Shown: in pieces, positions 1 through 52,917 of the stretch
How the letters are laid out: every line of letters begins with the position of its first letter
How positions within the stretch are numbered: position 1 is the stretch's first letter
The notes under the pieces: generated by a model
Seen by the model: the letters and a program-made list of their open reading frames with translations, nothing else
What the model was told of the DNA's origin: nothing
Database searches by the model: none
Program-made: the position numbers and the translations under genes
Assembly: GCA_013361475.1 (NCBI GenBank)
Contig: JABFYB010000274.1
Location: forward strand, 1-52,917
Reading direction: 5' to 3'
Origin: Hamadaea sp.
GTDB lineage: Bacteria; Actinomycetota; Actinomycetes; Mycobacteriales; Micromonosporaceae
DNA length: 52,917 bases

Positions 1-1
1 G

Positions 2-358
2 TCAACCACCCAGCGGGGCGGGGGGAGAGGTGGCGGGCCGGGGGGCTGGCTGTCCAGCCTGCTCGTTGCAGCGCTTGTGAGCCGGCGCGAGCGGGCCGAG
101 CTTGTCGCGCGTGGTGTGGTGCGCGACGAACGAGCGCGGGTGAGGCGCTCGCAGGCGGTAGTCGATCCCCTGGCCGCATAGGGAGCACGGCGCGCCGGCG
201 GCCTGGCTAGCAGCTCGCAGCGCAGCGCTGCGCCGCTGGTGCACGCCGCCGTAGCCGCGCGCTGTGGTGCTGGCTCGCCGCTCGAGCGGCGGGTGGACGG
301 AACAGGGAGCGAGCTGGTCGCAGCCGCTACGGCTGCAGCGGCGCCGAGCCCTAGGCAT
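2..358 (-). CDS. HNH endonuclease at the genome end
   Basis: A 118-aa HNH-family nuclease. Cys58-x2-Cys61 and Cys97-Asn98 form the zinc knuckle, with His80-His81 and His94 as the HNH histidines. A second Cys cluster (C8, C13, C19) lies at the N-terminus. The stop codon is 2 bases from the left end of the window. On a circularised genome this gene would lie just upstream of the small terminase. HNH proteins next to terminase often help cos or terminase cleavage in other phages, so a packaging role is a fair inference. The start overlaps the end of the endonuclease VII gene by 8 bp. Confidence 0.85.
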   Translation of the reverse strand: MPRARRRCSRSGCDQLAPCSVHPPLERRASTTARGYGGVHQRRSAALRAASQAAGAPCSLCGQGIDYRLRAPHPRSFVAHHTTRDKLGPLAPAHKRCNEQAGQPAPRPATSPPAPLGG

Positions 359-1028
359 GGCGCCTGAGGTATTCGATCGCGCTCACGAGGTTGCCGACGT
401 TGTCCTTGAACTGACCGAGACCCTTGTTGCACAGATCGCAGAGAACCCCGCGGACTCGACCATCCTCGTGGTCATGGTCCACGTGCCAGTTCTCAGGAGT
501 CAGGGTGCGAGAGCAGATGGCGCAACGGCCAGCCTGGTCCGCCAGCAGGGCTTCGAAGTCGGCGACTCCGATGCCGTACTTCCGTCGGTACCGTGCTTCC
601 CGGGCTTTGGCTCGAGCCTCCGGCCTCCGGGCCGCCTCGGTTCCGCACAGAGTGCAGTGTGAACGAGGCTGATTATCTCGATCCCGCCGCGTGGGGAACT
701 GCTCGACGGGTCGCACCTCTCCGCACTTGGTGCACCTCTTGTGCCCATCGACGACCGGCTCTCCCGCGAGGGGGCGTTGGCCATGCCGTCGCCGGCTGGC
801 CTCCGCGGTACAGCGAGCCGAGCAGAAGCGAGTGGTGGACTTCCGCTTCGGAAGGAACGTCTCGCCGCACTGCTCACACGGCCGTGGGACAAGAACCACC
901 TTCGACCGCTCTAGTGTGCAGAGGCGGCAATCCGTGGAGAGTCGCCTACGGCCTTGGCGGCCCTCGCGCTCGTAGAAGTCGCCTGCGGGCTTGTCGATCC
1001 CGCAGGTGCGGCATTGCTTCGTGGTCAC
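351..1028 (-). CDS. recombination endonuclease VII family protein
   Basis: 225 aa. The C-terminal half is a typical endonuclease VII (His-Me finger) domain: Cys169-x2-Cys172, the DHDH core around residues 184-187, and Cys197-x2-Cys200-Asn201. In T4 this fold resolves branched DNA before packaging. The N-terminal half is unusual, with several CxxC pairs (6/9, 34/37, 51/54, 69/73, 100/103, 125/128) that look like consecutive zinc ribbons. It starts with GTG overlapping the upstream TGA. Together with the next HNH gene it gives two nuclease genes side by side at the packaging end. Confidence 0.88.
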   Translation of the reverse strand: MTTKQCRTCGIDKPAGDFYEREGRQGRRRLSTDCRLCTLERSKVVLVPRPCEQCGETFLPKRKSTTRFCSARCTAEASRRRHGQRPLAGEPVVDGHKRCTKCGEVRPVEQFPTRRDRDNQPRSHCTLCGTEAARRPEARAKAREARYRRKYGIGVADFEALLADQAGRCAICSRTLTPENWHVDHDHEDGRVRGVLCDLCNKGLGQFKDNVGNLVSAIEYLRRHA

Positions 1029-1285
1029 CCCGGGCCGATGACCTTTCCCCGTGGCGGCTTGCCATGTGCCACGCGATTGAGGTCACTGCCGCTGTGGAAG
1101 CCGAAGATCTCAAAGAACCACTGGCTGGCCATGCGCTTCGCACGCTCCTCGCCGACGAACTTCGCGAGGTGGTTCTTCAGCGTGGTCCAGGGCTTGTCGC
1201 TCTTGACCCACTTCTCGAGGCCTCGCGGGTCACGGGTCCAGTAGTGGTGCAGCTGGTCGTTGTTCGTCGGGTTGCCGTCGGCCAT
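1025..1285 (-). CDS. conserved phage protein of unknown function
   Basis: An 86-aa soluble protein with several Trp residues (HYWTRD, KWVKSDKPWTT, QWFFEIFG). I recognise the pattern from small proteins of actinobacterial phages but know no function for it. The ATG at 1285 is preferred because GGGAGG lies 6 nt upstream; a GTG six bases earlier is in frame. Its stop overlaps the endonuclease VII start. Confidence 0.7.
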   Translation of the reverse strand: MADGNPTNNDQLHHYWTRDPRGLEKWVKSDKPWTTLKNHLAKFVGEERAKRMASQWFFEIFGFHSGSDLNRVAHGKPPRGKVIGPG

Positions 1286-1298
1286 GGTCACCTCCCGA

Positions 1299-1697
1299 TC
1301 AGGTGCTGGCCGGCTCCGACCAGCCGACGTTCTCCCACAGCCACCGCGTCAGCCAGCCGACGAGGTAGGCGTGCGGCTCGTCGGTGCCGCGGTGGTCGTG
1401 GCCGACGTGCGCGAGCAGCTGCCCGGCCGCGTGGCTGGCCTCGTGCGCGAGTGTGTCGACCAGCTCGCCGGCGCTTTTGTGCGCGGCGGCGTCGACCCAC
1501 AGCACGAGCACCGGGGTGCTGAGCCCGCCGTCGTTCGGGTGGAACGTGGCGAACTGGCTGAGGCCGGCCGCTTCCGGCGCCTCTGTGTCGAGGGATGCGA
1601 TCCCGCGCCGGGCGAGCTTGCGCCACTGGCCCTTGGTGGTGGCCAGGTAGATGTCGGCGCCGTAGATGTCGAGCCGGTGGGTGCGGGGCTTGACCAC
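1299..1697 (-). CDS. zincin-like (HExxH) phage protein
   Basis: 132 aa from the GTG at 1697, which has GGAGG 6 nt upstream. Residues 85-89 read HEASH, matching the HExxH zinc-protease signature, and the helix around it (TLAHEASHAAGQLL) fits a zincin active-site helix. A conserved-looking acidic stretch (DEPHAYLVGWLTRW, about 106-119) could supply the third ligand. The substrate is unknown and no signal peptide is seen. An in-frame ATG at 1772 would add 25 residues, but it crosses a strong hairpin and has no good SD. Confidence 0.6.
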   Translation of the reverse strand: MVKPRTHRLDIYGADIYLATTKGQWRKLARRGIASLDTEAPEAAGLSQFATFHPNDGGLSTPVLVLWVDAAAHKSAGELVDTLAHEASHAAGQLLAHVGHDHRGTDEPHAYLVGWLTRWLWENVGWSEPAST

Positions 1698-1722
1698 TGG
1701 GCACCTCCCGCCGGAACGACGA

Positions 1723-1751
1723 ACGCCCGGAGCCGACTGGCTACCGGGCGT
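1723..1751. terminator. intergenic hairpin
   Basis: An 8-bp perfect stem (ACGCCCGG / CCGGGCGT) with a further 4-bp inner stem AGCC/GGCT separated by one bulged A. It lies in the 115-bp gap between the small gene ending at 1813 and the zincin gene starting at 1697. There is no U-tract, so it is a weak or factor-dependent terminator, or an mRNA stabiliser or processing site. It is one of the few real gaps in this operon. Confidence 0.5.
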
Positions 1752-1812
1752 CAGGAGGGTGCACTTGTCCACCCCTTCGATGCCGAGCGTACTGGACGCC
1801 TGGTCGTTTCGC

Positions 1813-1941
1813 CTATGTTCCGCCGGCCGTGTCGTGGTGGTACGTACCGTCGAAGCCCGCCACGACCTGGCCCGTGGACTCGTCCTGAGCGATGACCATC
1901 GAGCAGTGGTCGTCGACGTAGACGACTTCCATGCGGATCAC
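1813..1941 (-). CDS. small hypothetical protein
   Basis: 42 aa from a GTG overlapping the preceding TGA; an alternative ATG lies three codons in. Acidic and His-containing, with no motif I recognise. Supported by the overlap spacing typical of this operon. It ends before a 115-bp gap that holds a strong hairpin. Confidence 0.5.
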   Translation of the reverse strand: MIRMEVVYVDDHCSMVIAQDESTGQVVAGFDGTYHHDTAGGT

Positions 1942-2346
1942 GGCCGCCACTCCTCGAGGTAGTCCGGGTGATCGGAGTACGGCAGCCCGAGCGCACGGGT
2001 TGTGGGGCAGTGTCCGCCGGTGTAGCCAGTGCAGGTCTCGCAGCAGAGCACCACATCGTCAGCGTCGACCCGGTGTGGGTGGCTGCCGATGATTCGGCGC
2101 TTCGCCTCGCACTCAGCGAGCACGCGTCCCGGGAGCGTCTCCGCGAAGAACTCTGCGAGCGCGAGTGTCGAGTTATCCGCGCGGACCTGCTCCTCGACGC
2201 CTACGGTGAACAGCCGCTCGCCGGCGGCGGACGCGACGTAGGCCTCGCGGGGGAAGTCGGTCACCCATGCGGTCGCGCCGGCCGCGCGGCGCGCGCGACC
2301 CTTCGTCCTCGGCAATCCGCGCCAGGAGGAACTCGGTCAGCGTCAT
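1938..2346 (-). pseudogene. DUF6221 family protein, apparent frameshift
   Basis: The N-terminus from the ATG at 2346 reads MTLTEFLLARIAEDE, and the C-terminus reads RVLAECEAKRRI...LPYSDHPDYLEEWRP. Both ends are hallmarks of DUF6221, a family of unknown function in actinobacteria and their phages. The two parts are in different frames: start to stop is 409 nt. The shift lies near residue 15, where dropping one base of the CCC run at 2299-2301 would restore one frame. A TTG at 2315 could instead start the 125-aa downstream part, but that discards the conserved N-terminus. The ATG at 2346 overlaps the upstream stop, so it is the natural start. Confidence 0.65.
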
Positions 2347-2531
2347 CGCTCTTCCTCCGTGTCCAGCGCGGCGTACTCCCGCAGGAAGCGCACGACGGCG
2401 GCGCTCAGGGTCTCCTCGCGCTCCGCGGCCGCGGCCTTCGCCGCTTCGAGCACGTCGGGTGGGACGCGGACGTTGAGGTTCCGCGACTCGGCGCCGTTGG
2501 GCCGGCGGGATTGCCGGGTGACTGGGGGCAT
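2343..2531 (-). CDS. ribbon-helix-helix regulator
   Basis: 62 aa from the ATG at 2531. The stretch NLNVRVPPDVLEAAKAAA followed by ETLSAAVVRFLREY is a clear ribbon-helix-helix (CopG/Arc-type) DNA-binding fold: a beta strand and two helices. Two 17-bp repeats with one mismatch lie just upstream, one over a good promoter, so autoregulation is likely. The frame is open upstream without a stop to 2840, so the same domain may also be made as the end of a 165-aa protein. Confidence 0.75.
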   Translation of the reverse strand: MPPVTRQSRRPNGAESRNLNVRVPPDVLEAAKAAAAEREETLSAAVVRFLREYAALDTEEER

Positions 2532-2840
2532 GTCGTCGATGCTATGTCCACACGTAGCGGTGGGAGTGGAGCCACGTCGGGCGGTGACCTTGACGGAGGC
2601 GGCGACCTTGAGCTGCATGGCTTGATTCTGTGTTACGTCATTACATATGTCAACACGTAGCGCACCACGGGTCGGGTCTGGCTCGGGGCCCGGGCCTGGC
2701 GCCGGCTCCTCGGGCAGCTCGACAAGGTCACCCTCCACGCGCGGGCCATGGGCGGACGCGCCCCGCATCACGTCCGCCACGCACCGCCACTCCGGATCAG
2801 TCACGAGCCGCCCGTCAGGGAGTCGGATTCCGAGCCTCAC
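2343..2840 (-). CDS. 165-aa ORF that reads into the RHH domain
   Basis: From a GTG at 2840 overlapping the previous stop, the frame runs for 165 codons and ends with the RHH domain. Residues 1-45 (LGIRLPDGRLVTDPEW...) look like a separate small domain. A Pro/Gly-rich linker and a region with unusual, AT-richer codons follow (about residues 60-85); the latter coincides with a promoter. It may be an upstream gene that lost its stop codon, or a true two-form gene. The long form is less certain than the short one. Confidence 0.45.
   Translation of the reverse strand: MRLGIRLPDGRLVTDPEWRCVADVMRGASAHGPRVEGDLVELPEEPAPGPGPEPDPTRGALRVDICNDVTQNQAMQLKVAASVKVTARRGSTPTATCGHSIDDMPPVTRQSRRPNGAESRNLNVRVPPDVLEAAKAAAAEREETLSAAVVRFLREYAALDTEEER
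2543..2662 (-). promoter_or_regulatory. promoter and two operator-like direct repeats of the RHH gene
   Basis: On the minus strand TTGACA (2653-2648) is followed after 17 nt by CAGAAT (2630-2625), a good sigma-70-type promoter inside an AT-rich island. A 17-bp sequence (plus strand TATGTCCACACGTAGCG) occurs at 2543-2559 and, with one mismatch, at 2646-2662. The second copy covers the -35 box; the first sits 12 nt upstream of the ATG. The pattern fits binding by the RHH protein itself, which is inferred. Confidence 0.6.
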
Positions 2841-2977
2841 CCGCCCACCGCCTGGCGCTCGAGCTGCTCCTCTAGGTCGGCGACGCGCTCACGCAGCCGG
2901 GCGTTCTCCGTCTCGAGGCGGCGGATCTTGCCGGCCGGGTCGTCCCAGGCGGCCACGTAGTACTGGTCGGCAGCCAT
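2837..2977 (-). CDS. small coiled-coil protein
   Basis: 46 aa. Residues 16-42 (GKIRRLETENARLRERVADL onward) form a leucine-zipper-like heptad pattern, suggesting dimerisation. The N-terminus is WDDP-containing and acidic. The start overlaps the previous stop as TGATG. No function is recognised. Confidence 0.55.
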   Translation of the reverse strand: MAADQYYVAAWDDPAGKIRRLETENARLRERVADLEEQLERQAVGG

Positions 2978-3093
2978 CACTCGACCTCCTTGGACTCGGG
3001 CGCGAGGACCCCCGCGACGACGCAGACGATCAACTCGGCCAGGTCCGCGACGGCCGCCGCGAGGAGCCGCAGCGCGAACGGGAGGCGGATCAC
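2977..3093 (-). CDS. 38-aa membrane micro-protein
   Basis: The GTG at 3093 overlaps the preceding TGA and the stop overlaps the next ATG (TGATG), which supports translation. Residues 4-30 are hydrophobic with one Arg and two acidic interruptions (FALRLLAAAVADLAELIVCV), consistent with one membrane or amphipathic helix. Function unknown. Confidence 0.5.
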   Translation of the reverse strand: MIRLPFALRLLAAAVADLAELIVCVVAGVLAPESKEVE

Positions 3094-3326
3094 GGCGCAC
3101 CGTCCTCGGGGTCGCAGCTACATGCGCCGTTGGTGGCCTTCTCAGTGAAGCACCGGGGACAGACCTCGCGCGGCCTCAGGGCCCGGCGCTCCTGCCCGCC
3201 GGCACACTCGAAGTGGATCGCCTGCCCGTCGTAGTGATCCGAGATCACCAGGTCGTCGCCGACCGCGATCCGCTCGTGGCAGGCCGGACAGGTGCCGGGG
3301 TACCGGGCCTCGAACTTGCGGCTCAC
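3090..3326 (-). CDS. zinc-ribbon protein
   Basis: 78 aa. It has Cys13-x2-Cys16 plus a distal Cys41 and His39, and a second pair Cys56-x2-Cys59 with Cys68 and Cys70. The first unit (YPGTCPACHERIAVGDD ... IHFECAG) resembles the short zinc-binding modules common in actinobacterial phage proteins. A nucleic-acid or protein-binding role is inferred from the zinc ribbons only. GTG start overlapping the upstream stop. Confidence 0.6.
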   Translation of the reverse strand: MSRKFEARYPGTCPACHERIAVGDDLVISDHYDGQAIHFECAGGQERRALRPREVCPRCFTEKATNGACSCDPEDGAP

Positions 3327-3595
3327 GACTCGCCCTTACCGGGCGGAATGACGTGCCAGCCCATCGCGATCAGTACGTCGGCCATGTGCTTCTCGAACTC
3401 GCCGATGTGGTGCTCCTCGGCTCGGGTCCTGGTCCGGCCGGACTCCCACTTCTCGCAGGTGCAGACGTACCAGTTGGCCCGCTCGGTGGGCGAGTAGATC
3501 GAGCACGGGATCGGCCGATGCGCCCCGAAGAATGTCGTCAGCGCCTCGCGCTCGAACTCGTCTTTCTCGGCCGAGAGGGGGCTCTGCTCCGTCAT
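3323..3595 (-). CDS. hypothetical protein
   Basis: 90 aa, soluble. Two Cys in CTCEKW and a His pair (EEHHIGEFEKHMADVL) are visible, a combination often seen in small actinophage proteins, but I cannot assign a family. The ATG overlaps the previous gene's TGA. Confidence 0.55.
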   Translation of the reverse strand: MTEQSPLSAEKDEFEREALTTFFGAHRPIPCSIYSPTERANWYVCTCEKWESGRTRTRAEEHHIGEFEKHMADVLIAMGWHVIPPGKGES

Positions 3596-4098
3596 GCCGG
3601 CACCCCCTCGGAGACCACGCGGACGGCGGTGATCTCGCGGTAGAGCGCGGTTCCGTTCAGGTTGGGTGAGAACCAGACCTGACCCTCGGCAGGCTGCGGG
3701 CCACCCTGGAAGACCCAGCGGTAGCCGTCCGCGTCCTCGACCACAGCCCCAGGCCGGTCGGCTCGTCGGGCTTGGGCGGGGTGACGAGGGAGCGGAGTGC
3801 GGCCTGCATGAACTCGACGTGGGACGTCCTGGCTCATCCGCGAGAGAACATCGAACGAGCCCGACTTGTGGATGCGGTCATGCAGATCGCGCGCCAGCCG
3901 CTCGACCTGCTCTCGGTCATCGGGGTCGATCACGACGAGCGGGCGGGCTTCGGCGATCGAGAACGTGCTGCCGTGCTCCTGGGTGCGCCAGTTCCCGCGA
4001 GGTGTGGTGGCGATGCCGACGACCCAGGGCCCGTCGGAGTCGGAGTAGCGAACCATGGCTACAGCGCCGGGCTCAGGGGTCCTGATTCTGTCGGTCAT
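3592..4098 (-). CDS. hypothetical protein with a frame-shuffled middle
   Basis: 168 aa. The start is normal (ATGA overlap) and the C-terminus GAVVEDADGYRWVFQ...EITAVRVV is a recurrent actinophage protein end. Residues 93-117 look wrong: they are Arg/Pro-rich. The +1 frame of the same bases reads HVEFMQAALRSLVTPP then KPDEPTGLG, which joins naturally to GAVVEDADG. One extra base in the GGG run at 3821-3823 and one missing base in the CCCC run at 3747-3750 would explain it. The protein is probably still made because the two shifts cancel. Function unknown. Confidence 0.6.
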   Translation of the reverse strand: MTDRIRTPEPGAVAMVRYSDSDGPWVVGIATTPRGNWRTQEHGSTFSIAEARPLVVIDPDDREQVERLARDLHDRIHKSGSFDVLSRMSQDVPRRVHAGRTPLPRHPAQARRADRPGAVVEDADGYRWVFQGGPQPAEGQVWFSPNLNGTALYREITAVRVVSEGVPA

Positions 4099-4478
4099 CG
4101 GGTCTCCAAGGTGTCTGTGTCGAACAGGTCGGCGAGGCCGTCGGTCTCGGCTCGGCGCGCGGCGGCGCGGGTCTGGGCGTGGTGGTCGCGGTCGTAGTGG
4201 AGGTGGCAGCCCTGGCACATCGCGCGAAGGTTCTCGGGGTCGCAGTTCTCCGGGGTGTGATCCAGGTGGGCGGTCGTGAGGACGACCTTCGAGCCGGTGC
4301 CGTACGCCGGCTGGCCGTGGCGGTTGCGGCAGCGCTCGTCGGTGTCGAGGTGGAGGTAGCCGCGGCCGCACTCGCCTCGGCACTCGCAGCGGCCGGCGGC
4401 GCGGTCTACCTTGATGGCCCGGCTGATGGCCGGCCAGTCGGCCGGGTAGCGGTCGCGGTTCTCGGGGCGGATGGGCAT
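4095..4478 (-). CDS. HNH endonuclease
   Basis: 127 aa. The segment LTTAHLDHTPENCDPENLRAMCQGCHLHYD (68-97) holds the H-N-H core: His71 and His74, Asn83, and His92/His94. Cys31/33/37 and Cys88/91 probably bind zinc. Proteins of this shape are common in actinobacterial phages as early nicking endonucleases. The ATG shares its A with the preceding TGA. Confidence 0.85.
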   Translation of the reverse strand: MPIRPENRDRYPADWPAISRAIKVDRAAGRCECRGECGRGYLHLDTDERCRNRHGQPAYGTGSKVVLTTAHLDHTPENCDPENLRAMCQGCHLHYDRDHHAQTRAAARRAETDGLADLFDTDTLETR

Positions 4479-5683
4479 CAGCTGGCCGCCTGGTTCGCGC
4501 CGGTGTCGCGGAGTGCCTCGGCGTCGGCGACGCGGTACAGCTTCCGGCCGTCCGCGCCGCGGCCGCAGGAGCGGAGGCGGGGCGGGACCTCGACCTTCAC
4601 GGCGTCGAGGAGTTCGCCGTCGACGACGCGGGCCGGGGTGACGACCTTGGTGCGGGTCGCGGCCCAGTCGCGGATCGTGGACGGGGGGATTCGGAGGCGC
4701 TTCGCGAGCTCGGCGGCGGGGAGGCGGTCGGCTTCCTGGACCCACATGAGGTTCAGGCGGTCGCCGTACTCCTCGGGGGAGTAGGTCTGGCCGCACGCCG
4801 GGTTCGGGCAGTACCAGAGGTCCGCGTACTGCTTGGTGTCGCGGGACGGGTGGTAGTCGGTGCCTTCGTCCTCGTCGGACCAGTCCTTGACGAGCTTCTC
4901 CTTCCCGCACATCGGGCACCAGCCGGCGGTGTCGGGGCGGTGGCCGAGGCGGAGGACGTCGTCGAGCCAGTGGCGGGAGCCCCGGATCTCTCGGAAGAAC
5001 TGGTGGAAGTCGGAGTCCTCGTCCGGGGCCTGGGCCATCTTCGTGAGGTTCTGCAGGAGGTAGACGGCTGAGGACCAGGTCGTGTGGTCGGTGTCGGGTT
5101 CGTCCTGCCCCTGGAGGCGGCGCCAGTGGAGCTCCCAGGCGCCGAACACGGTGAACGGGTGCAGCTGGTCGGCGCGGAGCTCCTCGAGGATGAACGCGGC
5201 GTCGGGGCACACCCGGGGGCGGCGGATCGCGCGGCACGACTCGTGGGTGCACGCCTTGCACGCCGGACCGACGACCGCCGGCCGCTGCGCCGGGCACACG
5301 ACGCCGCGCTGCCGGCACTTGCACAGCCGGCCTGACATCGCGGACTGGTGGACGTAGGACCCGGCCTCGTAGTTCGCGGCCGGCAGGGTCAGCATCAGCT
5401 CGACCGACGACAGCGACCGCGACAGGTACTGCCGCTGCGCCTCGGTGATCTGGTCCCCGATCGACAGGATCGTGTCCCGCGCCTCCCCGACACACGAGGC
5501 GCACGTCCGCGGGTGCTCCGGGTCCAGGTGCACCGCCTGGCAGCGGACACAGTGACCCCACCGCGGCGTGCACGGCGCGCAGCCCTCACACCCCGAGAGG
5601 TTGCAGTCCCGGAGGTGCTCCAGGTTCAACACCCGGGTGCCGTCCGGGCCCAGGCGGCAGGTGTGCTCGATGGTCGTGCTCAA
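4478..5683 (-). CDS. multi-zinc-finger, HTH-containing DNA-binding protein
   Basis: 401 aa. The first 160 residues hold many Cys/His pairs (C28/C32/C35/C38 ... CVRCQ, CASCVG, CKCRQRG, CKACTH), suggesting two or more zinc-binding modules. Around 250-300 are CPMCGKEK and a Cys pair in the CPNPACGQTY region. Residues 320-345 (LPAAELAKRLRIPPSTIRDW) look like a helix-turn-helix. A TTG start overlapping the previous stop (TTGA) is chosen. A regulatory or replication role is inferred. Confidence 0.65.
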   Translation of the reverse strand: MSTTIEHTCRLGPDGTRVLNLEHLRDCNLSGCEGCAPCTPRWGHCVRCQAVHLDPEHPRTCASCVGEARDTILSIGDQITEAQRQYLSRSLSSVELMLTLPAANYEAGSYVHQSAMSGRLCKCRQRGVVCPAQRPAVVGPACKACTHESCRAIRRPRVCPDAAFILEELRADQLHPFTVFGAWELHWRRLQGQDEPDTDHTTWSSAVYLLQNLTKMAQAPDEDSDFHQFFREIRGSRHWLDDVLRLGHRPDTAGWCPMCGKEKLVKDWSDEDEGTDYHPSRDTKQYADLWYCPNPACGQTYSPEEYGDRLNLMWVQEADRLPAAELAKRLRIPPSTIRDWAATRTKVVTPARVVDGELLDAVKVEVPPRLRSCGRGADGRKLYRVADAEALRDTGANQAAS

Positions 5684-5943
5684 CGTGGTCCCTCCCCAGG
5701 GCCGTGGGTCGTGGTGTGCGACGTGATCTCCGGGTCGGCGATGTCGTCGGGGTCGCCGCCGAGCCGCTCGTAGAGGTCGAGGTAGTCGTCGAACCGCCGC
5801 AGGTGGGTCCCCGCGTAGTGCTCCCGGCCGCCATTACGCAGGGCGGCCCGGTAGTTGTTGCGGAGCTTGGTGAGGTACTTGCGGACGGCGGTGCGAGCCA
5901 TCAGGACGTCGTCGTCCACGAGCACCACGGACTGAGTGATCAC
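5680..5943 (-). CDS. hypothetical protein
   Basis: 87 aa from the GTG at 5943, which overlaps the previous TGA. An ATG at codon 15 (MARTAVRKYLTKLRNNYRAAL) is an alternative. Basic helical middle, acidic C-terminal half (LYERLGGDPDDIADPEI). No recognised domain. Confidence 0.5.
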   Translation of the reverse strand: MITQSVVLVDDDVLMARTAVRKYLTKLRNNYRAALRNGGREHYAGTHLRRFDDYLDLYERLGGDPDDIADPEITSHTTTHGPGEGPR

Positions 5944-6233
5944 TCGCCACCCCCAGCGGGCGGTAGGCGCAGTCGGCCCGCCTCCCCGGTCAGCGAGACC
6001 CGGTGGCAGGCGCACGTGCAGATCACGACCGTTCGATGGTCGAGGTGCTTCGAGCCGGTGCAGGGGAACATGTTGATCCCGTTCGCCTCGCTCGGGCAGA
6101 CGAACCACACGAGGTCCGGGATCACGCCCGGCGTCGGCGTGTGAGCCATGTCGGGCTGGCCGACGATGTTCTCGTAGTTGCCCTTGTGGCACAGGTCAGC
6201 ACGGACCTCGGCCTGCGCAAACTCGGCCGTCAT
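5940..6233 (-). CDS. Cys-rich hypothetical protein
   Basis: 97 aa. Cys14-His15, Cys46, Cys58, then CTCACH (72-77) suggest a zinc site. The start overlaps the HNH gene stop. No further assignment. Confidence 0.5.
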   Translation of the reverse strand: MTAEFAQAEVRADLCHKGNYENIVGQPDMAHTPTPGVIPDLVWFVCPSEANGINMFPCTGSKHLDHRTVVICTCACHRVSLTGEAGRLRLPPAGGGE

Positions 6234-6748
6234 GCCGCCACCTCCGCGTAGTCGCCGTCGACGGTGAGCAGGACCTGGGCGACGCCGGAACCGGCGCCGC
6301 CCTGGAACACGGCGACCGGGACGTCGGCCGGGTCGAGGCCGTGGCGGACGATCCATCCGTCCTGCTCGGCCTGGGTCCTGTAGCGCTCGAGGTAGCCGTG
6401 GCAGCCGGTGGTGCCCGACCCGCAGAGCAGGAGCAGGTTGGCCGGGGAATTCGCCGCGGAGAGGCTGCTGCCGCCCATCCCGCGGGGCTGGCGGTGGTGG
6501 ATGGAGTGGTCGCCGGTCCAGGTTCCGTCGGCGCGGAGCAGGAGGCGGCCGCAGTACTCGCAGCAGCCGTGCGCGCGGAGGACCACGAGGATCCGGGTGT
6601 CAGCTGTCGGGCCGGTGTCGCGGCGCCTGGTCGACGCCTTGACCTTGCGCGCCGCGCGCTCCCGGCGGCGGGCCAGCGGCGCGCGCTGCAGCTCAGTGGT
6701 GCGCTTCAGGCCGGCGGCCCGCTTCAGCGCGGTACGGCGGAGGCTCAC
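6230..6748 (-). CDS. HNH endonuclease
   Basis: 172 aa. After a very basic N-terminus (RRTALKRAAGLKRTTELQR) comes a zinc-knuckle HNH: CEYCG near 63-67, HSIHHRQPRGMGG with the H-H pair, NSPANLLLLCG with the N, and a terminal CHGYLERYR His. The GHSIHHRQPR-like core and the NLL...CH end match phage HNH proteins with restriction-like folds. GTG start overlapping the exonuclease stop. Confidence 0.82.
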   Translation of the reverse strand: MSLRRTALKRAAGLKRTTELQRAPLARRRERAARKVKASTRRRDTGPTADTRILVVLRAHGCCEYCGRLLLRADGTWTGDHSIHHRQPRGMGGSSLSAANSPANLLLLCGSGTTGCHGYLERYRTQAEQDGWIVRHGLDPADVPVAVFQGGAGSGVAQVLLTVDGDYAEVAA

Positions 6749-7296
6749 TGGGCACCGTCCGTCATCACGGCGTCCCAGATCTGCAGGGCCATGCGGGCGT
6801 CGCCGAGCGCGGTGTGCTGGACGTCCTGGGGGAAGTCGAGGCCGAGTGCCTCGGCGCAGTCCCTCAGGCCGCCGACCTCGCGGCGGAGGAACCCGGACGT
6901 CAGGGTCTCGACGCATCGAAGCCGGTGCTTCCAGGCGGGCAGGTAGCCCTCGGAGCGGAGCAGACCGGCGAGTCCCTCGGCGTCGAAAGACGGGACGGCG
7001 CCGACGAGCTGGGCGCCGAACGTGAACTGCATGATCTCGCGGGCCGCGTCGTGCTTGCACAGCGGCGGCAATCCAGGGAGCGGGTCCTTGCCAGACACCT
7101 TCCGCCCCGACGGGTGGCGGTCGAAGAACCGGCCGATCTCCAGACCCTTCAGGTCGGAGTACCTCATGTCCAGGCCGACGAAGAACGACCGCTCGCGCTC
7201 GCCCTCGTCGTCGCGGCGGATCATCGCGACCTCCCAGATCCGGCGCCCCTGGTGGAGCCCGTCGGTTTCCGTGTCGACGACACAGATGGGGGTCAT
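6745..7296 (-). CDS. DnaQ-like 3'-5' exonuclease (DEDDh)
   Basis: 183 aa. Motif I is VVDTETDG (Asp8, Glu10); motif II is probably the Asp in PSFDAEGLAGLL; motif III is HTALGDARMAL with His161 and Asp166, giving the DEDDh set. This family trims 3' ends with two metal ions as a proofreading or RNA-trimming enzyme. Encoded in the replication cluster next to initiator-like genes, so a DNA replication role is likely. Confidence 0.85.
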   Translation of the reverse strand: MTPICVVDTETDGLHQGRRIWEVAMIRRDDEGERERSFFVGLDMRYSDLKGLEIGRFFDRHPSGRKVSGKDPLPGLPPLCKHDAAREIMQFTFGAQLVGAVPSFDAEGLAGLLRSEGYLPAWKHRLRCVETLTSGFLRREVGGLRDCAEALGLDFPQDVQHTALGDARMALQIWDAVMTDGAQ

Positions 7297-7958
7297 CGGT
7301 CGCCTGCCTTCGAGTAGTCGGCGTCGCCGGTGATCGGCGACAGAGCGGAGACGCTGTTGGCGATGAGGTCCTGTTCGGCGGGGTCGTCGGTGAGGTGGCG
7401 CGAGAGCGCCTTCGCGTAGTCGTGCTGGTTGCCCGATGTGCCCTCGCGTCGGGCGTAGTCGTTGATCTCGTCGGAGTCCGTCTGACCCGACGCGGCGTAC
7501 ATGGCTGCGAGCTCGCAGACGACGAGTTCGTAGCCCCATCCCTCGCGGTCGAAGTCGTCGCCGCCGTTGGCGCGGAACCGCTCGAGACGGCGGCGCAGAG
7601 CGTCGGGGAGCGCGGCCTCGCGGCGGGTCCAGTTCTCGCGGTTGGCGGCCAGGGTTTCCTCGCTGCGGCGCCGCATCCGGGCGACGAACTCCTCGTGCTC
7701 GCGCTCGAGGTCCTGGTCGCTCATGTGCCACAGCCACTCGTCGACGAGGAGGCCGTTGGGCGCCTGCTTGATCGTGGCCATGCCGGTGATCCGCATGGTC
7801 CGGTCGTGCTCCACGAGGTAGGTGTCGTGGACGGCGAGCATCTCCTTCTGCTCGTCGCTGGCTCCGAAGCCCCAGCCGCCGATGAAGAGCACGCCGTTGT
7901 CGAGGCTCTGCACCGTTGAGGCTTCGAGCCACCGGTTCGTGTAGGTCTGGTCGGTCAT
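7293..7958 (-). CDS. hypothetical protein in the replication cluster
   Basis: 221 aa starting MTDQTYTNRW. Mostly soluble with a charged helical centre (LEREHEEFVARMRRRSEETL). No catalytic motif is seen. Sandwiched with ATGA overlaps between the exonuclease and the initiator-like gene, so a role in early replication is possible but not shown. Confidence 0.6.
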   Translation of the reverse strand: MTDQTYTNRWLEASTVQSLDNGVLFIGGWGFGASDEQKEMLAVHDTYLVEHDRTMRITGMATIKQAPNGLLVDEWLWHMSDQDLEREHEEFVARMRRRSEETLAANRENWTRREAALPDALRRRLERFRANGGDDFDREGWGYELVVCELAAMYAASGQTDSDEINDYARREGTSGNQHDYAKALSRHLTDDPAEQDLIANSVSALSPITGDADYSKAGDR

Positions 7959-8743
7959 CGGTTCGCTGCTTTCTGCTCGGAGGCGCACTGGATGCAGTGC
8001 CGGGTGGTGCCGGTGTGGCCGGGTTCGGGGCATGGCTCCTGGACGACCTGGAGCGCGGGTGCGCCCGGCTTCGGGATGGACTCCCATCCGGCGAGGAAGG
8101 CCTGGATGGTCTGGGGTGGGTCGTCGCGGCGGAGCGTGCGGATCGCTACGTCGACGAGCTTCTGGTCGCCGTGGGTCTCGATGAGTGCGGTGATGCGGTC
8201 GGCTTGGTCGTCGCGGAGCTTGTCGGTGCGGAGTCCGGCGAGGGCGGTGTAGCGGCGGAGCTTGCCCGCGAGGATGGCGATCGGCACGTCGTCCACAGGG
8301 GTCTGCGGAGCGTCGCCGGCGGCTGCGGCAGCAGCGGTCGGGCCGGGCCGGGCCGGGGGTTCAACCAGACCCGAAGCACCGTGCTTCGGTCGCGCTTCGC
8401 GCCTGCTTCGTCCTGATGCGACTCCACCGGCCCGGCCAGCGGCGGCCTTCGTTGCCCGCTCGGCGAGCTTCTGGGCACGGGTCGGCTGGAACTCGCTCCA
8501 CTCGTGGAACCGCCACCCCTTCTCGCCGTCCTGCTCGTCGGGGTGCCACAGACCAGCGTCGACGAGCTTCTTCGCGTCGGCGCGGGTGCCCCAGCGGGAC
8601 AGCACCGTCGCCGGGACGAAGCCGTCGGTGAGGTTGTCCGCCGACCACGAGCCCGCGAGCACCCACACGCCCATCGGCGCCTTGCCGGCGGCCCGGATCT
8701 TCCGGTGGTCGTGGAGCTTGTCGTCGACCTTGAACCAGGTCAT
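7955..8743 (-). CDS. replication initiator / DnaD-like protein
   Basis: 262 aa. The N-terminus MTWFKVDDKLHDHRKI then GVWVLAGSWSADNLTDGFVP is the winged-helix start of phage replication organiser proteins of actinophages. A basic linker at about 95-125 leads to a C-terminal helical region (LVDVAIRTLRRDDPPQTIQAFLAGW). A CxxC-like tail (CPEPGH...HCIQC) may bind zinc. It probably loads the host helicase or primase at the origin; this is inference from family resemblance. Confidence 0.65.
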   Translation of the reverse strand: MTWFKVDDKLHDHRKIRAAGKAPMGVWVLAGSWSADNLTDGFVPATVLSRWGTRADAKKLVDAGLWHPDEQDGEKGWRFHEWSEFQPTRAQKLAERATKAAAGRAGGVASGRSRREARPKHGASGLVEPPARPGPTAAAAAAGDAPQTPVDDVPIAILAGKLRRYTALAGLRTDKLRDDQADRITALIETHGDQKLVDVAIRTLRRDDPPQTIQAFLAGWESIPKPGAPALQVVQEPCPEPGHTGTTRHCIQCASEQKAANR

Positions 8744-9201
8744 GAAGTGGAGGCCCCCTTCCGGAGGTTGCAGGGCATGCAGAGGGTCTGGAGGTTCTCG
8801 GGGCGGTCCGACCCGCCGAGCGACCACGGCCAGATGTGGTCGAGGCTCAGCGGGGCCATCGCGCCGCACTGCACGCACTTCCAGCCGTCCCGGGCGTAGA
8901 TGGCGAGCCGGACCGCCGTCGGGATATGTGCGCGCGACCGAGGCGCGGCGAACTGGTGCCAGTTCACGATCTGGTAGCCGCCGTCGATCGCCATCCAGAG
9001 GCCCGCGTCGACGAGCTCGGCGGCGAAGGACCCGGCGCGACGATGGTGCCTGGTCAGCCAGTGCAGGACCGCCAGCGGAATCACGCCGCCGCTGTCCATC
9101 TCCGCGGCGAGGTCAAGGCCGCGAGTGAACATGACCTCCGCCGCGTCGCTGACGTCAGCGAGAGCGGTGAAGTAGTCGGTCGGCAGCATCAGCCACTTCA
9201 T
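8740..9201 (-). CDS. HNH endonuclease with initiator-like N-terminal domain
   Basis: 153 aa. Residues 1-90 (WLMLPTDYFTALADV ... AAELVDAGLWMAIDGGYQIVNWHQF) share their pattern, including the DAGLW...W motif, with the N-terminus of the next gene. The rest is an HNH domain: CVQCG at about 115-119, DHIWPWSLGGSDRPENLQTL with the D-H and N, then CMPCN. So the protein joins a replication-type winged helix to a nicking nuclease. The start lies 2 bp after the preceding stop. Confidence 0.75.
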   Translation of the reverse strand: MKWLMLPTDYFTALADVSDAAEVMFTRGLDLAAEMDSGGVIPLAVLHWLTRHHRRAGSFAAELVDAGLWMAIDGGYQIVNWHQFAAPRSRAHIPTAVRLAIYARDGWKCVQCGAMAPLSLDHIWPWSLGGSDRPENLQTLCMPCNLRKGASTS

Positions 9202-9203
9202 GG

Positions 9204-9446
9204 TCAGGACACCTCCGAGGGGGTGGGGAGACGGAGCCACGGCAGGCGCGTGGCGAGGTGGTGGCGGACCGTCGCGCGACCCCAGCGGCCGGCGTCGAGC
9301 AGCACCATCGCGGGGGCCGGCGGAGGAGGCGGAGCATCCCGGGGCGACCAGAGCAACCGTGAGGCCTCCCACTGGTCCATCCCGCGCGCGACGAGCTCGC
9401 GGAGGTGCTCGACCTGCGGGTCGTTGCAGACGCACGTGTTCGTCAA
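9204..9446 (-). CDS. small hypothetical protein
   Basis: 80 aa from a TTG start overlapping the upstream stop (TTGA). The N-terminal helix VEHLRELVARGMDQWEASRLLW looks like a helix-turn-helix or protein-binding helix, followed by a Pro run. No known family recognised. Confidence 0.5.
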   Translation of the reverse strand: MTNTCVCNDPQVEHLRELVARGMDQWEASRLLWSPRDAPPPPPAPAMVLLDAGRWGRATVRHHLATRLPWLRLPTPSEVS

Positions 9447-10276
9447 GACGCCACCTGCCCGTCGTCGCGCAGCGTGTAGTACCGCTCCGGCTTCCACCCG
9501 GTTAGGCGACCGAGCTGCGCGAGGCTGCCGCCGCCCATGGCCCAGCGGCGGGCCACCTCGGTGCGTTCGGCGGCGTTCGCGGGGTGGCGCCATTCGCCGG
9601 AGAGGATCCGTTGCACGGCAACCTCGTCGACGACGTCGGCAGCCGGCGAGAGCAGGGGGCTGGTCCAGCCGAGCGGCCACGCGAGTGTGCCGGGGTCGTC
9701 CCAGGCGGCTGGGGGCAGGTAGCCGGCGCCGCGGGCGCGGTTGCGGGTGTGGAGGGATGGGCCGTCGACGTCCTGGTGGTCCGCGTAGTAGTCGCGGACC
9801 GCGGCCGCCTGGGCGACGCTGATCTTGTCGCGGTACCGCCAGGATCCGCGGAGGGGTATGGGCATGTCGATCAGCTGGTGGCCGGCGGCCATGAGGGAGT
9901 GGATGCGGGTCCGGGTCAGGTCGGACCAGACCTTCGCGCCCGGCTCGAAGTCGGCCTCGGTCACGGCCGCGACAGCGAGGTAGGTGCCCCGCCGAACCGG
10001 GCCGTTCTGCCGGGTGAACGCCGGCCCACGCTGCGACGCGAGCCCGGCCGCGGCCGCGACAGCGGTGCTGCCCAGGCCGAGCGCGAGCCACGGCTCGAGG
10101 ACCGCGTTGAGCTCTTCCCGGGTGTACACGAAGCGGGCGCCGGCGAGCTTCTCGAGCTTGAGGCGCTTCGTCGCGCGCAGTCGGGCACGAGCGCACGCGG
10201 TGCACGGCTCCTCGTGGTCTCGAGCGTGCGTCTGGTACCCGGCTGAGGTGCCGTGACGCGGGTCCTCGGGGCTCAC
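9443..10276 (-). CDS. hypothetical DNA-binding-like protein
   Basis: 277 aa. HGTSAGYQTHARDHEEPCTACARAR at 8-32 resembles the short Cys-containing start of actinobacterial phage and WhiB-associated proteins. Two weak helix-turn-helix-like regions follow (about 60-85, and VARRWAMGGGSLAQLGRLTG near 245-265). GTG start overlapping the Lsr2 gene stop. A regulatory role is inferred, not shown. Confidence 0.55.
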   Translation of the reverse strand: MSPEDPRHGTSAGYQTHARDHEEPCTACARARLRATKRLKLEKLAGARFVYTREELNAVLEPWLALGLGSTAVAAAAGLASQRGPAFTRQNGPVRRGTYLAVAAVTEADFEPGAKVWSDLTRTRIHSLMAAGHQLIDMPIPLRGSWRYRDKISVAQAAAVRDYYADHQDVDGPSLHTRNRARGAGYLPPAAWDDPGTLAWPLGWTSPLLSPAADVVDEVAVQRILSGEWRHPANAAERTEVARRWAMGGGSLAQLGRLTGWKPERYYTLRDDGQVAS

Positions 10277-10959
10277 GATGCGGCGGCCTCGGGGTGAGCG
10301 GCCTTGTAGGCGTCGACGACGTTGGCGGGAACGCGGCCGGTGCCCGGGCAGTCGACGCCGTTCGCGCGGGCCCAGGCGCGGATCTCCTTGGCCGGCGTTC
10401 CGGTCGAACGTGTGGCGACCTTGGCGCCACCGAGCTTGGCCTTCGCCGCGGCGAGCTGCGCCTCCAGTCGCTCGACCTCGGCGCGGGCGGCCGCCTTCTC
10501 CTTCTCGAGGCGCCGGCGCTCGGCGTGCTTGCGCTCGTCCTCCTGGATGAGGTCCCGCAGGCGGGCGATGTCGTCCGTCACCTTCTCTGCGGCACGCTGG
10601 ATGCGCTTCGACTGGTGCTCCTTCGCGCTGCTCAGGAGCGCCTGGATGTCGTCGGCCTTAGCGGCCGGCGCGGGAGCCGGAGCGGGCCGCGGAACAGCGG
10701 CCACGGGGCGCGGCGTGGGCTCCGGCCGCTCGGGAGCGCGCTCGGGCATGACCTTGGCCTGCTCGTCGAGCTTCGTGGCGAGCACGTCGGCAGCCCAGGA
10801 CAGTTTCGACTGGTCGGGGTAGCCGTGGTTCGACGCAAGGTCCAGGACGGTCTCACGGGGCAGGCCGACGATGCTGGCGGTGACCTCGAGAGACTTGCCG
10901 CCGGCGAGGTGCTTGAGGGTGGTGAGCTTGAGCTCGGGGGTGATGGTCTTGGTGGTCAT
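10273..10959 (-). CDS. Lsr2-type DNA-bridging protein with HTH and coiled coil
   Basis: 228 aa. The C-terminal domain (193-222: IRAWARANGVDCPGTGRV then PANVVDAYKAAH) is the Lsr2/H-NS-analogue DNA-binding domain. The usual RGR minor-groove clamp reads TGR here. Residues 10-45 look like a helix-turn-helix, 76-100 are a Pro/Ala linker, and 105-178 a long charged coiled coil. Host Lsr2 silences AT-rich foreign DNA, so a phage version may compete with it or compact phage DNA. The length is about twice that of host Lsr2. Confidence 0.75.
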   Translation of the reverse strand: MTTKTITPELKLTTLKHLAGGKSLEVTASIVGLPRETVLDLASNHGYPDQSKLSWAADVLATKLDEQAKVMPERAPERPEPTPRPVAAVPRPAPAPAPAAKADDIQALLSSAKEHQSKRIQRAAEKVTDDIARLRDLIQEDERKHAERRRLEKEKAAARAEVERLEAQLAAAKAKLGGAKVATRSTGTPAKEIRAWARANGVDCPGTGRVPANVVDAYKAAHPEAAAS

Positions 10960-11246
10960 GACGGTTCCTTCATCAGCTGGCGGAGGCGGTTTCGTTGGGG
11001 GCCGGTGAGTCCGGCCCAGACGCCGTGGCCGCCGTAGGGGTCGACGTCCTCGCACGCCAGCGCGTAGTCGAGGCACTCGGCCTATACGAGGCATCGCGCG
11101 CAGATGGCGCGGGCGCCGTGGACCCGCCCTCCGTGTCCGGAGCCGGCGGGGTAGAACAGCTCGGGGTCCGCGGTGGCGCAGGCTGCTCGTTCTGCCCACT
11201 CACCGGGGAGCGGGTAAGCACGGGGCACCGGGCCGTTGTCGGTCAT
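10956..11246 (-). pseudogene. WhiB-family gene with in-frame amber codon
   Basis: The frame from ATG 11246 to TGA 10956 encodes a WhiB protein of 96 codon positions. Cys23, Cys49, Cys52 and Cys58 are the four iron-sulfur ligands, and a GVWAGL turn lies near the end. Codon 55 (11084-11082) is TAG, between the third and fourth Cys (CARCLV-stop-AECLDYAL). Reading is open on both sides, so this is a single nonsense change, not a frameshift. Without readthrough a 54-aa fragment lacking one ligand would be made. Both outer ends keep their ATGA overlaps. It could be a dead gene, a suppressed gene or a sequence error. Confidence 0.8.
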
Positions 11247-11488
11247 ACCGGCTCCCGATCCAGGGCGCTCTTGATCTTGCGGAGCTCGCGCTCGGAGAGG
11301 CCGCCCCAGATCCCGAACCGCTCGTCGTTGGCGAGGGCATAGTCGAGACACTCGGCGGAGACAGAACACCTCGCGCACACCGACTTCGCTTCGCGGGTCG
11401 ATCCGCCCTTCTCAGGGAAGAACACGTCGTTATCGACCTGGGCGCAGAGCGCGTCGGCAGTCCAGTCCGGGGCGGTCAGGACCTTCAT
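11243..11488 (-). CDS. WhiB-family transcription regulator
   Basis: 81 aa with the complete WhiB signature: Cys15, then CARCSVSAEC (Cys38, 41, 47) and GIWGGLSERELR. The cluster normally holds 4Fe-4S and the protein modulates the primary sigma factor. Phage WhiB proteins of mycobacteria (for example TM4 WhiB) inhibit host WhiB genes and cause superinfection exclusion; that role is a possibility here. It is the intact partner of the amber-containing copy downstream. Confidence 0.92.
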   Translation of the reverse strand: MKVLTAPDWTADALCAQVDNDVFFPEKGGSTREAKSVCARCSVSAECLDYALANDERFGIWGGLSERELRKIKSALDREPV

Positions 11489-11577
11489 CGCTTCTCCTGC
11501 TCGAGGTGGCGGACCGTGAGAGCGGCCGCGAGGACCGTGAGGAAGAGCGCGATGGCGACGAGGGCGGCGGTGATCAC
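11485..11577 (-). CDS. 30-aa membrane micro-protein
   Basis: GTG start overlapping the previous TGA, and a stop overlapping the WhiB ATG. Residues 1-22 are a single hydrophobic helix (ITAALVAIALFLTVLAAALT) followed by a charged tail (RHLEQEKR). Function unknown; the exact overlaps on both sides support translation. Confidence 0.55.
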   Translation of the reverse strand: MITAALVAIALFLTVLAAALTVRHLEQEKR

Positions 11578-11777
11578 GCGGTGTTCCTCCTCGCCCGGCG
11601 TCGGGCCTTGCCGGGGAGCGTCCGGTCGCGGCTCGGACCTCGGACGGTCCTGGTCCGCGCCGGCTGCTCGAGGAGGGCCGCCCGGGACGGCATGACAGCG
11701 AGCGGCGCGCGGCCGGCGACCGACGCCAGGAGAGCCACGAGCCCGATGAGGCAGCGCGCGATGGTCTGGCGGTTCAC
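11574..11777 (-). CDS. small membrane protein
   Basis: 67 aa from GTG 11777 overlapping the ASCH gene stop. One hydrophobic helix near the N-terminus (CLIGLVALLASVAG), then a strongly basic tail (RTRTVRGPSRDRTLPGKARRR-like). Looks like a membrane-anchored basic peptide. No family assigned. Confidence 0.5.
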   Translation of the reverse strand: MNRQTIARCLIGLVALLASVAGRAPLAVMPSRAALLEQPARTRTVRGPSRDRTLPGKARRRARRNTA

Positions 11778-12247
11778 AGCGACTGCCTCCGGATCTGCGA
11801 GAGCACGGTGGAGTCGGTGACGTGCCAGAGTCCGAGCTGGCCCTGGTGGGGCACAGGCCGGCGGAGCACCTTCGGGGCCGCGAGGACTAGGTGCGCGGCG
11901 TGGTCGTCGGCCCACGGCGAGCACAGCCGGCCGGTGGCCGGGTCGTAGCACTCCTCGGAGGTGTGAACGGACACGAGGATCGCGGTCCCGAGGAACGCTC
12001 CGAACGCCCAGGCGGTATCCGACTGCGGTGCGCCCGGCATGCCGGGGTCGACGGCGGAGAGGTGCTGGACCCGGGAGTGGGCCTCGGCGCCGGCGTACCG
12101 CTGGCCGGCGTGGATCAGCACGGTGCCCTGGTGGTTGAACTGCTTCTTCGCGGCCGCGGCGCCTCGGCGGTTGGCGCGGTTCTCGACGTTCTTCCCGCCG
12201 CGGAGGATTGCCCAGGCCCACGGCTGCTGCACGGTGATCGCCCTCAT
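11774..12247 (-). CDS. ASCH-domain protein
   Basis: 157 aa. MRAITVQQPWAWAILRGGK then VENR is the classic start of ASCH (PUA-like) domains, with later matches AFLGTAILVSV and GQLGLWHV. ASCH domains bind RNA or act as small nucleases or amidohydrolases; the role in phages is unclear. ATG start overlapping the upstream stop. Confidence 0.8.
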   Translation of the reverse strand: MRAITVQQPWAWAILRGGKNVENRANRRGAAAAKKQFNHQGTVLIHAGQRYAGAEAHSRVQHLSAVDPGMPGAPQSDTAWAFGAFLGTAILVSVHTSEECYDPATGRLCSPWADDHAAHLVLAAPKVLRRPVPHQGQLGLWHVTDSTVLSQIRRQSL

Positions 12248-12495
12248 CGGGCGCTCCGGGGGCGCTCGGGGCCGGTCTCGCCGGCGTCGTGCTGCGCGAC
12301 CCCGGCCGGCATCAGCTCGACCTCAGCGTCCGTGACGCCGACTCGGAGGTGTCCCACCTTCGCTCCTTCGTTCCAGATCCACCACTCGCGGTCGTTACCG
12401 ACTCCGCGGAGGCAGCGGATCGCTTCCTTCTCGGCCAGCTCGGGGGCCGTGATCTGACGAGCGCCTGACCAGACGCTCACCGAGACGTGCCACAC
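12244..12495 (-). CDS. hypothetical protein
   Basis: 83 aa, GTG start, a short soluble beta-rich protein (REWWIWNEGAKVGHLRVGV). No recognised family. A 24-bp gap separates it from the upstream gene, so the start is slightly less certain than its neighbours. Confidence 0.5.
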   Translation of the reverse strand: MWHVSVSVWSGARQITAPELAEKEAIRCLRGVGNDREWWIWNEGAKVGHLRVGVTDAEVELMPAGVAQHDAGETGPERPRSAR

Positions 12496-12519
12496 GGGAC
12501 GTCCGGCGTTGATCCGCGC

Positions 12520-12669
12520 TCAACGGTCGACGGCGAGGATCGTGAGGAGCAGCAGCCCGGTCGCGTGCTTCCGCGTCGCGCGGTACGGCGCCATGGCGTT
12601 CGGGCCGCCGTCCGCGCGACCGAGGGGGTTCGCGAGCGCGTGCTGCTGCCGGCGCTGGAGGTCGCTCAT
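12520..12669 (-). CDS. 49-aa hypothetical protein
   Basis: ATG overlapping the preceding TGA. Basic N-terminal two thirds and a hydrophobic end (ATGLLLLTILAVDR), possibly membrane-associated. Supported only by the overlap and an open frame. Confidence 0.45.
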   Translation of the reverse strand: MSDLQRRQQHALANPLGRADGGPNAMAPYRATRKHATGLLLLTILAVDR

Positions 12670-12869
12670 CGGGTCACCGTCGGCAGCCGGAACGACAAGG
12701 GCGCCTGCAGCTTCAGCCCGGCGTACATCGCCTGCAGCGCGGCCGCGCGGTCACCGGCGCGCAGCTGGCGGACCGCCTCCCGCACCGTCCGGTGCCGCAC
12801 CGCGTCCACCGTGGTCGACGACGATGCGAACCGGGCGGCCTCGACCTGGCACTGCAGCGGGGCGGTCAC
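12666..12869 (-). CDS. 67-aa hypothetical protein
   Basis: GTG at 12869 overlapping the previous stop. Ala/Arg-rich helical protein (VREAVRQLRAGDRAAALQAM). No motif recognised. Confidence 0.5.
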   Translation of the reverse strand: MTAPLQCQVEAARFASSSTTVDAVRHRTVREAVRQLRAGDRAAALQAMYAGLKLQAPLSFRLPTVTR

Positions 12870-13024
12870 GCGAACCCCAGTGCGCACTCGGCGAGCACCG
12901 CGCCGGCGGCCCGGACCTCGGTGAGCTGCTGCTCCCGGGCCACGAGCCGCACGGACGCGGCCAGCCGGGTGTCGCGCGACTCGGAGCCGCGCGACACCTC
13001 AGGCTTGCTGGACGGGCTGGTCAC
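12866..13024 (-). CDS. 52-aa hypothetical protein
   Basis: GTG at 13024 overlapping the DUF2303 gene stop. Helical, with a single Cys near the end. No known family; supported by overlaps at both ends. Confidence 0.45.
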   Translation of the reverse strand: MTSPSSKPEVSRGSESRDTRLAASVRLVAREQQLTEVRAAGAVLAECALGFA

Positions 13025-13920
13025 TCGGGGCGACCCTTGAACACCGGCTGCTTCACCGACTCGTCGACGGTGTCGACGTACGCCTCGAACGCCTCGCGGG
13101 CGACGTCGGCGGGGTTAAGCAGCGCGTAGAACAGCGTCAGGCCCTGCGGTCCGGTGCGGTAGCGGAACCGGGCGATGAGCTCGACCGGTGGGCAGCCCTC
13201 GAACGGGGCGATGGCGATCGCGAACCTGCTGGGGATCTCCAGTTCACCGGTGTGCCCGGCGCGGGCGTTCGTGGTCTCCTCGTAGCGGAACGCGACCTGC
13301 CCGTCGCTGAGCCGGTGCGCGGACTTGAAGTCCACGCCCGTGGTCGCGAACAGCGACTGCGCGATCTCCAGCATCGTGGCCGCGTCGGGGTCGGTGACGT
13401 CGTTCGCGCGATCCTCGAGGAACTCGGCGAACTCCTGCTGGCGCATCGCCGTCTTGTCCTTGCCGACCCACGCCTTCCAGGCGTCGGTCTGGACTAGCTC
13501 GAGCTGCACCCGGTGGTCGCCGTGCCCGGCACCGGACTCGCGGGCCTCGTCGTAGACGGCCTCCTGGTGGGCGTTGATGACGCCGACGAGGCTCATCCGG
13601 GCGAGGTCGGCGTAGACCTCGGACTGGGGGAGGCCGTGCTTCTCGAGGTAGGCGATGAAGGAGTCGGCGTCCTGGACGTGGACGGTGCCCTTCTTGCGCC
13701 GCGGGGTGGGCGCGAGCTTCTCCTCGAGCTCCTCCAGGTCGAACGTCTCGAGCTTCGCGCCGGCCGGGACGATCTGGGTGAAGAACCGCTCGCCGTCGAT
13801 GTCAGCCAGCGGCTGCGGGCCGGCGAGCTCGATGCCGGCCACCACGGCCGCAGCGACACCGCTCGTGGTCTCGTCCGCGCCGTGTGCGTGGAACGACGGT
13901 TCGTACTGGTTGGCGCCCAT
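13021..13920 (-). CDS. DUF2303 family protein
   Basis: 299 aa. The centre (VHVQDADSFIAYLEKH and the YDEAR...DHRVQLELV region) and the C-terminal part (FRYRTGPQGLTLFYALLNP) match the DUF2303 (YfdQ-like) phage family. It often sits in recombination/replication modules beside ParB-like nucleases, as here. The biochemical function is not established. It starts 1 bp after the ParB-like gene stop. Confidence 0.75.
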   Translation of the reverse strand: MGANQYEPSFHAHGADETTSGVAAAVVAGIELAGPQPLADIDGERFFTQIVPAGAKLETFDLEELEEKLAPTPRRKKGTVHVQDADSFIAYLEKHGLPQSEVYADLARMSLVGVINAHQEAVYDEARESGAGHGDHRVQLELVQTDAWKAWVGKDKTAMRQQEFAEFLEDRANDVTDPDAATMLEIAQSLFATTGVDFKSAHRLSDGQVAFRYEETTNARAGHTGELEIPSRFAIAIAPFEGCPPVELIARFRYRTGPQGLTLFYALLNPADVAREAFEAYVDTVDESVKQPVFKGRPE

Positions 13921-13921
13921 G

Positions 13922-15529
13922 TCAGTTGGCCTTCCGGTCGGCCGCGGTGTCCACGGCGGTGGGGGTGGACGGGACCTCGCGGAGGGCCTCGAACTCGTCC
14001 TGGTTCGGGTCGCGGCGGACGGGGTTGCCGTCGTCGGTGAGGAAGAAGGTCGACGGGAGGACCGTCTTGGTCGGCTTCTTCGTGCCGATCTGGTCCGTGA
14101 CGTCGATGCGGGGCGTCTCGTAGTCCCCGACCTTCTGCGGGTTGATGGTGAGCTCGACCTCGAGCGCGGTCCGGTCGGCCTTGTCGACGTCGGACAGCTG
14201 GTAGCCGGCCTTCTTCATCCAGTCCCACACCGCCAGGACGTGCTCGACGTAGCCGAGGTCGTCGACGTACTCGGGGTCCTCGCCGTCGAGCTGGTCGGCG
14301 ACGACCGCGGCGAGGTAGCCGGCGAAGGCCTCGGCGACCTTCGCGGGGTTGCCGTTCGCGACCGTGGCGGCGTACGTCTCCTGCACGCTGCGCTGCTGCT
14401 GCCACGCGGCGTCCGTGTCGTGGTCGATGCCGAGCGCGGTGAGCAGCGTCTGGCTGTTCATCGCTTCGCGGTCGTCGATGATCAGCAGCGGCAGGAACGC
14501 CTTGGCGGCCGCGAGGAACAGGCCGTTCCCCTTCACCGGGAAGAGACCGGCGAAGTGGCTGCGGAGCCACTCGATGCGGGCGCTCATCGCGGCGGCGTGA
14601 CGGGCGGCCTTCTCGGCCCGCTCGGCCTGCCGCTTCTCCCAGTCGGACTCGACGTGCGCCGGCTGCGCCGGTGCCTCGGGCTGCGGGTGGCGCGCCGGGT
14701 CGATGCACATCAGCCGGATCTCGCCCCAGACGTAGTTCGGCTCCGGGAGCACGTATCCGAGGCAGCCGCTGTGGGCGGACGCGTCGCGCAGGTCCTCGGT
14801 GAAGACGTAGAGGCTGCGGGCGGTCAGCTCCTCGCCCGGCTTCGTGTAGACCTTCCAGGCGCCGCCGGGGACCGTGTGGACCTCGACGGCGCCGGCGGCC
14901 TGGAGGTCGGCCACCCGCTGCGCGTGGGCGGCGAGGCGCTCGCGGCGCGAGCGGACGAGGTGCACCCGCTGGGCGAACGACGGCGTGCCGATGAACTCCT
15001 CCAGCTCGGCCGTCGCCTCGGCGTCGTCGGCGAACTCGAGCATCGCCTCGGCGTCGAGGAGCGTCATCTCACCGGCGTGTAGCCGCTCGCGGGTGGTGTC
15101 GCCCAGGCCGGTGAGCTTCAGCCGCGACTTGATGGTCGACGCCTTGCGGCCGGTCGCCGCGGCGATCGCGGCGACGTCCATGCCCTGGAACTGCAGCTGC
15201 TCGTAGGCCTCGGCCTCCTCGACCGGGGTGAGGTCGCGGCGGGCGAGGTTCTCGACGAGCATCGCCTCGAGCTGCTGCGCCTCGGTGACGAGGTCGTCAC
15301 GGATCACGGCCGGGACCTGGGTCAGGCCGGCCTTGATCGCGCCGTCGAGTCGGCAGTGGCCGCCGATCATCGTGAACCCGTCGCCGTCGAGCGCCGGGGC
15401 AACCGTGACCGCGGTGAGGATCCCGAGCGAGCGGATCGAGTCGACCATCTCCTCGTCCGCGACCGCCTGGCGGCGCGGGTTGTGGGGGTGGGCCTGGATC
15501 TGGTCGGTGGGGATGTGGCCGAGGGTCAT
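13922..15529 (-). CDS. ParB-like protein
   Basis: 535 aa from ATG 15529. N-terminal ParB/Srx fold: HNPRR at 16-20, GGHCRLDGA at 57-65 (the phosphate-binding box, usually GERR/GHRR), ENLARRDLTPVEEA at 93-106, then a helix-turn-helix (AAIAAATGRKASTIKSRL at 120-137). The large C-terminal part (about 290-535) is unlike chromosomal ParB. No ParA gene is present, so it is more likely a CTP- or DNA-acting accessory or recombination factor than a partition protein. Confidence 0.8.
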   Translation of the reverse strand: MTLGHIPTDQIQAHPHNPRRQAVADEEMVDSIRSLGILTAVTVAPALDGDGFTMIGGHCRLDGAIKAGLTQVPAVIRDDLVTEAQQLEAMLVENLARRDLTPVEEAEAYEQLQFQGMDVAAIAAATGRKASTIKSRLKLTGLGDTTRERLHAGEMTLLDAEAMLEFADDAEATAELEEFIGTPSFAQRVHLVRSRRERLAAHAQRVADLQAAGAVEVHTVPGGAWKVYTKPGEELTARSLYVFTEDLRDASAHSGCLGYVLPEPNYVWGEIRLMCIDPARHPQPEAPAQPAHVESDWEKRQAERAEKAARHAAAMSARIEWLRSHFAGLFPVKGNGLFLAAAKAFLPLLIIDDREAMNSQTLLTALGIDHDTDAAWQQQRSVQETYAATVANGNPAKVAEAFAGYLAAVVADQLDGEDPEYVDDLGYVEHVLAVWDWMKKAGYQLSDVDKADRTALEVELTINPQKVGDYETPRIDVTDQIGTKKPTKTVLPSTFFLTDDGNPVRRDPNQDEFEALREVPSTPTAVDTAADRKAN

Positions 15530-15903
15530 GACAGCGCTCCGGGGATCGGGGCGTAGACGTTGACCCGGGCGGCCTTCGTCGACGCGAGGGTGGAAGGGGT
15601 GACGCCGACGTACCGGATGAGGCCGTCGTTCTGAGCTGCGATGAGGCGGCGGGAGATCAGGCACTTCCGCACGCCGGCGGGGAGGTGGGGGCGGATCGCG
15701 TTCGCCGAGAACGGGCGCCCCTGGCGAACGAAGGCGTGGATGACGTCGTCGATGACCCTCTTGTCGACCGCGTCCATGACCTGCTGGTCGAGCGAGTCGT
15801 GCGCGCCGGCCTCGGCCGTGGCTGCCTTGTAGGCGGCCCAGCCGGAGGCGACGGCGGCGCGGACCTCATCGGACACAGGCGTGTCGATGATCGAGCGCGT
15901 CAT
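15526..15903 (-). CDS. hypothetical protein, possible winged helix
   Basis: 125 aa. The middle (VIDDVIHAFVRQGRPFSANAIR ... KCLISRRLIAAQNDGLIRYVG) has the helix-helix-strand look of a winged helix, so DNA binding is plausible. ATG overlaps the previous stop. Confidence 0.6.
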   Translation of the reverse strand: MTRSIIDTPVSDEVRAAVASGWAAYKAATAEAGAHDSLDQQVMDAVDKRVIDDVIHAFVRQGRPFSANAIRPHLPAGVRKCLISRRLIAAQNDGLIRYVGVTPSTLASTKAARVNVYAPIPGALS

Positions 15904-16070
15904 GGCAGGTCCTTCCGCAGGTTGTGGCCCGCCACCGGGTGCGCTTCCCCACGCACACCGGTGACGGGAGTCTCGATAGCCCGGCCCTCCATCGCGGCCA
16001 GGACCACAGCGCGGTCGGCCGGCGGGACGGACGGGAACAGCAGCGCCGCGGCGCGGTGGAGATTCAGCAC
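15900..16070 (-). CDS. 56-aa hypothetical protein
   Basis: GTG at 16070, overlapping the previous gene's stop by several bases; ends TGA overlapping the next ATG. Helical N-terminus (LHRAAALLFPSVPPADRAVV). No known family. Confidence 0.45.
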   Translation of the reverse strand: MLNLHRAAALLFPSVPPADRAVVLAAMEGRAIETPVTGVRGEAHPVAGHNLRKDLP

Positions 16071-16324
16071 CGCGGCTCACCTCCGACGACGCGGAGGAGC
16101 GGCACCTCCGCGACCCGGGGGCCGCGGTCGAGCTGGACGTCGGCCTGGGCGGCGGCGAGGAGGATCTCGACGACGTCGCGGAACCAGTCGGGCCGGATCG
16201 CCTCGCGCTCGACGCTGGTGGCGTGGAGCATCGACACGGCGTCGCTGAGCATCCGGGCCGCGGCCGAGTCGCACGTGATCATGACCTCGCCGTTCGCCGC
16301 GGTCGCGAGGATCGGGGCCCTCAC
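16064..16324 (-). CDS. 86-aa hypothetical protein
   Basis: GTG at 16324 overlapping the micro-protein stop. Reads as an alpha/beta protein (VMITCDSAAARMLSDAVSML). No motif assigned. Confidence 0.5.
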   Translation of the reverse strand: MRAPILATAANGEVMITCDSAAARMLSDAVSMLHATSVEREAIRPDWFRDVVEILLAAAQADVQLDRGPRVAEVPLLRVVGGEPRC

Positions 16325-16452
16325 GAGTCACCGCCGGGGCGACGGTTCCGAAGAGGCACGCTGGGGATCGACAGCAGCGAGGCGAGCACCATCAGCGCCC
16401 CAACGCCGAGGACCCACCGGAGCGCCACGAGGGCGGTGGTGAAGTCGTCCAT
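16321..16452 (-). CDS. 43-aa membrane micro-protein
   Basis: ATG 16452; one hydrophobic helix (VALRWVLGVGALMVLASLLS) and a basic tail. A perfect ACAGAA/TTCTGT inverted repeat lies directly upstream. Function unknown. Confidence 0.5.
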   Translation of the reverse strand: MDDFTTALVALRWVLGVGALMVLASLLSIPSVPLRNRRPGGDS

Positions 16453-16453
16453 G

Positions 16454-16469
16454 ACAGAATCCGTTCTGT
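16454..16469. promoter_or_regulatory. inverted repeat before a micro-protein gene
   Basis: ACAGAA-TCCG-TTCTGT, perfect 6-bp arms with a 4-bp centre, immediately upstream of the ATG at 16452 and inside a 93-bp gap in an otherwise gapless operon. It could be an operator or an RNA hairpin that affects translation. It does not match the actinobacterial SOS box. Confidence 0.35.
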
Positions 16470-16545
16470 TCAGGAGGTCCGGTCTGCATCGCGTCGCAGT
16501 GAGAGCAGCCGGGCCTCCGGTGTTTTCCGGGCCGGGTAGGGCGGG

Positions 16546-17235
16546 TCAGGCGCTGTTGAGCAGCTCCCGCTCGTGGGGCATCAGGTAGGAGCCGCGGTTG
16601 CGGCGGTCGATGGCGCGGTCCATGGCCGCGGACTTGCGGCGCCCGGCGGCTGCGCGGGCGCGGAGGTCGTCCTCGGTCTCGCGGCGCAGCTCGTCGGCGG
16701 CAACCTGCTCCGGGGTGCGCTCGGCCATCCGGAGCCGGTCACGGGTGCGGAGCAGCTCGGCGTTCGTGTCGAACAGCGCGGCGTGGAGCGCGTCCCGGTC
16801 GCTGGCGATCTCCTTCGGTCGCTTCGTCGGTGCCGGGGGGAACCGGAGGCCCATCGCGAACCCGATCCGGTGCGTCTCGGCGGTCGAGGTGGCCATGGCG
16901 ATCGCGAGGACCAGGTCGCCGAGGGTGATCCCGACGTGGAACTCGGCCGCGGCGTCACGGTTGGTGGGCTGCTCGGCCCGACGGGACTCGGCAGACAGCC
17001 GGGCCGAGCAGCGTCCACACACGCGCCGGCCGCCGAGGTCGAGCGCGCTACCGGCGCGCTGGATGACCGTCAGGCGCCTCGTGCGTGCGGAGCAGACCGA
17101 CCGGGCAGTCCGGGGGACGTACCGCCCGGTCGGAGTCAGAGGGCCGACGTAGAGGTGGAACACCTCGGAGCCGGGACGGGCGACGGGGAGCGCGTGGAGG
17201 CGTGCGGCGGTCAGACCGAGGTGCTGGCCGCTCAT
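16546..17235 (-). CDS. hypothetical protein with zinc-binding pair
   Basis: 229 aa. Cys48 and the CGRC pair near 74-77 suggest a zinc site in the N-terminal half. The C-terminal half is a long charged helix region (LLRTRDRLRMAERTPEQVAA). Third gene of the early operon, after Cro-like and excisionase-like proteins. Function unknown. Confidence 0.55.
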   Translation of the reverse strand: MSGQHLGLTAARLHALPVARPGSEVFHLYVGPLTPTGRYVPRTARSVCSARTRRLTVIQRAGSALDLGGRRVCGRCSARLSAESRRAEQPTNRDAAAEFHVGITLGDLVLAIAMATSTAETHRIGFAMGLRFPPAPTKRPKEIASDRDALHAALFDTNAELLRTRDRLRMAERTPEQVAADELRRETEDDLRARAAAGRRKSAAMDRAIDRRNRGSYLMPHERELLNSA

Positions 17236-17423
17236 GCGTCCTCCAGCCCGTCGTACCAGTCCTGCATGGACTGCGCGTTGACGAGGACGCGACGACCGAC
17301 CCGCTTCGCGGACACCAGGCCGGCGGCGATGAGCTCGTCGACCATCCAGACGCTGATGGCGTACTTCTCGGCCGCGTCCTTGCGGGTGATGGCGGCCTTC
17401 GCGTTCAGGGTCGCGGTGCTCAC
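17232..17423 (-). CDS. excisionase-like MerR-type HTH protein
   Basis: 63 aa. ITRKDAAEKYAISVWMVDEL then AGLVSAKRVGRRVLVNAQ is the HTH_17/excisionase fold: a helix-turn-helix followed by the RV...R..V wing. It could serve as the recombination directionality factor for the integrase at 21135-22508, or as an early regulator. It overlaps the Cro-like gene by 4 bp, as expected for a gene switched on at induction. Confidence 0.8.
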   Translation of the reverse strand: MSTATLNAKAAITRKDAAEKYAISVWMVDELIAAGLVSAKRVGRRVLVNAQSMQDWYDGLEDA

Positions 17424-17701
17424 GCCGGCACCGCCTCGCGCGAGCGCGGCACGTAGTCGGTCACGAGCGACCCGGGACGGAGCCCGTAGGCGACCTCGAG
17501 CGCCGCGAGCACCTGCGGCGAGGCACCGCGGAGACCGTTCTCGATCGCGGAGAGTGCACCGCGGGTCAGCGGCCGGTCGAGAACCTCGGAGGCGGCGGCG
17601 CAGACCTCATCGAGCGTCTTGCCGCTGATGTACCGAATATCGGGCAAAGAGATGTGCGGAGGGGTCCGCCGCTCTCGTTGCGTGTCGTACTTCGAGGCCA
17701 T
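17420..17701 (-). CDS. Cro-like XRE-family repressor
   Basis: 93 aa from the ATG at 17701. LTRGALSAIENGLRGASPQ with the following helix is an XRE-type HTH (about residues 45-70). It is the first gene of the leftward operon, divergent from the immunity repressor across a 176-bp operator region. The position and size match the lytic repressor of a genetic switch. An upstream ATG at 17731 would add 10 residues and run into the operator region, so the internal start is preferred. Confidence 0.8.
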   Translation of the reverse strand: MASKYDTQRERRTPPHISLPDIRYISGKTLDEVCAAASEVLDRPLTRGALSAIENGLRGASPQVLAALEVAYGLRPGSLVTDYVPRSREAVPA

Positions 17702-17722
17702 GGCGAGGAACGTACAAGACTC

Positions 17723-17856
17723 GGCAAACATTCGCCACTACTTCGCCGCGGAAGCGGCAAACGTGTCGCCGCCTGCGGAACCACATCGGTGGAACTAAGA
17801 ACCGCTGCTGACTTGCACTGTTGTGGTTTGCCAAACTGGTCGAAGGTTTGCCAAAC
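17723..17856. promoter_or_regulatory. immunity operator region
   Basis: Two identical palindromes GTTTGCCAAAC at 17826-17836 and 17846-17856, 20 bp (two helical turns) apart. Two half-sites GGCAAAC lie at 17723-17729 and 17756-17762, closer to the cro-like gene. The region separates the divergent cro-like and repressor genes, so these are the likely binding sites of one or both. Binding is inferred; the sequence identity is directly visible. Confidence 0.7.
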
Positions 17857-17877
17857 ATTTTTGGGAGCCTTGCCTAC

Positions 17878-18318
17878 ATGAACGAACCGCCCGTGCGCCA
17901 GGACTTCGCGCACTTCTGCCAGGTCTTCCAGATCTGGTTCGCGACGAAGGGCTGGTCACAGGCGCGCCTTGAGGCCGCCGGCGGGCCATCGAAGCCCATC
18001 CAGAAGGCACTCCTCGCCGGCGACTGGACGAGCACGCGACCCCTCACCGTTACCGAGAAGATCGACCGCGGATTTGCGTGGCCGCCCGGGACGGCCTGGC
18101 GAGTCCTCACGACCGGCTACGACCCCATTGCCGACCCGCCGGGGGTCTCCCTCGTCAAGTACCCGCCCCCACAGCCGGAGGCAACGGAGTCCGACGAGGA
18201 CGACTCGCTCCTGTATCGCCGGCCGGACGGGCTATCCGACGCCGAGTGGGAGCGCCTCAAGAAAGACACTCGCGAGTACCTCGAGTGGCAGATCGAGCGC
18301 GCCGCCCGGGAACGTTGA
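17878..18318 (+). CDS. immunity repressor
   Basis: 146 aa from ATG 17878, with GGGAG upstream. Residues 8-70 (FCQVFQIWFATKGWSQARLE, then AAGGPSKPIQKAL ... TVTEKIDRGFAWPPGTAWRVL) match a small HTH family of actinobacteria and phages: the Q-A-R-L-E helix and the E-K-I-D-R-G...W.PG ending. The C-terminus is acidic with a helical end. The only rightward gene beside the operators, so it is the best candidate for the lysogeny repressor. Confidence 0.8.
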   Translation: MNEPPVRQDFAHFCQVFQIWFATKGWSQARLEAAGGPSKPIQKALLAGDWTSTRPLTVTEKIDRGFAWPPGTAWRVLTTGYDPIADPPGVSLVKYPPPQPEATESDEDDSLLYRRPDGLSDAEWERLKKDTREYLEWQIERAARER

Positions 18319-18371
18319 GATCGCTGCGCAGCGGTCTCCTCTCGGGGGATACTGCCGACGCCGGGCGTCGG
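18317..18371 (+). terminator. hairpins after the repressor gene
   Basis: 18317-18338 folds with arms GAGAtCGCTG/CAGCGgTCTC directly after the stop codon. 18355-18371 is a perfect 8-bp stem CCGACGCC/GGCGTCGG around one G. Neither has a clear U-tract. They may end or attenuate the repressor transcript before the ImmA-like gene. No gene is seen in 18319-18464. Confidence 0.4.
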
Positions 18372-18464
18372 TAACACTGTCGGTGGGAGCGCCGAAGATG
18401 ACACCCGGGCACATGAGGACAGGGCCGAGCGGTCGGGCCTGCAACACTCGGGAAGAGGGGCCAC

Positions 18465-18920
18465 GTGAAGACGACGGGCAGTGATCGGGCGCTGTTCTAC
18501 GATCCGGGGGCCGACGCCGCTCGGCGTCACCCGGACTGGGTGATCAGGCATCGCGATCTCCGGGGCGTTCCCGAGGTCATGTGTCCTGAGCGGAAGGTCA
18601 TCCTCATCGAGGACGCCCAGGATCGAGCGACGCGGCGATGCAACCTCGCGCACGCGCTCGCGCACATCGACCTCGGTCACCAGGCACAGACCGGCGTCCT
18701 GTCCAAGCGTCAGGAGCTGGCCGCCGACAAGCTCGCGGCCCGGCGTCTGGTCCGTGCGTCCGCGCTGGCAGAGGCGGCGATCTCTGCCGAGTCGTTCGAG
18801 GAGCTCGCGCACGAGCTCGACGTCGACGAGCGGATGCTCTGGGTGCGCATCAAGTACCTGCAGCGCAAGGAGCGGAACCTGATCTTCGAGAGGCTCGACG
18901 AGAAGGTCCTGACCGCGTAG
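18465..18920 (+). CDS. ImmA/IrrE-like protein lacking the catalytic Glu
   Basis: 151 aa, GTG start with GAGGGG upstream. LAHALAHIDLGH (61-72) aligns with the LAHELAHIxLGH zinc motif of ImmA/IrrE peptidases, and QELAADKLAARRL (83-95) with the third ligand helix. His63 and His67 are kept, but the catalytic Glu of HExxH is Ala64. ImmA proteases cut phage repressors to end lysogeny. This one may bind zinc without cleaving, or act as a partner or anti-repressor. The repressor gene lies directly upstream. Confidence 0.78.
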   Translation: MKTTGSDRALFYDPGADAARRHPDWVIRHRDLRGVPEVMCPERKVILIEDAQDRATRRCNLAHALAHIDLGHQAQTGVLSKRQELAADKLAARRLVRASALAEAAISAESFEELAHELDVDERMLWVRIKYLQRKERNLIFERLDEKVLTA

Positions 18921-18931
18921 ACGCAGGTCCG

Positions 18932-18944
18932 GGTGTTAAACACC
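18932..18944. promoter_or_regulatory. GGTGTTAAACACC palindrome
   Basis: A perfect 13-bp palindrome (GGTGTT-A-AACACC) 5 bp left of the target duplication. Without the insertion it would lie just upstream of the 54-aa RHH gene that now starts at 20995, so it is a candidate operator of that gene, now about 2 kb away. Its half-sites resemble the paired sites inside the insertion. Confidence 0.45.
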
Positions 18945-18989
18945 TGGCCCTAGCTGTTGTGTCTCGTGAGGTTGTTGACACGCACAGGT

Positions 18990-19163
18990 CTACTTCCTCT
19001 TCACGTACCGGGTGAGGTAGGCCCGTAGCACGGCTCCCAGGTTGGTGCCCTCAGCCCGGGCCTTGACCTGCGCGGCCTTCCACAACTCGACATCGCAGCG
19101 GAACGACTGCAGCGGCGTCTTCGGCTTGTTCGGGCTCACGCCCGGCAGGCTACTCGGTGTCAT
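18990..19163 (-). CDS. RHH DNA-binding protein (IS passenger)
   Basis: 57 aa. SFRCDVELWKAAQVKARAEG then TNLGAVLRAYLTRYVKRK is a ribbon-helix-helix domain. ATG at 19163 overlaps the previous stop (ATGA), and the gene ends 25 bp inside the left inverted repeat. Last gene of the passenger operon. It is the best candidate to bind the paired GGTGT/ACACC sites before the operon; this is inference. Confidence 0.7.
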   Translation of the reverse strand: MTPSSLPGVSPNKPKTPLQSFRCDVELWKAAQVKARAEGTNLGAVLRAYLTRYVKRK

Positions 19164-19513
19164 AACGACCTCGCCTCCACGTCGCCGCTCGGCTCGGCGG
19201 GGAGGACGCAGCGGTCGGCGTCCCAACATCCGGTGTCCGTGCACAGGTTCCCCGGAGGCGCGATGCACGGCTCGGGAGCGACGGCGCGGCGGATGGCTTC
19301 AAGGAGGGTCAGCGGCAAGTCGGCCTCAGGGTGGGTGTCGACGTAGGACAACACCGCACGGAGCAGGTCGTACCGACGCCCGGCGTCCACGTGGGGACGC
19401 CAACCGGCGGCTATGACCTTCTGGGCTGCGCGCTCCGCGTAGGCGCACTCGACCCGCCTCTCCGGGTCATGGTTGCCCGTGCAGACGCAGATCTGGTTGG
19501 ACAGGCTGCTCAC
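19160..19513 (-). CDS. hypothetical Cys-containing protein (IS passenger)
   Basis: 117 aa from a GTG at 19513 that overlaps the first passenger gene's stop (GTGA). An N-terminal ICVCTG and a C-terminal CTDTGCWDADRC give Cys pairs. The middle is helical (YAERAAQKVIAAGWRPH, LLRAVLSYVDTHPEADLPL). A longer 173-residue reading exists upstream but would overlap the first passenger gene fully. No family recognised. Confidence 0.6.
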   Translation of the reverse strand: MSSLSNQICVCTGNHDPERRVECAYAERAAQKVIAAGWRPHVDAGRRYDLLRAVLSYVDTHPEADLPLTLLEAIRRAVAPEPCIAPPGNLCTDTGCWDADRCVLPAEPSGDVEARSL

Positions 19514-19734
19514 AGAAATGCACTCCTCTGGTCGAGATCGATGCAGGCATCCCCTGCCGGAGTCGTTTCCCACAGCCACTCGCCTTGGTGACGCCGCACT
19601 GTGGCGAGACCCCGGCGGCGAAGCGACTCCAATGTCCGAGCGTTGGAGCCCGACCCCTTGGAGCCAAGGAACAGCGCCCACAGGCAGTCGAACTGCGAGT
19701 CGGAAAGCCTGCTGCCTCTAACGCTTGGCGTCAT
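19510..19734 (-). CDS. small winged-helix-like protein (IS passenger)
   Basis: 74 aa. SDSQFDCLWALFLGS, then NARTLESLRRRGLATVRR and LWETTPAGDACI reads as a small winged helix of the kind that selects between regulatory states (helix, recognition helix TLESLRRRGL, then wing). First gene of the passenger operon. Its promoter looks leaderless. Confidence 0.6.
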   Translation of the reverse strand: MTPSVRGSRLSDSQFDCLWALFLGSKGSGSNARTLESLRRRGLATVRRHQGEWLWETTPAGDACIDLDQRSAFL

Positions 19735-19776
19735 AACACCACTCTACGCTTGGTGTTATGACACCCGCAAGTCCCC
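19727..19776 (-). promoter_or_regulatory. leaderless promoter with paired palindromes for the passenger operon
   Basis: On the minus strand TTGCGG is followed after 18 nt by TAGAGT (19746-19741), and the ATG at 19734 begins 6 nt later, the geometry of a leaderless actinobacterial mRNA. GGTGTTATGACACC (19752-19765) and GGCGTCATAACACC (19727-19740) are near-identical in opposite orientation, 25 bp apart, flanking the -10 box. Each is itself a GGTGT-N4-ACACC-type palindrome (one mismatch in the second). They look like operators for a passenger regulator. Confidence 0.55.
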
Positions 19777-19873
19777 GGTCTAGGCGAAATCACGCCGATA
19801 CCGTGCGAGTGAACGACACAACGCGCCCGTGGGGCTACTGCACCAGCCAGACTGACCGGCACCGGTGGATGGC

Positions 19874-20959
19874 ATGACCACCCACCCCAACGCACCCCTG
19901 ACCCCTGAGGGCCGCCGCCGCCTGTGCGAGCGCATCGACACCGGCCGTCCCATCGCCCACGTCGCAGCCGAGGGCGGCATCAGCCGCGTCGCGCTGTCCG
20001 GCTGGTACAAGCGGTGGCTCCTCCACGGCGAGGAAGGACTCCAGGACCGCTCATCGCGCCCGGAGTGCAACCCGAACGCCACCGACCAGGACATCGTCGA
20101 CATGGTGCTCCAGATCCGGGTGGCCGAGAAGTGGGGAGCTGCGCGCATCGCGGCGTTCCTGGCCGAGTGTGGCGACGGCTCCATCGTCGTGTCGTCGGCG
20201 ACCGTGCACCGCATCCTCCAGCGCAACGGCCTCGGCCGCGTGAAGGACATGGACCGCCCGACCGGCGAGGCCAAGCGCCCCGTGAACCGCTACGAGCACG
20301 ACGCCCCCGGCGACATGATTCACGTGGACATCAAGAAGGTCGGCCGCATCCCCCACGGCGGCGGCTGGGCCGTCCATGGTCAGGGCACCGACGAGCACCG
20401 CGCCAGCAAGCGGAAGGCGTCCCGCACGGGCCGCACCGGCTACGCCTACCTCCACAGCGCCGTCGACGACCACAGCCGCCTGGCGTACACCGAGGTCCTC
20501 AACGACGAGAAGGGCACGACCGCCGCCGAGTTCTGGCTGCGCGCCGTCCTGTTCTTCCGCGAGCACGGCATCCACACCATCCACCGGTGCCTGACCGACA
20601 ACGGCTCCCCGTACCGCTCCAACGCCTTCAAGGAGGCGCTGGAGGCCACCCGCACGGTCCACAAGCGGACCGCGCCCTACACGCCCCGCACCAACGGCAA
20701 GGTCGAGCGGTACAACGGCATCATGGTCGCCGAGTGGCTGTACGTCCGGGCCTACGACAGCGACGACGAGCGCACGTCGTACCTGGCCGACTTCCTGAAC
20801 TACTACAACCACGAGCGCCCGCACTCGGCGCTGGGCTACAAGCCGCCGGCCATCCGCGTCCCCATCACGACCCACCGGGCCGTGCCCCAGTCAGAGGGAC
20901 TGCCTCACATCACCGTCGAGCACTTCGAGGAACAGCCCTCGCTGTTCGACGAGATGTAA
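19874..20959 (+). CDS. IS481-family transposase
   Basis: 361 aa from the ATG at 19874; an ATG three codons upstream is possible. N-terminal HTH (PEGRRRLCERIDTGRPIAHV then AAEGGISRVALSGWYKRW, 11-48). The rve-type DDE core has Asp152 in HVDIKKVGRIP, Asp242 in LTDNGSPY and Glu278 in NGKVERYNG, a D-x35-E spacing. YYNHERPHSALGYKPP near the end is typical of the family. All three catalytic residues are present, so the element may still be active. Confidence 0.92.
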   Translation: MTTHPNAPLTPEGRRRLCERIDTGRPIAHVAAEGGISRVALSGWYKRWLLHGEEGLQDRSSRPECNPNATDQDIVDMVLQIRVAEKWGAARIAAFLAECGDGSIVVSSATVHRILQRNGLGRVKDMDRPTGEAKRPVNRYEHDAPGDMIHVDIKKVGRIPHGGGWAVHGQGTDEHRASKRKASRTGRTGYAYLHSAVDDHSRLAYTEVLNDEKGTTAAEFWLRAVLFFREHGIHTIHRCLTDNGSPYRSNAFKEALEATRTVHKRTAPYTPRTNGKVERYNGIMVAEWLYVRAYDSDDERTSYLADFLNYYNHERPHSALGYKPPAIRVPITTHRAVPQSEGLPHITVEHFEEQPSLFDEM

Positions 20960-20994
20960 AGAACGTCCTGAGACACAACACCTAGCGTTCGCGC

Positions 20995-21159
20995 GTGCCC
21001 AATCAGCCCCGCAGCTCGATCATCGGGTTCCGGGACACGGGCGACCTGCGCGAGGCGCTCGAGCGGATCGCTGCCGACCGTGGCGAGAAGCTCTCGGACA
21101 TCGTCCGGCGTGCGTGCGAGGAGTACGTGCGCCGCTACCCGCTCGACGAGGACGACTGA
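20995..21159 (+). CDS. RHH protein next to the integrase
   Basis: 54 aa, too short for most gene finders. SIIGFRDTGDLREALERIAA then DRGEKLSDIVRRACEEYVRR is a ribbon-helix-helix fold. GTG start at 20995. The gene starts 9 bp after the right target duplication of the insertion, so its own promoter has been displaced. It overlaps the integrase 3' end convergently by 25 bp. A role as excisionase or integrase regulator is plausible. Confidence 0.65.
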   Translation: MPNQPRSSIIGFRDTGDLREALERIAADRGEKLSDIVRRACEEYVRRYPLDEDD

Positions 21160-22508
21160 CCGAGCGCCGGCGGCTCGGGCGGCGCCGGGACGAGCTGCAG
21201 CTGCGCGGCCACGCGCGCGAGCGCCGCGGCCGCGTGCTGGGTCTGCACGTGCTGGTAGCCGCGGGTCGTGATGATCGAGGAGTGGCCCATGATCGCGGTG
21301 ATGACCTTCGGGTCTACGCCCAGCTCGAGCAACAGCGACGCGGTGGTGTGCCGCGCCTCGTGCCGGACGTAGTGCCGGTGGCCCTCGGGGTGCTTGACCT
21401 CCCGGTCGAGCAGGATCGACGCGGTGTCCTGCAGCGCGCGCCACTCCTCGACGTCTTCCTCCGGACTGGCCGGCCGCCCGTCGAGCGCTGGCCAGACGAG
21501 GTCGTGCTCGTTCGCGGGTGAGACGTCGCGCCATGCCCGCAACGCGTTCTCGATCCACGCGACCATCGGGATGACGCGGTAGCCGCTCTCGGTCTTCAGC
21601 TCGACGAGGTGCCACTGGCCCACGAGCTGCCGCGTCTTGTAGCCGAGGGGGATGCGGAACCCGCGTTCCTTGTCCTTCGGGTCGACGTAGGGCAGGGGCT
21701 GGAGCTGCCACTCGATCCGCATCAGGCCCTTCTCAAAGTCGACGCACGACCAGGTCAGGCCGAGGCACTCCATCGGGCGGACGCCTTGGAGCAGTGCTGT
21801 CGCCCAGCGCGATCCGTGGGGTAGGCCGGCGGCGACCTGGAGCACGGCGACGGCCTCGTCGAGCTGGAGGCTGGTTCGGTCGCTCGAGCCGGGCGGGGGA
21901 GCGTGCACCAGGAGGATGCGCTGGGGGACGTCGTTGCCGTTGAGGGCGGCGTCCTTGAACATCTGCATCATCACGCTGTGCGCGCGTCGTGCGGTGCCGG
22001 TCGTCAGCCCGGCCTCGATGATCGCCTCGGCGACCGCTTCGACGTCTTGGGGAGTGAGGCTCTCCAGCCGCCGGGTGCCGATCGTCGGCACGATCCAGTT
22101 CTTCATGAGCGAGACGTCGGCTTTGTAGGCGTTGGGGCGTTGCGTGGTCTCGCGCTTCTTCAGCCACTTCACCGACCAGCTGCGCACCGTCTCTCGGGAC
22201 TTGGTGGCGATCGCCTTGCCCTCGGCTGCGATCTGCTTCCGCTTCCGGTCGAGCTTCGTCTTCGCCTCGGCCTCGGTCCGGCCGTAGACGGTCACCTGGC
22301 GGCGCTTGCCGTTCGGGTAGGTGCCGGCGTCGATGCGGCCCATCCAGAGTCCGGTGCACTTGTGGGCCGGGCGCACCTTGGTGGGCTTGCCCGTCTTCGG
22401 GTGGGGCGGGCCGGGGACCAGGTCGGGGCAGCCCTTGCCGGTGTCACAGCGCTGCGTGACGCCGCCAGATCCGTACTGCCGGCGCTTGTTCCTCGCCTTG
22501 ACTGCCAC
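21135..22508 (-). CDS. int: tyrosine integrase (attP-associated)
   Basis: 457 aa from GTG 22508 with GGAGG 7 nt upstream. Catalytic set Arg244 (GVRPMECLGL), His383-x2-Arg386 (RHEARHTTA), His409 (MGHSSIITTRGYQH) and Tyr418. N-terminal part: a basic arm-binding region with CDTGKGC, then a core-binding SAM-like domain (about 110-190). Adjacent to a tRNA-Thr-derived attP with paired arm-type repeats, so it is the phage integrase. It converges on the RHH gene. Confidence 0.93.
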   Translation of the reverse strand: MAVKARNKRRQYGSGGVTQRCDTGKGCPDLVPGPPHPKTGKPTKVRPAHKCTGLWMGRIDAGTYPNGKRRQVTVYGRTEAEAKTKLDRKRKQIAAEGKAIATKSRETVRSWSVKWLKKRETTQRPNAYKADVSLMKNWIVPTIGTRRLESLTPQDVEAVAEAIIEAGLTTGTARRAHSVMMQMFKDAALNGNDVPQRILLVHAPPPGSSDRTSLQLDEAVAVLQVAAGLPHGSRWATALLQGVRPMECLGLTWSCVDFEKGLMRIEWQLQPLPYVDPKDKERGFRIPLGYKTRQLVGQWHLVELKTESGYRVIPMVAWIENALRAWRDVSPANEHDLVWPALDGRPASPEEDVEEWRALQDTASILLDREVKHPEGHRHYVRHEARHTTASLLLELGVDPKVITAIMGHSSIITTRGYQHVQTQHAAAALARVAAQLQLVPAPPEPPALGQSSSSSG

Positions 22509-22521
22509 CCTCAGGCCTCCG

Positions 22522-22540
22522 TACACACATCGCTACACAC
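22522..22540. repeat. paired arm-type sites, integrase-proximal
   Basis: TACACAC at 22522-22528 and again at 22534-22540, 12 bp apart, just upstream of the integrase start. The same pair with the same 12-bp spacing recurs on the other side of the core at 22749-22767. The layout matches integrase arm-binding sites of lambda-type attP. Confidence 0.6.
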
Positions 22541-22624
22541 ATCTCCACCGTACTCGACAGCACTCCACACGCCTTGTTTTGAGCGTGAATCTGCCCGATC
22601 TGGCGTAGTCAGCCTACCTGAGAC

Positions 22625-22673
22625 ATTCACTCGTAATGAATAGGTCGTCGGTTCGATTCCGACAGGCGGCTCA
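22625..22673 (+). other. attP: attP core from tRNA-Thr(CGT) 3' part
   Basis: The anticodon arm ATTCA-CTCGTAA-TGAAT (22625-22641, anticodon CGT at 22632-22634), variable loop, T-arm GTCGG-TTCGATT-CCGAC (22647-22663), acceptor strand AGGCGGC, discriminator T and CA are all present. No matching 5' half (expected to begin GCCGCCT) precedes it, so it is not a complete tRNA. Integration here would rebuild the 3' end of the host tRNA gene. The crossover lies within this segment. Confidence 0.8.
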
Positions 22674-22680
22674 GTGACCA

Positions 22681-22718
22681 AAACGGCCCCTCACCTGCGC
22701 GAACAGGTGAGGGGCCGT
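22681..22718 (+). terminator. terminator after the tRNA remnant
   Basis: Perfect 16-bp stem AACGGCCCCTCACCTG with its complement at 22703-22718, and a 6-nt loop, followed by CTTCGTT. Position and type match terminators that follow host tRNA genes, so the phage probably supplies a replacement terminator on integration. The rest of 22509-22851 holds only the att site and arm repeats; no gene is seen. Confidence 0.75.
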
Positions 22719-22748
22719 TCTTCGTTCGGGGTCAGCGGATCGGGGCCG

Positions 22749-22767
22749 TACACACGTTCATACACAC
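22749..22767. repeat. paired arm-type sites, distal side
   Basis: TACACAC at 22749-22755 and 22761-22767, 12 bp apart, repeating the motif and spacing of the pair at 22522-22540 on the other side of the att core. Likely P'-arm binding sites of the integrase. Confidence 0.6.
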
Positions 22768-22851
22768 TTCCTGACTCCACAGGAACTCCACCGACCACCA
22801 CAGGACGACTATTGGCGGGAATGTCGGCGGCGCCATCTACCGTCGCGTCTC

Positions 22852-23130
22852 GTGTCCACGACCCCTGCCGATGACCTCTCCGACCTCCACCGCGAGATCC
22901 TCGTGTTCGAGCGCCAGTGGTGGAAGTACGCCGGCGCGAAGGAGTCCGCGATCGTCGAGCGGTTCGACATGACCGCGACCCGCTACTTCCAAGTCCTCAA
23001 CGCGCTGATCGACCACCCAGCCGCGCTCGAGTTCGACGCGCAGCTGGTGAACCGGCTCCGCCGCCTCCGCGACGCCCGCCGCGCGCAGCGGACTGCGCGA
23101 AAGCGCCCGGAGGAGCGCGCATCCGCATAG
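22852..23130 (+). CDS. DUF3263 family protein
   Basis: 92 aa from GTG 22852. LHREILVFERQWWKYAGAKE then SAIVERFDMTATRYFQVLNAL is the DUF3263 core, a small helical domain found in actinobacterial chromosomes and phages. The second half looks like an HTH, so DNA binding is possible. It begins the rightward group just beyond attP. Confidence 0.85.
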   Translation: MSTTPADDLSDLHREILVFERQWWKYAGAKESAIVERFDMTATRYFQVLNALIDHPAALEFDAQLVNRLRRLRDARRAQRTARKRPEERASA

Positions 23131-23140
23131 GGTGCCGGGC

Positions 23141-23525
23141 GTGAGCGTTCCGGGCGTGAACCCCATCCCCCCGCCGCGTGGGCCGGAGTGGCAGATCGGC
23201 GACGAGGCGAACGGCTTCGTCCTGACCCCCCACGGCTGGGAGGCGACCGCCGCGACACGACGTCTCGCGCTGGGACATCGCGATCGCTCGGCAGGTCTCC
23301 GTCGGCGGAGCCGTCGCGCAGCGCGGGGACGACTGGGCCATCGTCAGCGGCGTACGCCCAGCGACCCAGGTCAGCCACCTGGTGCACGCGGTCCTGACGC
23401 TGCTCACCTGCGTGTGGGCGATCGTCTGGATCATCGCGACGACGAACGCGAAGCCCGCCCGGCCATACACGATCCGGCTCGACGCCGGCCCGAGCGGCCA
23501 GGTCACCGTCACCGAACTCGCCTGA
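23141..23525 (+). pseudogene. membrane protein gene with frameshift
   Basis: The start (GTG 23141; PEWQIGDEANGFVLTPHGWE) and the end (HDVSRWDIAIARQVSVGGAV ... HLVHAVLTLLTCVWAIVWIIATT ... GQVTVTELA) read as one protein of about 127 aa with one transmembrane helix, but in two frames: 385 nt from start to stop. The switch lies near 23252-23262. One surplus base would account for it. Short membrane proteins of this layout are common in actinophages. May be broken, or a sequence error. Confidence 0.6.
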
Positions 23526-23529
23526 GACC

Positions 23530-23766
23530 TCAGCGGGGCCGCGGTGGCCGCCGCTTGGGGAGCCGCGGGTCGTCCTCCGGTGCTGGCGGCGGCGCCGGCT
23601 GGATCGTGGCGGCGCGGACCAGGTGCGCTACCTCGGCGTACCGACGGCTGGTCTCGGCGCGCAGTTCCTCTGTGCGTCCGCCGCGGACCTCCTCGCTGTG
23701 GGCGAGCATCAGCGCGTCGATCGCCGTCATGAGGTCGACGTAGGTCGGCGTCGGGTGTTCCGGCAT
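23530..23766 (-). CDS. 78-aa hypothetical protein
   Basis: ATG 23766 lies inside the left arm of a perfect inverted repeat. Helical protein (YVDLMTAIDALMLAHSEEV) with a Pro-rich end. Downstream of the recombinase in the same direction. If the hairpin forms in the mRNA it would hide the start codon. Function unknown. Confidence 0.5.
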   Translation of the reverse strand: MPEHPTPTYVDLMTAIDALMLAHSEEVRGGRTEELRAETSRRYAEVAHLVRAATIQPAPPPAPEDDPRLPKRRPPRPR

Positions 23767-23799
23767 GGGGTGAAGCGTCGCATCTTCACCCCATGCCGG
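23760..23799. repeat. lox-like 16-8-16 inverted repeat
   Basis: Perfect arms CCGGCATGGGGTGAAG (23760-23775) and its complement (23784-23799) around an asymmetric 8-bp centre CGTCGCAT. It lies 7 bp beyond the stop of a tyrosine recombinase gene. Two inverted recombinase arms around a 6-8 bp asymmetric spacer is the architecture of lox, FRT and dif-like core sites. A terminator or RNA hairpin is the alternative; no U-tract follows. I saw no second copy in this window. Confidence 0.6.
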
Positions 23800-23806
23800 T
23801 GAAGGG

Positions 23807-24709
23807 TCAGGCGGTGAGGCGAGCCGAGACGATGTGTACCGGGTGCTTGTCGTGGTTGCTCATGCCGAGGTCGTAGTGCCGCGACGTGGTGCGCGGGTCG
23901 GCGTGCCCGGCGAGCCACTGCGCGTCGCGGATGGTCATGCCGTCGTCGAGCTGGCTGGTGATCAGCGATGCCCGGATGAGGTGCGGGTTGATCGGCCGGG
24001 TGATCCCGGCGCGCTTCGCGATGGTCCGAACGAGCCCGGCCGCGGTGGACCGGTGCAGCCGGCGGCCGTCCCGAGTAGTGAGGAGCGGGCCCTGCGTCCG
24101 ATCTCCGGCCGCGTCCTGCAGCGCCAGGAGCAGCGCGACGGGCAGGGGGAGCCCGACGACCTTGCCGCCCTTCCGCTTCACGCGGAGGATCGGGTGGCCG
24201 CGCTCGACGTCGGAGTAGTCGTCCACGTCGATGCTGCACGCCTCGCTGATGCGCAGCCCGTGGAGGCACAGCAGCTCGGACAGCGCCCAGTGTCGGCCGC
24301 CGAGCTCCTTCGCGGCTCGGCGGAACGCACGCAGCTCCTCACGCTCGAGCGGGGACTTCTTCCCGTAGTCGACCTTCGGGAGCCGGACGTGCACGGCAGG
24401 GTCACGGTCGGTGACGCCTTCGAGGAACGCGTAGCGGTAGAACCCCTTCACCGGCCGGAACATCGTGTTGACAGTCGAGGCCTTCAGGCCGCGGACCTCG
24501 TGGAGCTCGCGGACGTACAGCGAGATGTGAGCCCGGTCAATGCGGAGCGGGTCGATCCCGTGCTCGCGGCACCAGGTGAGCCACCGATTGAAGTGGGACT
24601 CGTAGAGGGCCCGGGTGTTGCCCTCGTAGTCGGCGAGGTAGCCGATGGCGGTCCGCTCGAGAGGCGGAAGGCTGCCGAGAAGGGCAGCGGGGACGATAGC
24701 GTTCGACAC
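23807..24709 (-). CDS. second tyrosine recombinase (XerD/Cre-like)
   Basis: 300 aa from GTG 24709 (GGAGG 7 nt upstream). N-terminal SAM-like domain (about 18-105). Catalytic Arg153 (LHGLRISEA), a Lys in RVKRKGGK (176-183), His243-x2-Arg246 (NPHLIRASLI), His269 (AGHADPRTTSRHYD) and Tyr279: a complete set. No arm-binding N-terminal extension, as in Xer and Cre. Because another integrase sits at the tRNA attP, its task is probably different: resolution, a second integration choice, or inversion. Confidence 0.9.
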   Translation of the reverse strand: MSNAIVPAALLGSLPPLERTAIGYLADYEGNTRALYESHFNRWLTWCREHGIDPLRIDRAHISLYVRELHEVRGLKASTVNTMFRPVKGFYRYAFLEGVTDRDPAVHVRLPKVDYGKKSPLEREELRAFRRAAKELGGRHWALSELLCLHGLRISEACSIDVDDYSDVERGHPILRVKRKGGKVVGLPLPVALLLALQDAAGDRTQGPLLTTRDGRRLHRSTAAGLVRTIAKRAGITRPINPHLIRASLITSQLDDGMTIRDAQWLAGHADPRTTSRHYDLGMSNHDKHPVHIVSARLTA

Positions 24710-24807
24710 GGTCGATCCTCCGAGGTAACGGTCGGTTGGTTCGGCAAGGCCCTCGTCTGGTGCGCCAACACCGGCGGGGGCCGCTTCGTCTGCGAGTCTA
24801 GATGTGC

Positions 24808-24844
24808 TTGACAATGGCGTCTAGCGCCGCTTGTCATGTTGACA
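24808..24844 (+). promoter_or_regulatory. leaderless promoter with inverted repeats
   Basis: TTGACA (24808-24813), 18-nt spacer, TGTCAT (24832-24837), then the ATG at 24844 after 6 nt: a leaderless arrangement. The same bases form inverted repeats: a near-palindrome TGACAA...TTGTCA from 24809 to 24836, with GGCG-TCTAG-CGCC at its centre, and TGTCA-TGT-TGACA at 24832-24844. This is a likely operator for the HTH gene product, and possibly also for the divergent recombinase. Confidence 0.55.
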
Positions 24845-25194
24845 TGCCATCCACCCTGACGGTTCGCCAGTACGCCACCGCGCACAGCATCCCGATCGAG
24901 CATCTCCTCGGCCCGCTCTCCGAGCGTCGTGACGCGTCAGTCGACAGCGATGCCGAGGTCGAAGTCGCAGAGCTCGACGAGATCCGTGAGCTGATGAACA
25001 CCGTCGCGGTCGAGGACCTGGTCGATGCCCGCGACAAGCTGGCCGATGCCCGGGCCGATCTCCGGGCTGCTGAGCAAGACCTGCAGCGCGCCGTCCGTGA
25101 AGCGCTCGCCGAAGGGATGCCGGCGAAGCGGGTCGGCGAGGTCCTCGGTGTGAGCCGCGCGCGGGTCTACCAGCTGCGCGACGGGAAGCGCTGA
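24844..25194 (+). CDS. HTH regulator divergent from the recombinase
   Basis: 116 aa. STLTVRQYATAHSIPIEHLL at the start, an acidic region, a coiled coil (VDARDKLADARADLRAAEQDLQRAV-like, 61-85), and a C-terminal sigma-like HTH (GMPAKRVGEVLGVSRARVYQ). A regulator by structure. It is divergent to the recombinase with operator-like repeats between them, and a strong terminator follows. An upstream ATG exists but lies inside the promoter. Confidence 0.7.
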   Translation: MPSTLTVRQYATAHSIPIEHLLGPLSERRDASVDSDAEVEVAELDEIRELMNTVAVEDLVDARDKLADARADLRAAEQDLQRAVREALAEGMPAKRVGEVLGVSRARVYQLRDGKR

Positions 25195-25207
25195 GCGCAC
25201 AGCGAAA

Positions 25208-25244
25208 GCGCCCCCGCCACCCTGCGTGAGGGTGGCGGGGGCGC
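25208..25244 (+). terminator. strong terminator hairpin
   Basis: Perfect 16-bp stem GCGCCCCCGCCACCCT (25208-25223) with its complement at 25229-25244 and a 5-nt loop GCGTG, 13 bp after the HTH gene stop. It is followed by AGTTCTGTG. Confidence 0.8.
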
Positions 25245-25310
25245 AGTTCTGTGACCGGCATACCCGGCCGAGTGGGGCATTGGGCGATGACGCTGGATAG
25301 GTTGTCCGGC

Positions 25311-25628
25311 ATGGTTCGGACGAAGCGACAGACGCTCTACATCGGTCGTGAGCTCGCGGGCCAGCAGGGCGCCGCGGGTGCATCGTTCACCGATGTCGAC
25401 GTGATCGGCCCGGCGGTCGTCTACTTCGACGGATGCCGGCTCACCGACTGCCACTTCGAGGGAGCCGTCGACGAGCTCATCTGGGACGTTCCCGAGTCAC
25501 GCCCGGTCGTGCGCGGCGCGATCTTGCTGCGGGATTGCACCTTCACGCGCTGCAACTTCATCGACGTGGGCGTGGCCGGCGGTCACGACGACGTGATGCG
25601 GCTGCTCCAGGCGGCCGCTCCGGTCTAG
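25311..25628 (+). CDS. pentapeptide-like small protein
   Basis: 105 aa from ATG 25311; ATGs at 25287 and 25251 are alternatives. The sequence has a short right-handed-helix flavour: FDGCRLTDCHFEG and RDCTFTRCNFIDV give A(D/N)LxX-like pentapeptide units. Four Cys. It converges on the acyltransferase gene with a 4-bp overlap at the end of the late operon. It may be expressed from the prophage as an accessory gene. Confidence 0.55.
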   Translation: MVRTKRQTLYIGRELAGQQGAAGASFTDVDVIGPAVVYFDGCRLTDCHFEGAVDELIWDVPESRPVVRGAILLRDCTFTRCNFIDVGVAGGHDDVMRLLQAAAPV

Positions 25629-26422
25629 CCCCAGCGCAGGTTCGGCTTGTCGTAGGCCTCTGGCCAGGCGAGGAGCGCGGGCTCGTGGATGGCGAGCGCA
25701 GCCTGCAGGAGGTCGGCCCCAGAGGCGAAGTCGGCCGGGTGCAGCGGCGCGTGCAGCCGGACGCGGGCGCCGTGACGGCCGTAGGGGTGCGAGGTGGCGA
25801 CGACCATCGGTGCGCCGGAGTCCATCGCGAGCTTGGCCGCGCCGAAGGCCCCGCGGCGCTCGCGGCCGAGGAAGTGCACGGACAGCCGATGTGGCACGTC
25901 GGTCGCGAGAGCGACGATCTCGCCGTCCCTCACCCGCTCGAGCATGGACGGGTAGCCGGCGTCCGCCGCGAGGATCGGGCCGCCTCTGCTGACTACGCGG
26001 ATGTGCTGCCGCTTCCATGGCAGCGCGTCGGGGGCGAGGTGGTTGGGGTCGACGATGACCGTGACCGCGCGGCCTGTCGCGGCGCGGACTGACGCGAAGA
26101 TCCCGTCGTAGAGCCCGTGGTGCAGGAAGTTCAGCACGGCTCCGCCCTCGATGCCGGCCAGGTGCTCGGCGCCGTCGACCGGCTGGCGGCTCGCGAGCCG
26201 CGGGTGCCAGCGGGCCTCGCCCCGGTACGCCTGCCGCAGCAGATACCGCCCCGCCGCCGCGGGCACGTCGTGCTCTCGTCCGACTGGCCCGAGGATGAGC
26301 CTCATCTGCTCCTCGGCGTCCGCCCGCGCTGCCGGGTTCCTCCGGGCGCGGGCCGCACGCACCGCCGCTACAGCGGAGACGAGAGGTGTCGGGATGTAGC
26401 GGCGGGCGGCGTCACTCGGCAC
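25625..26422 (-). CDS. HX4D acyltransferase (LPLAT/HtrB-like)
   Basis: 265 aa. FLHHGLYDGIFASVRAATG contains His101-x4-Asp106, the catalytic motif of the lysophospholipid and lipid A-type acyltransferases. VVSRGGPILAADAGYPSML and ALATDVPHRLSVHFLGRER match later blocks (the DxP..V.FLG pattern of HtrB/PIM acyltransferases). No membrane anchor is obvious. It lies at the very end of the late operon beside the SGNH esterase. A role in changing host or virion-associated envelope lipids is inferred. GTG start. Confidence 0.78.
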   Translation of the reverse strand: MPSDAARRYIPTPLVSAVAAVRAARARRNPAARADAEEQMRLILGPVGREHDVPAAAGRYLLRQAYRGEARWHPRLASRQPVDGAEHLAGIEGGAVLNFLHHGLYDGIFASVRAATGRAVTVIVDPNHLAPDALPWKRQHIRVVSRGGPILAADAGYPSMLERVRDGEIVALATDVPHRLSVHFLGRERRGAFGAAKLAMDSGAPMVVATSHPYGRHGARVRLHAPLHPADFASGADLLQAALAIHEPALLAWPEAYDKPNLRWG

Positions 26423-26441
26423 GCCCCGGAGGGTAACCGGC

Positions 26442-27752
26442 TCAGGCGGACAGGAGCACGTTGGCGACGGCCGTGCCGAGCATCGCGTGCAGCTTGTCGT
26501 TCGGGTGGATGTAGTCGGTGCCGTAGTTGAGGGCGTAGGGGTCGGTCGTCCCGACGAAGCCGCCAGCTGCGACGGCGTCGAGGTCGATCAGGGCGCACTT
26601 GCCGTCGGCCTGGGCGACGTCGTGGATGGCCTTCCGGTAGTTGGGCCACGCCTCCGGGGTCGACCCGGGGTCGGCTACTGAGTAGGGGATCATCAGGCCG
26701 ATGCTCGGCGCGCTGGTCACCTTGCTGCGGATGTTGGCGATGAGCGTCTGCAGGTTGCTCTTGGTCTGCGCCGAGGTGAGACGTGTCTGGCTGCCGGAGC
26801 GCCAGTCGTTGACGCCGAGGCTGATGAGCACGAGGTCGGGTGCGGAGGCGTTCAGCGAGTCGTACCAGAGGCCCGGTGCGGTGGTGCCGCCGGTGGCGAA
26901 GTCGTCGCTCTGCCAGCCGGAGTGGCTGCCGTCGAGGACGTGGATGCCGGCGGCCTCGTCGCCGTTGTAGACCTCGACGCCCTCGAAGTACATGCCGTTG
27001 CCGCCGGTGGTGGCGGTCAGGGTGAGGGTGTGGCTACCGGCGGAGAGGCCGCGGACCTGGGCGATGAGTCCGCCCTTGAGGGTGGCGTTGTTGCTGTTCA
27101 CGCTCGTGGCGGCGCCGCCGTCGATCGCGTAGGTGAAGGTTCCGGCGGGGGAGCCCTGGGTGTAGTAGATGTCGAGGCCCGTACCAGTGAAGGTCATGGT
27201 GCGGATCGACCCGCCGACGCCGATGATGCCGACGCGCTGGCCGAGGCCGGCGAGGTCGGTGCGCTGGGTGAGGACGCCGGTGGTGCCGCTGAGGCGCTGG
27301 GGCATGGTGGTGGAGACGTAGAAGGCGGGCACGTAGCCCTCGCCACCCGCGACGCCCGCGGGCTGCAGGCGCTGTCGCAGTCGGTCGCGGAGGATCTCGA
27401 TGTCGCGCTTGGCCGCGGCGGATGCACCGTAGCCCTCCCAGATGGAGTCCCCGACGACGACGAGGCGGGCGGGCCGGGTGGCGACCTGGGCGACGGCCGC
27501 GCGCCACTGCACGAGGCGTGTGGAGTCGTAGCGGAACGGGTCGGCCGGGACGATGGTGCGCCACTTCGACGAGTCGAAGACGGTGCCGCTGGTGAATCCG
27601 GCCTTGGCGGCGATCACGTCACCGGTCGGGCTCAGGGCGAGGTCGTTGGCGGCGTAGGTTGTGCTCGCCTTCCACTTCGGGAGCACCTCGGTTGCCGCGG
27701 GGACGGCGATCGAGTCGAGGCGGCGGCCGGTCGAGTCCTTCATGTAAGCCAT
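26442..27752 (-). CDS. SGNH/GDSL hydrolase, probable tail esterase
   Basis: 436 aa. GDS at 101-103 in VVVGDSIWEGYG, then the Gly/Asn blocks (LISLGVNDWRSG) and Asp413-x2-His416 in DYIHPND give a full SGNH catalytic set. Residues 25-66 (KWKASTTYAANDLALSPTGD) look like a carbohydrate-binding or tail-attachment module. A beta-rich insert (about 190-265) resembles a carbohydrate-binding sandwich. Probably a virion esterase acting on acylated surface glycans. Confidence 0.82.
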   Translation of the reverse strand: MAYMKDSTGRRLDSIAVPAATEVLPKWKASTTYAANDLALSPTGDVIAAKAGFTSGTVFDSSKWRTIVPADPFRYDSTRLVQWRAAVAQVATRPARLVVVGDSIWEGYGASAAAKRDIEILRDRLRQRLQPAGVAGGEGYVPAFYVSTTMPQRLSGTTGVLTQRTDLAGLGQRVGIIGVGGSIRTMTFTGTGLDIYYTQGSPAGTFTYAIDGGAATSVNSNNATLKGGLIAQVRGLSAGSHTLTLTATTGGNGMYFEGVEVYNGDEAAGIHVLDGSHSGWQSDDFATGGTTAPGLWYDSLNASAPDLVLISLGVNDWRSGSQTRLTSAQTKSNLQTLIANIRSKVTSAPSIGLMIPYSVADPGSTPEAWPNYRKAIHDVAQADGKCALIDLDAVAAGGFVGTTDPYALNYGTDYIHPNDKLHAMLGTAVANVLLSA

Positions 27753-27766
27753 CGGTGCTCGTCCTC

Positions 27767-28621
27767 TCAGGCGAAGGTGATGTCGGCGATCTCGCCGGTA
27801 GAGGTGTTGACCGTGATCGTCACGACGTGCCCCGAGATGGGGTTGCCGTTGGTGTCGAGGAACCGCACAAACGAGGCCGACAGTTGCTTCGCGATGTCGC
27901 TGGTCGGGGTCCCGACGTCGCCGGCCACGAGGGCCCGAGTGGCCGCGCGGCTCTGGGATCCGGAGGTGCCCAGGTAGCCGGCCACGCCGGTGTCGGAGCC
28001 GCCCGGCCCGACCGGGAGCGCGCCGGCGTCCACGGTGGCGCCGTCGGTGAGCTCGAGCTGCAGGTTGGTCCCGCCGACGATGGCCGCCGACGCGATCCCG
28101 ACCCCGGGCGGCCCCTGGTAGATCGGGCTCGACTCGCCCGGGCTCACCGGCAGGGAGGTGGTGAGGTCGTTGACGCCGCTCGCGTCGGGCCCGGCCGCAG
28201 TGAAGTGCGCGGTGAGGGTGGGGAAGTCGACCTTCGTCCCGGCCGCGCGGATGTTCTTGAACACCACCCGGTGAGTGGCCTTGTCGGGCCCGATCGGCGG
28301 GTTCACCTTGCTCGAGGTGAGGTCGACGAGGTAGACGAACGGCTTGCCGTTGTAGGTGATGTACCCGGCGCCGTTCTTCCCGCTGCCGGTCGGGTCGACG
28401 TAGGTCGGTCCCGAGATGGTCGCGGTGATGACGCCCTGGCCGGCGGTGAACGCCGACGGAGAGCCGGCCGCGACCTTGGTGATCGTCTGCAGCGGGATGA
28501 AGTCGACGGTGCCCTCGTCACAGAACACGATGTCGGGGTTGTCGCCGGCGTCGTCGGTGTCACCCACCGCAAGTCCGAAGCGACCGATCACCTTCGCGTA
28601 GTCGAGATCCGAATCAGCCAC
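27767..28621 (-). CDS. minor tail / tail-fibre adaptor protein
   Basis: 284 aa, GTG start with GGAGG 5 nt upstream. Gly/Pro and beta-rich with a collagen-like stretch (GQGV..., GPPGVG, GPGGSDTG), typical of fibre or adaptor proteins. C-terminal VRFLDTNGNPISGHVVTITV reads as a beta fold. Next to the SGNH gene, so the two probably act together in host recognition. Confidence 0.65.
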   Translation of the reverse strand: MADSDLDYAKVIGRFGLAVGDTDDAGDNPDIVFCDEGTVDFIPLQTITKVAAGSPSAFTAGQGVITATISGPTYVDPTGSGKNGAGYITYNGKPFVYLVDLTSSKVNPPIGPDKATHRVVFKNIRAAGTKVDFPTLTAHFTAAGPDASGVNDLTTSLPVSPGESSPIYQGPPGVGIASAAIVGGTNLQLELTDGATVDAGALPVGPGGSDTGVAGYLGTSGSQSRAATRALVAGDVGTPTSDIAKQLSASFVRFLDTNGNPISGHVVTITVNTSTGEIADITFA

Positions 28622-28630
28622 GCCAGCCTC

Positions 28631-28873
28631 CTAGCTGTGTTCTTGGACGGCGGCCGCGAGGGGGCCGACGATGTGGTCGTAGAAGCCGATGGCGGCGACG
28701 GCGAGGCCGGCGGCGAAGAGGTGCCGGCCTCCCGGGACACGGGCCACCAGTCGGCGCGTGCAGCACGAGAGGGTGGAGTCGTCCTTGCGGCGGTCGCACC
28801 AGACGTCGAGGCCGCCGATCCCGAGGGTCGTGGCGGTGACGATGACGCCCCAGGTGCGGCCGGGGTTCCGCAT
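28631..28873 (-). CDS. small membrane protein of the lysis region
   Basis: 80 aa. An N-terminal hydrophobic segment (GVIVTATTLGIGGLDVW), a Cys pair CDRRKDDSTLSCC and a second helix (LFAAGLAVAAIGFYDHIV). ATG start sharing the last base of the previous stop. Found near holins, so a role in lysis timing is possible. Confidence 0.6.
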   Translation of the reverse strand: MRNPGRTWGVIVTATTLGIGGLDVWCDRRKDDSTLSCCTRRLVARVPGGRHLFAAGLAVAAIGFYDHIVGPLAAAVQEHS

Positions 28874-28998
28874 CACCGGCTCCGGCGTACGTCGCGCACC
28901 CACCACGCCCAGGCGGCGGCCGCGGCGGTGAACTGGGCGGTCAGGACAGCTGCGATGGCTAGGCCCACCCCGAGAAGAGGGCCGACGTAGCGGCCCAC
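28873..28998 (-). CDS. 41-aa membrane micro-protein, holin-like
   Basis: GTG start at 28998. One transmembrane helix (VGPLLGVGLAIAAVLTAQF) continuing through an Ala/Trp stretch (TAAAAAWAWWV) and a basic C-terminus (RDVRRSR). Six bp from the holin stop. Could be a second holin or an antiholin. Confidence 0.55.
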   Translation of the reverse strand: MGRYVGPLLGVGLAIAAVLTAQFTAAAAAWAWWVRDVRRSR

Positions 28999-29004
28999 GG
29001 TGGC

Positions 29005-29256
29005 CTACTTGCCGGGGACGGGGTCGTCGGTGGGCGGCACGGGGCGAAGGAAGCCCTTGCCGATCCTGTTCTCGACGGCCGCCTGGACGGCGCCGAGCAC
29101 GATGGTGAGAATCAGGAGCACAGCGGCGTACTGGCGCTCGTCCATCGGCAGGATCCCGAACGAGTCGAGCAGCTCGGTGATGGCGAACGCGAGTCCGCCC
29201 TGGACGGCGGTGCGGGCGGGCCTGGTGACGGCCTGAGAGACTCGGGGCTGGCTCAT
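29005..29256 (-). CDS. holin
   Basis: 83 aa. A hydrophobic helix AVLLILTIVLGAVQAAVENR (45-64), a weaker N-terminal amphipathic helix and a charged C-terminal tail (RPVPPTDDPVPGK), the layout of small actinophage holins. The gene follows the endolysin and EEP genes. Identity rests on size, topology and context. Confidence 0.7.
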   Translation of the reverse strand: MSQPRVSQAVTRPARTAVQGGLAFAITELLDSFGILPMDERQYAAVLLILTIVLGAVQAAVENRIGKGFLRPVPPTDDPVPGK

Positions 29257-29924
29257 CGGTACTCCTTCGGCAGGGTCAAGGTGGCCCTGATGCGGTGGTG
29301 GTCGGATCCGACGGGGTTGAGCCGCGCGAACTCAGACCAGTGGCCCTCCTCGCTGCAGCCCAGGCGGTCGAGGCCGTGGCCCTGCTCGAGCAGGTGGCTC
29401 TCGTAGCCGGAGATGTCGTGCGGCGTGTTGAGGTCGCCGCCGGCGATGACGAAGTGGCCCTCCGCCTCGAGCTCGTCGACAAGGGCGAGGGTCATCTCGG
29501 TGTGCTCGCCCCAGAACTTCTGGCGGGTGATCTGCTCGCCGCGGACGTAGGGCGGGAACGCGGCGTTGATCCGGTGCTCGCCGACCAGGGCGACCTTCCG
29601 GTCGGTGTCGACGGTCCGGCACTTCAGGATCAGCGTGCCGCGGCTCGGCGTCACCTTCTTGATGCCGCGGTGGGCTCGGTGGTATTCCTTCGACACGGGC
29701 GTGAGGACCCGGGTGTTCACGGCGATCGCGAGGCTGTGGTTCAGCGGGGTGCCCTTCACCCGGAACCCCACTGCGCGGGCCCGCCGGTATTCGCGGATGA
29801 GCTCGCGGCGCCGCTGGCGGATCAGGTACGGCACGGCCTCGCTGTAGAACACGACGTCGGCGAAGAACGTCGGGAGGCCGTGCTCGTCGTGGAGGTTGTG
29901 GGCTCCGACGGTCAGCGCCCTCAC
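29253..29924 (-). CDS. endonuclease/exonuclease/phosphatase (EEP) family protein
   Basis: 223 aa, GTG start overlapping the endolysin stop. Motifs: Asn10 in VGAHNLHDE, Glu29 (FYSEA), His117 (GEHRIN), Asp164 and Asn166 in IAGGDLNTP, and Ser207-Asp208-His209 in GSDHHRI, all the usual positions of DNase I/Exo III-like enzymes. So it is a metal-dependent phosphodiesterase or nuclease. Placement between endolysin and holin is unusual. Possible tasks are host DNA breakdown at lysis or removal of extracellular DNA. Confidence 0.82.
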   Translation of the reverse strand: MRALTVGAHNLHDEHGLPTFFADVVFYSEAVPYLIRQRRRELIREYRRARAVGFRVKGTPLNHSLAIAVNTRVLTPVSKEYHRAHRGIKKVTPSRGTLILKCRTVDTDRKVALVGEHRINAAFPPYVRGEQITRQKFWGEHTEMTLALVDELEAEGHFVIAGGDLNTPHDISGYESHLLEQGHGLDRLGCSEEGHWSEFARLNPVGSDHHRIRATLTLPKEYR

Positions 29925-30511
29925 TTCGAGCCCTTGGGCAGCTGGCTGGCGGCGTCGCGAAGCGCCTTGCGGGACTTGCCGACGGCGTAGCCTCGGATGC
30001 CCGTTGAGAGCAGCAGCTGCGCGCGCTGCATCAGCGCGGCCGCGCGGGTGATCCGCTGGGCGCCGCGCTGCCAGTGGTAGCGGTTGTTCACGAAGTCGCG
30101 CGGCCCGTCGTCGGGGCCGTGGTTCGCGAGGCCGTTCTCGCCCTTGAGGTACTCGGCCCACTGCGCCTTGGCACCAGCCGACGCCATCCGGTCCCCGATG
30201 AGTTCGGCGTGGATGTGCTCGCCCCACACGCGGACGCCGTCCTTCCAGAGCTCTGCGCGGTGCCAGGCGGCGAACCCATGCTCGCGCAGAACGAGCACCT
30301 TCCGGTCGGCGTCGTAAGGAGCAAGGTCGACGGCACCCCCACCGTCATGCGTTCCGGCGCTGGCCGCGACTCCGCCAGCGTTGTACGACCCCTGGAGGAT
30401 GGTGAGCTGGTCCGGTGCGCCATAGAGCTCGGTAGACACGTCCTCGAGCGCGGCGCGGGTGAGCCAGTCGACGGGCTTGCCGCCGTAGGTGGTGCGGTCA
30501 TACGGACCCAT
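29921..30511 (-). CDS. endolysin, M15-type peptidase
   Basis: 196 aa. SAGTHDGGGAVD (51-62) gives His55 and Asp62, and EHIHAE supplies the second His set (99/101), the zinc motif of M15/VanY-like peptidases that cut cell-wall peptides. The C-terminal 60 residues (ITRAAALMQRAQLLLSTG) are helical and may bind wall or membrane. It has no signal peptide, so it needs the holin. Confidence 0.8.
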   Translation of the reverse strand: MGPYDRTTYGGKPVDWLTRAALEDVSTELYGAPDQLTILQGSYNAGGVAASAGTHDGGGAVDLAPYDADRKVLVLREHGFAAWHRAELWKDGVRVWGEHIHAELIGDRMASAGAKAQWAEYLKGENGLANHGPDDGPRDFVNNRYHWQRGAQRITRAAALMQRAQLLLSTGIRGYAVGKSRKALRDAASQLPKGSK

Positions 30512-30523
30512 CGGGACTCCTTG

Positions 30524-30682
30524 CTAGGGATGAATGCCGGAGACGGGGACGTCGCGGCAGCGGCAGGTGACTCCGGACATGAGTTCGGCGGCGCAGCGCA
30601 GGACGCGCTCGTCATGGCCGCAGCGGTCGCAGGGCCTGACTCGGCTGAGCGGGGCCGTCGAGGACCGCTCGGCCGTGGCCAT
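30524..30682 (-). CDS. 52-aa zinc-ribbon protein
   Basis: Cys17-x2-Cys20, Cys29 and Cys39-x-Cys41 suggest a zinc ribbon (CDRCGHDERVLRC...CRCRD). ATG at 30682, 4 bp after the upstream stop. No known family. Confidence 0.55.
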   Translation of the reverse strand: MATAERSSTAPLSRVRPCDRCGHDERVLRCAAELMSGVTCRCRDVPVSGIHP

Positions 30683-30686
30683 CTGG

Positions 30687-31160
30687 TCAGCTGTCCTGGT
30701 CGTCTTCGAGGGCCTGCACGAGGAGGAGCTCGCCCGGCGTGGTGGGGAGGTCTCCGCCGAGTCGGATGACCTCATCCCGGAGCTTCGTGGCCCAGCGGGC
30801 GATGACCTTCGCAAGCCGCTGCCAGGTGTGCACCTCGTCCTGCACCTTTGTGAGCGCGCGCTTGAGACCGACGATCTCGCGCTGGAACTGCTGCCGCTCT
30901 ACCTCAGCAGCCTTGCGGTCCCGGTCGTGGCGCGCGTCCGCCTCGGTCATCCGCTTCTCGAGCCAGTCGATCCGCTTCATCAGCGGCTCGTTGAGCCCTT
31001 GCCACGCCTGCACGGCCGACTCTTGCGCATCGACGGCGGTCGCCTGCGTCGCTGCTTCCTTCGACCGCGTCGCGGTGACCCGGGCGCCGAGATAGATGAG
31101 CACGGCACCGACGACCGACCCGACGGTGGTCACGATCGCGACCAGGACCGGGCCACTCAT
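30687..31160 (-). CDS. membrane-anchored coiled-coil protein
   Basis: 157 aa. An N-terminal transmembrane helix (VLVAIVTTVGSVVGAVLIYL) followed by a charged coiled coil (about 60-130). Proteins with this build near the lysis genes act as spanins, holin regulators or envelope-associated factors, but the host is probably Gram-positive-like, so the role is unclear. Confidence 0.6.
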   Translation of the reverse strand: MSGPVLVAIVTTVGSVVGAVLIYLGARVTATRSKEAATQATAVDAQESAVQAWQGLNEPLMKRIDWLEKRMTEADARHDRDRKAAEVERQQFQREIVGLKRALTKVQDEVHTWQRLAKVIARWATKLRDEVIRLGGDLPTTPGELLLVQALEDDQDS

Positions 31161-31651
31161 GGCGTTGGTCCGTCATCGAGGAGCCGGGCGGGCGGGTGCG
31201 GGATCGGCGGCTGCGGGTTCGGCCAGGACGCGCCGACCGCGAGCATCGTCGTGAACATCGCCCACAGCAGCGCCGAGTACCAGGCGGTCGGGTCACCGAC
31301 CGGGCGGCCGTCGTAACCGAACCGCTCGGCTACCCAGCTGCCGACAGACACCAGGCCGGCGAAGCCGTAGGACGCGATCCGGACGGCCGGCATCAGGTAC
31401 AGCGCCACGTGCCCGAGCGCGTCGTCGGCCGTGGAGTGCGGGTCGCCGCGCAGCCCTTGCAGGATCGCGACGATGCCGGTCACCCACCAGCCGGCGGCGA
31501 GCGCGGCGTCTGGGAGGAGCTGGAACAGGACCCACGGATTGTCGGGGAGGGGGAAGAAGAACTGGCCGACGCCGAAGACGCACCATGCGACACCGACCAC
31601 GATGAGCCACACGCCCCGCCAGCCGTAGCGTCCCGAGAGCCGGAGCAGCAT
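31157..31651 (-). CDS. multi-pass membrane protein
   Basis: 164 aa with at least four hydrophobic helices (VWLIVVGVAWCVFGVGQFFF, LLPDAALAAGWWVTGIVAI, VALYLMPAVRIASYGFAGL, SALLWAMFTTMLAVGASW). Gene start and stop overlap its neighbours. Unknown function; common in actinophage tail-lysis intervals. Confidence 0.65.
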   Translation of the reverse strand: MLLRLSGRYGWRGVWLIVVGVAWCVFGVGQFFFPLPDNPWVLFQLLPDAALAAGWWVTGIVAILQGLRGDPHSTADDALGHVALYLMPAVRIASYGFAGLVSVGSWVAERFGYDGRPVGDPTAWYSALLWAMFTTMLAVGASWPNPQPPIPHPPARLLDDGPTP

Positions 31652-32052
31652 CAGACCTCCCGAGCCAGAAGCGACGACATGGTCGCGTAACCGGCGACCG
31701 CCACGAACGCGGGCCACATCCATGCCGAGTAGGACGACTCCCCCTTGATCGCGGACAAGACGAGGAGCCCGGTCCAGCCCGCCATCCACGTCACCATCAC
31801 GGCGGCCCCGGCGAGGTAGGCGGCCCGCCGGTGCGCGAGCAGGGCGATGATGAGGATCGCGGCGACCGCGAGGAAACCGGCGCCCCACAGCCGCAGCGGT
31901 GCGAGGTCGGCGGCGTAGGCGAACGCTGGGGTCTCGAGGAGCCGGTCGATCGGAGTGAACGTCAGCGACAGGCCGACGCCGCCGATGAACAGCGGGTAGG
32001 TCGGCAGCATGATCCGGGAGCCGACGGTGACGTGGTCGCGGTCGAGGGGCAT
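31651..32052 (-). CDS. multi-pass membrane protein
   Basis: 133 aa with four hydrophobic segments (YPLFIGGVGLSLTFTPI, LWGAGFLAVAAILIIALLAH, AAYLAGAAVMVTWMAGWTG, WMWPAFVAVAGYATMSSLL). Overlaps both neighbours by TGATG. Probably a pair with the next membrane protein. Confidence 0.65.
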   Translation of the reverse strand: MPLDRDHVTVGSRIMLPTYPLFIGGVGLSLTFTPIDRLLETPAFAYAADLAPLRLWGAGFLAVAAILIIALLAHRRAAYLAGAAVMVTWMAGWTGLLVLSAIKGESSYSAWMWPAFVAVAGYATMSSLLAREV

Positions 32053-34685
32053 CAGCGGGTCTCCAACGCGGCGACCCGCTCGGCGAGCGCGGTGACCATG
32101 TCGCGGAGCTCGGTGTTTTCGGCTTCGAGCGCGGCGATCCGGGCCTCATGGTCCTGTATGAGCGCGTTGTGTGCCGCCGTCAGTTCTTGGTACCGGAAGC
32201 CGTCCGGCTCCCCGGCATCCTGGTCGTCCTGGGTGTAGGTGACCCACAGGCAGGCGCCGGCGTCGTGCGCCTCCTCGGCGATGAAGCCGGGGACGCGGCG
32301 GTTGCCGTTCTCGGTATCGGCCCGCCACTGGAAGGTGACCGGTCGCAGCGTCAAGGCGACCCGGGCCTCCTCGAGCGTGAGCTCCCGGACGTACTTCTTG
32401 TACCGCAACGACGACGACGTCCGCACGATGCGCCCGTTGTCATTGACGGACGCACCGGACACGCCGCCTCCAGCGAAGGCACCATCTACGAAACCGCCGC
32501 CCGGGTTGGCGGGGTTGTTGTAGTTCGCCTGGATCTGCCCGTTGGCGAACACGCGGGCGCCGCTGGAGATGTCGCCCGCGGTCAGGATGCCGTTGGCGGG
32601 TGCTAGCGACGCGGCCGCCCCGACGCCGAGTGCCCGACCAGCCTGGACGGTGAATCCCTTGATGTCGGTGTTGTGGATCAGGTTCGCGTCGATCCAGAAG
32701 AAGTGCGAGCCCTTCGACCCAGCTGAGCCGCCCGCGTAGTAGTCCAGGCTCGCGGACACTGCGCCACCGTTGCGGTTCTTCCAGGAACCGATGTCGATGC
32801 GCGGCGCGGTTCCCGAGCCCAGCATCTTCGCGCCCTGGACCCGGACGTTCACCGTGTCATAGGTGTCGCCGTCGATGGTCTGCACGGAGTCGTAGCACGA
32901 CATTCGGGCCGGCTGGCTGGGGTCGTACTGGGCGTTGTCGGACAGGAAGTTGATCGCCGCCGGGAGCGACGACGTGCCCGGGATGATCTCGATGTCGTCG
33001 AAGCCCGTCTCGGTCTTGAACGACGAGCCGACGATGTCGAACCCCTCGATCGTCGACCCGGCCGTCACCGACCCGGCCAGGACGATGTCGCCGGTCTGCC
33101 CGTTCAGCGTGAACGTCGGGGTTCCGTCCGCGGCGTAGGCGATGAGCGACCCGAACGCGCCGTTGGCCGACGAGACGAGCTTGATGCCTCGCGAGTCGGT
33201 CTCGCTGGTCTGGAGGAGCGGGGCCGTCATGGTGACACCCTTGAAGGTGTCGCCCGTGAAGTGCCGTGCCTGGACGGCGCCGTCGACGATGAGCTCCCCG
33301 CCTGCCTTGCGGCGGCAGTGGACCTCGTCGACGTCGTACACGCCGCCGGCGGCGGTCTGGTAGAGGTACGGGTAGCACCGGGCCTGGGCGGCGCCGGCCG
33401 GGACCGTCGAGTCCAGGGTGAGGGTGCGCCACAGCCGATCGCCGATCGCGCTCATCGCGATCTGGGTGAAGTCGGCCTGGATCGAGTTCCCGGCGGCGTC
33501 GTAGTAGTGCATCCGCAGCGCCACGTAGCCGGCCGACTGCACGGTGGTGCTGAACCGGCGGTACGCCATCGAGCACCGGAACACGTCGCCTGGGGTGACC
33601 GGGAACATCGGCTCCATGGCCCGGCCCGCGGTGCCGCCGGTGAAGGTGAAGTTCGCGGTCGTGAACCGGAGGTGCTGCCCGTTGGGGCTGCTCACATACG
33701 GCGTGTCGGTGGAGTAGGCCGCGCCGGGCCACGGGTCCCACGTCCCGATGCCGCTCATCGACGGGTCGCGGACGTAGTCGGTGAGGTCGGTGACGAGGAG
33801 CCGGCTCACGCCGAGCAGGCCGACGGTTCCGGTGTTGACGTCGATCTTCGGGATGTAGACCGGGTCGATCGACACGGGGTCCCACGTGGTGCCACCCTTG
33901 CCCCGCCACGCGGCGATGAGCTTCCGGGACTGGCCCGCCGCCGGGGTCAGGGTGTCGTACTGCTCCCAGATCGTGCCGGCCACGTTCGCCGTCGAGCCCG
34001 GGGCGCTGGTGGACTCCACACGGGGCGGCCGGTCGTCGAACTCGGCGAGCACGCCGTCGACGCGGGAATCGATCGCGGCCTCGGCGTCGGTGTGAGCCTG
34101 GTCGATGGCTGCGATGTCCGCGTCGACGCGGGACGCTTCGTCGTCGAGCTGCTGCTGGACGACGACACCCCAATCGGCCGCGACGTCGGTGGTGACGGTG
34201 GTCGGGTCGATGAACCCGGCATCGACGACGACCTGCTCGGCGATGACGTCGAAGACGTACCGCTCGTCGCCGATCGCGAGCGTCACAACCGTCTCGGCAG
34301 TCGCCTCGTCGCGGATCCCCAGCGGGAGCGCGTCCTGCAGCCGGTAGATCACCGTGCAGGGGAGCACCTCGCCGGACTCGACGAGCCGGACCTGCGCCAC
34401 CATCTTCTGCTGCAACGGCGTGGTGGAGACCATGGTGCCGGCCGGGGCGGCGTCGGTCAGCGGTGTGGAGAGGGTGAGTCCCTCGTCGTCGTCGACTGCC
34501 GCGAGGGTGTAGTACTCGGTGGGCCCGTCGGTGATGGCTACCTGGACCTCGTCGCCCGGGCTGAACACGGAGGCGTCGTTGACGAACAGGACCAGGTCAT
34601 CGACCGCGGCGTCCGCGACGGTGGGGGAGCCGACCGGCTTGATGTCGACCGAGGTCACGGTGCCAGCGGCGATGGGGTCCGTCAC
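32052..34685 (-). CDS. minor tail protein with C-terminal S74 chaperone domain
   Basis: 877 aa. Coil at about 180-215, a beta-rich middle with a sugar-binding look (about 320-470), and a C-terminal intramolecular chaperone of the peptidase S74 type from residue 756: SSSLRYKKYVREL, LRPVTFQWR, PGFIAEEAHDAG and a final trimeric coiled coil (IAALEAENTELRDMVTALA). In known fibres this domain folds the trimer then cuts itself off at the Ser/Lys site. Likely the receptor-binding fibre or spike. Confidence 0.85.
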   Translation of the reverse strand: MTDPIAAGTVTSVDIKPVGSPTVADAAVDDLVLFVNDASVFSPGDEVQVAITDGPTEYYTLAAVDDDEGLTLSTPLTDAAPAGTMVSTTPLQQKMVAQVRLVESGEVLPCTVIYRLQDALPLGIRDEATAETVVTLAIGDERYVFDVIAEQVVVDAGFIDPTTVTTDVAADWGVVVQQQLDDEASRVDADIAAIDQAHTDAEAAIDSRVDGVLAEFDDRPPRVESTSAPGSTANVAGTIWEQYDTLTPAAGQSRKLIAAWRGKGGTTWDPVSIDPVYIPKIDVNTGTVGLLGVSRLLVTDLTDYVRDPSMSGIGTWDPWPGAAYSTDTPYVSSPNGQHLRFTTANFTFTGGTAGRAMEPMFPVTPGDVFRCSMAYRRFSTTVQSAGYVALRMHYYDAAGNSIQADFTQIAMSAIGDRLWRTLTLDSTVPAGAAQARCYPYLYQTAAGGVYDVDEVHCRRKAGGELIVDGAVQARHFTGDTFKGVTMTAPLLQTSETDSRGIKLVSSANGAFGSLIAYAADGTPTFTLNGQTGDIVLAGSVTAGSTIEGFDIVGSSFKTETGFDDIEIIPGTSSLPAAINFLSDNAQYDPSQPARMSCYDSVQTIDGDTYDTVNVRVQGAKMLGSGTAPRIDIGSWKNRNGGAVSASLDYYAGGSAGSKGSHFFWIDANLIHNTDIKGFTVQAGRALGVGAAASLAPANGILTAGDISSGARVFANGQIQANYNNPANPGGGFVDGAFAGGGVSGASVNDNGRIVRTSSSLRYKKYVRELTLEEARVALTLRPVTFQWRADTENGNRRVPGFIAEEAHDAGACLWVTYTQDDQDAGEPDGFRYQELTAAHNALIQDHEARIAALEAENTELRDMVTALAERVAALETR

Positions 34686-35917
34686 GCGACTCGGTCCTCC
34701 TTCATGCTGCTGCGGTGATGACGGGTCGGGGTCGTCGGCCGGGCGGTACGGCCACCATTGCGGCGGTTCTTGATGGGCCGTTGCAGCACCTTCGTCGCCC
34801 CGACGGACATCGAGACGCCCGGCAGGAGCGGGAGGCTGAACTCGCTGAGGACCTGCTCGATGTTGCCGAGCTCGAGGGTGCGGAACGCGATCACGTCGCC
34901 GGGCTCGAGGAGCCAGTTCGGCATGACGTCGGCGGTCACGTTGACGATCTCGCGCGCGAGGCGCCGCAGGTAGCGCTCAGCCAGGTCGTCGGCCTCGGCC
35001 TGGTTGCGGACCTTGGAGTTGGTGACGACGTACGCCATCCGGAACGGCACGCCACCGCGCTTGCGCGACCACGGGGAACAGGGGTGGTTCTCGGGCAGCC
35101 ACAGGACCGACTCGACCCGCTTCCCGGTGGGCTTCCGCTGGCCCTTGACCCAGACACCGTTCCAGCCGGCGTACTGGTCGTACTTCACCTCGGGATGGGT
35201 GAGGATCGTGCCGCCGTTGCCGTCAGTGAACACGACGGCCGGGTCGTCAGGCCAGACACGGAGGCGGTAGTCACCGCGGCCGTCGTAGAGTCCCTGCCGG
35301 TTCGTCGACGCCGACACCGGCACCACCACGGACGCCCACTCGTTGTCGGTCCGCTCGAGGAGGATGTCGTTCGGAATCTTCCCGGGGATGTCGGGCAGCT
35401 GGATCCGTGCCGGGTCCTCGCCGGTCGCGACGAGCGCGTCACTGATCGCGGTGACCTTCTTCGTGCCCGCGGTGACGTTCTTCGCGTCCCACACCATCCC
35501 GGTGGCGAGGCGCTCCTTGCCCTGGGCGGTGACCTGCGCGGTGTAGCCGGACCGGCCGCCGTTGGTCATCGGGCCACAGAAGATGGGGATCCGGACCCAC
35601 CGTCCCAGCCGTGGGCCCTTGAACCGGATCCCGGCGGAGATCATCTTGTCGTAGAACAGCGCCCCGTCTCCGACGTCCTCGCCGTCGATCGCGACCTCGC
35701 GGGCCGGGTCGACCAAGGTCAGCGACAGCGATCGGGTGGCGATCTTCCCCTCGAGCTTGCAGTCCACCTGCCCGTCGACGACACGGTCGGAGAGGTCGGA
35801 GATCAGCCCGTGGTCGAGGTCGAGCATCTGCACCGACGGCTGCATCAGGTACGGCCCGTACCGCATGTCGTCGTGGAGCGCGACGAGCTCGTCGGCGTCG
35901 AGCGGCATGGGGATCAC
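34682..35917 (-). CDS. minor tail protein (tail hub / baseplate)
   Basis: 411 aa, GTG start overlapping the previous stop. The N-terminal part (LISDLSDRVVDGQVDCKLEG, ATRSLSLTLVDP) resembles gp27/DUF5047-like tail-tip proteins of actinophages. It lies between the distal tail protein and the S74 fibre, the usual place for the hub. Function is assigned by position and pattern. Confidence 0.7.
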   Translation of the reverse strand: MIPMPLDADELVALHDDMRYGPYLMQPSVQMLDLDHGLISDLSDRVVDGQVDCKLEGKIATRSLSLTLVDPAREVAIDGEDVGDGALFYDKMISAGIRFKGPRLGRWVRIPIFCGPMTNGGRSGYTAQVTAQGKERLATGMVWDAKNVTAGTKKVTAISDALVATGEDPARIQLPDIPGKIPNDILLERTDNEWASVVVPVSASTNRQGLYDGRGDYRLRVWPDDPAVVFTDGNGGTILTHPEVKYDQYAGWNGVWVKGQRKPTGKRVESVLWLPENHPCSPWSRKRGGVPFRMAYVVTNSKVRNQAEADDLAERYLRRLAREIVNVTADVMPNWLLEPGDVIAFRTLELGNIEQVLSEFSLPLLPGVSMSVGATKVLQRPIKNRRNGGRTARPTTPTRHHRSSMKEDRVA

Positions 35918-37785
35918 GACAGCTCCCACTCCGGTGACGGGACGGCGGCCGCGAAGGCTGCTGACACCTTGTACCGCTCGCCAACTGCCGGGTTCTCGTC
36001 GACGACGTTCACCTTCGAGAGGTAGATCGGGACGGCGTTGCGGCCCCAGACCAGCACCTTCGGCACGAGCGGGGTGGCCTTCATCGCCAGCATCCGCGCG
36101 CGCTGCTCGCGGGCGCTGACGGTGTCGAGGTCGGCCAGGATGCCGTTGTCGATCGTGCCCTCGAACCAGCGGAGGACGCTGGTGACGTTGACGGCGACGT
36201 CGGCGCCGATGGGCTCGAACCGCTCGGAGATCTCCGGCATCTCGGAGGTGACGATGTCGTCCTGGCCGTCCTCGGCGTACAGGATCACCGCATCACCGGT
36301 GCCTGTGTCGACGAGACGCACTCCGACCGGGTCGAGGTAGACGTCGACCGTCGGGTTGTTCTTCGACGACTTCGACACGTCGGATCCGTCGACCTCGACG
36401 GCCTTGATGGTCACGGTGTGGGTGAGGCGCGGAGGGATGTCGTAGAACGTCGCCTGGTAGGTGGTCCCGGTCAGGAACACGTCGGGGCCGTTGAGCACGG
36501 CGTGTTGCTCGTCGCCGAGCCAGACGGTGAACTGGTCCGGCATCGCCGACCGCGCCCAGGTGAAGGTCGCCTCCGACAGGTCATCGGAGATCGCGAGCTC
36601 GAGGTCGGTGACCGGCGCGACGCCGGCGAGGTCGACGTAGGTGAACGTCCGGCGGACCTCGGCGTACGCCGGTGCGCCGTTGATGCTCTGCCGACTCGTC
36701 GAGTCCCACACCCGCAGCACCGCGGTGTAGTCGCTGCCGGACTTCTTGATCACCCCGCGCGGCTGGGTGAAGGACCGGGCGTCCGCGGAGGTCAGCTCCT
36801 TGCTGTCCCACAGCTGCTTGCCGTTCCCGTCGAGGATCAGCAGCTGGTACCGCACCTGCGCCGACACGCTCCAAGACCACGGGAACGTGGTGTCGTTGAC
36901 CGTCGGGCCCGGGCTGTTCAGCGTCGGGACAGGCAGCGCGCTGTAGGTCACCTGCTGCGGGTCGGCCCAGTCCGACCAGAGGCCGGCCCCGTCGCGGTGC
37001 CGGACGGTCCACCACATCGACCCGCCGGATGCGATCCCGGCGTAGCCCGAGGATCCGAGGGCGTACTGCGGCTTCCCCGCGGCCGTAACACCGGAGTCGA
37101 ACGTGGGCGAGGTGAACCCGGTCTTCGCGCTCCACCCGGCCGAGGAGCCCTTGATCTGCACCTGGATGGCCCCGAGGGTCGTGTTCCCGCCGAGGTCGAT
37201 GAACTTCCACCGCAGCAGCGGCTTCGGCGTCGACACGAGCGCGCCGCCGCTGGGGAACAGGTCGGTCGGCGTCTCGGGCCGGTTCGACCACGCGGTGACG
37301 AGCTCGGGCTTGTTCTTGATCGACTCGGACGTGTAGAAGGTGATGTCGTTGCCGTTGTTCGACTCCAGGGTGAAGCCCCAGTTGACGAACTCGCCGTCGA
37401 CGAAAGACTGGTACACGTCGGGCAGGTCGAACTCCACCACCCGGCCGTCGGATCCGGCGCCGTTGACCGTCACCGTCGCCACCGGAGTCGCGTCCTGCGG
37501 CGGGCGGCCCTTCCATGTGAGCGTGCTCTCGGTCCACTTCCCGGTGATGCGGTAGAGGCTGAGGGTCCGGTTCCCGGTGGAGGCCGTGCCCTGCTGGGTG
37601 AGCCGCAGCTTCGTCGACGTGATGGTGCAACCGACCGGGCACGGTGCCGGCGCCTGGATGTGCGGGATCTTCACGACCGTGCCGTTGACGACGGTCATCG
37701 TGACGCCGTTGCCGAACGTCGCGGCGGGCTTGTCGGAGCGGGCTACCGCGTCACGGATGCTGCGCCTGGCGGTCGCTGATCCCAT
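35914..37785 (-). CDS. minor tail protein with DNRLRE and fibronectin-like regions
   Basis: 623 aa. Residues 53-140 (ITSTKLRLTQQGTASTGNRT, LYRITGKWTESTLTWKGRPP) form a DNRLRE-type beta domain found in secreted glycan-binding proteins. Fibronectin-type repeats follow (about 190-290, 290-390, 400-500). The C-terminal region (about 500-623) resembles a distal tail protein. First gene after the tape measure, so it probably sits at the tail tip. Confidence 0.75.
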   Translation of the reverse strand: MGSATARRSIRDAVARSDKPAATFGNGVTMTVVNGTVVKIPHIQAPAPCPVGCTITSTKLRLTQQGTASTGNRTLSLYRITGKWTESTLTWKGRPPQDATPVATVTVNGAGSDGRVVEFDLPDVYQSFVDGEFVNWGFTLESNNGNDITFYTSESIKNKPELVTAWSNRPETPTDLFPSGGALVSTPKPLLRWKFIDLGGNTTLGAIQVQIKGSSAGWSAKTGFTSPTFDSGVTAAGKPQYALGSSGYAGIASGGSMWWTVRHRDGAGLWSDWADPQQVTYSALPVPTLNSPGPTVNDTTFPWSWSVSAQVRYQLLILDGNGKQLWDSKELTSADARSFTQPRGVIKKSGSDYTAVLRVWDSTSRQSINGAPAYAEVRRTFTYVDLAGVAPVTDLELAISDDLSEATFTWARSAMPDQFTVWLGDEQHAVLNGPDVFLTGTTYQATFYDIPPRLTHTVTIKAVEVDGSDVSKSSKNNPTVDVYLDPVGVRLVDTGTGDAVILYAEDGQDDIVTSEMPEISERFEPIGADVAVNVTSVLRWFEGTIDNGILADLDTVSAREQRARMLAMKATPLVPKVLVWGRNAVPIYLSKVNVVDENPAVGERYKVSAAFAAAVPSPEWELS

Positions 37786-37802
37786 GCCACCGTCCCTTCG
37801 GC

Positions 37803-40800
37803 CTAGTAGTCGACGTCGAGGTCGTTCATGCGCGCGGCGTGCGCGGAGTGCGACGCGTACACCTGCTCGGCGGCGCCGTGGGCGAGGTACTCGATCTCGG
37901 CGAGGCCCTTGTCCCAGTCGATGAGCCGCACCCGCTGCACGCGGAGGTCCGGAGTGCGGCTGCCGCCGGCGAGGGACCGGCCAGCGCGGTCGGTGCCGGT
38001 GAGGGCGGCGACGAGCTGCTCGAACGCGACGGTCTGCCGCGGGTCGAGGACACGCTCCGGCGCGATCGTCTCCTTCGCGAGGAGTCCTCGGCCGACGGCG
38101 AGGCCGCCCGAGTCGAACAGGTTCGGGAACGGCCCGGGGCCGGGGATCTTGTCGTTCACCCAGCCGCGGAACTTGCCGCCCATCGACTTGACGCCCGTGA
38201 GCATGAGCTTGCCCCACGGGCCCATCGACCCGAGCCGGCCGAGCATCTTCGGCAGCGCGCTGGCGACGTCCTTCACGGTGTCGATCGCGTCGAGGAACTT
38301 CGTCAGCGGGTTCCCGCCGCCCGAGTGGGTCCCGCTGACCGTCGGGCTGCCGAACGACAGCCCACCGCCCAGCAGCGTCCGGACCGCCTTCATGATCGTC
38401 GGGTCGACGGCCGGTCGCGGCCCGTAGTCCGCCCCGCCGAGGCCGTCGCCGCCCATCTGGTACGACAGCACCTGGCTGTGGTTCGTCACGGCCGGGTCGA
38501 TCATCGACACCGAGTGGATGTGCGCCCCTGACCCCGCGAACGCCGCGCCAGGGACGTTCCGCACCCACGCGGCAAACGCCGCCTTGCGGAGCCAGCTCTG
38601 CGCGGTCCAGGTCGCCGGCGAGGTGTCCATGACGCCACCACCCATGTGGCTGGACCCGGAGTACGAGGTGTACGGCTGGTACGAGCCCTGGATGACCCGC
38701 ATCGGGATCCCCGACGCGTTCTCCGCGGCCGCGAGCTGCGCGGCCGCGACCCGCGACATCGGCTCACCGTCGACGTACACGATGCCGCCGGAGGCGTGCG
38801 ACTGCTCGAGCAGCGGGCTCAGCGAGAGGCGTCCGGCCCGGGCGCGCTTGTTGAGGTACGCGATGCCCGCGGAGCCGCCGAGTTGCCGGACGGCCTGGGG
38901 GATCAGGATGCCCTCGCCGCCCGACAGGTTCAGGACCCCGGCTGTCGGGGACACGAACCGGTGCACGTCCCGGCCGGGGGTGTACCCGGGCAGCACGCCG
39001 CCGGTCGCGAACGATGGCCACTTCGAGGTGTCGATCGGGTCGACGCCGCTCACGCCGGGGATGGCGTTGATGACCTTCCGGATCCCGTTGTTGTAGACGG
39101 TGTCGACGACGAACTTCACCGGGGTGCCGGCGGCCTTGCGTAGGCCGTCGAAGATCGTCCCGATGCGGTCGATGCCGCGCTTGATCGCGGGTACCAGGGT
39201 GTCGCCGATGAAGTCGCGGAACGCGGTCAAGGCCGGCCGGATGTGGTCGTGCCAGGTGCCGGAGATCTTGTCGCCGATCCACCCGAATACCGGCTTCACG
39301 ACCTTGTCCCACAGCCGCTGCACGACCGGGATGACGACGTCGTGGAGGATCGCCCACAGGGCCTGGAACGTCGGCTTGAGGACCCGCTTCCAGACGGTCT
39401 CGACCTTGTCGCCGATCCAGCCGAACACCGGCTTGATCACGTGCCGCCACAGGAATTGCACGGTCGGGATGAGCGTGTGCTGCAGCAGCCACCAGAACCC
39501 GTGGACGATCGCCTTGACGCCACCGGGACCGTCCCACACGGCGCTGGTGACGCGGCCGATGGCGTGCCAGGCAGTGCTGATCGCCTTCCGGGTGAAGCTC
39601 GCGGTCCTCAGGCCGAGGATCATCGTCTTCAGCAGGAAGGTGCCGACCTTGGCCAAAGGCGGGAGGATCTCGACCGTCGCGCCAGCGATCGCACGGATCA
39701 GGTCGGCCACGATCGGCGCGTTGTCCTTGGCGTACTGGATGAACCCCTGCACCGACGACTTGCCGCTGGCGCTCTTGCCCCAGTCGGCGAACCGCTTCGT
39801 CAGGTCGAGGAACCCGGTGTCGCTCTGCGCGAGGGCGCCGATGAGGCCGCCGATGCCGACCATGATGTTGCCGACCGACCGGCCGATCGTCCGGATCGCC
39901 GAGGGTGCCGTCTTGGTGAGCCAGCGGATGAACCCGCGACCCTCCTTGCCGGTGACGAACTTCCCGAAGCTCCGGAACAGCGACCCGACCGCGCGCGCGG
40001 AGCCGCGGACCAGCGGCTCGAGCTTCGGCAGCATCCGGGAGAACATCCGGAGCCCGCCGGCGGCCAGTCCGAACGCGTCCGGGGCGACCGCCTTCAGGAA
40101 CTCCTTCCACGCCCGCTTCGCGCCGGCCAGGGCCTTCACGAACACCGCGGCGGGGCCGCGGAGCAGCTTCAGGCGCTTCTCGACCTCGGCCTGGGCCTTG
40201 GCGTTCTTCGCGGCGGCGTACGCCTCCGCCTCGCGGGCGTGAGCGAGCTGCTCGCGGGCCTGCGCGACCTGCCGGGCGCCGTCGGCCCGGGCACGGGAGA
40301 GGTTCCGCTCAGCGGTCGCGACCGACCGGGCACCGTCGGCGCGCGCCTGGGCGAGGTTCCGCTCGGCGTCGGCGACAGACCGGTTCGCGTCCGCGAGCCG
40401 CTGCCGAGCGGCGATGACGGCCTGGTCGCCACTGACGCCGGCCGCCCGGTCCTTCTTCGCCTGCGCCTGGAGGTCCTTGCGGTGCTTGCTCGCCTGGCCG
40501 TAGCTGAACTGAGCCTCGGCGAGCGCCTGGCGGGCCTGGTCGATCTGCAGCTGGGTCGCGGTGGGGTCGGAGAGGACCTGGTTCAGGTTCTCCTGCGCCT
40601 GGGTGACGGACAGCGCGGCGCCGGACTCGTCGAGCGCGGCCTGCCGGAGCTGGGCGGAGTAGTCGGCCAGCTTCTTCCGGGCAGCGTCGATCGCGGCGTC
40701 GAGGTCCTGCTGCGCTGACTTGCGGCTCCGCTGCGCAGAGACCACGGCCTCCTCGGCCGAGACGATCGCCCGCGCGGCGGAGCGGCGCGCGTCGGCGACT

Positions 40801-41690
40801 GCCCGCTGCGCGTCCGAGATCGAGCGGGCCGCGGAGATCTCCGCGGACGCCACGCCCTCGGTGGCCGTCCGCACCTGGTCCTGGGCCGACGCGTACGCCT
40901 GCGCGGAGGACGCGGCCTCCTGCTGCTTCTGCTTCAGCTCGGACTGCGCCTTGATGACCGGCAGGATGTTGCCGAGCACCGCGGCCAGGAGCGCGCCGAT
41001 CCCACCGCCCGCCGCGGCGAGGGTGGCGACCAGGGTCGCGCCGAGCGACGCCACCACCGCGACGACCGGGATCAGCAGCAGCCCAACGCCGGCGAGCAAC
41101 TGCATCCGCGTGCTGAGCATCCCCCCGACGTCGGCGAGAGCGCTCAACCCACGCTGGGCCGCGCTGGTGTTGACGTCGACGTTCACGCTGTCGCGGTCCA
41201 GCTCGTTGACCTGGTGGTGCAGGGCAGCGAGCTGCGCGGACGCCAGCACTGTGTCGGCCTTGACGTTGATGTCCACCGACTCAGCCGAGAGCCGCTCGAG
41301 CCGCAGCTGCACGTCCCGGAGCTGCTGCAGCGCGCCGGCGGCGTCGACGTCGATGCCGATCCGCTTCTTCGACAGCGTCTCTAGCTGGGCGCGGAGGTCC
41401 TTGATCTCCTGCTCGGCCTGGGTCTTCGCGACGCCGATGTCGGCCTTCGGGAGGTTCGACAGGGACGCCTGGATCCGCTTGCGGACCATCCGGTCGAACC
41501 CGCCGGCGAAGTCGTCGCCGGACTTCTCCCCGGACCGCCGGCTGGTCCGGGAGTCCGGCGCCGGCAGCTGCATCGGCGGGAGGCCCTTCATCTCACGCTC
41601 GAGCTGCCGGCGCACCTCGGCCGACCAGCCGCGCAGCGACGGCTTGACGGTGATGTGCGCGGTACCGGCGTTGGGTCCGAGAGTGGTCAT
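37803..41690 (-). CDS. tape measure protein
   Basis: 1,295 aa from ATG 41690 (GGAGG 9 nt upstream). Long coiled-coil N-terminal half, with many AD/RDA-type repeats (about 290-500), a hydrophobic patch (LLAGVGLLLIPVVAVVASLG, about 200-240), and Trp-rich repeats (FGWIGDKVETVWKRV / FGWIGDKISGTWHD) near 760-830. The Gly/His region at about 1000-1110 (HMGGGVMDTS, GSGAHIHS) may be a peptidoglycan-acting domain. It sets tail length. Confidence 0.92.
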   Translation of the reverse strand: MTTLGPNAGTAHITVKPSLRGWSAEVRRQLEREMKGLPPMQLPAPDSRTSRRSGEKSGDDFAGGFDRMVRKRIQASLSNLPKADIGVAKTQAEQEIKDLRAQLETLSKKRIGIDVDAAGALQQLRDVQLRLERLSAESVDINVKADTVLASAQLAALHHQVNELDRDSVNVDVNTSAAQRGLSALADVGGMLSTRMQLLAGVGLLLIPVVAVVASLGATLVATLAAAGGGIGALLAAVLGNILPVIKAQSELKQKQQEAASSAQAYASAQDQVRTATEGVASAEISAARSISDAQRAVADARRSAARAIVSAEEAVVSAQRSRKSAQQDLDAAIDAARKKLADYSAQLRQAALDESGAALSVTQAQENLNQVLSDPTATQLQIDQARQALAEAQFSYGQASKHRKDLQAQAKKDRAAGVSGDQAVIAARQRLADANRSVADAERNLAQARADGARSVATAERNLSRARADGARQVAQAREQLAHAREAEAYAAAKNAKAQAEVEKRLKLLRGPAAVFVKALAGAKRAWKEFLKAVAPDAFGLAAGGLRMFSRMLPKLEPLVRGSARAVGSLFRSFGKFVTGKEGRGFIRWLTKTAPSAIRTIGRSVGNIMVGIGGLIGALAQSDTGFLDLTKRFADWGKSASGKSSVQGFIQYAKDNAPIVADLIRAIAGATVEILPPLAKVGTFLLKTMILGLRTASFTRKAISTAWHAIGRVTSAVWDGPGGVKAIVHGFWWLLQHTLIPTVQFLWRHVIKPVFGWIGDKVETVWKRVLKPTFQALWAILHDVVIPVVQRLWDKVVKPVFGWIGDKISGTWHDHIRPALTAFRDFIGDTLVPAIKRGIDRIGTIFDGLRKAAGTPVKFVVDTVYNNGIRKVINAIPGVSGVDPIDTSKWPSFATGGVLPGYTPGRDVHRFVSPTAGVLNLSGGEGILIPQAVRQLGGSAGIAYLNKRARAGRLSLSPLLEQSHASGGIVYVDGEPMSRVAAAQLAAAENASGIPMRVIQGSYQPYTSYSGSSHMGGGVMDTSPATWTAQSWLRKAAFAAWVRNVPGAAFAGSGAHIHSVSMIDPAVTNHSQVLSYQMGGDGLGGADYGPRPAVDPTIMKAVRTLLGGGLSFGSPTVSGTHSGGGNPLTKFLDAIDTVKDVASALPKMLGRLGSMGPWGKLMLTGVKSMGGKFRGWVNDKIPGPGPFPNLFDSGGLAVGRGLLAKETIAPERVLDPRQTVAFEQLVAALTGTDRAGRSLAGGSRTPDLRVQRVRLIDWDKGLAEIEYLAHGAAEQVYASHSAHAARMNDLDVDY

Positions 41691-41707
41691 GCGCACTCAC
41701 CTCCTCG

Positions 41708-42516
41708 TCACTGCGTCGGCGGGGTCTCTTCGGGGTGAAGCGCGGCGTACCGCGCCTGGGCCTCGGCGACGGTCGCGAGAAGCCGCGCGCGACGCGCGTT
41801 GCGTCGACGCTCGGCGATCTTGTGCCGCGCCGTCTTCGGGAACGCCAGCGGCGGGAACGGGATCCGCTTCTTCTCCCGCTGCTGCACCATCGTGCGGAGC
41901 AGGCTCACGATCTGGGTGAGCAGCAGGACGTCGTGCGTCGCCTCCGAAATCGGCAACTCCGGGTCACCGCGGGTCGAGAGGTCCTCGTCGGCGAGTGCCT
42001 CGGCCAGGTCCTCGTCCATGGCGACGGCCTCCCGGAAGTGGGAGGCCGTCGGCAGGTGGTCGATGACGTTCAGGATGAGGCGGTATCGACGTTGTGCGCA
42101 GAGCTCGGTGAGCAGCCATCCGCGCTCGAAGAAGTCGACCTCGATCGCGGCGCCGTACCGGTCGATCAGCTCGGCGCAGCGATGAAATCCGCCAACCCGA
42201 AGTGCTGGCCGATGGCCTCGACGAACTTGCCGAGGGCCCCGAGCGGGATGTGCTGCTTGAGGATCTCCTCGGCATCGCCGTCGAACAGCTCCTGGAACAG
42301 CATGTCGGGGCTGTCGAGCAGCGCGTTGAGGGCCCGGAAGTCCAGGTCCAGCGGGTCCCTCGACTCGTACCGCTTCCCGCCGATGACGATGACGAACGGG
42401 TCGATGGGGCTCTCGCGCTGGTAGGTGTCGAAGTTGAACGCGACGCTCGCCGGCTTGTCGCTGGTGCGGCTCGCGGTGGTGCGCTTCGCGGCGGTCTTCT
42501 TGGCTTGGGCAGGCAT
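41708..42516 (-). CDS. tail assembly chaperone gpGT, -1 frameshift product
   Basis: The 41708 frame is open upstream of its ATG (42019) through CAELIDRYGAAIEVDFFERG and HLPTASHFREAVAM, typical of the second tail chaperone, with no start codon of its own. The offset to the gpG frame is -1. So a gpGT fusion by programmed frameshift before the gpG stop at 42166 is likely, as in lambda. I could not identify a clear slippery heptamer: the T frame is open for more than 150 nt before the gpG stop. Confidence 0.65.
42166..42516 (-). CDS. tail assembly chaperone gpG
   Basis: 116 aa. A basic start (AQAKKTAAKRTTASR), then FDTYQRESPIDPFVIVIGGK, LDLDFRALNALLDSP and the LGALGKFVEAIGQHFGLADF end match the first tail chaperone of actinophages. 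Located between the tail tube and tape measure genes, as expected. Confidence 0.8.
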   Translation of the reverse strand: MPAQAKKTAAKRTTASRTSDKPASVAFNFDTYQRESPIDPFVIVIGGKRYESRDPLDLDFRALNALLDSPDMLFQELFDGDAEEILKQHIPLGALGKFVEAIGQHFGLADFIAAPS

Positions 42517-42548
42517 GGCAGGCCTTTCGGTTGAAGGTGTGGTGGGGA

Positions 42549-42878
42549 TCAGGCGTCGGCGCGGTGGGCGTCGTCGGCCTCGAGCGCGGCGATGAGCTCG
42601 GGCTTGTTCCCGGGCGCGGCGACCTCGATGAACGGCTCGTCGTCGCCGGTGGCGTCGTTGCGGGCCTCGACCTCGCGCTCGAGGTCGCCCTTCAGCCAGT
42701 CCTTGTACGGCTTGACGCCGCCTTCGGAGTCGACCTGCTCGGCGGCCGGGGTGTCGGTGACCTCGCGGAAGTTGCGATCAGCGCGGTACTTCTCGGCGTC
42801 GACGACGTTGTGGGTTGTGATGACGCGGCCGCGGCTGTTGGTGAAGCTCCAGGCCTGGTCGGGCGTCTGGTCGGACAT
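42549..42878 (-). CDS. HeH/SAP-like domain protein beside the tail tube gene
   Basis: 109 aa. The C-terminal part (KPYKDWLKGDLEREVEARN ... APGNKPELIAALEADD) closely matches the C-terminus of the protein at 45291-45632. The two-helix motif resembles SAP/HeH DNA-binding or structural adaptor domains. Function in the virion unknown; possibly a tail-associated adaptor. Confidence 0.6.
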   Translation of the reverse strand: MSDQTPDQAWSFTNSRGRVITTHNVVDAEKYRADRNFREVTDTPAAEQVDSEGGVKPYKDWLKGDLEREVEARNDATGDDEPFIEVAAPGNKPELIAALEADDAHRADA

Positions 42879-42931
42879 GGGCGTCTCGCTTCCGAGGTAG
42901 GGCGGGGCGGCAGGCATGGGGTGCTGCCGAA

Positions 42932-42971
42932 CCGGTGGGGCAGGTTGCCTGCCGGGGACCCGCCCCACCGG
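42932..42971. terminator. intergenic hairpin after the tail tube gene
   Basis: Perfect 10-bp stem CCGGTGGGGC (42932-42941) and complement (42962-42971) with a 20-nt loop that can itself fold (GCAGG/CCTGC). It lies just downstream of the tail tube gene on the minus strand and has no U-tract. Probably an mRNA stabiliser or processing site that lets tail tube expression exceed downstream genes. Confidence 0.5.
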
Positions 42972-42992
42972 CGATCAGGTGACCGGTGTCGG

Positions 42993-43646
42993 TCAGGGGG
43001 CGATCGGGTCCCAGCCCATGTCCTCACGGAGCGCCTCGAAGCCGGGGCCGCCGATGAAGTGCTTGACGGCGAAGCCCGCGGTGGCGTCCCGGTAGGCCTG
43101 GATGGTGAGCCCGTGGGACTGGGCGTTGTCCCCGTCGGTCCAGGCGCCCGGCGACGTGGCGGTGACCTTGGCGACGGCGAAGAGCTTCCCGAAGTAGATC
43201 TCGCCGTCGTCGGTGTCGTCGACGGACAGGGCGAGCATCCGGAACTCGACCGCCTTGGGCGTGTTCGGCTCGGTGAGGATGACCTCGCCAGCGGACCCGC
43301 CGGCCTTGTCGATGTCGACACCGATCGAGAACCCGAGGGTCTGGATGTTGGTCTCCAGCGCGGTGACCTCCAGCGTGTTCGTCACCCGGCGGGTGTCGGT
43401 GCGCAGCGGGTCGACGGACCCGTGGCCGGTGAGCTCGGAGTTCTCGACCTCACGGGCCCAGGCGAGCCCGGCATCGGAGTGCCACCCGATGCCCTTGAAC
43501 CCGGTCGGGATCACGAGATTCCCGGAGGTCAAGAGGGTGGTCGGCAGAGCGGTCGACTTCGGCGCGGTCAGGACGATCGCGTCGAGGGACTTCCGGATGA
43601 GGTTGCGGTTCTTCAACGCCGTGGTGACGTCGGCCCAGGTGGTCAT
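42993..43646 (-). CDS. major tail tube protein
   Basis: 217 aa; TGFKGIGWHSDAGLAWAREV and the ETNIQTLGFSIGVDID region match actinophage major tail proteins. The gene sits between the tail terminator and the tail chaperones. A beta-rich single-domain protein, expected to be abundant in virions. Confidence 0.85.
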   Translation of the reverse strand: MTTWADVTTALKNRNLIRKSLDAIVLTAPKSTALPTTLLTSGNLVIPTGFKGIGWHSDAGLAWAREVENSELTGHGSVDPLRTDTRRVTNTLEVTALETNIQTLGFSIGVDIDKAGGSAGEVILTEPNTPKAVEFRMLALSVDDTDDGEIYFGKLFAVAKVTATSPGAWTDGDNAQSHGLTIQAYRDATAGFAVKHFIGGPGFEALREDMGWDPIAP

Positions 43647-43709
43647 GGACAGCTCCTTCGGCTGGTGCGTGGGCTGGTTGTGGTGGTTGGCCCGCTGGGC
43701 GCGTCGGAG

Positions 43710-44156
43710 CTACGCGGGCATGTGGCGGGTGGTGACCCGCCAGATCGAGGACAGGACCGACAGCCCGGGGTAGGGCTGCTCGGTCGCTGCAGATTCGTTG
43801 CGCCAGGAGTCGATGCGGATGCCGCCCTCACCGGGCGTGGTGTTCGGCCGCCACGGGCCGCCGATGCGGGCCTCGATCGCGTCCTGCGCGGCCCACACGT
43901 CGGTGTAGTCCGGCGCGTAGACGAACAGGTTCACGCGGGCGACGGTCTGCCAGGTGCGCTTGATGCCGCCGGCGCGGCGGACCTCGACGACGGCGCCGTG
44001 CTCGTCGACCAGGTCCTTGAGGTCGGTGCCGACCTTCGCGACGCCGAACGTCTCCTTGGTCGGCACCGCGGCGGCGAGGGGGAACGGCAGCGCGTCGAGC
44101 ACGGCGGCGCACGCCAGCTCGAGGGTCTGCGGCTCGGTGATCTGCTGCTCGGTCAC
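43710..44156 (-). CDS. tail terminator protein
   Basis: 148 aa with an alpha/beta pattern (LELACAAVLDALPF, RVNLFVYAPDYTDVWAAQDA). Position between the neck proteins and the tail tube is where lambda gpU-like terminators lie. Assignment by position and size. Confidence 0.7.
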   Translation of the reverse strand: MTEQQITEPQTLELACAAVLDALPFPLAAAVPTKETFGVAKVGTDLKDLVDEHGAVVEVRRAGGIKRTWQTVARVNLFVYAPDYTDVWAAQDAIEARIGGPWRPNTTPGEGGIRIDSWRNESAATEQPYPGLSVLSSIWRVTTRHMPA

Positions 44157-44482
44157 AGCGCCTCCAGCGCGTCAGCAACCCGCGAGAGGGTGTGGTGCCC
44201 CTCGCGGCCGCCCGGGCCGCGGTCACCCCACTCGAGCTTCGCGGCGTAGTCGACGGTCGCGACGACGTGCGCGACACGCCGCGGCGACCGCGAGTCCGTG
44301 ACGTCGACGTCGTCAATCACCTCGGCCGAGTTCGCGTACCGCTCAGTCTTCCCGCGGACCGCGATGGTCTCGAAAAAGGTGACGCCCGCGTGGGCGTAGG
44401 TGTTCATGCACTCGGCCATCGGCTCGGCGAGGAGGACCTCTTCGAGCCCGGCGGAGTTCCGGTCGTAGCGGACGTCGGTCAT
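44153..44482 (-). CDS. neck / head-tail joining protein
   Basis: 109 aa; resembles HK97 gp10-like joining proteins in size and location (VVATVDYAAKLEWGDRGPGG). ATGA overlap with the terminator gene. Confidence 0.65.
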   Translation of the reverse strand: MTDVRYDRNSAGLEEVLLAEPMAECMNTYAHAGVTFFETIAVRGKTERYANSAEVIDDVDVTDSRSPRRVAHVVATVDYAAKLEWGDRGPGGREGHHTLSRVADALEAL

Positions 44483-44823
44483 GCCCGCCCCTGCTGCTCG
44501 ATCAACTTGACCTCACAGCACGGCGTGCTGCCGGTCAGGTCGTTGCGCCACCGCCGGATCGCGCCGTTGACCTGGAACACCTCGTCGACGCCTTCGACGG
44601 TGATCTCGTCGTCGGTGCGGACGTCCATGTCGTAGGGGCCGAAGAACCGGGGGTACTCCTGCACCTGCGCACCGTCGTCGGTCTCGTTCGTCGAGCCGGG
44701 GTCGAAGGCACACGACGGAACCGGGTCCGGCTGCGGGACGGCCAACTGGCGCTCGCGGGTGCGCTTGTTGAGCTCGTACCGCTTGATGGTGACGGTGCGG
44801 CCGCGGCGGAACGGGTAGCCCAT
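44479..44823 (-). CDS. head-closure (stopper) protein
   Basis: 114 aa, beta-rich; MGYPFRRGRTVTIKRYELNK start and GVDEVFQVNGAIRRWRNDLTG middle are typical of SPP1 gp16-like stoppers of actinophages. Assigned by context and pattern. Confidence 0.68.
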   Translation of the reverse strand: MGYPFRRGRTVTIKRYELNKRTRERQLAVPQPDPVPSCAFDPGSTNETDDGAQVQEYPRFFGPYDMDVRTDDEITVEGVDEVFQVNGAIRRWRNDLTGSTPCCEVKLIEQQGRA

Positions 44824-44827
44824 GGCG

Positions 44828-45214
44828 TCAGTAGCCCGCGGTGATGCGGATGCTGCCGTACCGGCGCCGGCGCGACTTCCCGCACAGCGCCTTCAGCGAC
44901 GCCTCGTCGGCCTTCGTGAGCGTCGGCAGCGCGGCGCGGTCGATGTAGTTCACCTGCGACGGCCCGATGTTCTCCGAGCCGACGTTCCCGGTGGAGTCGA
45001 TCGCGCGGAGGATCGCCTCAGAGACGATCATCCGGGCCTCGGCCTTGCCGGGCGCGTTCGGGTCCGGATTGACGATGAGGCACTTCGCGTTGCGGCCGAT
45101 CCAGTCCAGGACACCGGCGAGGAGCGTGCCGCCCCGGGCCTTCTGGGCGTCGGTCCAGCTCGCGCCGTTCTCGTGCCCGTTCTGGATCTCCTCGAGGGTG
45201 ATCAGGTCGACCAT
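44828..45214 (-). CDS. head-tail connector (adaptor) protein
   Basis: 128 aa, ATG with GGGAGG upstream, helical (LITLEEIQNGHENG, SEAILRAIDSTGNVGSE, PTLTKADEASLKALCG). Fits the gp6/gp15-type adaptor that follows the capsid gene in such operons. Confidence 0.72.
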   Translation of the reverse strand: MVDLITLEEIQNGHENGASWTDAQKARGGTLLAGVLDWIGRNAKCLIVNPDPNAPGKAEARMIVSEAILRAIDSTGNVGSENIGPSQVNYIDRAALPTLTKADEASLKALCGKSRRRRYGSIRITAGY

Positions 45215-45242
45215 GTCGCGTCACCTCCCGTCGTGATCGGCG

Positions 45243-45281
45243 CGGTGTCCCCGGGGCCGGGGAAGCACCCCGGGGACACCG
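45243..45281. terminator. strong intergenic hairpin before the connector gene
   Basis: Perfect 14-bp stem CGGTGTCCCCGGGG (45243-45256) and complement (45268-45281), 11-nt loop, between the HeH protein gene and the connector gene. It is the strongest hairpin within the head-tail operon, so it probably reduces read-through from the abundant capsid mRNA. Confidence 0.6.
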
Positions 45282-45290
45282 TGTGGTGGG

Positions 45291-45632
45291 TCAGGCCTGA
45301 GCGGCGTCGTCGGCCTCGAGGGCGGCGACGAGCTCGGGCTTGTTGCCGGGCTCGTCGACCTCGATGAGGTCGTCGTCCTCGCGGCCCTCGTTGCGGCGGT
45401 CGACCTCGGCCTCGAGGTCGGCCTTGAGCCACTTCGAGTACGGCTTCGGACCGTCGCCCTCGCCGCCGTCCTCGCTCCCGTCGACCTGGTCGACGTCACC
45501 GTCGGCCCAGGCGGCCGGGTTGGTGATGGCCTTGCTCGCCCACGCCGGGACGTCGCTGTCGGGGCCGAACGTGTGCTGCTCGCCCTTCTCGTCGGCGACG
45601 GTCACGTAGTGGGCGAGCGTCCGGCTGGCCAT
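45291..45632 (-). CDS. HeH/SAP-like domain protein after the capsid gene
   Basis: 113 aa, ATG sharing its A with the capsid stop. Unique N-terminal half (YVTVADEKGEQHTFGPDSDV), then the same C-terminal module as the protein at 42549-42878 (KPYSKWLKADLEAEVDRRN ... PGNKPELVAALEADD). Acidic linker of about 20 residues. Capsid-linked accessory by position. Confidence 0.6.
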   Translation of the reverse strand: MASRTLAHYVTVADEKGEQHTFGPDSDVPAWASKAITNPAAWADGDVDQVDGSEDGGEGDGPKPYSKWLKADLEAEVDRRNEGREDDDLIEVDEPGNKPELVAALEADDAAQA

Positions 45633-46693
45633 CAGGCGGCCGCCTCGACGTCCGGCGCCGCCTGGGCGATCATCAGGCGCCGCGCGTTCGAGAGGATCGG
45701 CATCGCGGTGCAGTCGACGTAGGTGTACTCGCGGAACGGCACGCCGTCCTCCTTGTACACCACGCCAACGATGCCGGAGGCGTTCTCGAAGCTGAGGTCG
45801 ACCTTGCCCGAGTTGACCAGCTCCAGCGCGGTGGCGGAGACACCGAACGCGGTGTACCCGAGCTGGGTCAGGTCGGAGGGCAGGAACACGACCACGCCGT
45901 CGCCCACGGTGCGGGTGGCGACGTCGTCGATGTCGAGCCGGGTCTCGTAGGGGTCGTCGAACGTCGGCAGCCCCTCGGAGAGCAGCAGGTCGTTCAGCTC
46001 GGTGATCGACACCCGCGTGCGGCCCTGGGCGGCGCCGTACACCGCGTTGATGACCTCGGCGTTGCGCTGCGCGAGACGCAGCATCCGCAGCGAGGTCTTC
46101 ATGCGGCCCGGGGCGAACCCGTTGGTCGCGCGGTAGGTGTCGGACCACGACTGGATGTCCGTGAGGACCTTCGCGTTCGTGGTGTCGGTCCACGCCGTGC
46201 TCGGCGCGACCTTGTGGTTCGCGGGGACACCGAAGTCGGCCTCGCCAGCGAAGCCGTTCTCCGCGATCGTCAGCTTGCCGGTCCCGTAGACCTGGCCCCA
46301 CGCCTGCTCGAGGCGGTTGCGGACCTGGGCCGTGAGGATGTCGGCGTCGTTGTACGCCGCGTCGGCCAGGGCGGCCTGGTTGCCGCCGTGGAGCCGGGCG
46401 AACTCCAGCTGGAGACGCTCGTACTCGCCCATCTGCAGGGACGAGGAGAGGGGCAGCAGGCTGACGTTCTTCTCGGAGCCGGCGTCACGCTTGGAGACGT
46501 GGACGCGGCCGTCGAAGGAGCGGAATCGCGCGGTGCGGTTGGTGCGGACGATCTCGGCGAAGTTCACCGTGTTCGTCTGCAGGTGCCGCGTCGGCATCGT
46601 GTTCAGGAGCGTGAGCTCGCTGGGCATGGGGATGCCGCGGACGTAGGTGGTCAGGTCGTCGGGCTCGACGGCGCCGTCGAAGATGATGGGCAT
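45632..46693 (-). CDS. major capsid protein (lambda gpE-like)
   Basis: 353 aa; PTRHLQTNTVNFAEIVRTNR, DADILTAQVRNRLEQAWGQV, PGRMKTSLRMLRLAQ and a final SGIVGVVYKEDGVPFREY match the gpE-family HK97-fold capsid of actinophages. Follows scaffold and decoration genes. Confident by both pattern and context. Confidence 0.9.
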   Translation of the reverse strand: MPIIFDGAVEPDDLTTYVRGIPMPSELTLLNTMPTRHLQTNTVNFAEIVRTNRTARFRSFDGRVHVSKRDAGSEKNVSLLPLSSSLQMGEYERLQLEFARLHGGNQAALADAAYNDADILTAQVRNRLEQAWGQVYGTGKLTIAENGFAGEADFGVPANHKVAPSTAWTDTTNAKVLTDIQSWSDTYRATNGFAPGRMKTSLRMLRLAQRNAEVINAVYGAAQGRTRVSITELNDLLLSEGLPTFDDPYETRLDIDDVATRTVGDGVVVFLPSDLTQLGYTAFGVSATALELVNSGKVDLSFENASGIVGVVYKEDGVPFREYTYVDCTAMPILSNARRLMIAQAAPDVEAAA

Positions 46694-46717
46694 GTCAGTT
46701 TCTCCCTGGTCGTCGGT

Positions 46718-46736
46718 CTCGGGCGGTCAGCCCGAG
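46718..46736. terminator. short hairpin at the decoration gene stop
   Basis: CTCGGGC/GCCCGAG with a 5-nt loop that contains the stop codon of the decoration gene. A weak attenuator or processing site before the capsid gene. Confidence 0.35.
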
Positions 46737-47137
46737 AAGTGGCAGAGCTTGAGGTCCGCCTTGCCGGCGCTGTCGATGGGGCGCGGGAGTCGGGACTCCC
46801 GGATGAAGCCGGCCGCGACGAGCGCGCCGCCCGGGTCGGCGCCGCTGGCGGGAACCTTGACCGCCGAGTGCAGGAAGCCGATGCAGGTCTGGCGACCGTC
46901 GGTGGCCGTGTCGTCGTAGGGGCCGACGACGGTGACCTTGGTGGTGCTGGACGCCGTGATCTTGCCGAGCGGCTCGCCCGACTTGATGTAGCCGTTGGGG
47001 TAGTGCGTGCCCGCGGTGAACGCGGAGACGTCGAGGACGATGGACGGGTTCTCGCCCGGGCCCTGCCCCCACTGGCTCATCAGCCAGGAGCGGTCCTCGA
47101 CCTGGTACGCCGTGGAGCTGACGGAGATGTCGGTCAT
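46727..47137 (-). CDS. head decoration protein (lambda gpD-like)
   Basis: 136 aa; GYIKSGEPLGKITASSTTKV then VTVVGPYDDTATDGRQTCIG and an AGFIRESRLPRP end match gpD-type decoration proteins. Encoded between scaffold and capsid, as usual. Confidence 0.82.
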   Translation of the reverse strand: MTDISVSSTAYQVEDRSWLMSQWGQGPGENPSIVLDVSAFTAGTHYPNGYIKSGEPLGKITASSTTKVTVVGPYDDTATDGRQTCIGFLHSAVKVPASGADPGGALVAAGFIRESRLPRPIDSAGKADLKLCHFSG

Positions 47138-47175
47138 GACTGGATTCCTTCCAGGTGGGCCGGGACGAGGTTGGT

Positions 47176-47964
47176 CTACGACCCGGTGGTGGTGGTCTTG
47201 ACGCCGTGGCGGCGCTCGAGAGCGGCCTGACCTGCGGAGCCCGTGGTGCCGCGGCCACTGCCGCGGTCTCCGCCTCCGAAGTCGCGCTTCTTGGCCGTGC
47301 CGGCCGGGGTGAACCTCTGGGCGAAGGTGGCGAGCTTGTCGGTGTCGACGTCGCCGTCCTTGACGAAGTTGGCCACGTTGAAGTTGTCGACGAGGTCGTT
47401 GATGTCGTCCTCGCTGTGGCCCTGTGCCTTGAGGGAGGCGCGGAAGATGGCCGTGGCGGCCTTGTTGTTCGCCTCGTTGATGGCCGAGGTCCGGCCTTCC
47501 TCGCGGGCGGCCTCGATGGCCTGCTCGGCGGGGGTCTGCTGCTGCTTGCGGATCTCGGCGATGTCGTCGAGGTCCTTCCGCACGTCGTCGAAGCTGCGGT
47601 CGCCGGTGAGGTTCTTGTACCGGCCTTCGTGCTTCTGTGACTGGTGCCGCCAGTACGCGGCGGCCTGGGCGTCGGTCATCTCGGCGACGCGGGTGTTCGC
47701 GGGGTAGCCGAGGTCGTTGCCCTTGTCGTCGACGGCGTTGCCGGTGCCGGATCCGCTGGACCCGTTGCCTCCGGCGCCGCCGTTCGACCCGTCGCCGCTG
47801 TCACCGGAGCCACCGCTGCCACCGTCGTCGTCTCCGTCGGGGGCGCCGCCCATCATCGGCCAGCAGACGCGGCCGTCGGGGCGGACCCAGAGCGCGCGGA
47901 GCGGTTCCCCGGTGAGGGGGTGGCGCTTGGTGGGGTGGATCGGAAGGGCAGGCATGGTGCGCAT
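47176..47964 (-). CDS. scaffolding protein
   Basis: 262 aa. A Gly/Ser/Asp-rich linker (45-75), a long charged helix (YWRHQSQKHEGRYKNLTGD, about 105-180) and a C-terminal region (GVDFNVANFVKDGD-like) typical of phage scaffolds. Strong SD (GGGAG) before the ATG. Confidence 0.78.
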   Translation of the reverse strand: MRTMPALPIHPTKRHPLTGEPLRALWVRPDGRVCWPMMGGAPDGDDDGGSGGSGDSGDGSNGGAGGNGSSGSGTGNAVDDKGNDLGYPANTRVAEMTDAQAAAYWRHQSQKHEGRYKNLTGDRSFDDVRKDLDDIAEIRKQQQTPAEQAIEAAREEGRTSAINEANNKAATAIFRASLKAQGHSEDDINDLVDNFNVANFVKDGDVDTDKLATFAQRFTPAGTAKKRDFGGGDRGSGRGTTGSAGQAALERRHGVKTTTTGS

Positions 47965-47989
47965 GGTGTGCTCCCTTGTCGGGTGAGTG

Positions 47990-48026
47990 GGTGCCCGTGT
48001 CGGGCGGGCCCGCCGCGGTGGCGGGT
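47990..48026. terminator. GC-rich hairpins between MuF and scaffold genes
   Basis: GCCCG-TGT-CGGGC at about 47992-48004 and CCCGCC-GCGGT-GGCGGG at 48009-48025, in the 72-bp gap between the MuF-like gene and the scaffold. No U-tract. The same CCCGTGTCGGG motif recurs near 52820. Confidence 0.4.
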
Positions 48027-48036
48027 GGCATGTGGG

Positions 48037-48981
48037 CTACGCGGCGATCGCGCGGAGCTTGGTCACGCGGTTGACCTGGTACGCGAGCGCCGCGGCGACG
48101 TCCTCGCCGGCGGCCGAGCGGCGCTCGAGGCTGGCCAGGACCGGCTCCAGGGCGGCGAGCTCCTTGCGCGCCCGCTCGATCGGGTCGCCCTTCGGAGCTT
48201 CGCCGCGACGCTGGAAGTTCTGACCCTTCACGCCGAGGACCGGGCCGAGCTCGCCGTGCTCGTTCACCTGGTAGCGGACCTGCTTCAGGGCCCGACCGTC
48301 GGTGGTGCCGCCGGCGTCCTTGTAGAGCTGCTCGAGGTCGACCTTGATGACCTCGGCGGCCGCGTCACCGTCGGGCGCGGTGGTGCACTTGCAGTCGTCG
48401 TGGATCGGGAGCAGCTTCGCGATGGTGTAGACCCGGTCCGCGGCCGCGAGACAGAGCCCGCAGACGCCCGTCTTGGAGCGTTCGGGGTGCACGATCCGGC
48501 GGTAGTGCTCGACCTTCGCGGCCTTCATCTGCTGGTGCTCGCCGTCGCGGCGCGCGACGAGCAGGTCGTCGCGGACCAGCGTGGTGAGGCGGTCCTGCGC
48601 GGCCTTCGTGGCCGCGGCCGGGTCCTCGGTGAGCGCGTACGTCAGCTTGTACGCCTCGGCCGGCCGCGAGTAGACCTGCTCGAGGTCCGCGCCGAGCCGC
48701 GCGTCGGGCAGGTCGAGCCGGATCGTCGGCACCCCGGCGCCGCGGAGGCCGGCGAGGACCTCACGCATGTACGCCATGCCGAGGTTGCCGGCGACCTGGC
48801 GTCCCTGCTGGCTGATCGCCGCTGTCTGCCGGGCGAGCGCTGCGACCTGCTCGGCGCTGTACCAGCCGGCGAACGACGCCCACAGCGCCCAGGCGGCGCG
48901 CTGGGCGTTCGCCGCGGTCTGCTCGGCGGCCGTCGCCTCCCGCAGCGACAGCGTCTGCAACTGCTCGGCGGTCAGCGTCAC
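48037..48981 (-). CDS. MuF-like minor capsid protein
   Basis: 314 aa from GTG 48981, which overlaps the portal stop. A zinc-binding cluster Cys174, Cys177, His194, Cys197 and Cys199 (GVCGLCLAAADRVYTI ... IHDDCKC) is the MuF signature. Helical N-terminal half and a C-terminal coiled coil. Located between portal and scaffold, as for capsid maturation proteins. Confidence 0.85.
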   Translation of the reverse strand: MTLTAEQLQTLSLREATAAEQTAANAQRAAWALWASFAGWYSAEQVAALARQTAAISQQGRQVAGNLGMAYMREVLAGLRGAGVPTIRLDLPDARLGADLEQVYSRPAEAYKLTYALTEDPAAATKAAQDRLTTLVRDDLLVARRDGEHQQMKAAKVEHYRRIVHPERSKTGVCGLCLAAADRVYTIAKLLPIHDDCKCTTAPDGDAAAEVIKVDLEQLYKDAGGTTDGRALKQVRYQVNEHGELGPVLGVKGQNFQRRGEAPKGDPIERARKELAALEPVLASLERRSAAGEDVAAALAYQVNRVTKLRAIAA

Positions 48982-50441
48982 GGCTGCTGGCCGGGCTGGG
49001 GCGGCTGCACCCCGTACAGCTGGTCCTGCGCGCGGAGGCCACGGAGCCGATCGACGACGTCTGCGGGGCTGTACTGCAGCACGTCGGTGTAGATCGCCTC
49101 GGACGGCACCCGGCCCCACATCTGGGCGACGGCGTTGCCCTTCTCGGTGAGGCTGTGCAGTTCGAGCGGTCCCCAGATCGGTTCGATCTGCGACACGTCG
49201 GCCCGGACGGTCATGCCCTGGAACAGGAACGCCAGCGACATGGTTCGCGCCCAGCCGCCCTCGGCGCGGTCGCGTCGGTCGCTGATCTCGAAGGTGTGCT
49301 CTTCCTTCTGCGTCGTCGCGCCCTCGGCGGACCCGTTCGCGGCGTCCGGGGTGATCAGGTGCAGCGGCAGGGCCGCGGTGAACGCGAGCCACTGCAGGTC
49401 GCCCTTGATGGAGTTGATGATCGGCGTCAGGTCGGTGGTTCCCGACTCCCAGATGTCGGCGCCGGCCGGGAGCTGCCACATCGCGTCCGGGGCGGAGGTG
49501 AACATCCCGGCCAGGTCGTCGACGTCGGGGGTGTCCTCGTCGTCCTCGGTGTCGTCGATGTCCTCGTCGGGCATCTTCAGCGCGCGCTGCTTGAAGGCTT
49601 GGATCTTCCCGATCCACCACTCGTTGAAGATCTTGTCGTTGATCCGGTCAAGGGTGTCGAGGTGGGACTCGAACTCGCCGACGCCGTCCTTGTTCCGGAA
49701 CCGGACCATCGCGACCTGGTTGCCGGGCACGTTGTCGAACTTGTCGTAGTCCCAGTCCCACTGGTCGGTGACCACGAACCCGCGCGACCGGAACAGTGTG
49801 CTCGTGCCGACGCTCGCCTTCGCGACGTACACCTCGCCGGGGAGGAACAGGTACGCGAAGTCGGTGGAGTCCCACTCGTCGCGGAACATCTTCAGACCCG
49901 CCAGCGTCTCCCCGGTGGCCGCGTCGTGCGCGGTGATGCAGTGCAGCGGCGACTCGGCGGTGATCAGCGACCACGGGCGGGTCGCGTCGGGCGGCGTGAC
50001 GATGGTGTAGCCGTCGCCCAAGCCGAGCATGTTGTCGTGGACCTCGCGGACCTTGAGCCGCAGCTCGTTGCGGCGCATCAGGTTCCGCGCCTCGGCGTCA
50101 CCGAGCTCGTCGCCAGCGGACGCGGTGCGGAAGTCCCGGATCCCCATGCGGTTCGCTCGGGCGGCTGGGATCCGCGGGGCGATGTTGAGCCGACCCATCC
50201 GCAGGTACTGCCGGAACGCCGCGGCCCAGGTCGAGTGGACGTCCTCGCGCAGCGGTGGGTCGCCGGCCATGTAGTCCGCGAGCAGCTCGAGGCCGGGCCG
50301 CACGCGGGAGGACTCGATCGACTTCCGGGTGTACCGCCGGCCGTTCTCGCGACCGACCCGCCGGTCGTGCAACGCGGTCGCGAGGACCTTGAGCCACCAT
50401 CCCGGGGAGTACGGCACCTCGGTGTCGATCTTCGTCGGCAA
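48978..50441 (-). CDS. portal protein
   Basis: 487 aa from a TTG at 50441 with AAGGAGG upstream; an alternative longer frame lacks an SD. GDGYTIVTPPDATRPWSLIT, AMVRFRNKDGVGEFESHL and DTLDRINDKIFNEWW match actinophage portals. It lies 22 bp after the terminase gene. It forms the dodecameric ring at the packaging vertex. Confidence 0.9.
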   Translation of the reverse strand: MPTKIDTEVPYSPGWWLKVLATALHDRRVGRENGRRYTRKSIESSRVRPGLELLADYMAGDPPLREDVHSTWAAAFRQYLRMGRLNIAPRIPAARANRMGIRDFRTASAGDELGDAEARNLMRRNELRLKVREVHDNMLGLGDGYTIVTPPDATRPWSLITAESPLHCITAHDAATGETLAGLKMFRDEWDSTDFAYLFLPGEVYVAKASVGTSTLFRSRGFVVTDQWDWDYDKFDNVPGNQVAMVRFRNKDGVGEFESHLDTLDRINDKIFNEWWIGKIQAFKQRALKMPDEDIDDTEDDEDTPDVDDLAGMFTSAPDAMWQLPAGADIWESGTTDLTPIINSIKGDLQWLAFTAALPLHLITPDAANGSAEGATTQKEEHTFEISDRRDRAEGGWARTMSLAFLFQGMTVRADVSQIEPIWGPLELHSLTEKGNAVAQMWGRVPSEAIYTDVLQYSPADVVDRLRGLRAQDQLYGVQPPQPGQQP

Positions 50442-50463
50442 CGGGGCCTCCTTCCCGGGGGTC

Positions 50464-52134
50464 TCAGCGCAGCCGGCGTACCGGCTGCCGCTTGCGTCGC
50501 TTCGGCGGCTGGGCGTTGGCCCGCAGGGCCGCGAGGTAGGCCTCCCACGAGAGGACGGCCGCCATCTGGATGTCGAACTTCCGGTCCGGGTGCAGCTTCT
50601 TGAGGATGAAGAGCCGCTTGCCGTCGTCATCCCACAGGTTCACGTCGCGACGGCCGGCGGCCGCGGCGTGCTTCGCGAACAGCACCTCGTCCGGATCGTC
50701 CGATCCGTCGGGCTTCTCGCCCGCGTAGGCGAACTTCACCGCTCCGGAGGCCAGCGCCTCCCCGTAGGAGCGGATCGCCTTCGCCATCGGCAGCTTCCGC
50801 GCGGTCCACCACTCTTCGACGCAGTCCCACCGGCCAGCCCAGGAACCCATCGTCTCGGTCCAGTGCGGCGGGTCACCGTTGAAGCGCCACACCCTCATCG
50901 TCGTCATGAGCTGCTCGACGGAGGCGGTGACTTCGTCCTCGGGGATCTCCCACTCGGCGTCGTCTGGGAGGTCGAGCGGTCGCTCCCAGGCGGCCCAGAG
51001 CTGCTGGCGCCCGGTCTCGATGTCGGTGATCACGATGCCGGTCGAGTCCCGGAACCGCGCGCCGTCGAAGCCGGCCGTGACGAACGATCCCGGCTTGATC
51101 CGGCCGGGCACAAGTAGCTGGCTGCGGCGGATGACGTCGAAGGCTTGCTCGTCGGACCTGGTCCAACGGTTGAGCCAGACGCGCTCGAGGTACTTCTTGT
51201 CCGAGTCTGGGGTGTCCCACTGGGACGCGATGTCGTCGAACTGGCCGGGACCCCACTCGCCGACCGGGCCGGTGGCCTCCTTGATGGCCTCGAGCCGCTC
51301 GGTCTTCTTCGTGAGGTCGTACTTCCCGGCGGCGTACCGGTAGAAGTAGAAGAGCCGAGGCTCCTTGATCTCGCCCCGGTCGATCGCCTCGGCCTCGCGG
51401 TGGAGCCCCTCCGCGACCGAACCCTCGCCCGGCTCACCTGCGGTGCCGACGTAGAGCCCCCACGCGTCCTCGAGCGGGCGTTTCGGGAGGTTCGCCTTCA
51501 TCGTCGTGTGTGCCTGGAGCTGCCTCGGCAAGATCAGGCGGTGTGGCTCGTCGAAGCCCTGAAACGTGGTCCGGGCGCCGTCACGAGCACCCGGCGAGTT
51601 CGCCAGCGCGACCGCCTTGCCGTCCGCCGTGCCGGTGGGGCTCAGCCGGACGATCCGCTCGTTCGTCGCGTCGAACAGGTCCGCGTCCGGACCCTCGGTG
51701 ATCATGTACAGCAGTGCGCCGTAGGCCAGCTCCTCGACCTGCTCGACCGTGACCGCCAGCAGCGGGATGTACGGCGCCTTGACCGGCCGGCCGACTGGGT
51801 TGCCGTTCGCGTCGAACCCGTCGCAGCGGACCGGGCCCTCGGGGTGCAGTTCCGCCTCGGCGACCCAAGCGAGGAGCTCTGTCTTCGCGAGGCCCTTCCG
51901 GACGCAATACCCGCAGCGCTTGTACCGCCGGCGCCCGGCCCACTGGTGACCTTGCGGGTACACCTCGTAGAAGGAGTAGATCGCCGCGCGCTTGTCGGCA
52001 TCGAGGACCGCAGGCTCACCCTGCAGCGACCCGGGCCCGAAGATCGACCGCTCCTCGATCAGATCGCAGACTTGTGGCCCGAGAGTCGGCCACGGCTCTT
52101 CCGGGTCGAATCTCGGGACGACCAGTGTCGCCAC
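50464..52134 (-). CDS. terL: terminase large subunit
   Basis: 556 aa, GTG start. The ATPase part has a deviant Walker A RKGLAKTE (79-86), Walker B FDEPH (194-198) and a coupling motif downstream. The nuclease part has Asp in AGFDGARFRDSTG and further acidic residues near 440-470 (the DDPDEVLFAKHA region). Complete gene, next to the small subunit. Confidence 0.93.
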   Translation of the reverse strand: MATLVVPRFDPEEPWPTLGPQVCDLIEERSIFGPGSLQGEPAVLDADKRAAIYSFYEVYPQGHQWAGRRRYKRCGYCVRKGLAKTELLAWVAEAELHPEGPVRCDGFDANGNPVGRPVKAPYIPLLAVTVEQVEELAYGALLYMITEGPDADLFDATNERIVRLSPTGTADGKAVALANSPGARDGARTTFQGFDEPHRLILPRQLQAHTTMKANLPKRPLEDAWGLYVGTAGEPGEGSVAEGLHREAEAIDRGEIKEPRLFYFYRYAAGKYDLTKKTERLEAIKEATGPVGEWGPGQFDDIASQWDTPDSDKKYLERVWLNRWTRSDEQAFDVIRRSQLLVPGRIKPGSFVTAGFDGARFRDSTGIVITDIETGRQQLWAAWERPLDLPDDAEWEIPEDEVTASVEQLMTTMRVWRFNGDPPHWTETMGSWAGRWDCVEEWWTARKLPMAKAIRSYGEALASGAVKFAYAGEKPDGSDDPDEVLFAKHAAAAGRRDVNLWDDDGKRLFILKKLHPDRKFDIQMAAVLSWEAYLAALRANAQPPKRRKRQPVRRLR

Positions 52135-52146
52135 GAGCGCGGGCTA

Positions 52147-52803
52147 CTACTGGACGGCGACCAGGTGAGCCCGCGGGTCCGCCTGGTCCCCCTTCTTCGG
52201 CTGCTCGACCGGAACCCTGCCCGAGGTCCGGCGCTTCTCGCCGCGCGCCTTCGCATCCTCGGCCGTCTCGATCGTCCACTCGAGCCGACGGCGGGCGTAC
52301 GGCGACAGACCCAGGTCCGCACGCTGCTGGCGGTACTCGGTGAGCGCCTCGCGACGGGCCTTCGACCCACGGGCCGTCCAGATGTCGTCGTACAGCAGCG
52401 CCAGCACGTGGAGGTTGTGAACGTCGGAGTCGTCCCACTCCATCGCCATGGGCGAGCGCCACACGTCGTTCCACCACGAGACGGTCTGGTCGTGCCAGTC
52501 CGACGGGCGCACGGTACCGGTGGTCTCGTCGTACCGGCCCGGGTGTTCCGGGAGGCTCGGCACCGGGCTCTGGTGCGCGGTCAGTGCCGCGATGAGCTCG
52601 GCCTTCCGACCGCGCCGCGGGATCTGCTGGTCGGCGGGCCGGCTCGCGTTCGCCGCGTCGACCGCGTCGCGTAGCTGCGCGACGGTCATCTCCTCGAGGG
52701 CGGCAGCCGGCGACTCGTCGGCCTCTACCCGGCGGAGCGTTGCTCGGGTCGAGGCCTTGTTTGTGCGGGCGCGGACTGAGGAGTCCTTCTTCCTCTGCGG
52801 CAT
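52147..52803 (-). CDS. terS: terminase small subunit
   Basis: 218 aa. N-terminal basic tail, then EEMTVAQLRDAVDAANASRP and RRGRKAELIAALTAH, a HeH/SAP-like DNA-binding module, followed by a P27-like small terminase region (WHDQTVSWWNDVWRSPMAME, YRQQRADLGLSPYARRRLEW). ATG with GGAAGG upstream. It is the first gene after the noncoding end, so it should recognise the packaging site. Confidence 0.85.
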   Translation of the reverse strand: MPQRKKDSSVRARTNKASTRATLRRVEADESPAAALEEMTVAQLRDAVDAANASRPADQQIPRRGRKAELIAALTAHQSPVPSLPEHPGRYDETTGTVRPSDWHDQTVSWWNDVWRSPMAMEWDDSDVHNLHVLALLYDDIWTARGSKARREALTEYRQQRADLGLSPYARRRLEWTIETAEDAKARGEKRRTSGRVPVEQPKKGDQADPRAHLVAVQ

Positions 52804-52917
52804 GGGTCGGTGCCTTCCCGTGTCGGGACTGTGGAGATGCCCGTGACGGGCGTGCTCGCGCCCGGCACGGGCGCGAGGGGGGAGGGGGGCTGGGAACCGT
52901 AGACGTGAAAATCCACA
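52804..52917. other. genome end with hairpins, likely cos/pac region
   Basis: 113 bp without a credible gene. A perfect 10-bp stem CTCGCGCCCG / CGGGCGCGAG with a 3-nt loop (52855-52877), a second small stem GCCCG-TGA-CGGGC to its left, and a G-rich run on the outer side. With the HNH gene ending 2 bases from the opposite end, this is the probable site of terminase binding and cleavage. The exact overhang cannot be read from one strand. Confidence 0.5.

What the first reader, a model, noticed from the sequence alone, without database searches (positions are those of the whole stretch)
18949..20986. IS481-type element carrying three passenger genes inside the phage immunity region
Ends TGTTGTGTCTC at 18955-18965 and inverted at 20970-20980, 21 of 26 matches, and an exact CCTAGC duplication on both sides define a 2,026-bp insertion. 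IS481 elements are usually about 1.0-1.3 kb with only a transposase. This one also holds a divergent operon of three small genes (winged-helix-like, Cys-containing, RHH) with its own leaderless promoter and paired operators. It is a cargo-carrying IS sitting in an apparently complete phage, which phages seldom tolerate.
Basis: partly seen in the sequence, partly recalled or inferred. Interest (0 to 1): 0.8.

Follow-up and report, generated by a model that had tools for sequence, protein, structure and literature searches.

The report
Phage-borne transposon with self-regulated cargo
A small jumping element sitting in a bacterial virus carries three extra genes between its end and its transposase gene, one of which probably encodes a repressor that switches the extra genes off, and related elements in other viruses and plasmids carry different cargo at the same place.

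Summary
In detail: 18955-20980 is a 2,026-bp element with 21/26 inverted ends and a CCTAGC duplication. Its transposase passes NCBI's curated IS481 cut-off. Relatives show the same type of ends and NCTAGN duplications, mostly as compact ~1.1-kb elements. The window copy falls in a clade (12 rows, SH-aLRT 95, quick tree) in which every sampled member has cargo between the left end and the transposase. Its closest sampled relatives (SH-aLRT 97) lie on other viral contigs. Cargo-bearing IS481 transposons are known (TnRErm46, ISArsp12), so this is a new variant of a known kind.

New here: the cargo is a phage-style, probably autoregulated module. The ribbon-helix-helix (RHH) gene is conserved in the phage-borne element L138, while the other cargo is a DNA methyltransferase. 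Both elements have GGTGTYATRACACC-type operators 24-25 bp apart, in the same leaderless-promoter geometry, with a further operator at the RHH start codon. A scan for this operator pair in viral contigs returned 17 others; 13 have a related RHH gene within about 1 kb. In L138 the operators also reach the transposase start. The functions of the winged-helix-like and Cys-containing proteins are unknown. No empty site was found, and activity is untested.

The parts
18949..18954 (.). left copy of target duplication CCTAGC
18955..18980 (+). left inverted repeat (IRL), ends in TTGACA
   Evidence: 21/26 to IRR; same type in relatives
18990..19163 (-). RHH (Arc-like repressor) gene, 57 aa
   Evidence: PHROG 6506, 60.5 bits; Pfam RHH_1 18.1 bits, below its cut-off of 20.5; hits in 63 phage records at E<=0.1; homologue in element L138, 48% identity, E 2.9e-12
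19156..19166 (.). operator-like site holding the RHH start codon (GGTGTCATAAC on +)
   Evidence: equivalent site in L138 at 4596
19160..19513 (-). Cys-containing protein, 117 aa (GTG start at 19513), function unknown
   Evidence: no reliable family hit; no match in plasmids, phages or viral contigs; model pLDDT 56
19510..19734 (-). winged-helix-like protein, 74 aa
   Evidence: PHROG 14380 weak, E 0.007; low-confidence H-H-strand-strand-H model, pLDDT 56
19727..19740 (.). operator 1 (GGCGTCATAACACC on +), holds the start codon of the winged-helix-like gene
   Evidence: same layout in L138
19741..19746 (-). predicted -10 hexamer TAGAGT, six bases before the ATG (leaderless)
   Evidence: sequence; L138 has TAAGAT-GGTGTC-ATG at the same spacing. 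The tool's sigma-70 consensus scan found no promoter here
19752..19765 (.). operator 2 (GGTGTTATGACACC), 25 bp from operator 1, in the -35/-10 spacer
19877..20959 (+). IS481-family transposase (frame opens at 19865)
   Evidence: NF033577 302.7 bits against a cut-off of 224; D150, D240, E276 invariant in 8 clade members
20955..20980 (-). right inverted repeat (IRR)
20981..20986 (.). right copy of target duplication CCTAGC

Best explanation
The element is an IS481-family transposon of the NCTAGN-target type that inserted between phage genes. It belongs to a clade whose sampled members all carry cargo between the left end and the transposase, and which swap that cargo. In two members of the phage-borne branch (window and L138) part of the cargo is an RHH module of a kind found in many other phage contigs. 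The RHH protein (inferred) binds GGTGTYATRACACC-type operators that overlap a leaderless promoter, and so represses the cargo operon and its own gene. In L138 the operators also reach the transposase start, so the same protein probably keeps transposition low there; for the window copy, control of the transposase is only inferred. The winged-helix-like and Cys-containing genes are exchangeable passengers whose benefit is unknown. Shown: ends, duplication, family, clade, cargo exchange between relatives, operator layout, operator-RHH co-occurrence. Inferred: DNA binding, repression, activity, benefit.
For: IR and TSD, and the same type in relatives. IS481 cut-off passed. Clade A: 12 rows, one side of a branch with SH-aLRT 95, all cargo-bearing; window+L138+L139 97; 3 changes of cargo state on 134 rows against 25.1 in shuffles. 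Cargo exchange: L036 and L041 share transposase DNA (83%) and 36 bp of left end but no cargo similarity at blastn E<=1e-5. RHH conserved in L138 with different partner genes. L138 has GTGTCATGACACC-type sites x4 at exact 24-bp spacing plus one at the RHH start. Same promoter geometry: TAGAGT-GGTGTT-ATG and TAAGAT-GGTGTC-ATG, each with an operator in the 18-base spacer. Operator-pair scan of viral contigs: 18 contigs, one of them L138's own. Of the other 17 (L181 and L182 being the same phage), an RHH HMM hit lies within about 1 kb in 13 at E<=1e-3 and in 7 at E<1e-17. Controls: 0 of 12 viral loci, and 1 of 80 genome loci, the one being cargo of clade-A element L041. In 394 genomes the pair occurs in 2: the window's own at 19730-19765, and G164, which also has an RHH hit beside it (E 2.1e-14); the reversed pattern in none of the rows listed.
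Against: L139, the nearest transposase, has no RHH hit and no operator array; its one 8-mer match lies in its right end, so the module is not fixed even in the phage branch. No operators of this sequence occur in the seven other clade-A loci tested (L036, L038, L041-L044, L046). In the window the operators lie about 110 bp from the transposase start. The tool's promoter scan found nothing. No empty site, and no second copy in the own assembly, which is 87.7% complete. The operator pattern was drawn from the window and L138, so those two are not independent support. The tree is a quick one, the window row is flagged as long, and in the first tree the clade had SH-aLRT 93 with 6 changes of state, on labels partly set by default.
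Confidence: 0.75

Rival explanations
1. The element is a cargo IS481 transposon, but the three genes are an inert capture from a phage; the RHH protein regulates only its own operon and has nothing to do with transposition. (This overlaps with the best explanation in all but the control of transposition and the benefit.)
For: In the window the operators are about 110 bp from the transposase start. L139 lacks the module. The same operator-RHH pairing occurs in phage loci in which no related transposase was found (17 loci searched).
Against: In L138 the operator array fills the gap between the two divergent genes, the last copy ending about 10 bp before the inferred transposase start.
Confidence: 0.4
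2. The three genes are a toxin-antitoxin or anti-phage defence module: RHH as antitoxin-like repressor, one of the other two as toxin or effector.
For: RHH autorepressors are common antitoxin domains (recalled). Small overlapping genes with the RHH gene last.
Against: No PADLOC, Pfam or NCBIfam hit of note for the Cys-containing or winged-helix-like protein. In other phages the RHH gene stands first or follows other small genes, and neither of the two proteins has a tblastn match (E<=0.1) in those loci.
Confidence: 0.1
3. The ends are chance repeats or a decayed compact IS, and the three genes belong to the phage.
For: IS481 elements are usually compact (83 of 101 here).
Against: 21/26 ends with a 6-bp CTAG-core duplication, the same type of ends in relatives, all 12 sampled clade members with cargo; no left-end remnant nearer the transposase.
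Confidence: 0.02

Closest known systems
TnRErm46 / ISRe46 (Rhodococcus equi; PMC6794481, passages seen)
   Same: IS481-family transposase at the right, cargo between left IR and transposase, NCTAGN duplication, TGTTG...-type ends; insertions may fall at stop codons
   Different: 6.9 kb, resistance and regulator cargo; its IR sequence resembles that of the other cargo-bearing group (B) here, by reading; no RHH/operator module in the passages seen
ISArsp12 (Arthrobacter plasmid pA2H1; PMC6305408, passages seen)
   Same: IS481, 2,615 bp, two passenger genes, duplication CCTAGA
   Different: ArsR regulator plus permease; on a plasmid
Clade-A elements L138 and L137/L139 on IMG/VR viral contigs (this work)
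   Same: closest sampled transposases (63-67%), cargo between left end and transposase, phage setting; L138 shares RHH gene, operators and promoter geometry
   Different: cargo otherwise unrelated: DNA methyltransferase (L138); small HTH and Cys-rich proteins, no RHH hit (L139)
Actinophage Arc-like repressors (PHROG 6506), e.g. DillTech15 gp67, Getalong gp45
   Same: homologous RHH protein; Getalong has GGTGCTATAACTCC and GGTGTTATAACTCC upstream of gp45
   Different: phage genes, not on a transposon as annotated; function untested in the records seen

Membership tests
IS481 family | transposase passes the curated family model | tested here: met
   NF033577 302.7 bits, cut-off 224; Pfam LZ_Tnp_IS481, rve, rve_3 above their cut-offs
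IS481 family | DDE catalytic residues | tested here: met
   D150, D240, E276 invariant among 8 clade-A transposases
IS481 family | TGT...ACA inverted ends (recalled) and 6-bp duplication (the majority length, PMC10045372 passages) | tested here: met
IS481 family | about 1.0-1.3 kb, transposase only (usual, recalled; not required) | tested here: not met
   2,026 bp with three extra genes; known exceptions
Cargo-bearing IS481 transposon | passenger genes inside the same ends, own transposase | tested here: met
Cargo-bearing IS481 transposon | transposes as a unit | not testable with these tools
   single copy in the own assembly; L044/L045/L062 share one 2.7-kb unit in different genera, which supports unit movement for a relative only
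Arc-like phage repressor (PHROG 6506) | profile match of the 57-aa protein | tested here: met
   60.5 bits
Arc-like phage repressor (PHROG 6506) | binds its operators and represses | not testable with these tools
   only co-occurrence and layout shown

The most novel reading that the evidence does not exclude
A phage-adapted transposon lineage has taken over an actinophage repressor-operator circuit, so that transposition and cargo are silent in a lysogen and released when the phage enters a cell without the repressor. Because other phages use the same operator, the transposon's repressor and resident or incoming phages could regulate one another. Here the element also sits between the phage's own Arc-like RHH gene (20995) and a GGTGTTAAACACC palindrome (18932-18944), 18 bp upstream of that gene in the uninterrupted site.
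Probability: 0.2. Interest if true: 0.8.

Novelty: new variant of a known kind. Interest (0 to 1): 0.6.

Why it matters
It shows a route by which phage-type accessory genes (DNA modification enzymes, small regulators) may travel between phages and plasmids of actinobacteria on a 2-4 kb transposon, and it predicts a repressor-operator pair shared by two of these transposons and many phages. Either part can be tested directly: operator binding in vitro, and repression or release of transposition in Mycobacterium smegmatis.

Tried and rejected
Phage relatives of the insertion site: none by megablast of 17000-23000 against 50,697 phage records, nor in viral contigs with the integrase, ImmA-like or Cys-containing protein (single-protein scans, which find close relatives only). 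ImmA homologues in 5 other genomes have no integrase, RHH or repressor homologue in the short loci fetched (2.4-3.4 kb). So no empty site could be shown for the window; an empty-site test for L139 failed too (one search returned only that phage and its near-copy).

L051 looked like a cargo element, but its insert is a second transposase (IS701-like by eye) and it was recoded as not cargo. L049 is two compact copies head to head. The automatic end finder chose wrong ends for L036, L044, L045 and L062; these were set by hand from the copy L037, blastn boundaries and sequence. For L062 no left duplication was found. Rows dropped from the tree: 17 loci without recognisable ends or with partial or broken copies (L009, L011, L012, L016, L018, L020, L024, L040, L069, L084, L090, L112, L120, L154, L157, L166, L172), duplicate copies (L001, L003, L037, L121, L137, L151), and the short hits L002, L005, L006. 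L112 (partial, clade-A-like) has no left end in its contig.

Weak hits of the Cys-containing protein in 9 other genomes (L122 and L130 inspected) were judged chance: partial, one with an internal stop. Single-sequence AlphaFold models of the Cys-containing and winged-helix-like proteins have mean pLDDT 56 and were not searched further. The enrichment of DNA-modification cargo in clade A (4 of 10 distinct cargos against 0 of 11 in group B, Fisher p 0.035) is weak: cargos were counted by hand, group B was judged by reading translations, not by HMM, and L158 was counted with L066 from its length and ends without translating it. Circular closure of the contig: no terminal overlap. Literature on the operator: 'GTGTCATGACAC' is found in 2 papers, on human papillomavirus epidemiology and on polylysine synthetases by their titles (listing only); searches gave no description of this module in their listings. 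The library holds open-licence papers only.

Full report
What is there. The element runs from 18955 to 20980 (2,026 bp). Its ends match at 21 of 26 positions, and CCTAGC is repeated exactly on both sides. In the whole window, 21 pairs of 26-mers at 0.77-4 kb spacing reach 21/26, and this is the only one with an exact 6-bp duplication. The transposase passes the NCBIfam IS481 model (302.7 bits, cut-off 224). The flanks, joined on paper, show an intergenic site between an ImmA/IrrE-like gene (18465-18920) and a small RHH gene (20995-21159); neither frame is broken.

The setting is a phage. PHROG hits show terminase large subunit, portal, scaffold, major head protein, tail proteins and a ParB-like protein, a tyrosine integrase and an HTH protein of the repressor region. 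The contig is 52,917 bases long, exactly the window, and its ends do not overlap, so completeness is plausible but not shown.

Relatives. Of 151 loci with a transposase, window included, 110 have an exact 6-bp duplication at ends of this type and 101 of these read NCTAGN; of these 101, 83 have at most 200 bp between left end and transposase, 1 has 200-600 bp and 17 have more (automatic ends; among the long ones, L049 and L051 are not cargo). Cargo is therefore the minority state, and it is clustered: on a tree of 134 rows, 3 changes of state suffice (shuffled mean 25.1, 0 of 500 as low). Group B (15 rows) resembles published resistance transposons: regulator plus exporter or enzyme in most, by reading the translations. 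Clade A (12 rows, SH-aLRT 95) holds the window copy, and all 12 rows carry cargo; compact copies at 50-55% identity from the same order (L152, L153, L170, L171) fall outside it. The tree is a quick one without bootstrap, and the window row is flagged as long. In a first tree of 114 rows the clade had 10 rows and SH-aLRT 93.

Cargo exchange. The elements of Mycobacterium intracellulare (L036) and M. hubeiense (L041) share 83% transposase DNA and 36 bp of the left end, yet have no cargo similarity at blastn E<=1e-5. Three clade-A rows (L044, L045, L062) share one 2.7-kb unit at about 94% identity in two Streptomyces and a Pseudonocardia MAG, as expected if the whole unit moves. Clade-A cargo includes a Mom-like/XF1762 protein (L037), a D12 adenine methyltransferase (L038), an N6/N4 methyltransferase (L042) and another DNA methyltransferase (L138): 4 of 10 distinct cargos.

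The phage branch. The two closest transposases, L138 (63%) and L139 (67%; L137 is a near-copy), are on viral contigs. With the window they form a group with SH-aLRT 97. L139's element lies between a head maturation protease and a head scaffold gene, next to a major head protein gene, and its right duplication overlaps the protease stop codon. L138's flank encodes an endolysin and a minor tail protein. Its element holds a DNA methyltransferase, and at its left end an RHH gene 48% identical to the window's.

The regulatory module. In L138, sites of the form GTGTCATGACACC (two exact, two with one or two differences) occur four times at exactly 24-bp spacing, filling the gap between the methyltransferase start and the transposase start, and once more at the RHH start. 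In the window, two such sites lie 25 bp apart, one over the start codon of the winged-helix-like gene and one in the promoter spacer, and a third over the RHH start. The promoters are superposable: 18-base spacer with an operator, TAGAGT or TAAGAT, GGTGTY, then ATG; the tool's consensus scan of the window does not see a promoter there. I then scanned 2.9 million viral contigs for the operator pair alone: 18 contigs, one of them L138's. Of the other 17, an RHH HMM hit lies within about 1 kb in 13 at E<=1e-3, 7 of them below 1e-17; two more are at E<1e-2 and two have none. L181 and L182 are the same phage, and two other pairs are related at about 84% over 0.2-0.4 kb. As controls, 0 of 12 viral loci and 1 of 80 genome loci gave a hit, the one being inside clade-A element L041; the control used a tenfold larger database size and so a stricter threshold, and its loci were simply those to hand, not matched. 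In 394 genomes the pair occurs in 2, the window's own and G164, where an RHH hit (E 2.1e-14) lies beside it; the reversed pattern gave none in the listed rows. Several of these phages have the same plan as the window, with operators, one or two small genes, then an operator at the RHH start (L181, L197). Mycobacteriophage and Gordonia phage homologues are in part annotated as Arc-like repressors, and Getalong gp45 has two related sites upstream.

How it works. Most likely the transposase, acting at the two 26-bp ends, moved the whole 2 kb into a CTAG target (rare here: 18 in the window against 38 expected from trinucleotides). The cargo operon starts leaderless at 19734 and is shut off by its own last product, the RHH protein. 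That the transposase is under the same control is suggested by the layout in L138 and only inferred in the window. What the winged-helix-like and Cys-containing proteins do is not known.

Known or new. IS481 transposons with cargo and CTAG-core duplications are in print (PMC6794481 and PMC6305408, passages seen), and most IS481 elements make 6-bp duplications (PMC10045372, passages seen). I found no description of a phage-borne IS481 lineage with an RHH/operator module (listings only; open-licence papers). It is therefore a new variant of a known kind.

Noticed in passing
L181-L198 (IMG/VR viral contigs): GGTGTYATRACACC operator pairs around a -10-like hexamer with an RHH gene nearby in most: a regulatory module of phages for which I found no description, often leaderless in layout with the start codon inside an operator.
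   Followed up: partly
window 18932-18944: Perfect palindrome GGTGTTAAACACC; in the uninterrupted site it lies 18 bp upstream of the phage's own RHH gene (20995), so the insertion separates gene and possible operator by 2 kb. The pattern with one mismatch is not rarer than chance in the window.
   Followed up: partly
window 23807-24814: A second tyrosine recombinase (Phage_integrase family) about 1.3 kb beyond the phage integrase at 21135-22526.
   Followed up: no
window 20930-20956: Transposase C-terminus EEQPSLFDEM resembles a sliding-clamp binding motif (motif recalled, not tested); some other clade-A copies have QLTFDDL or QLSFDDL near their end.
   Followed up: no
window, whole: CTAG occurs only 18 times in 52.9 kb; 4 are stop codons of my rough gene calls, which may spare genes from elements with this target.
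   Followed up: partly
L037, L038, L042: Three different DNA-modification cargo proteins carry a similar short Cys motif (YCxxACRxRA.R-like by eye; weak zf-CGNR Pfam hits in L037 and L038) at one end.
   Followed up: no
L049 (Streptomyces nigrescens): Two compact IS481 copies head to head, bounded by two right ends and one CCTAGG duplication.
   Followed up: no
L041 4001-4330: Weak RHH hit in the cargo of the M. hubeiense clade-A element; L038 also has an RHH-like gene at its left end by weak hits.
   Followed up: partly
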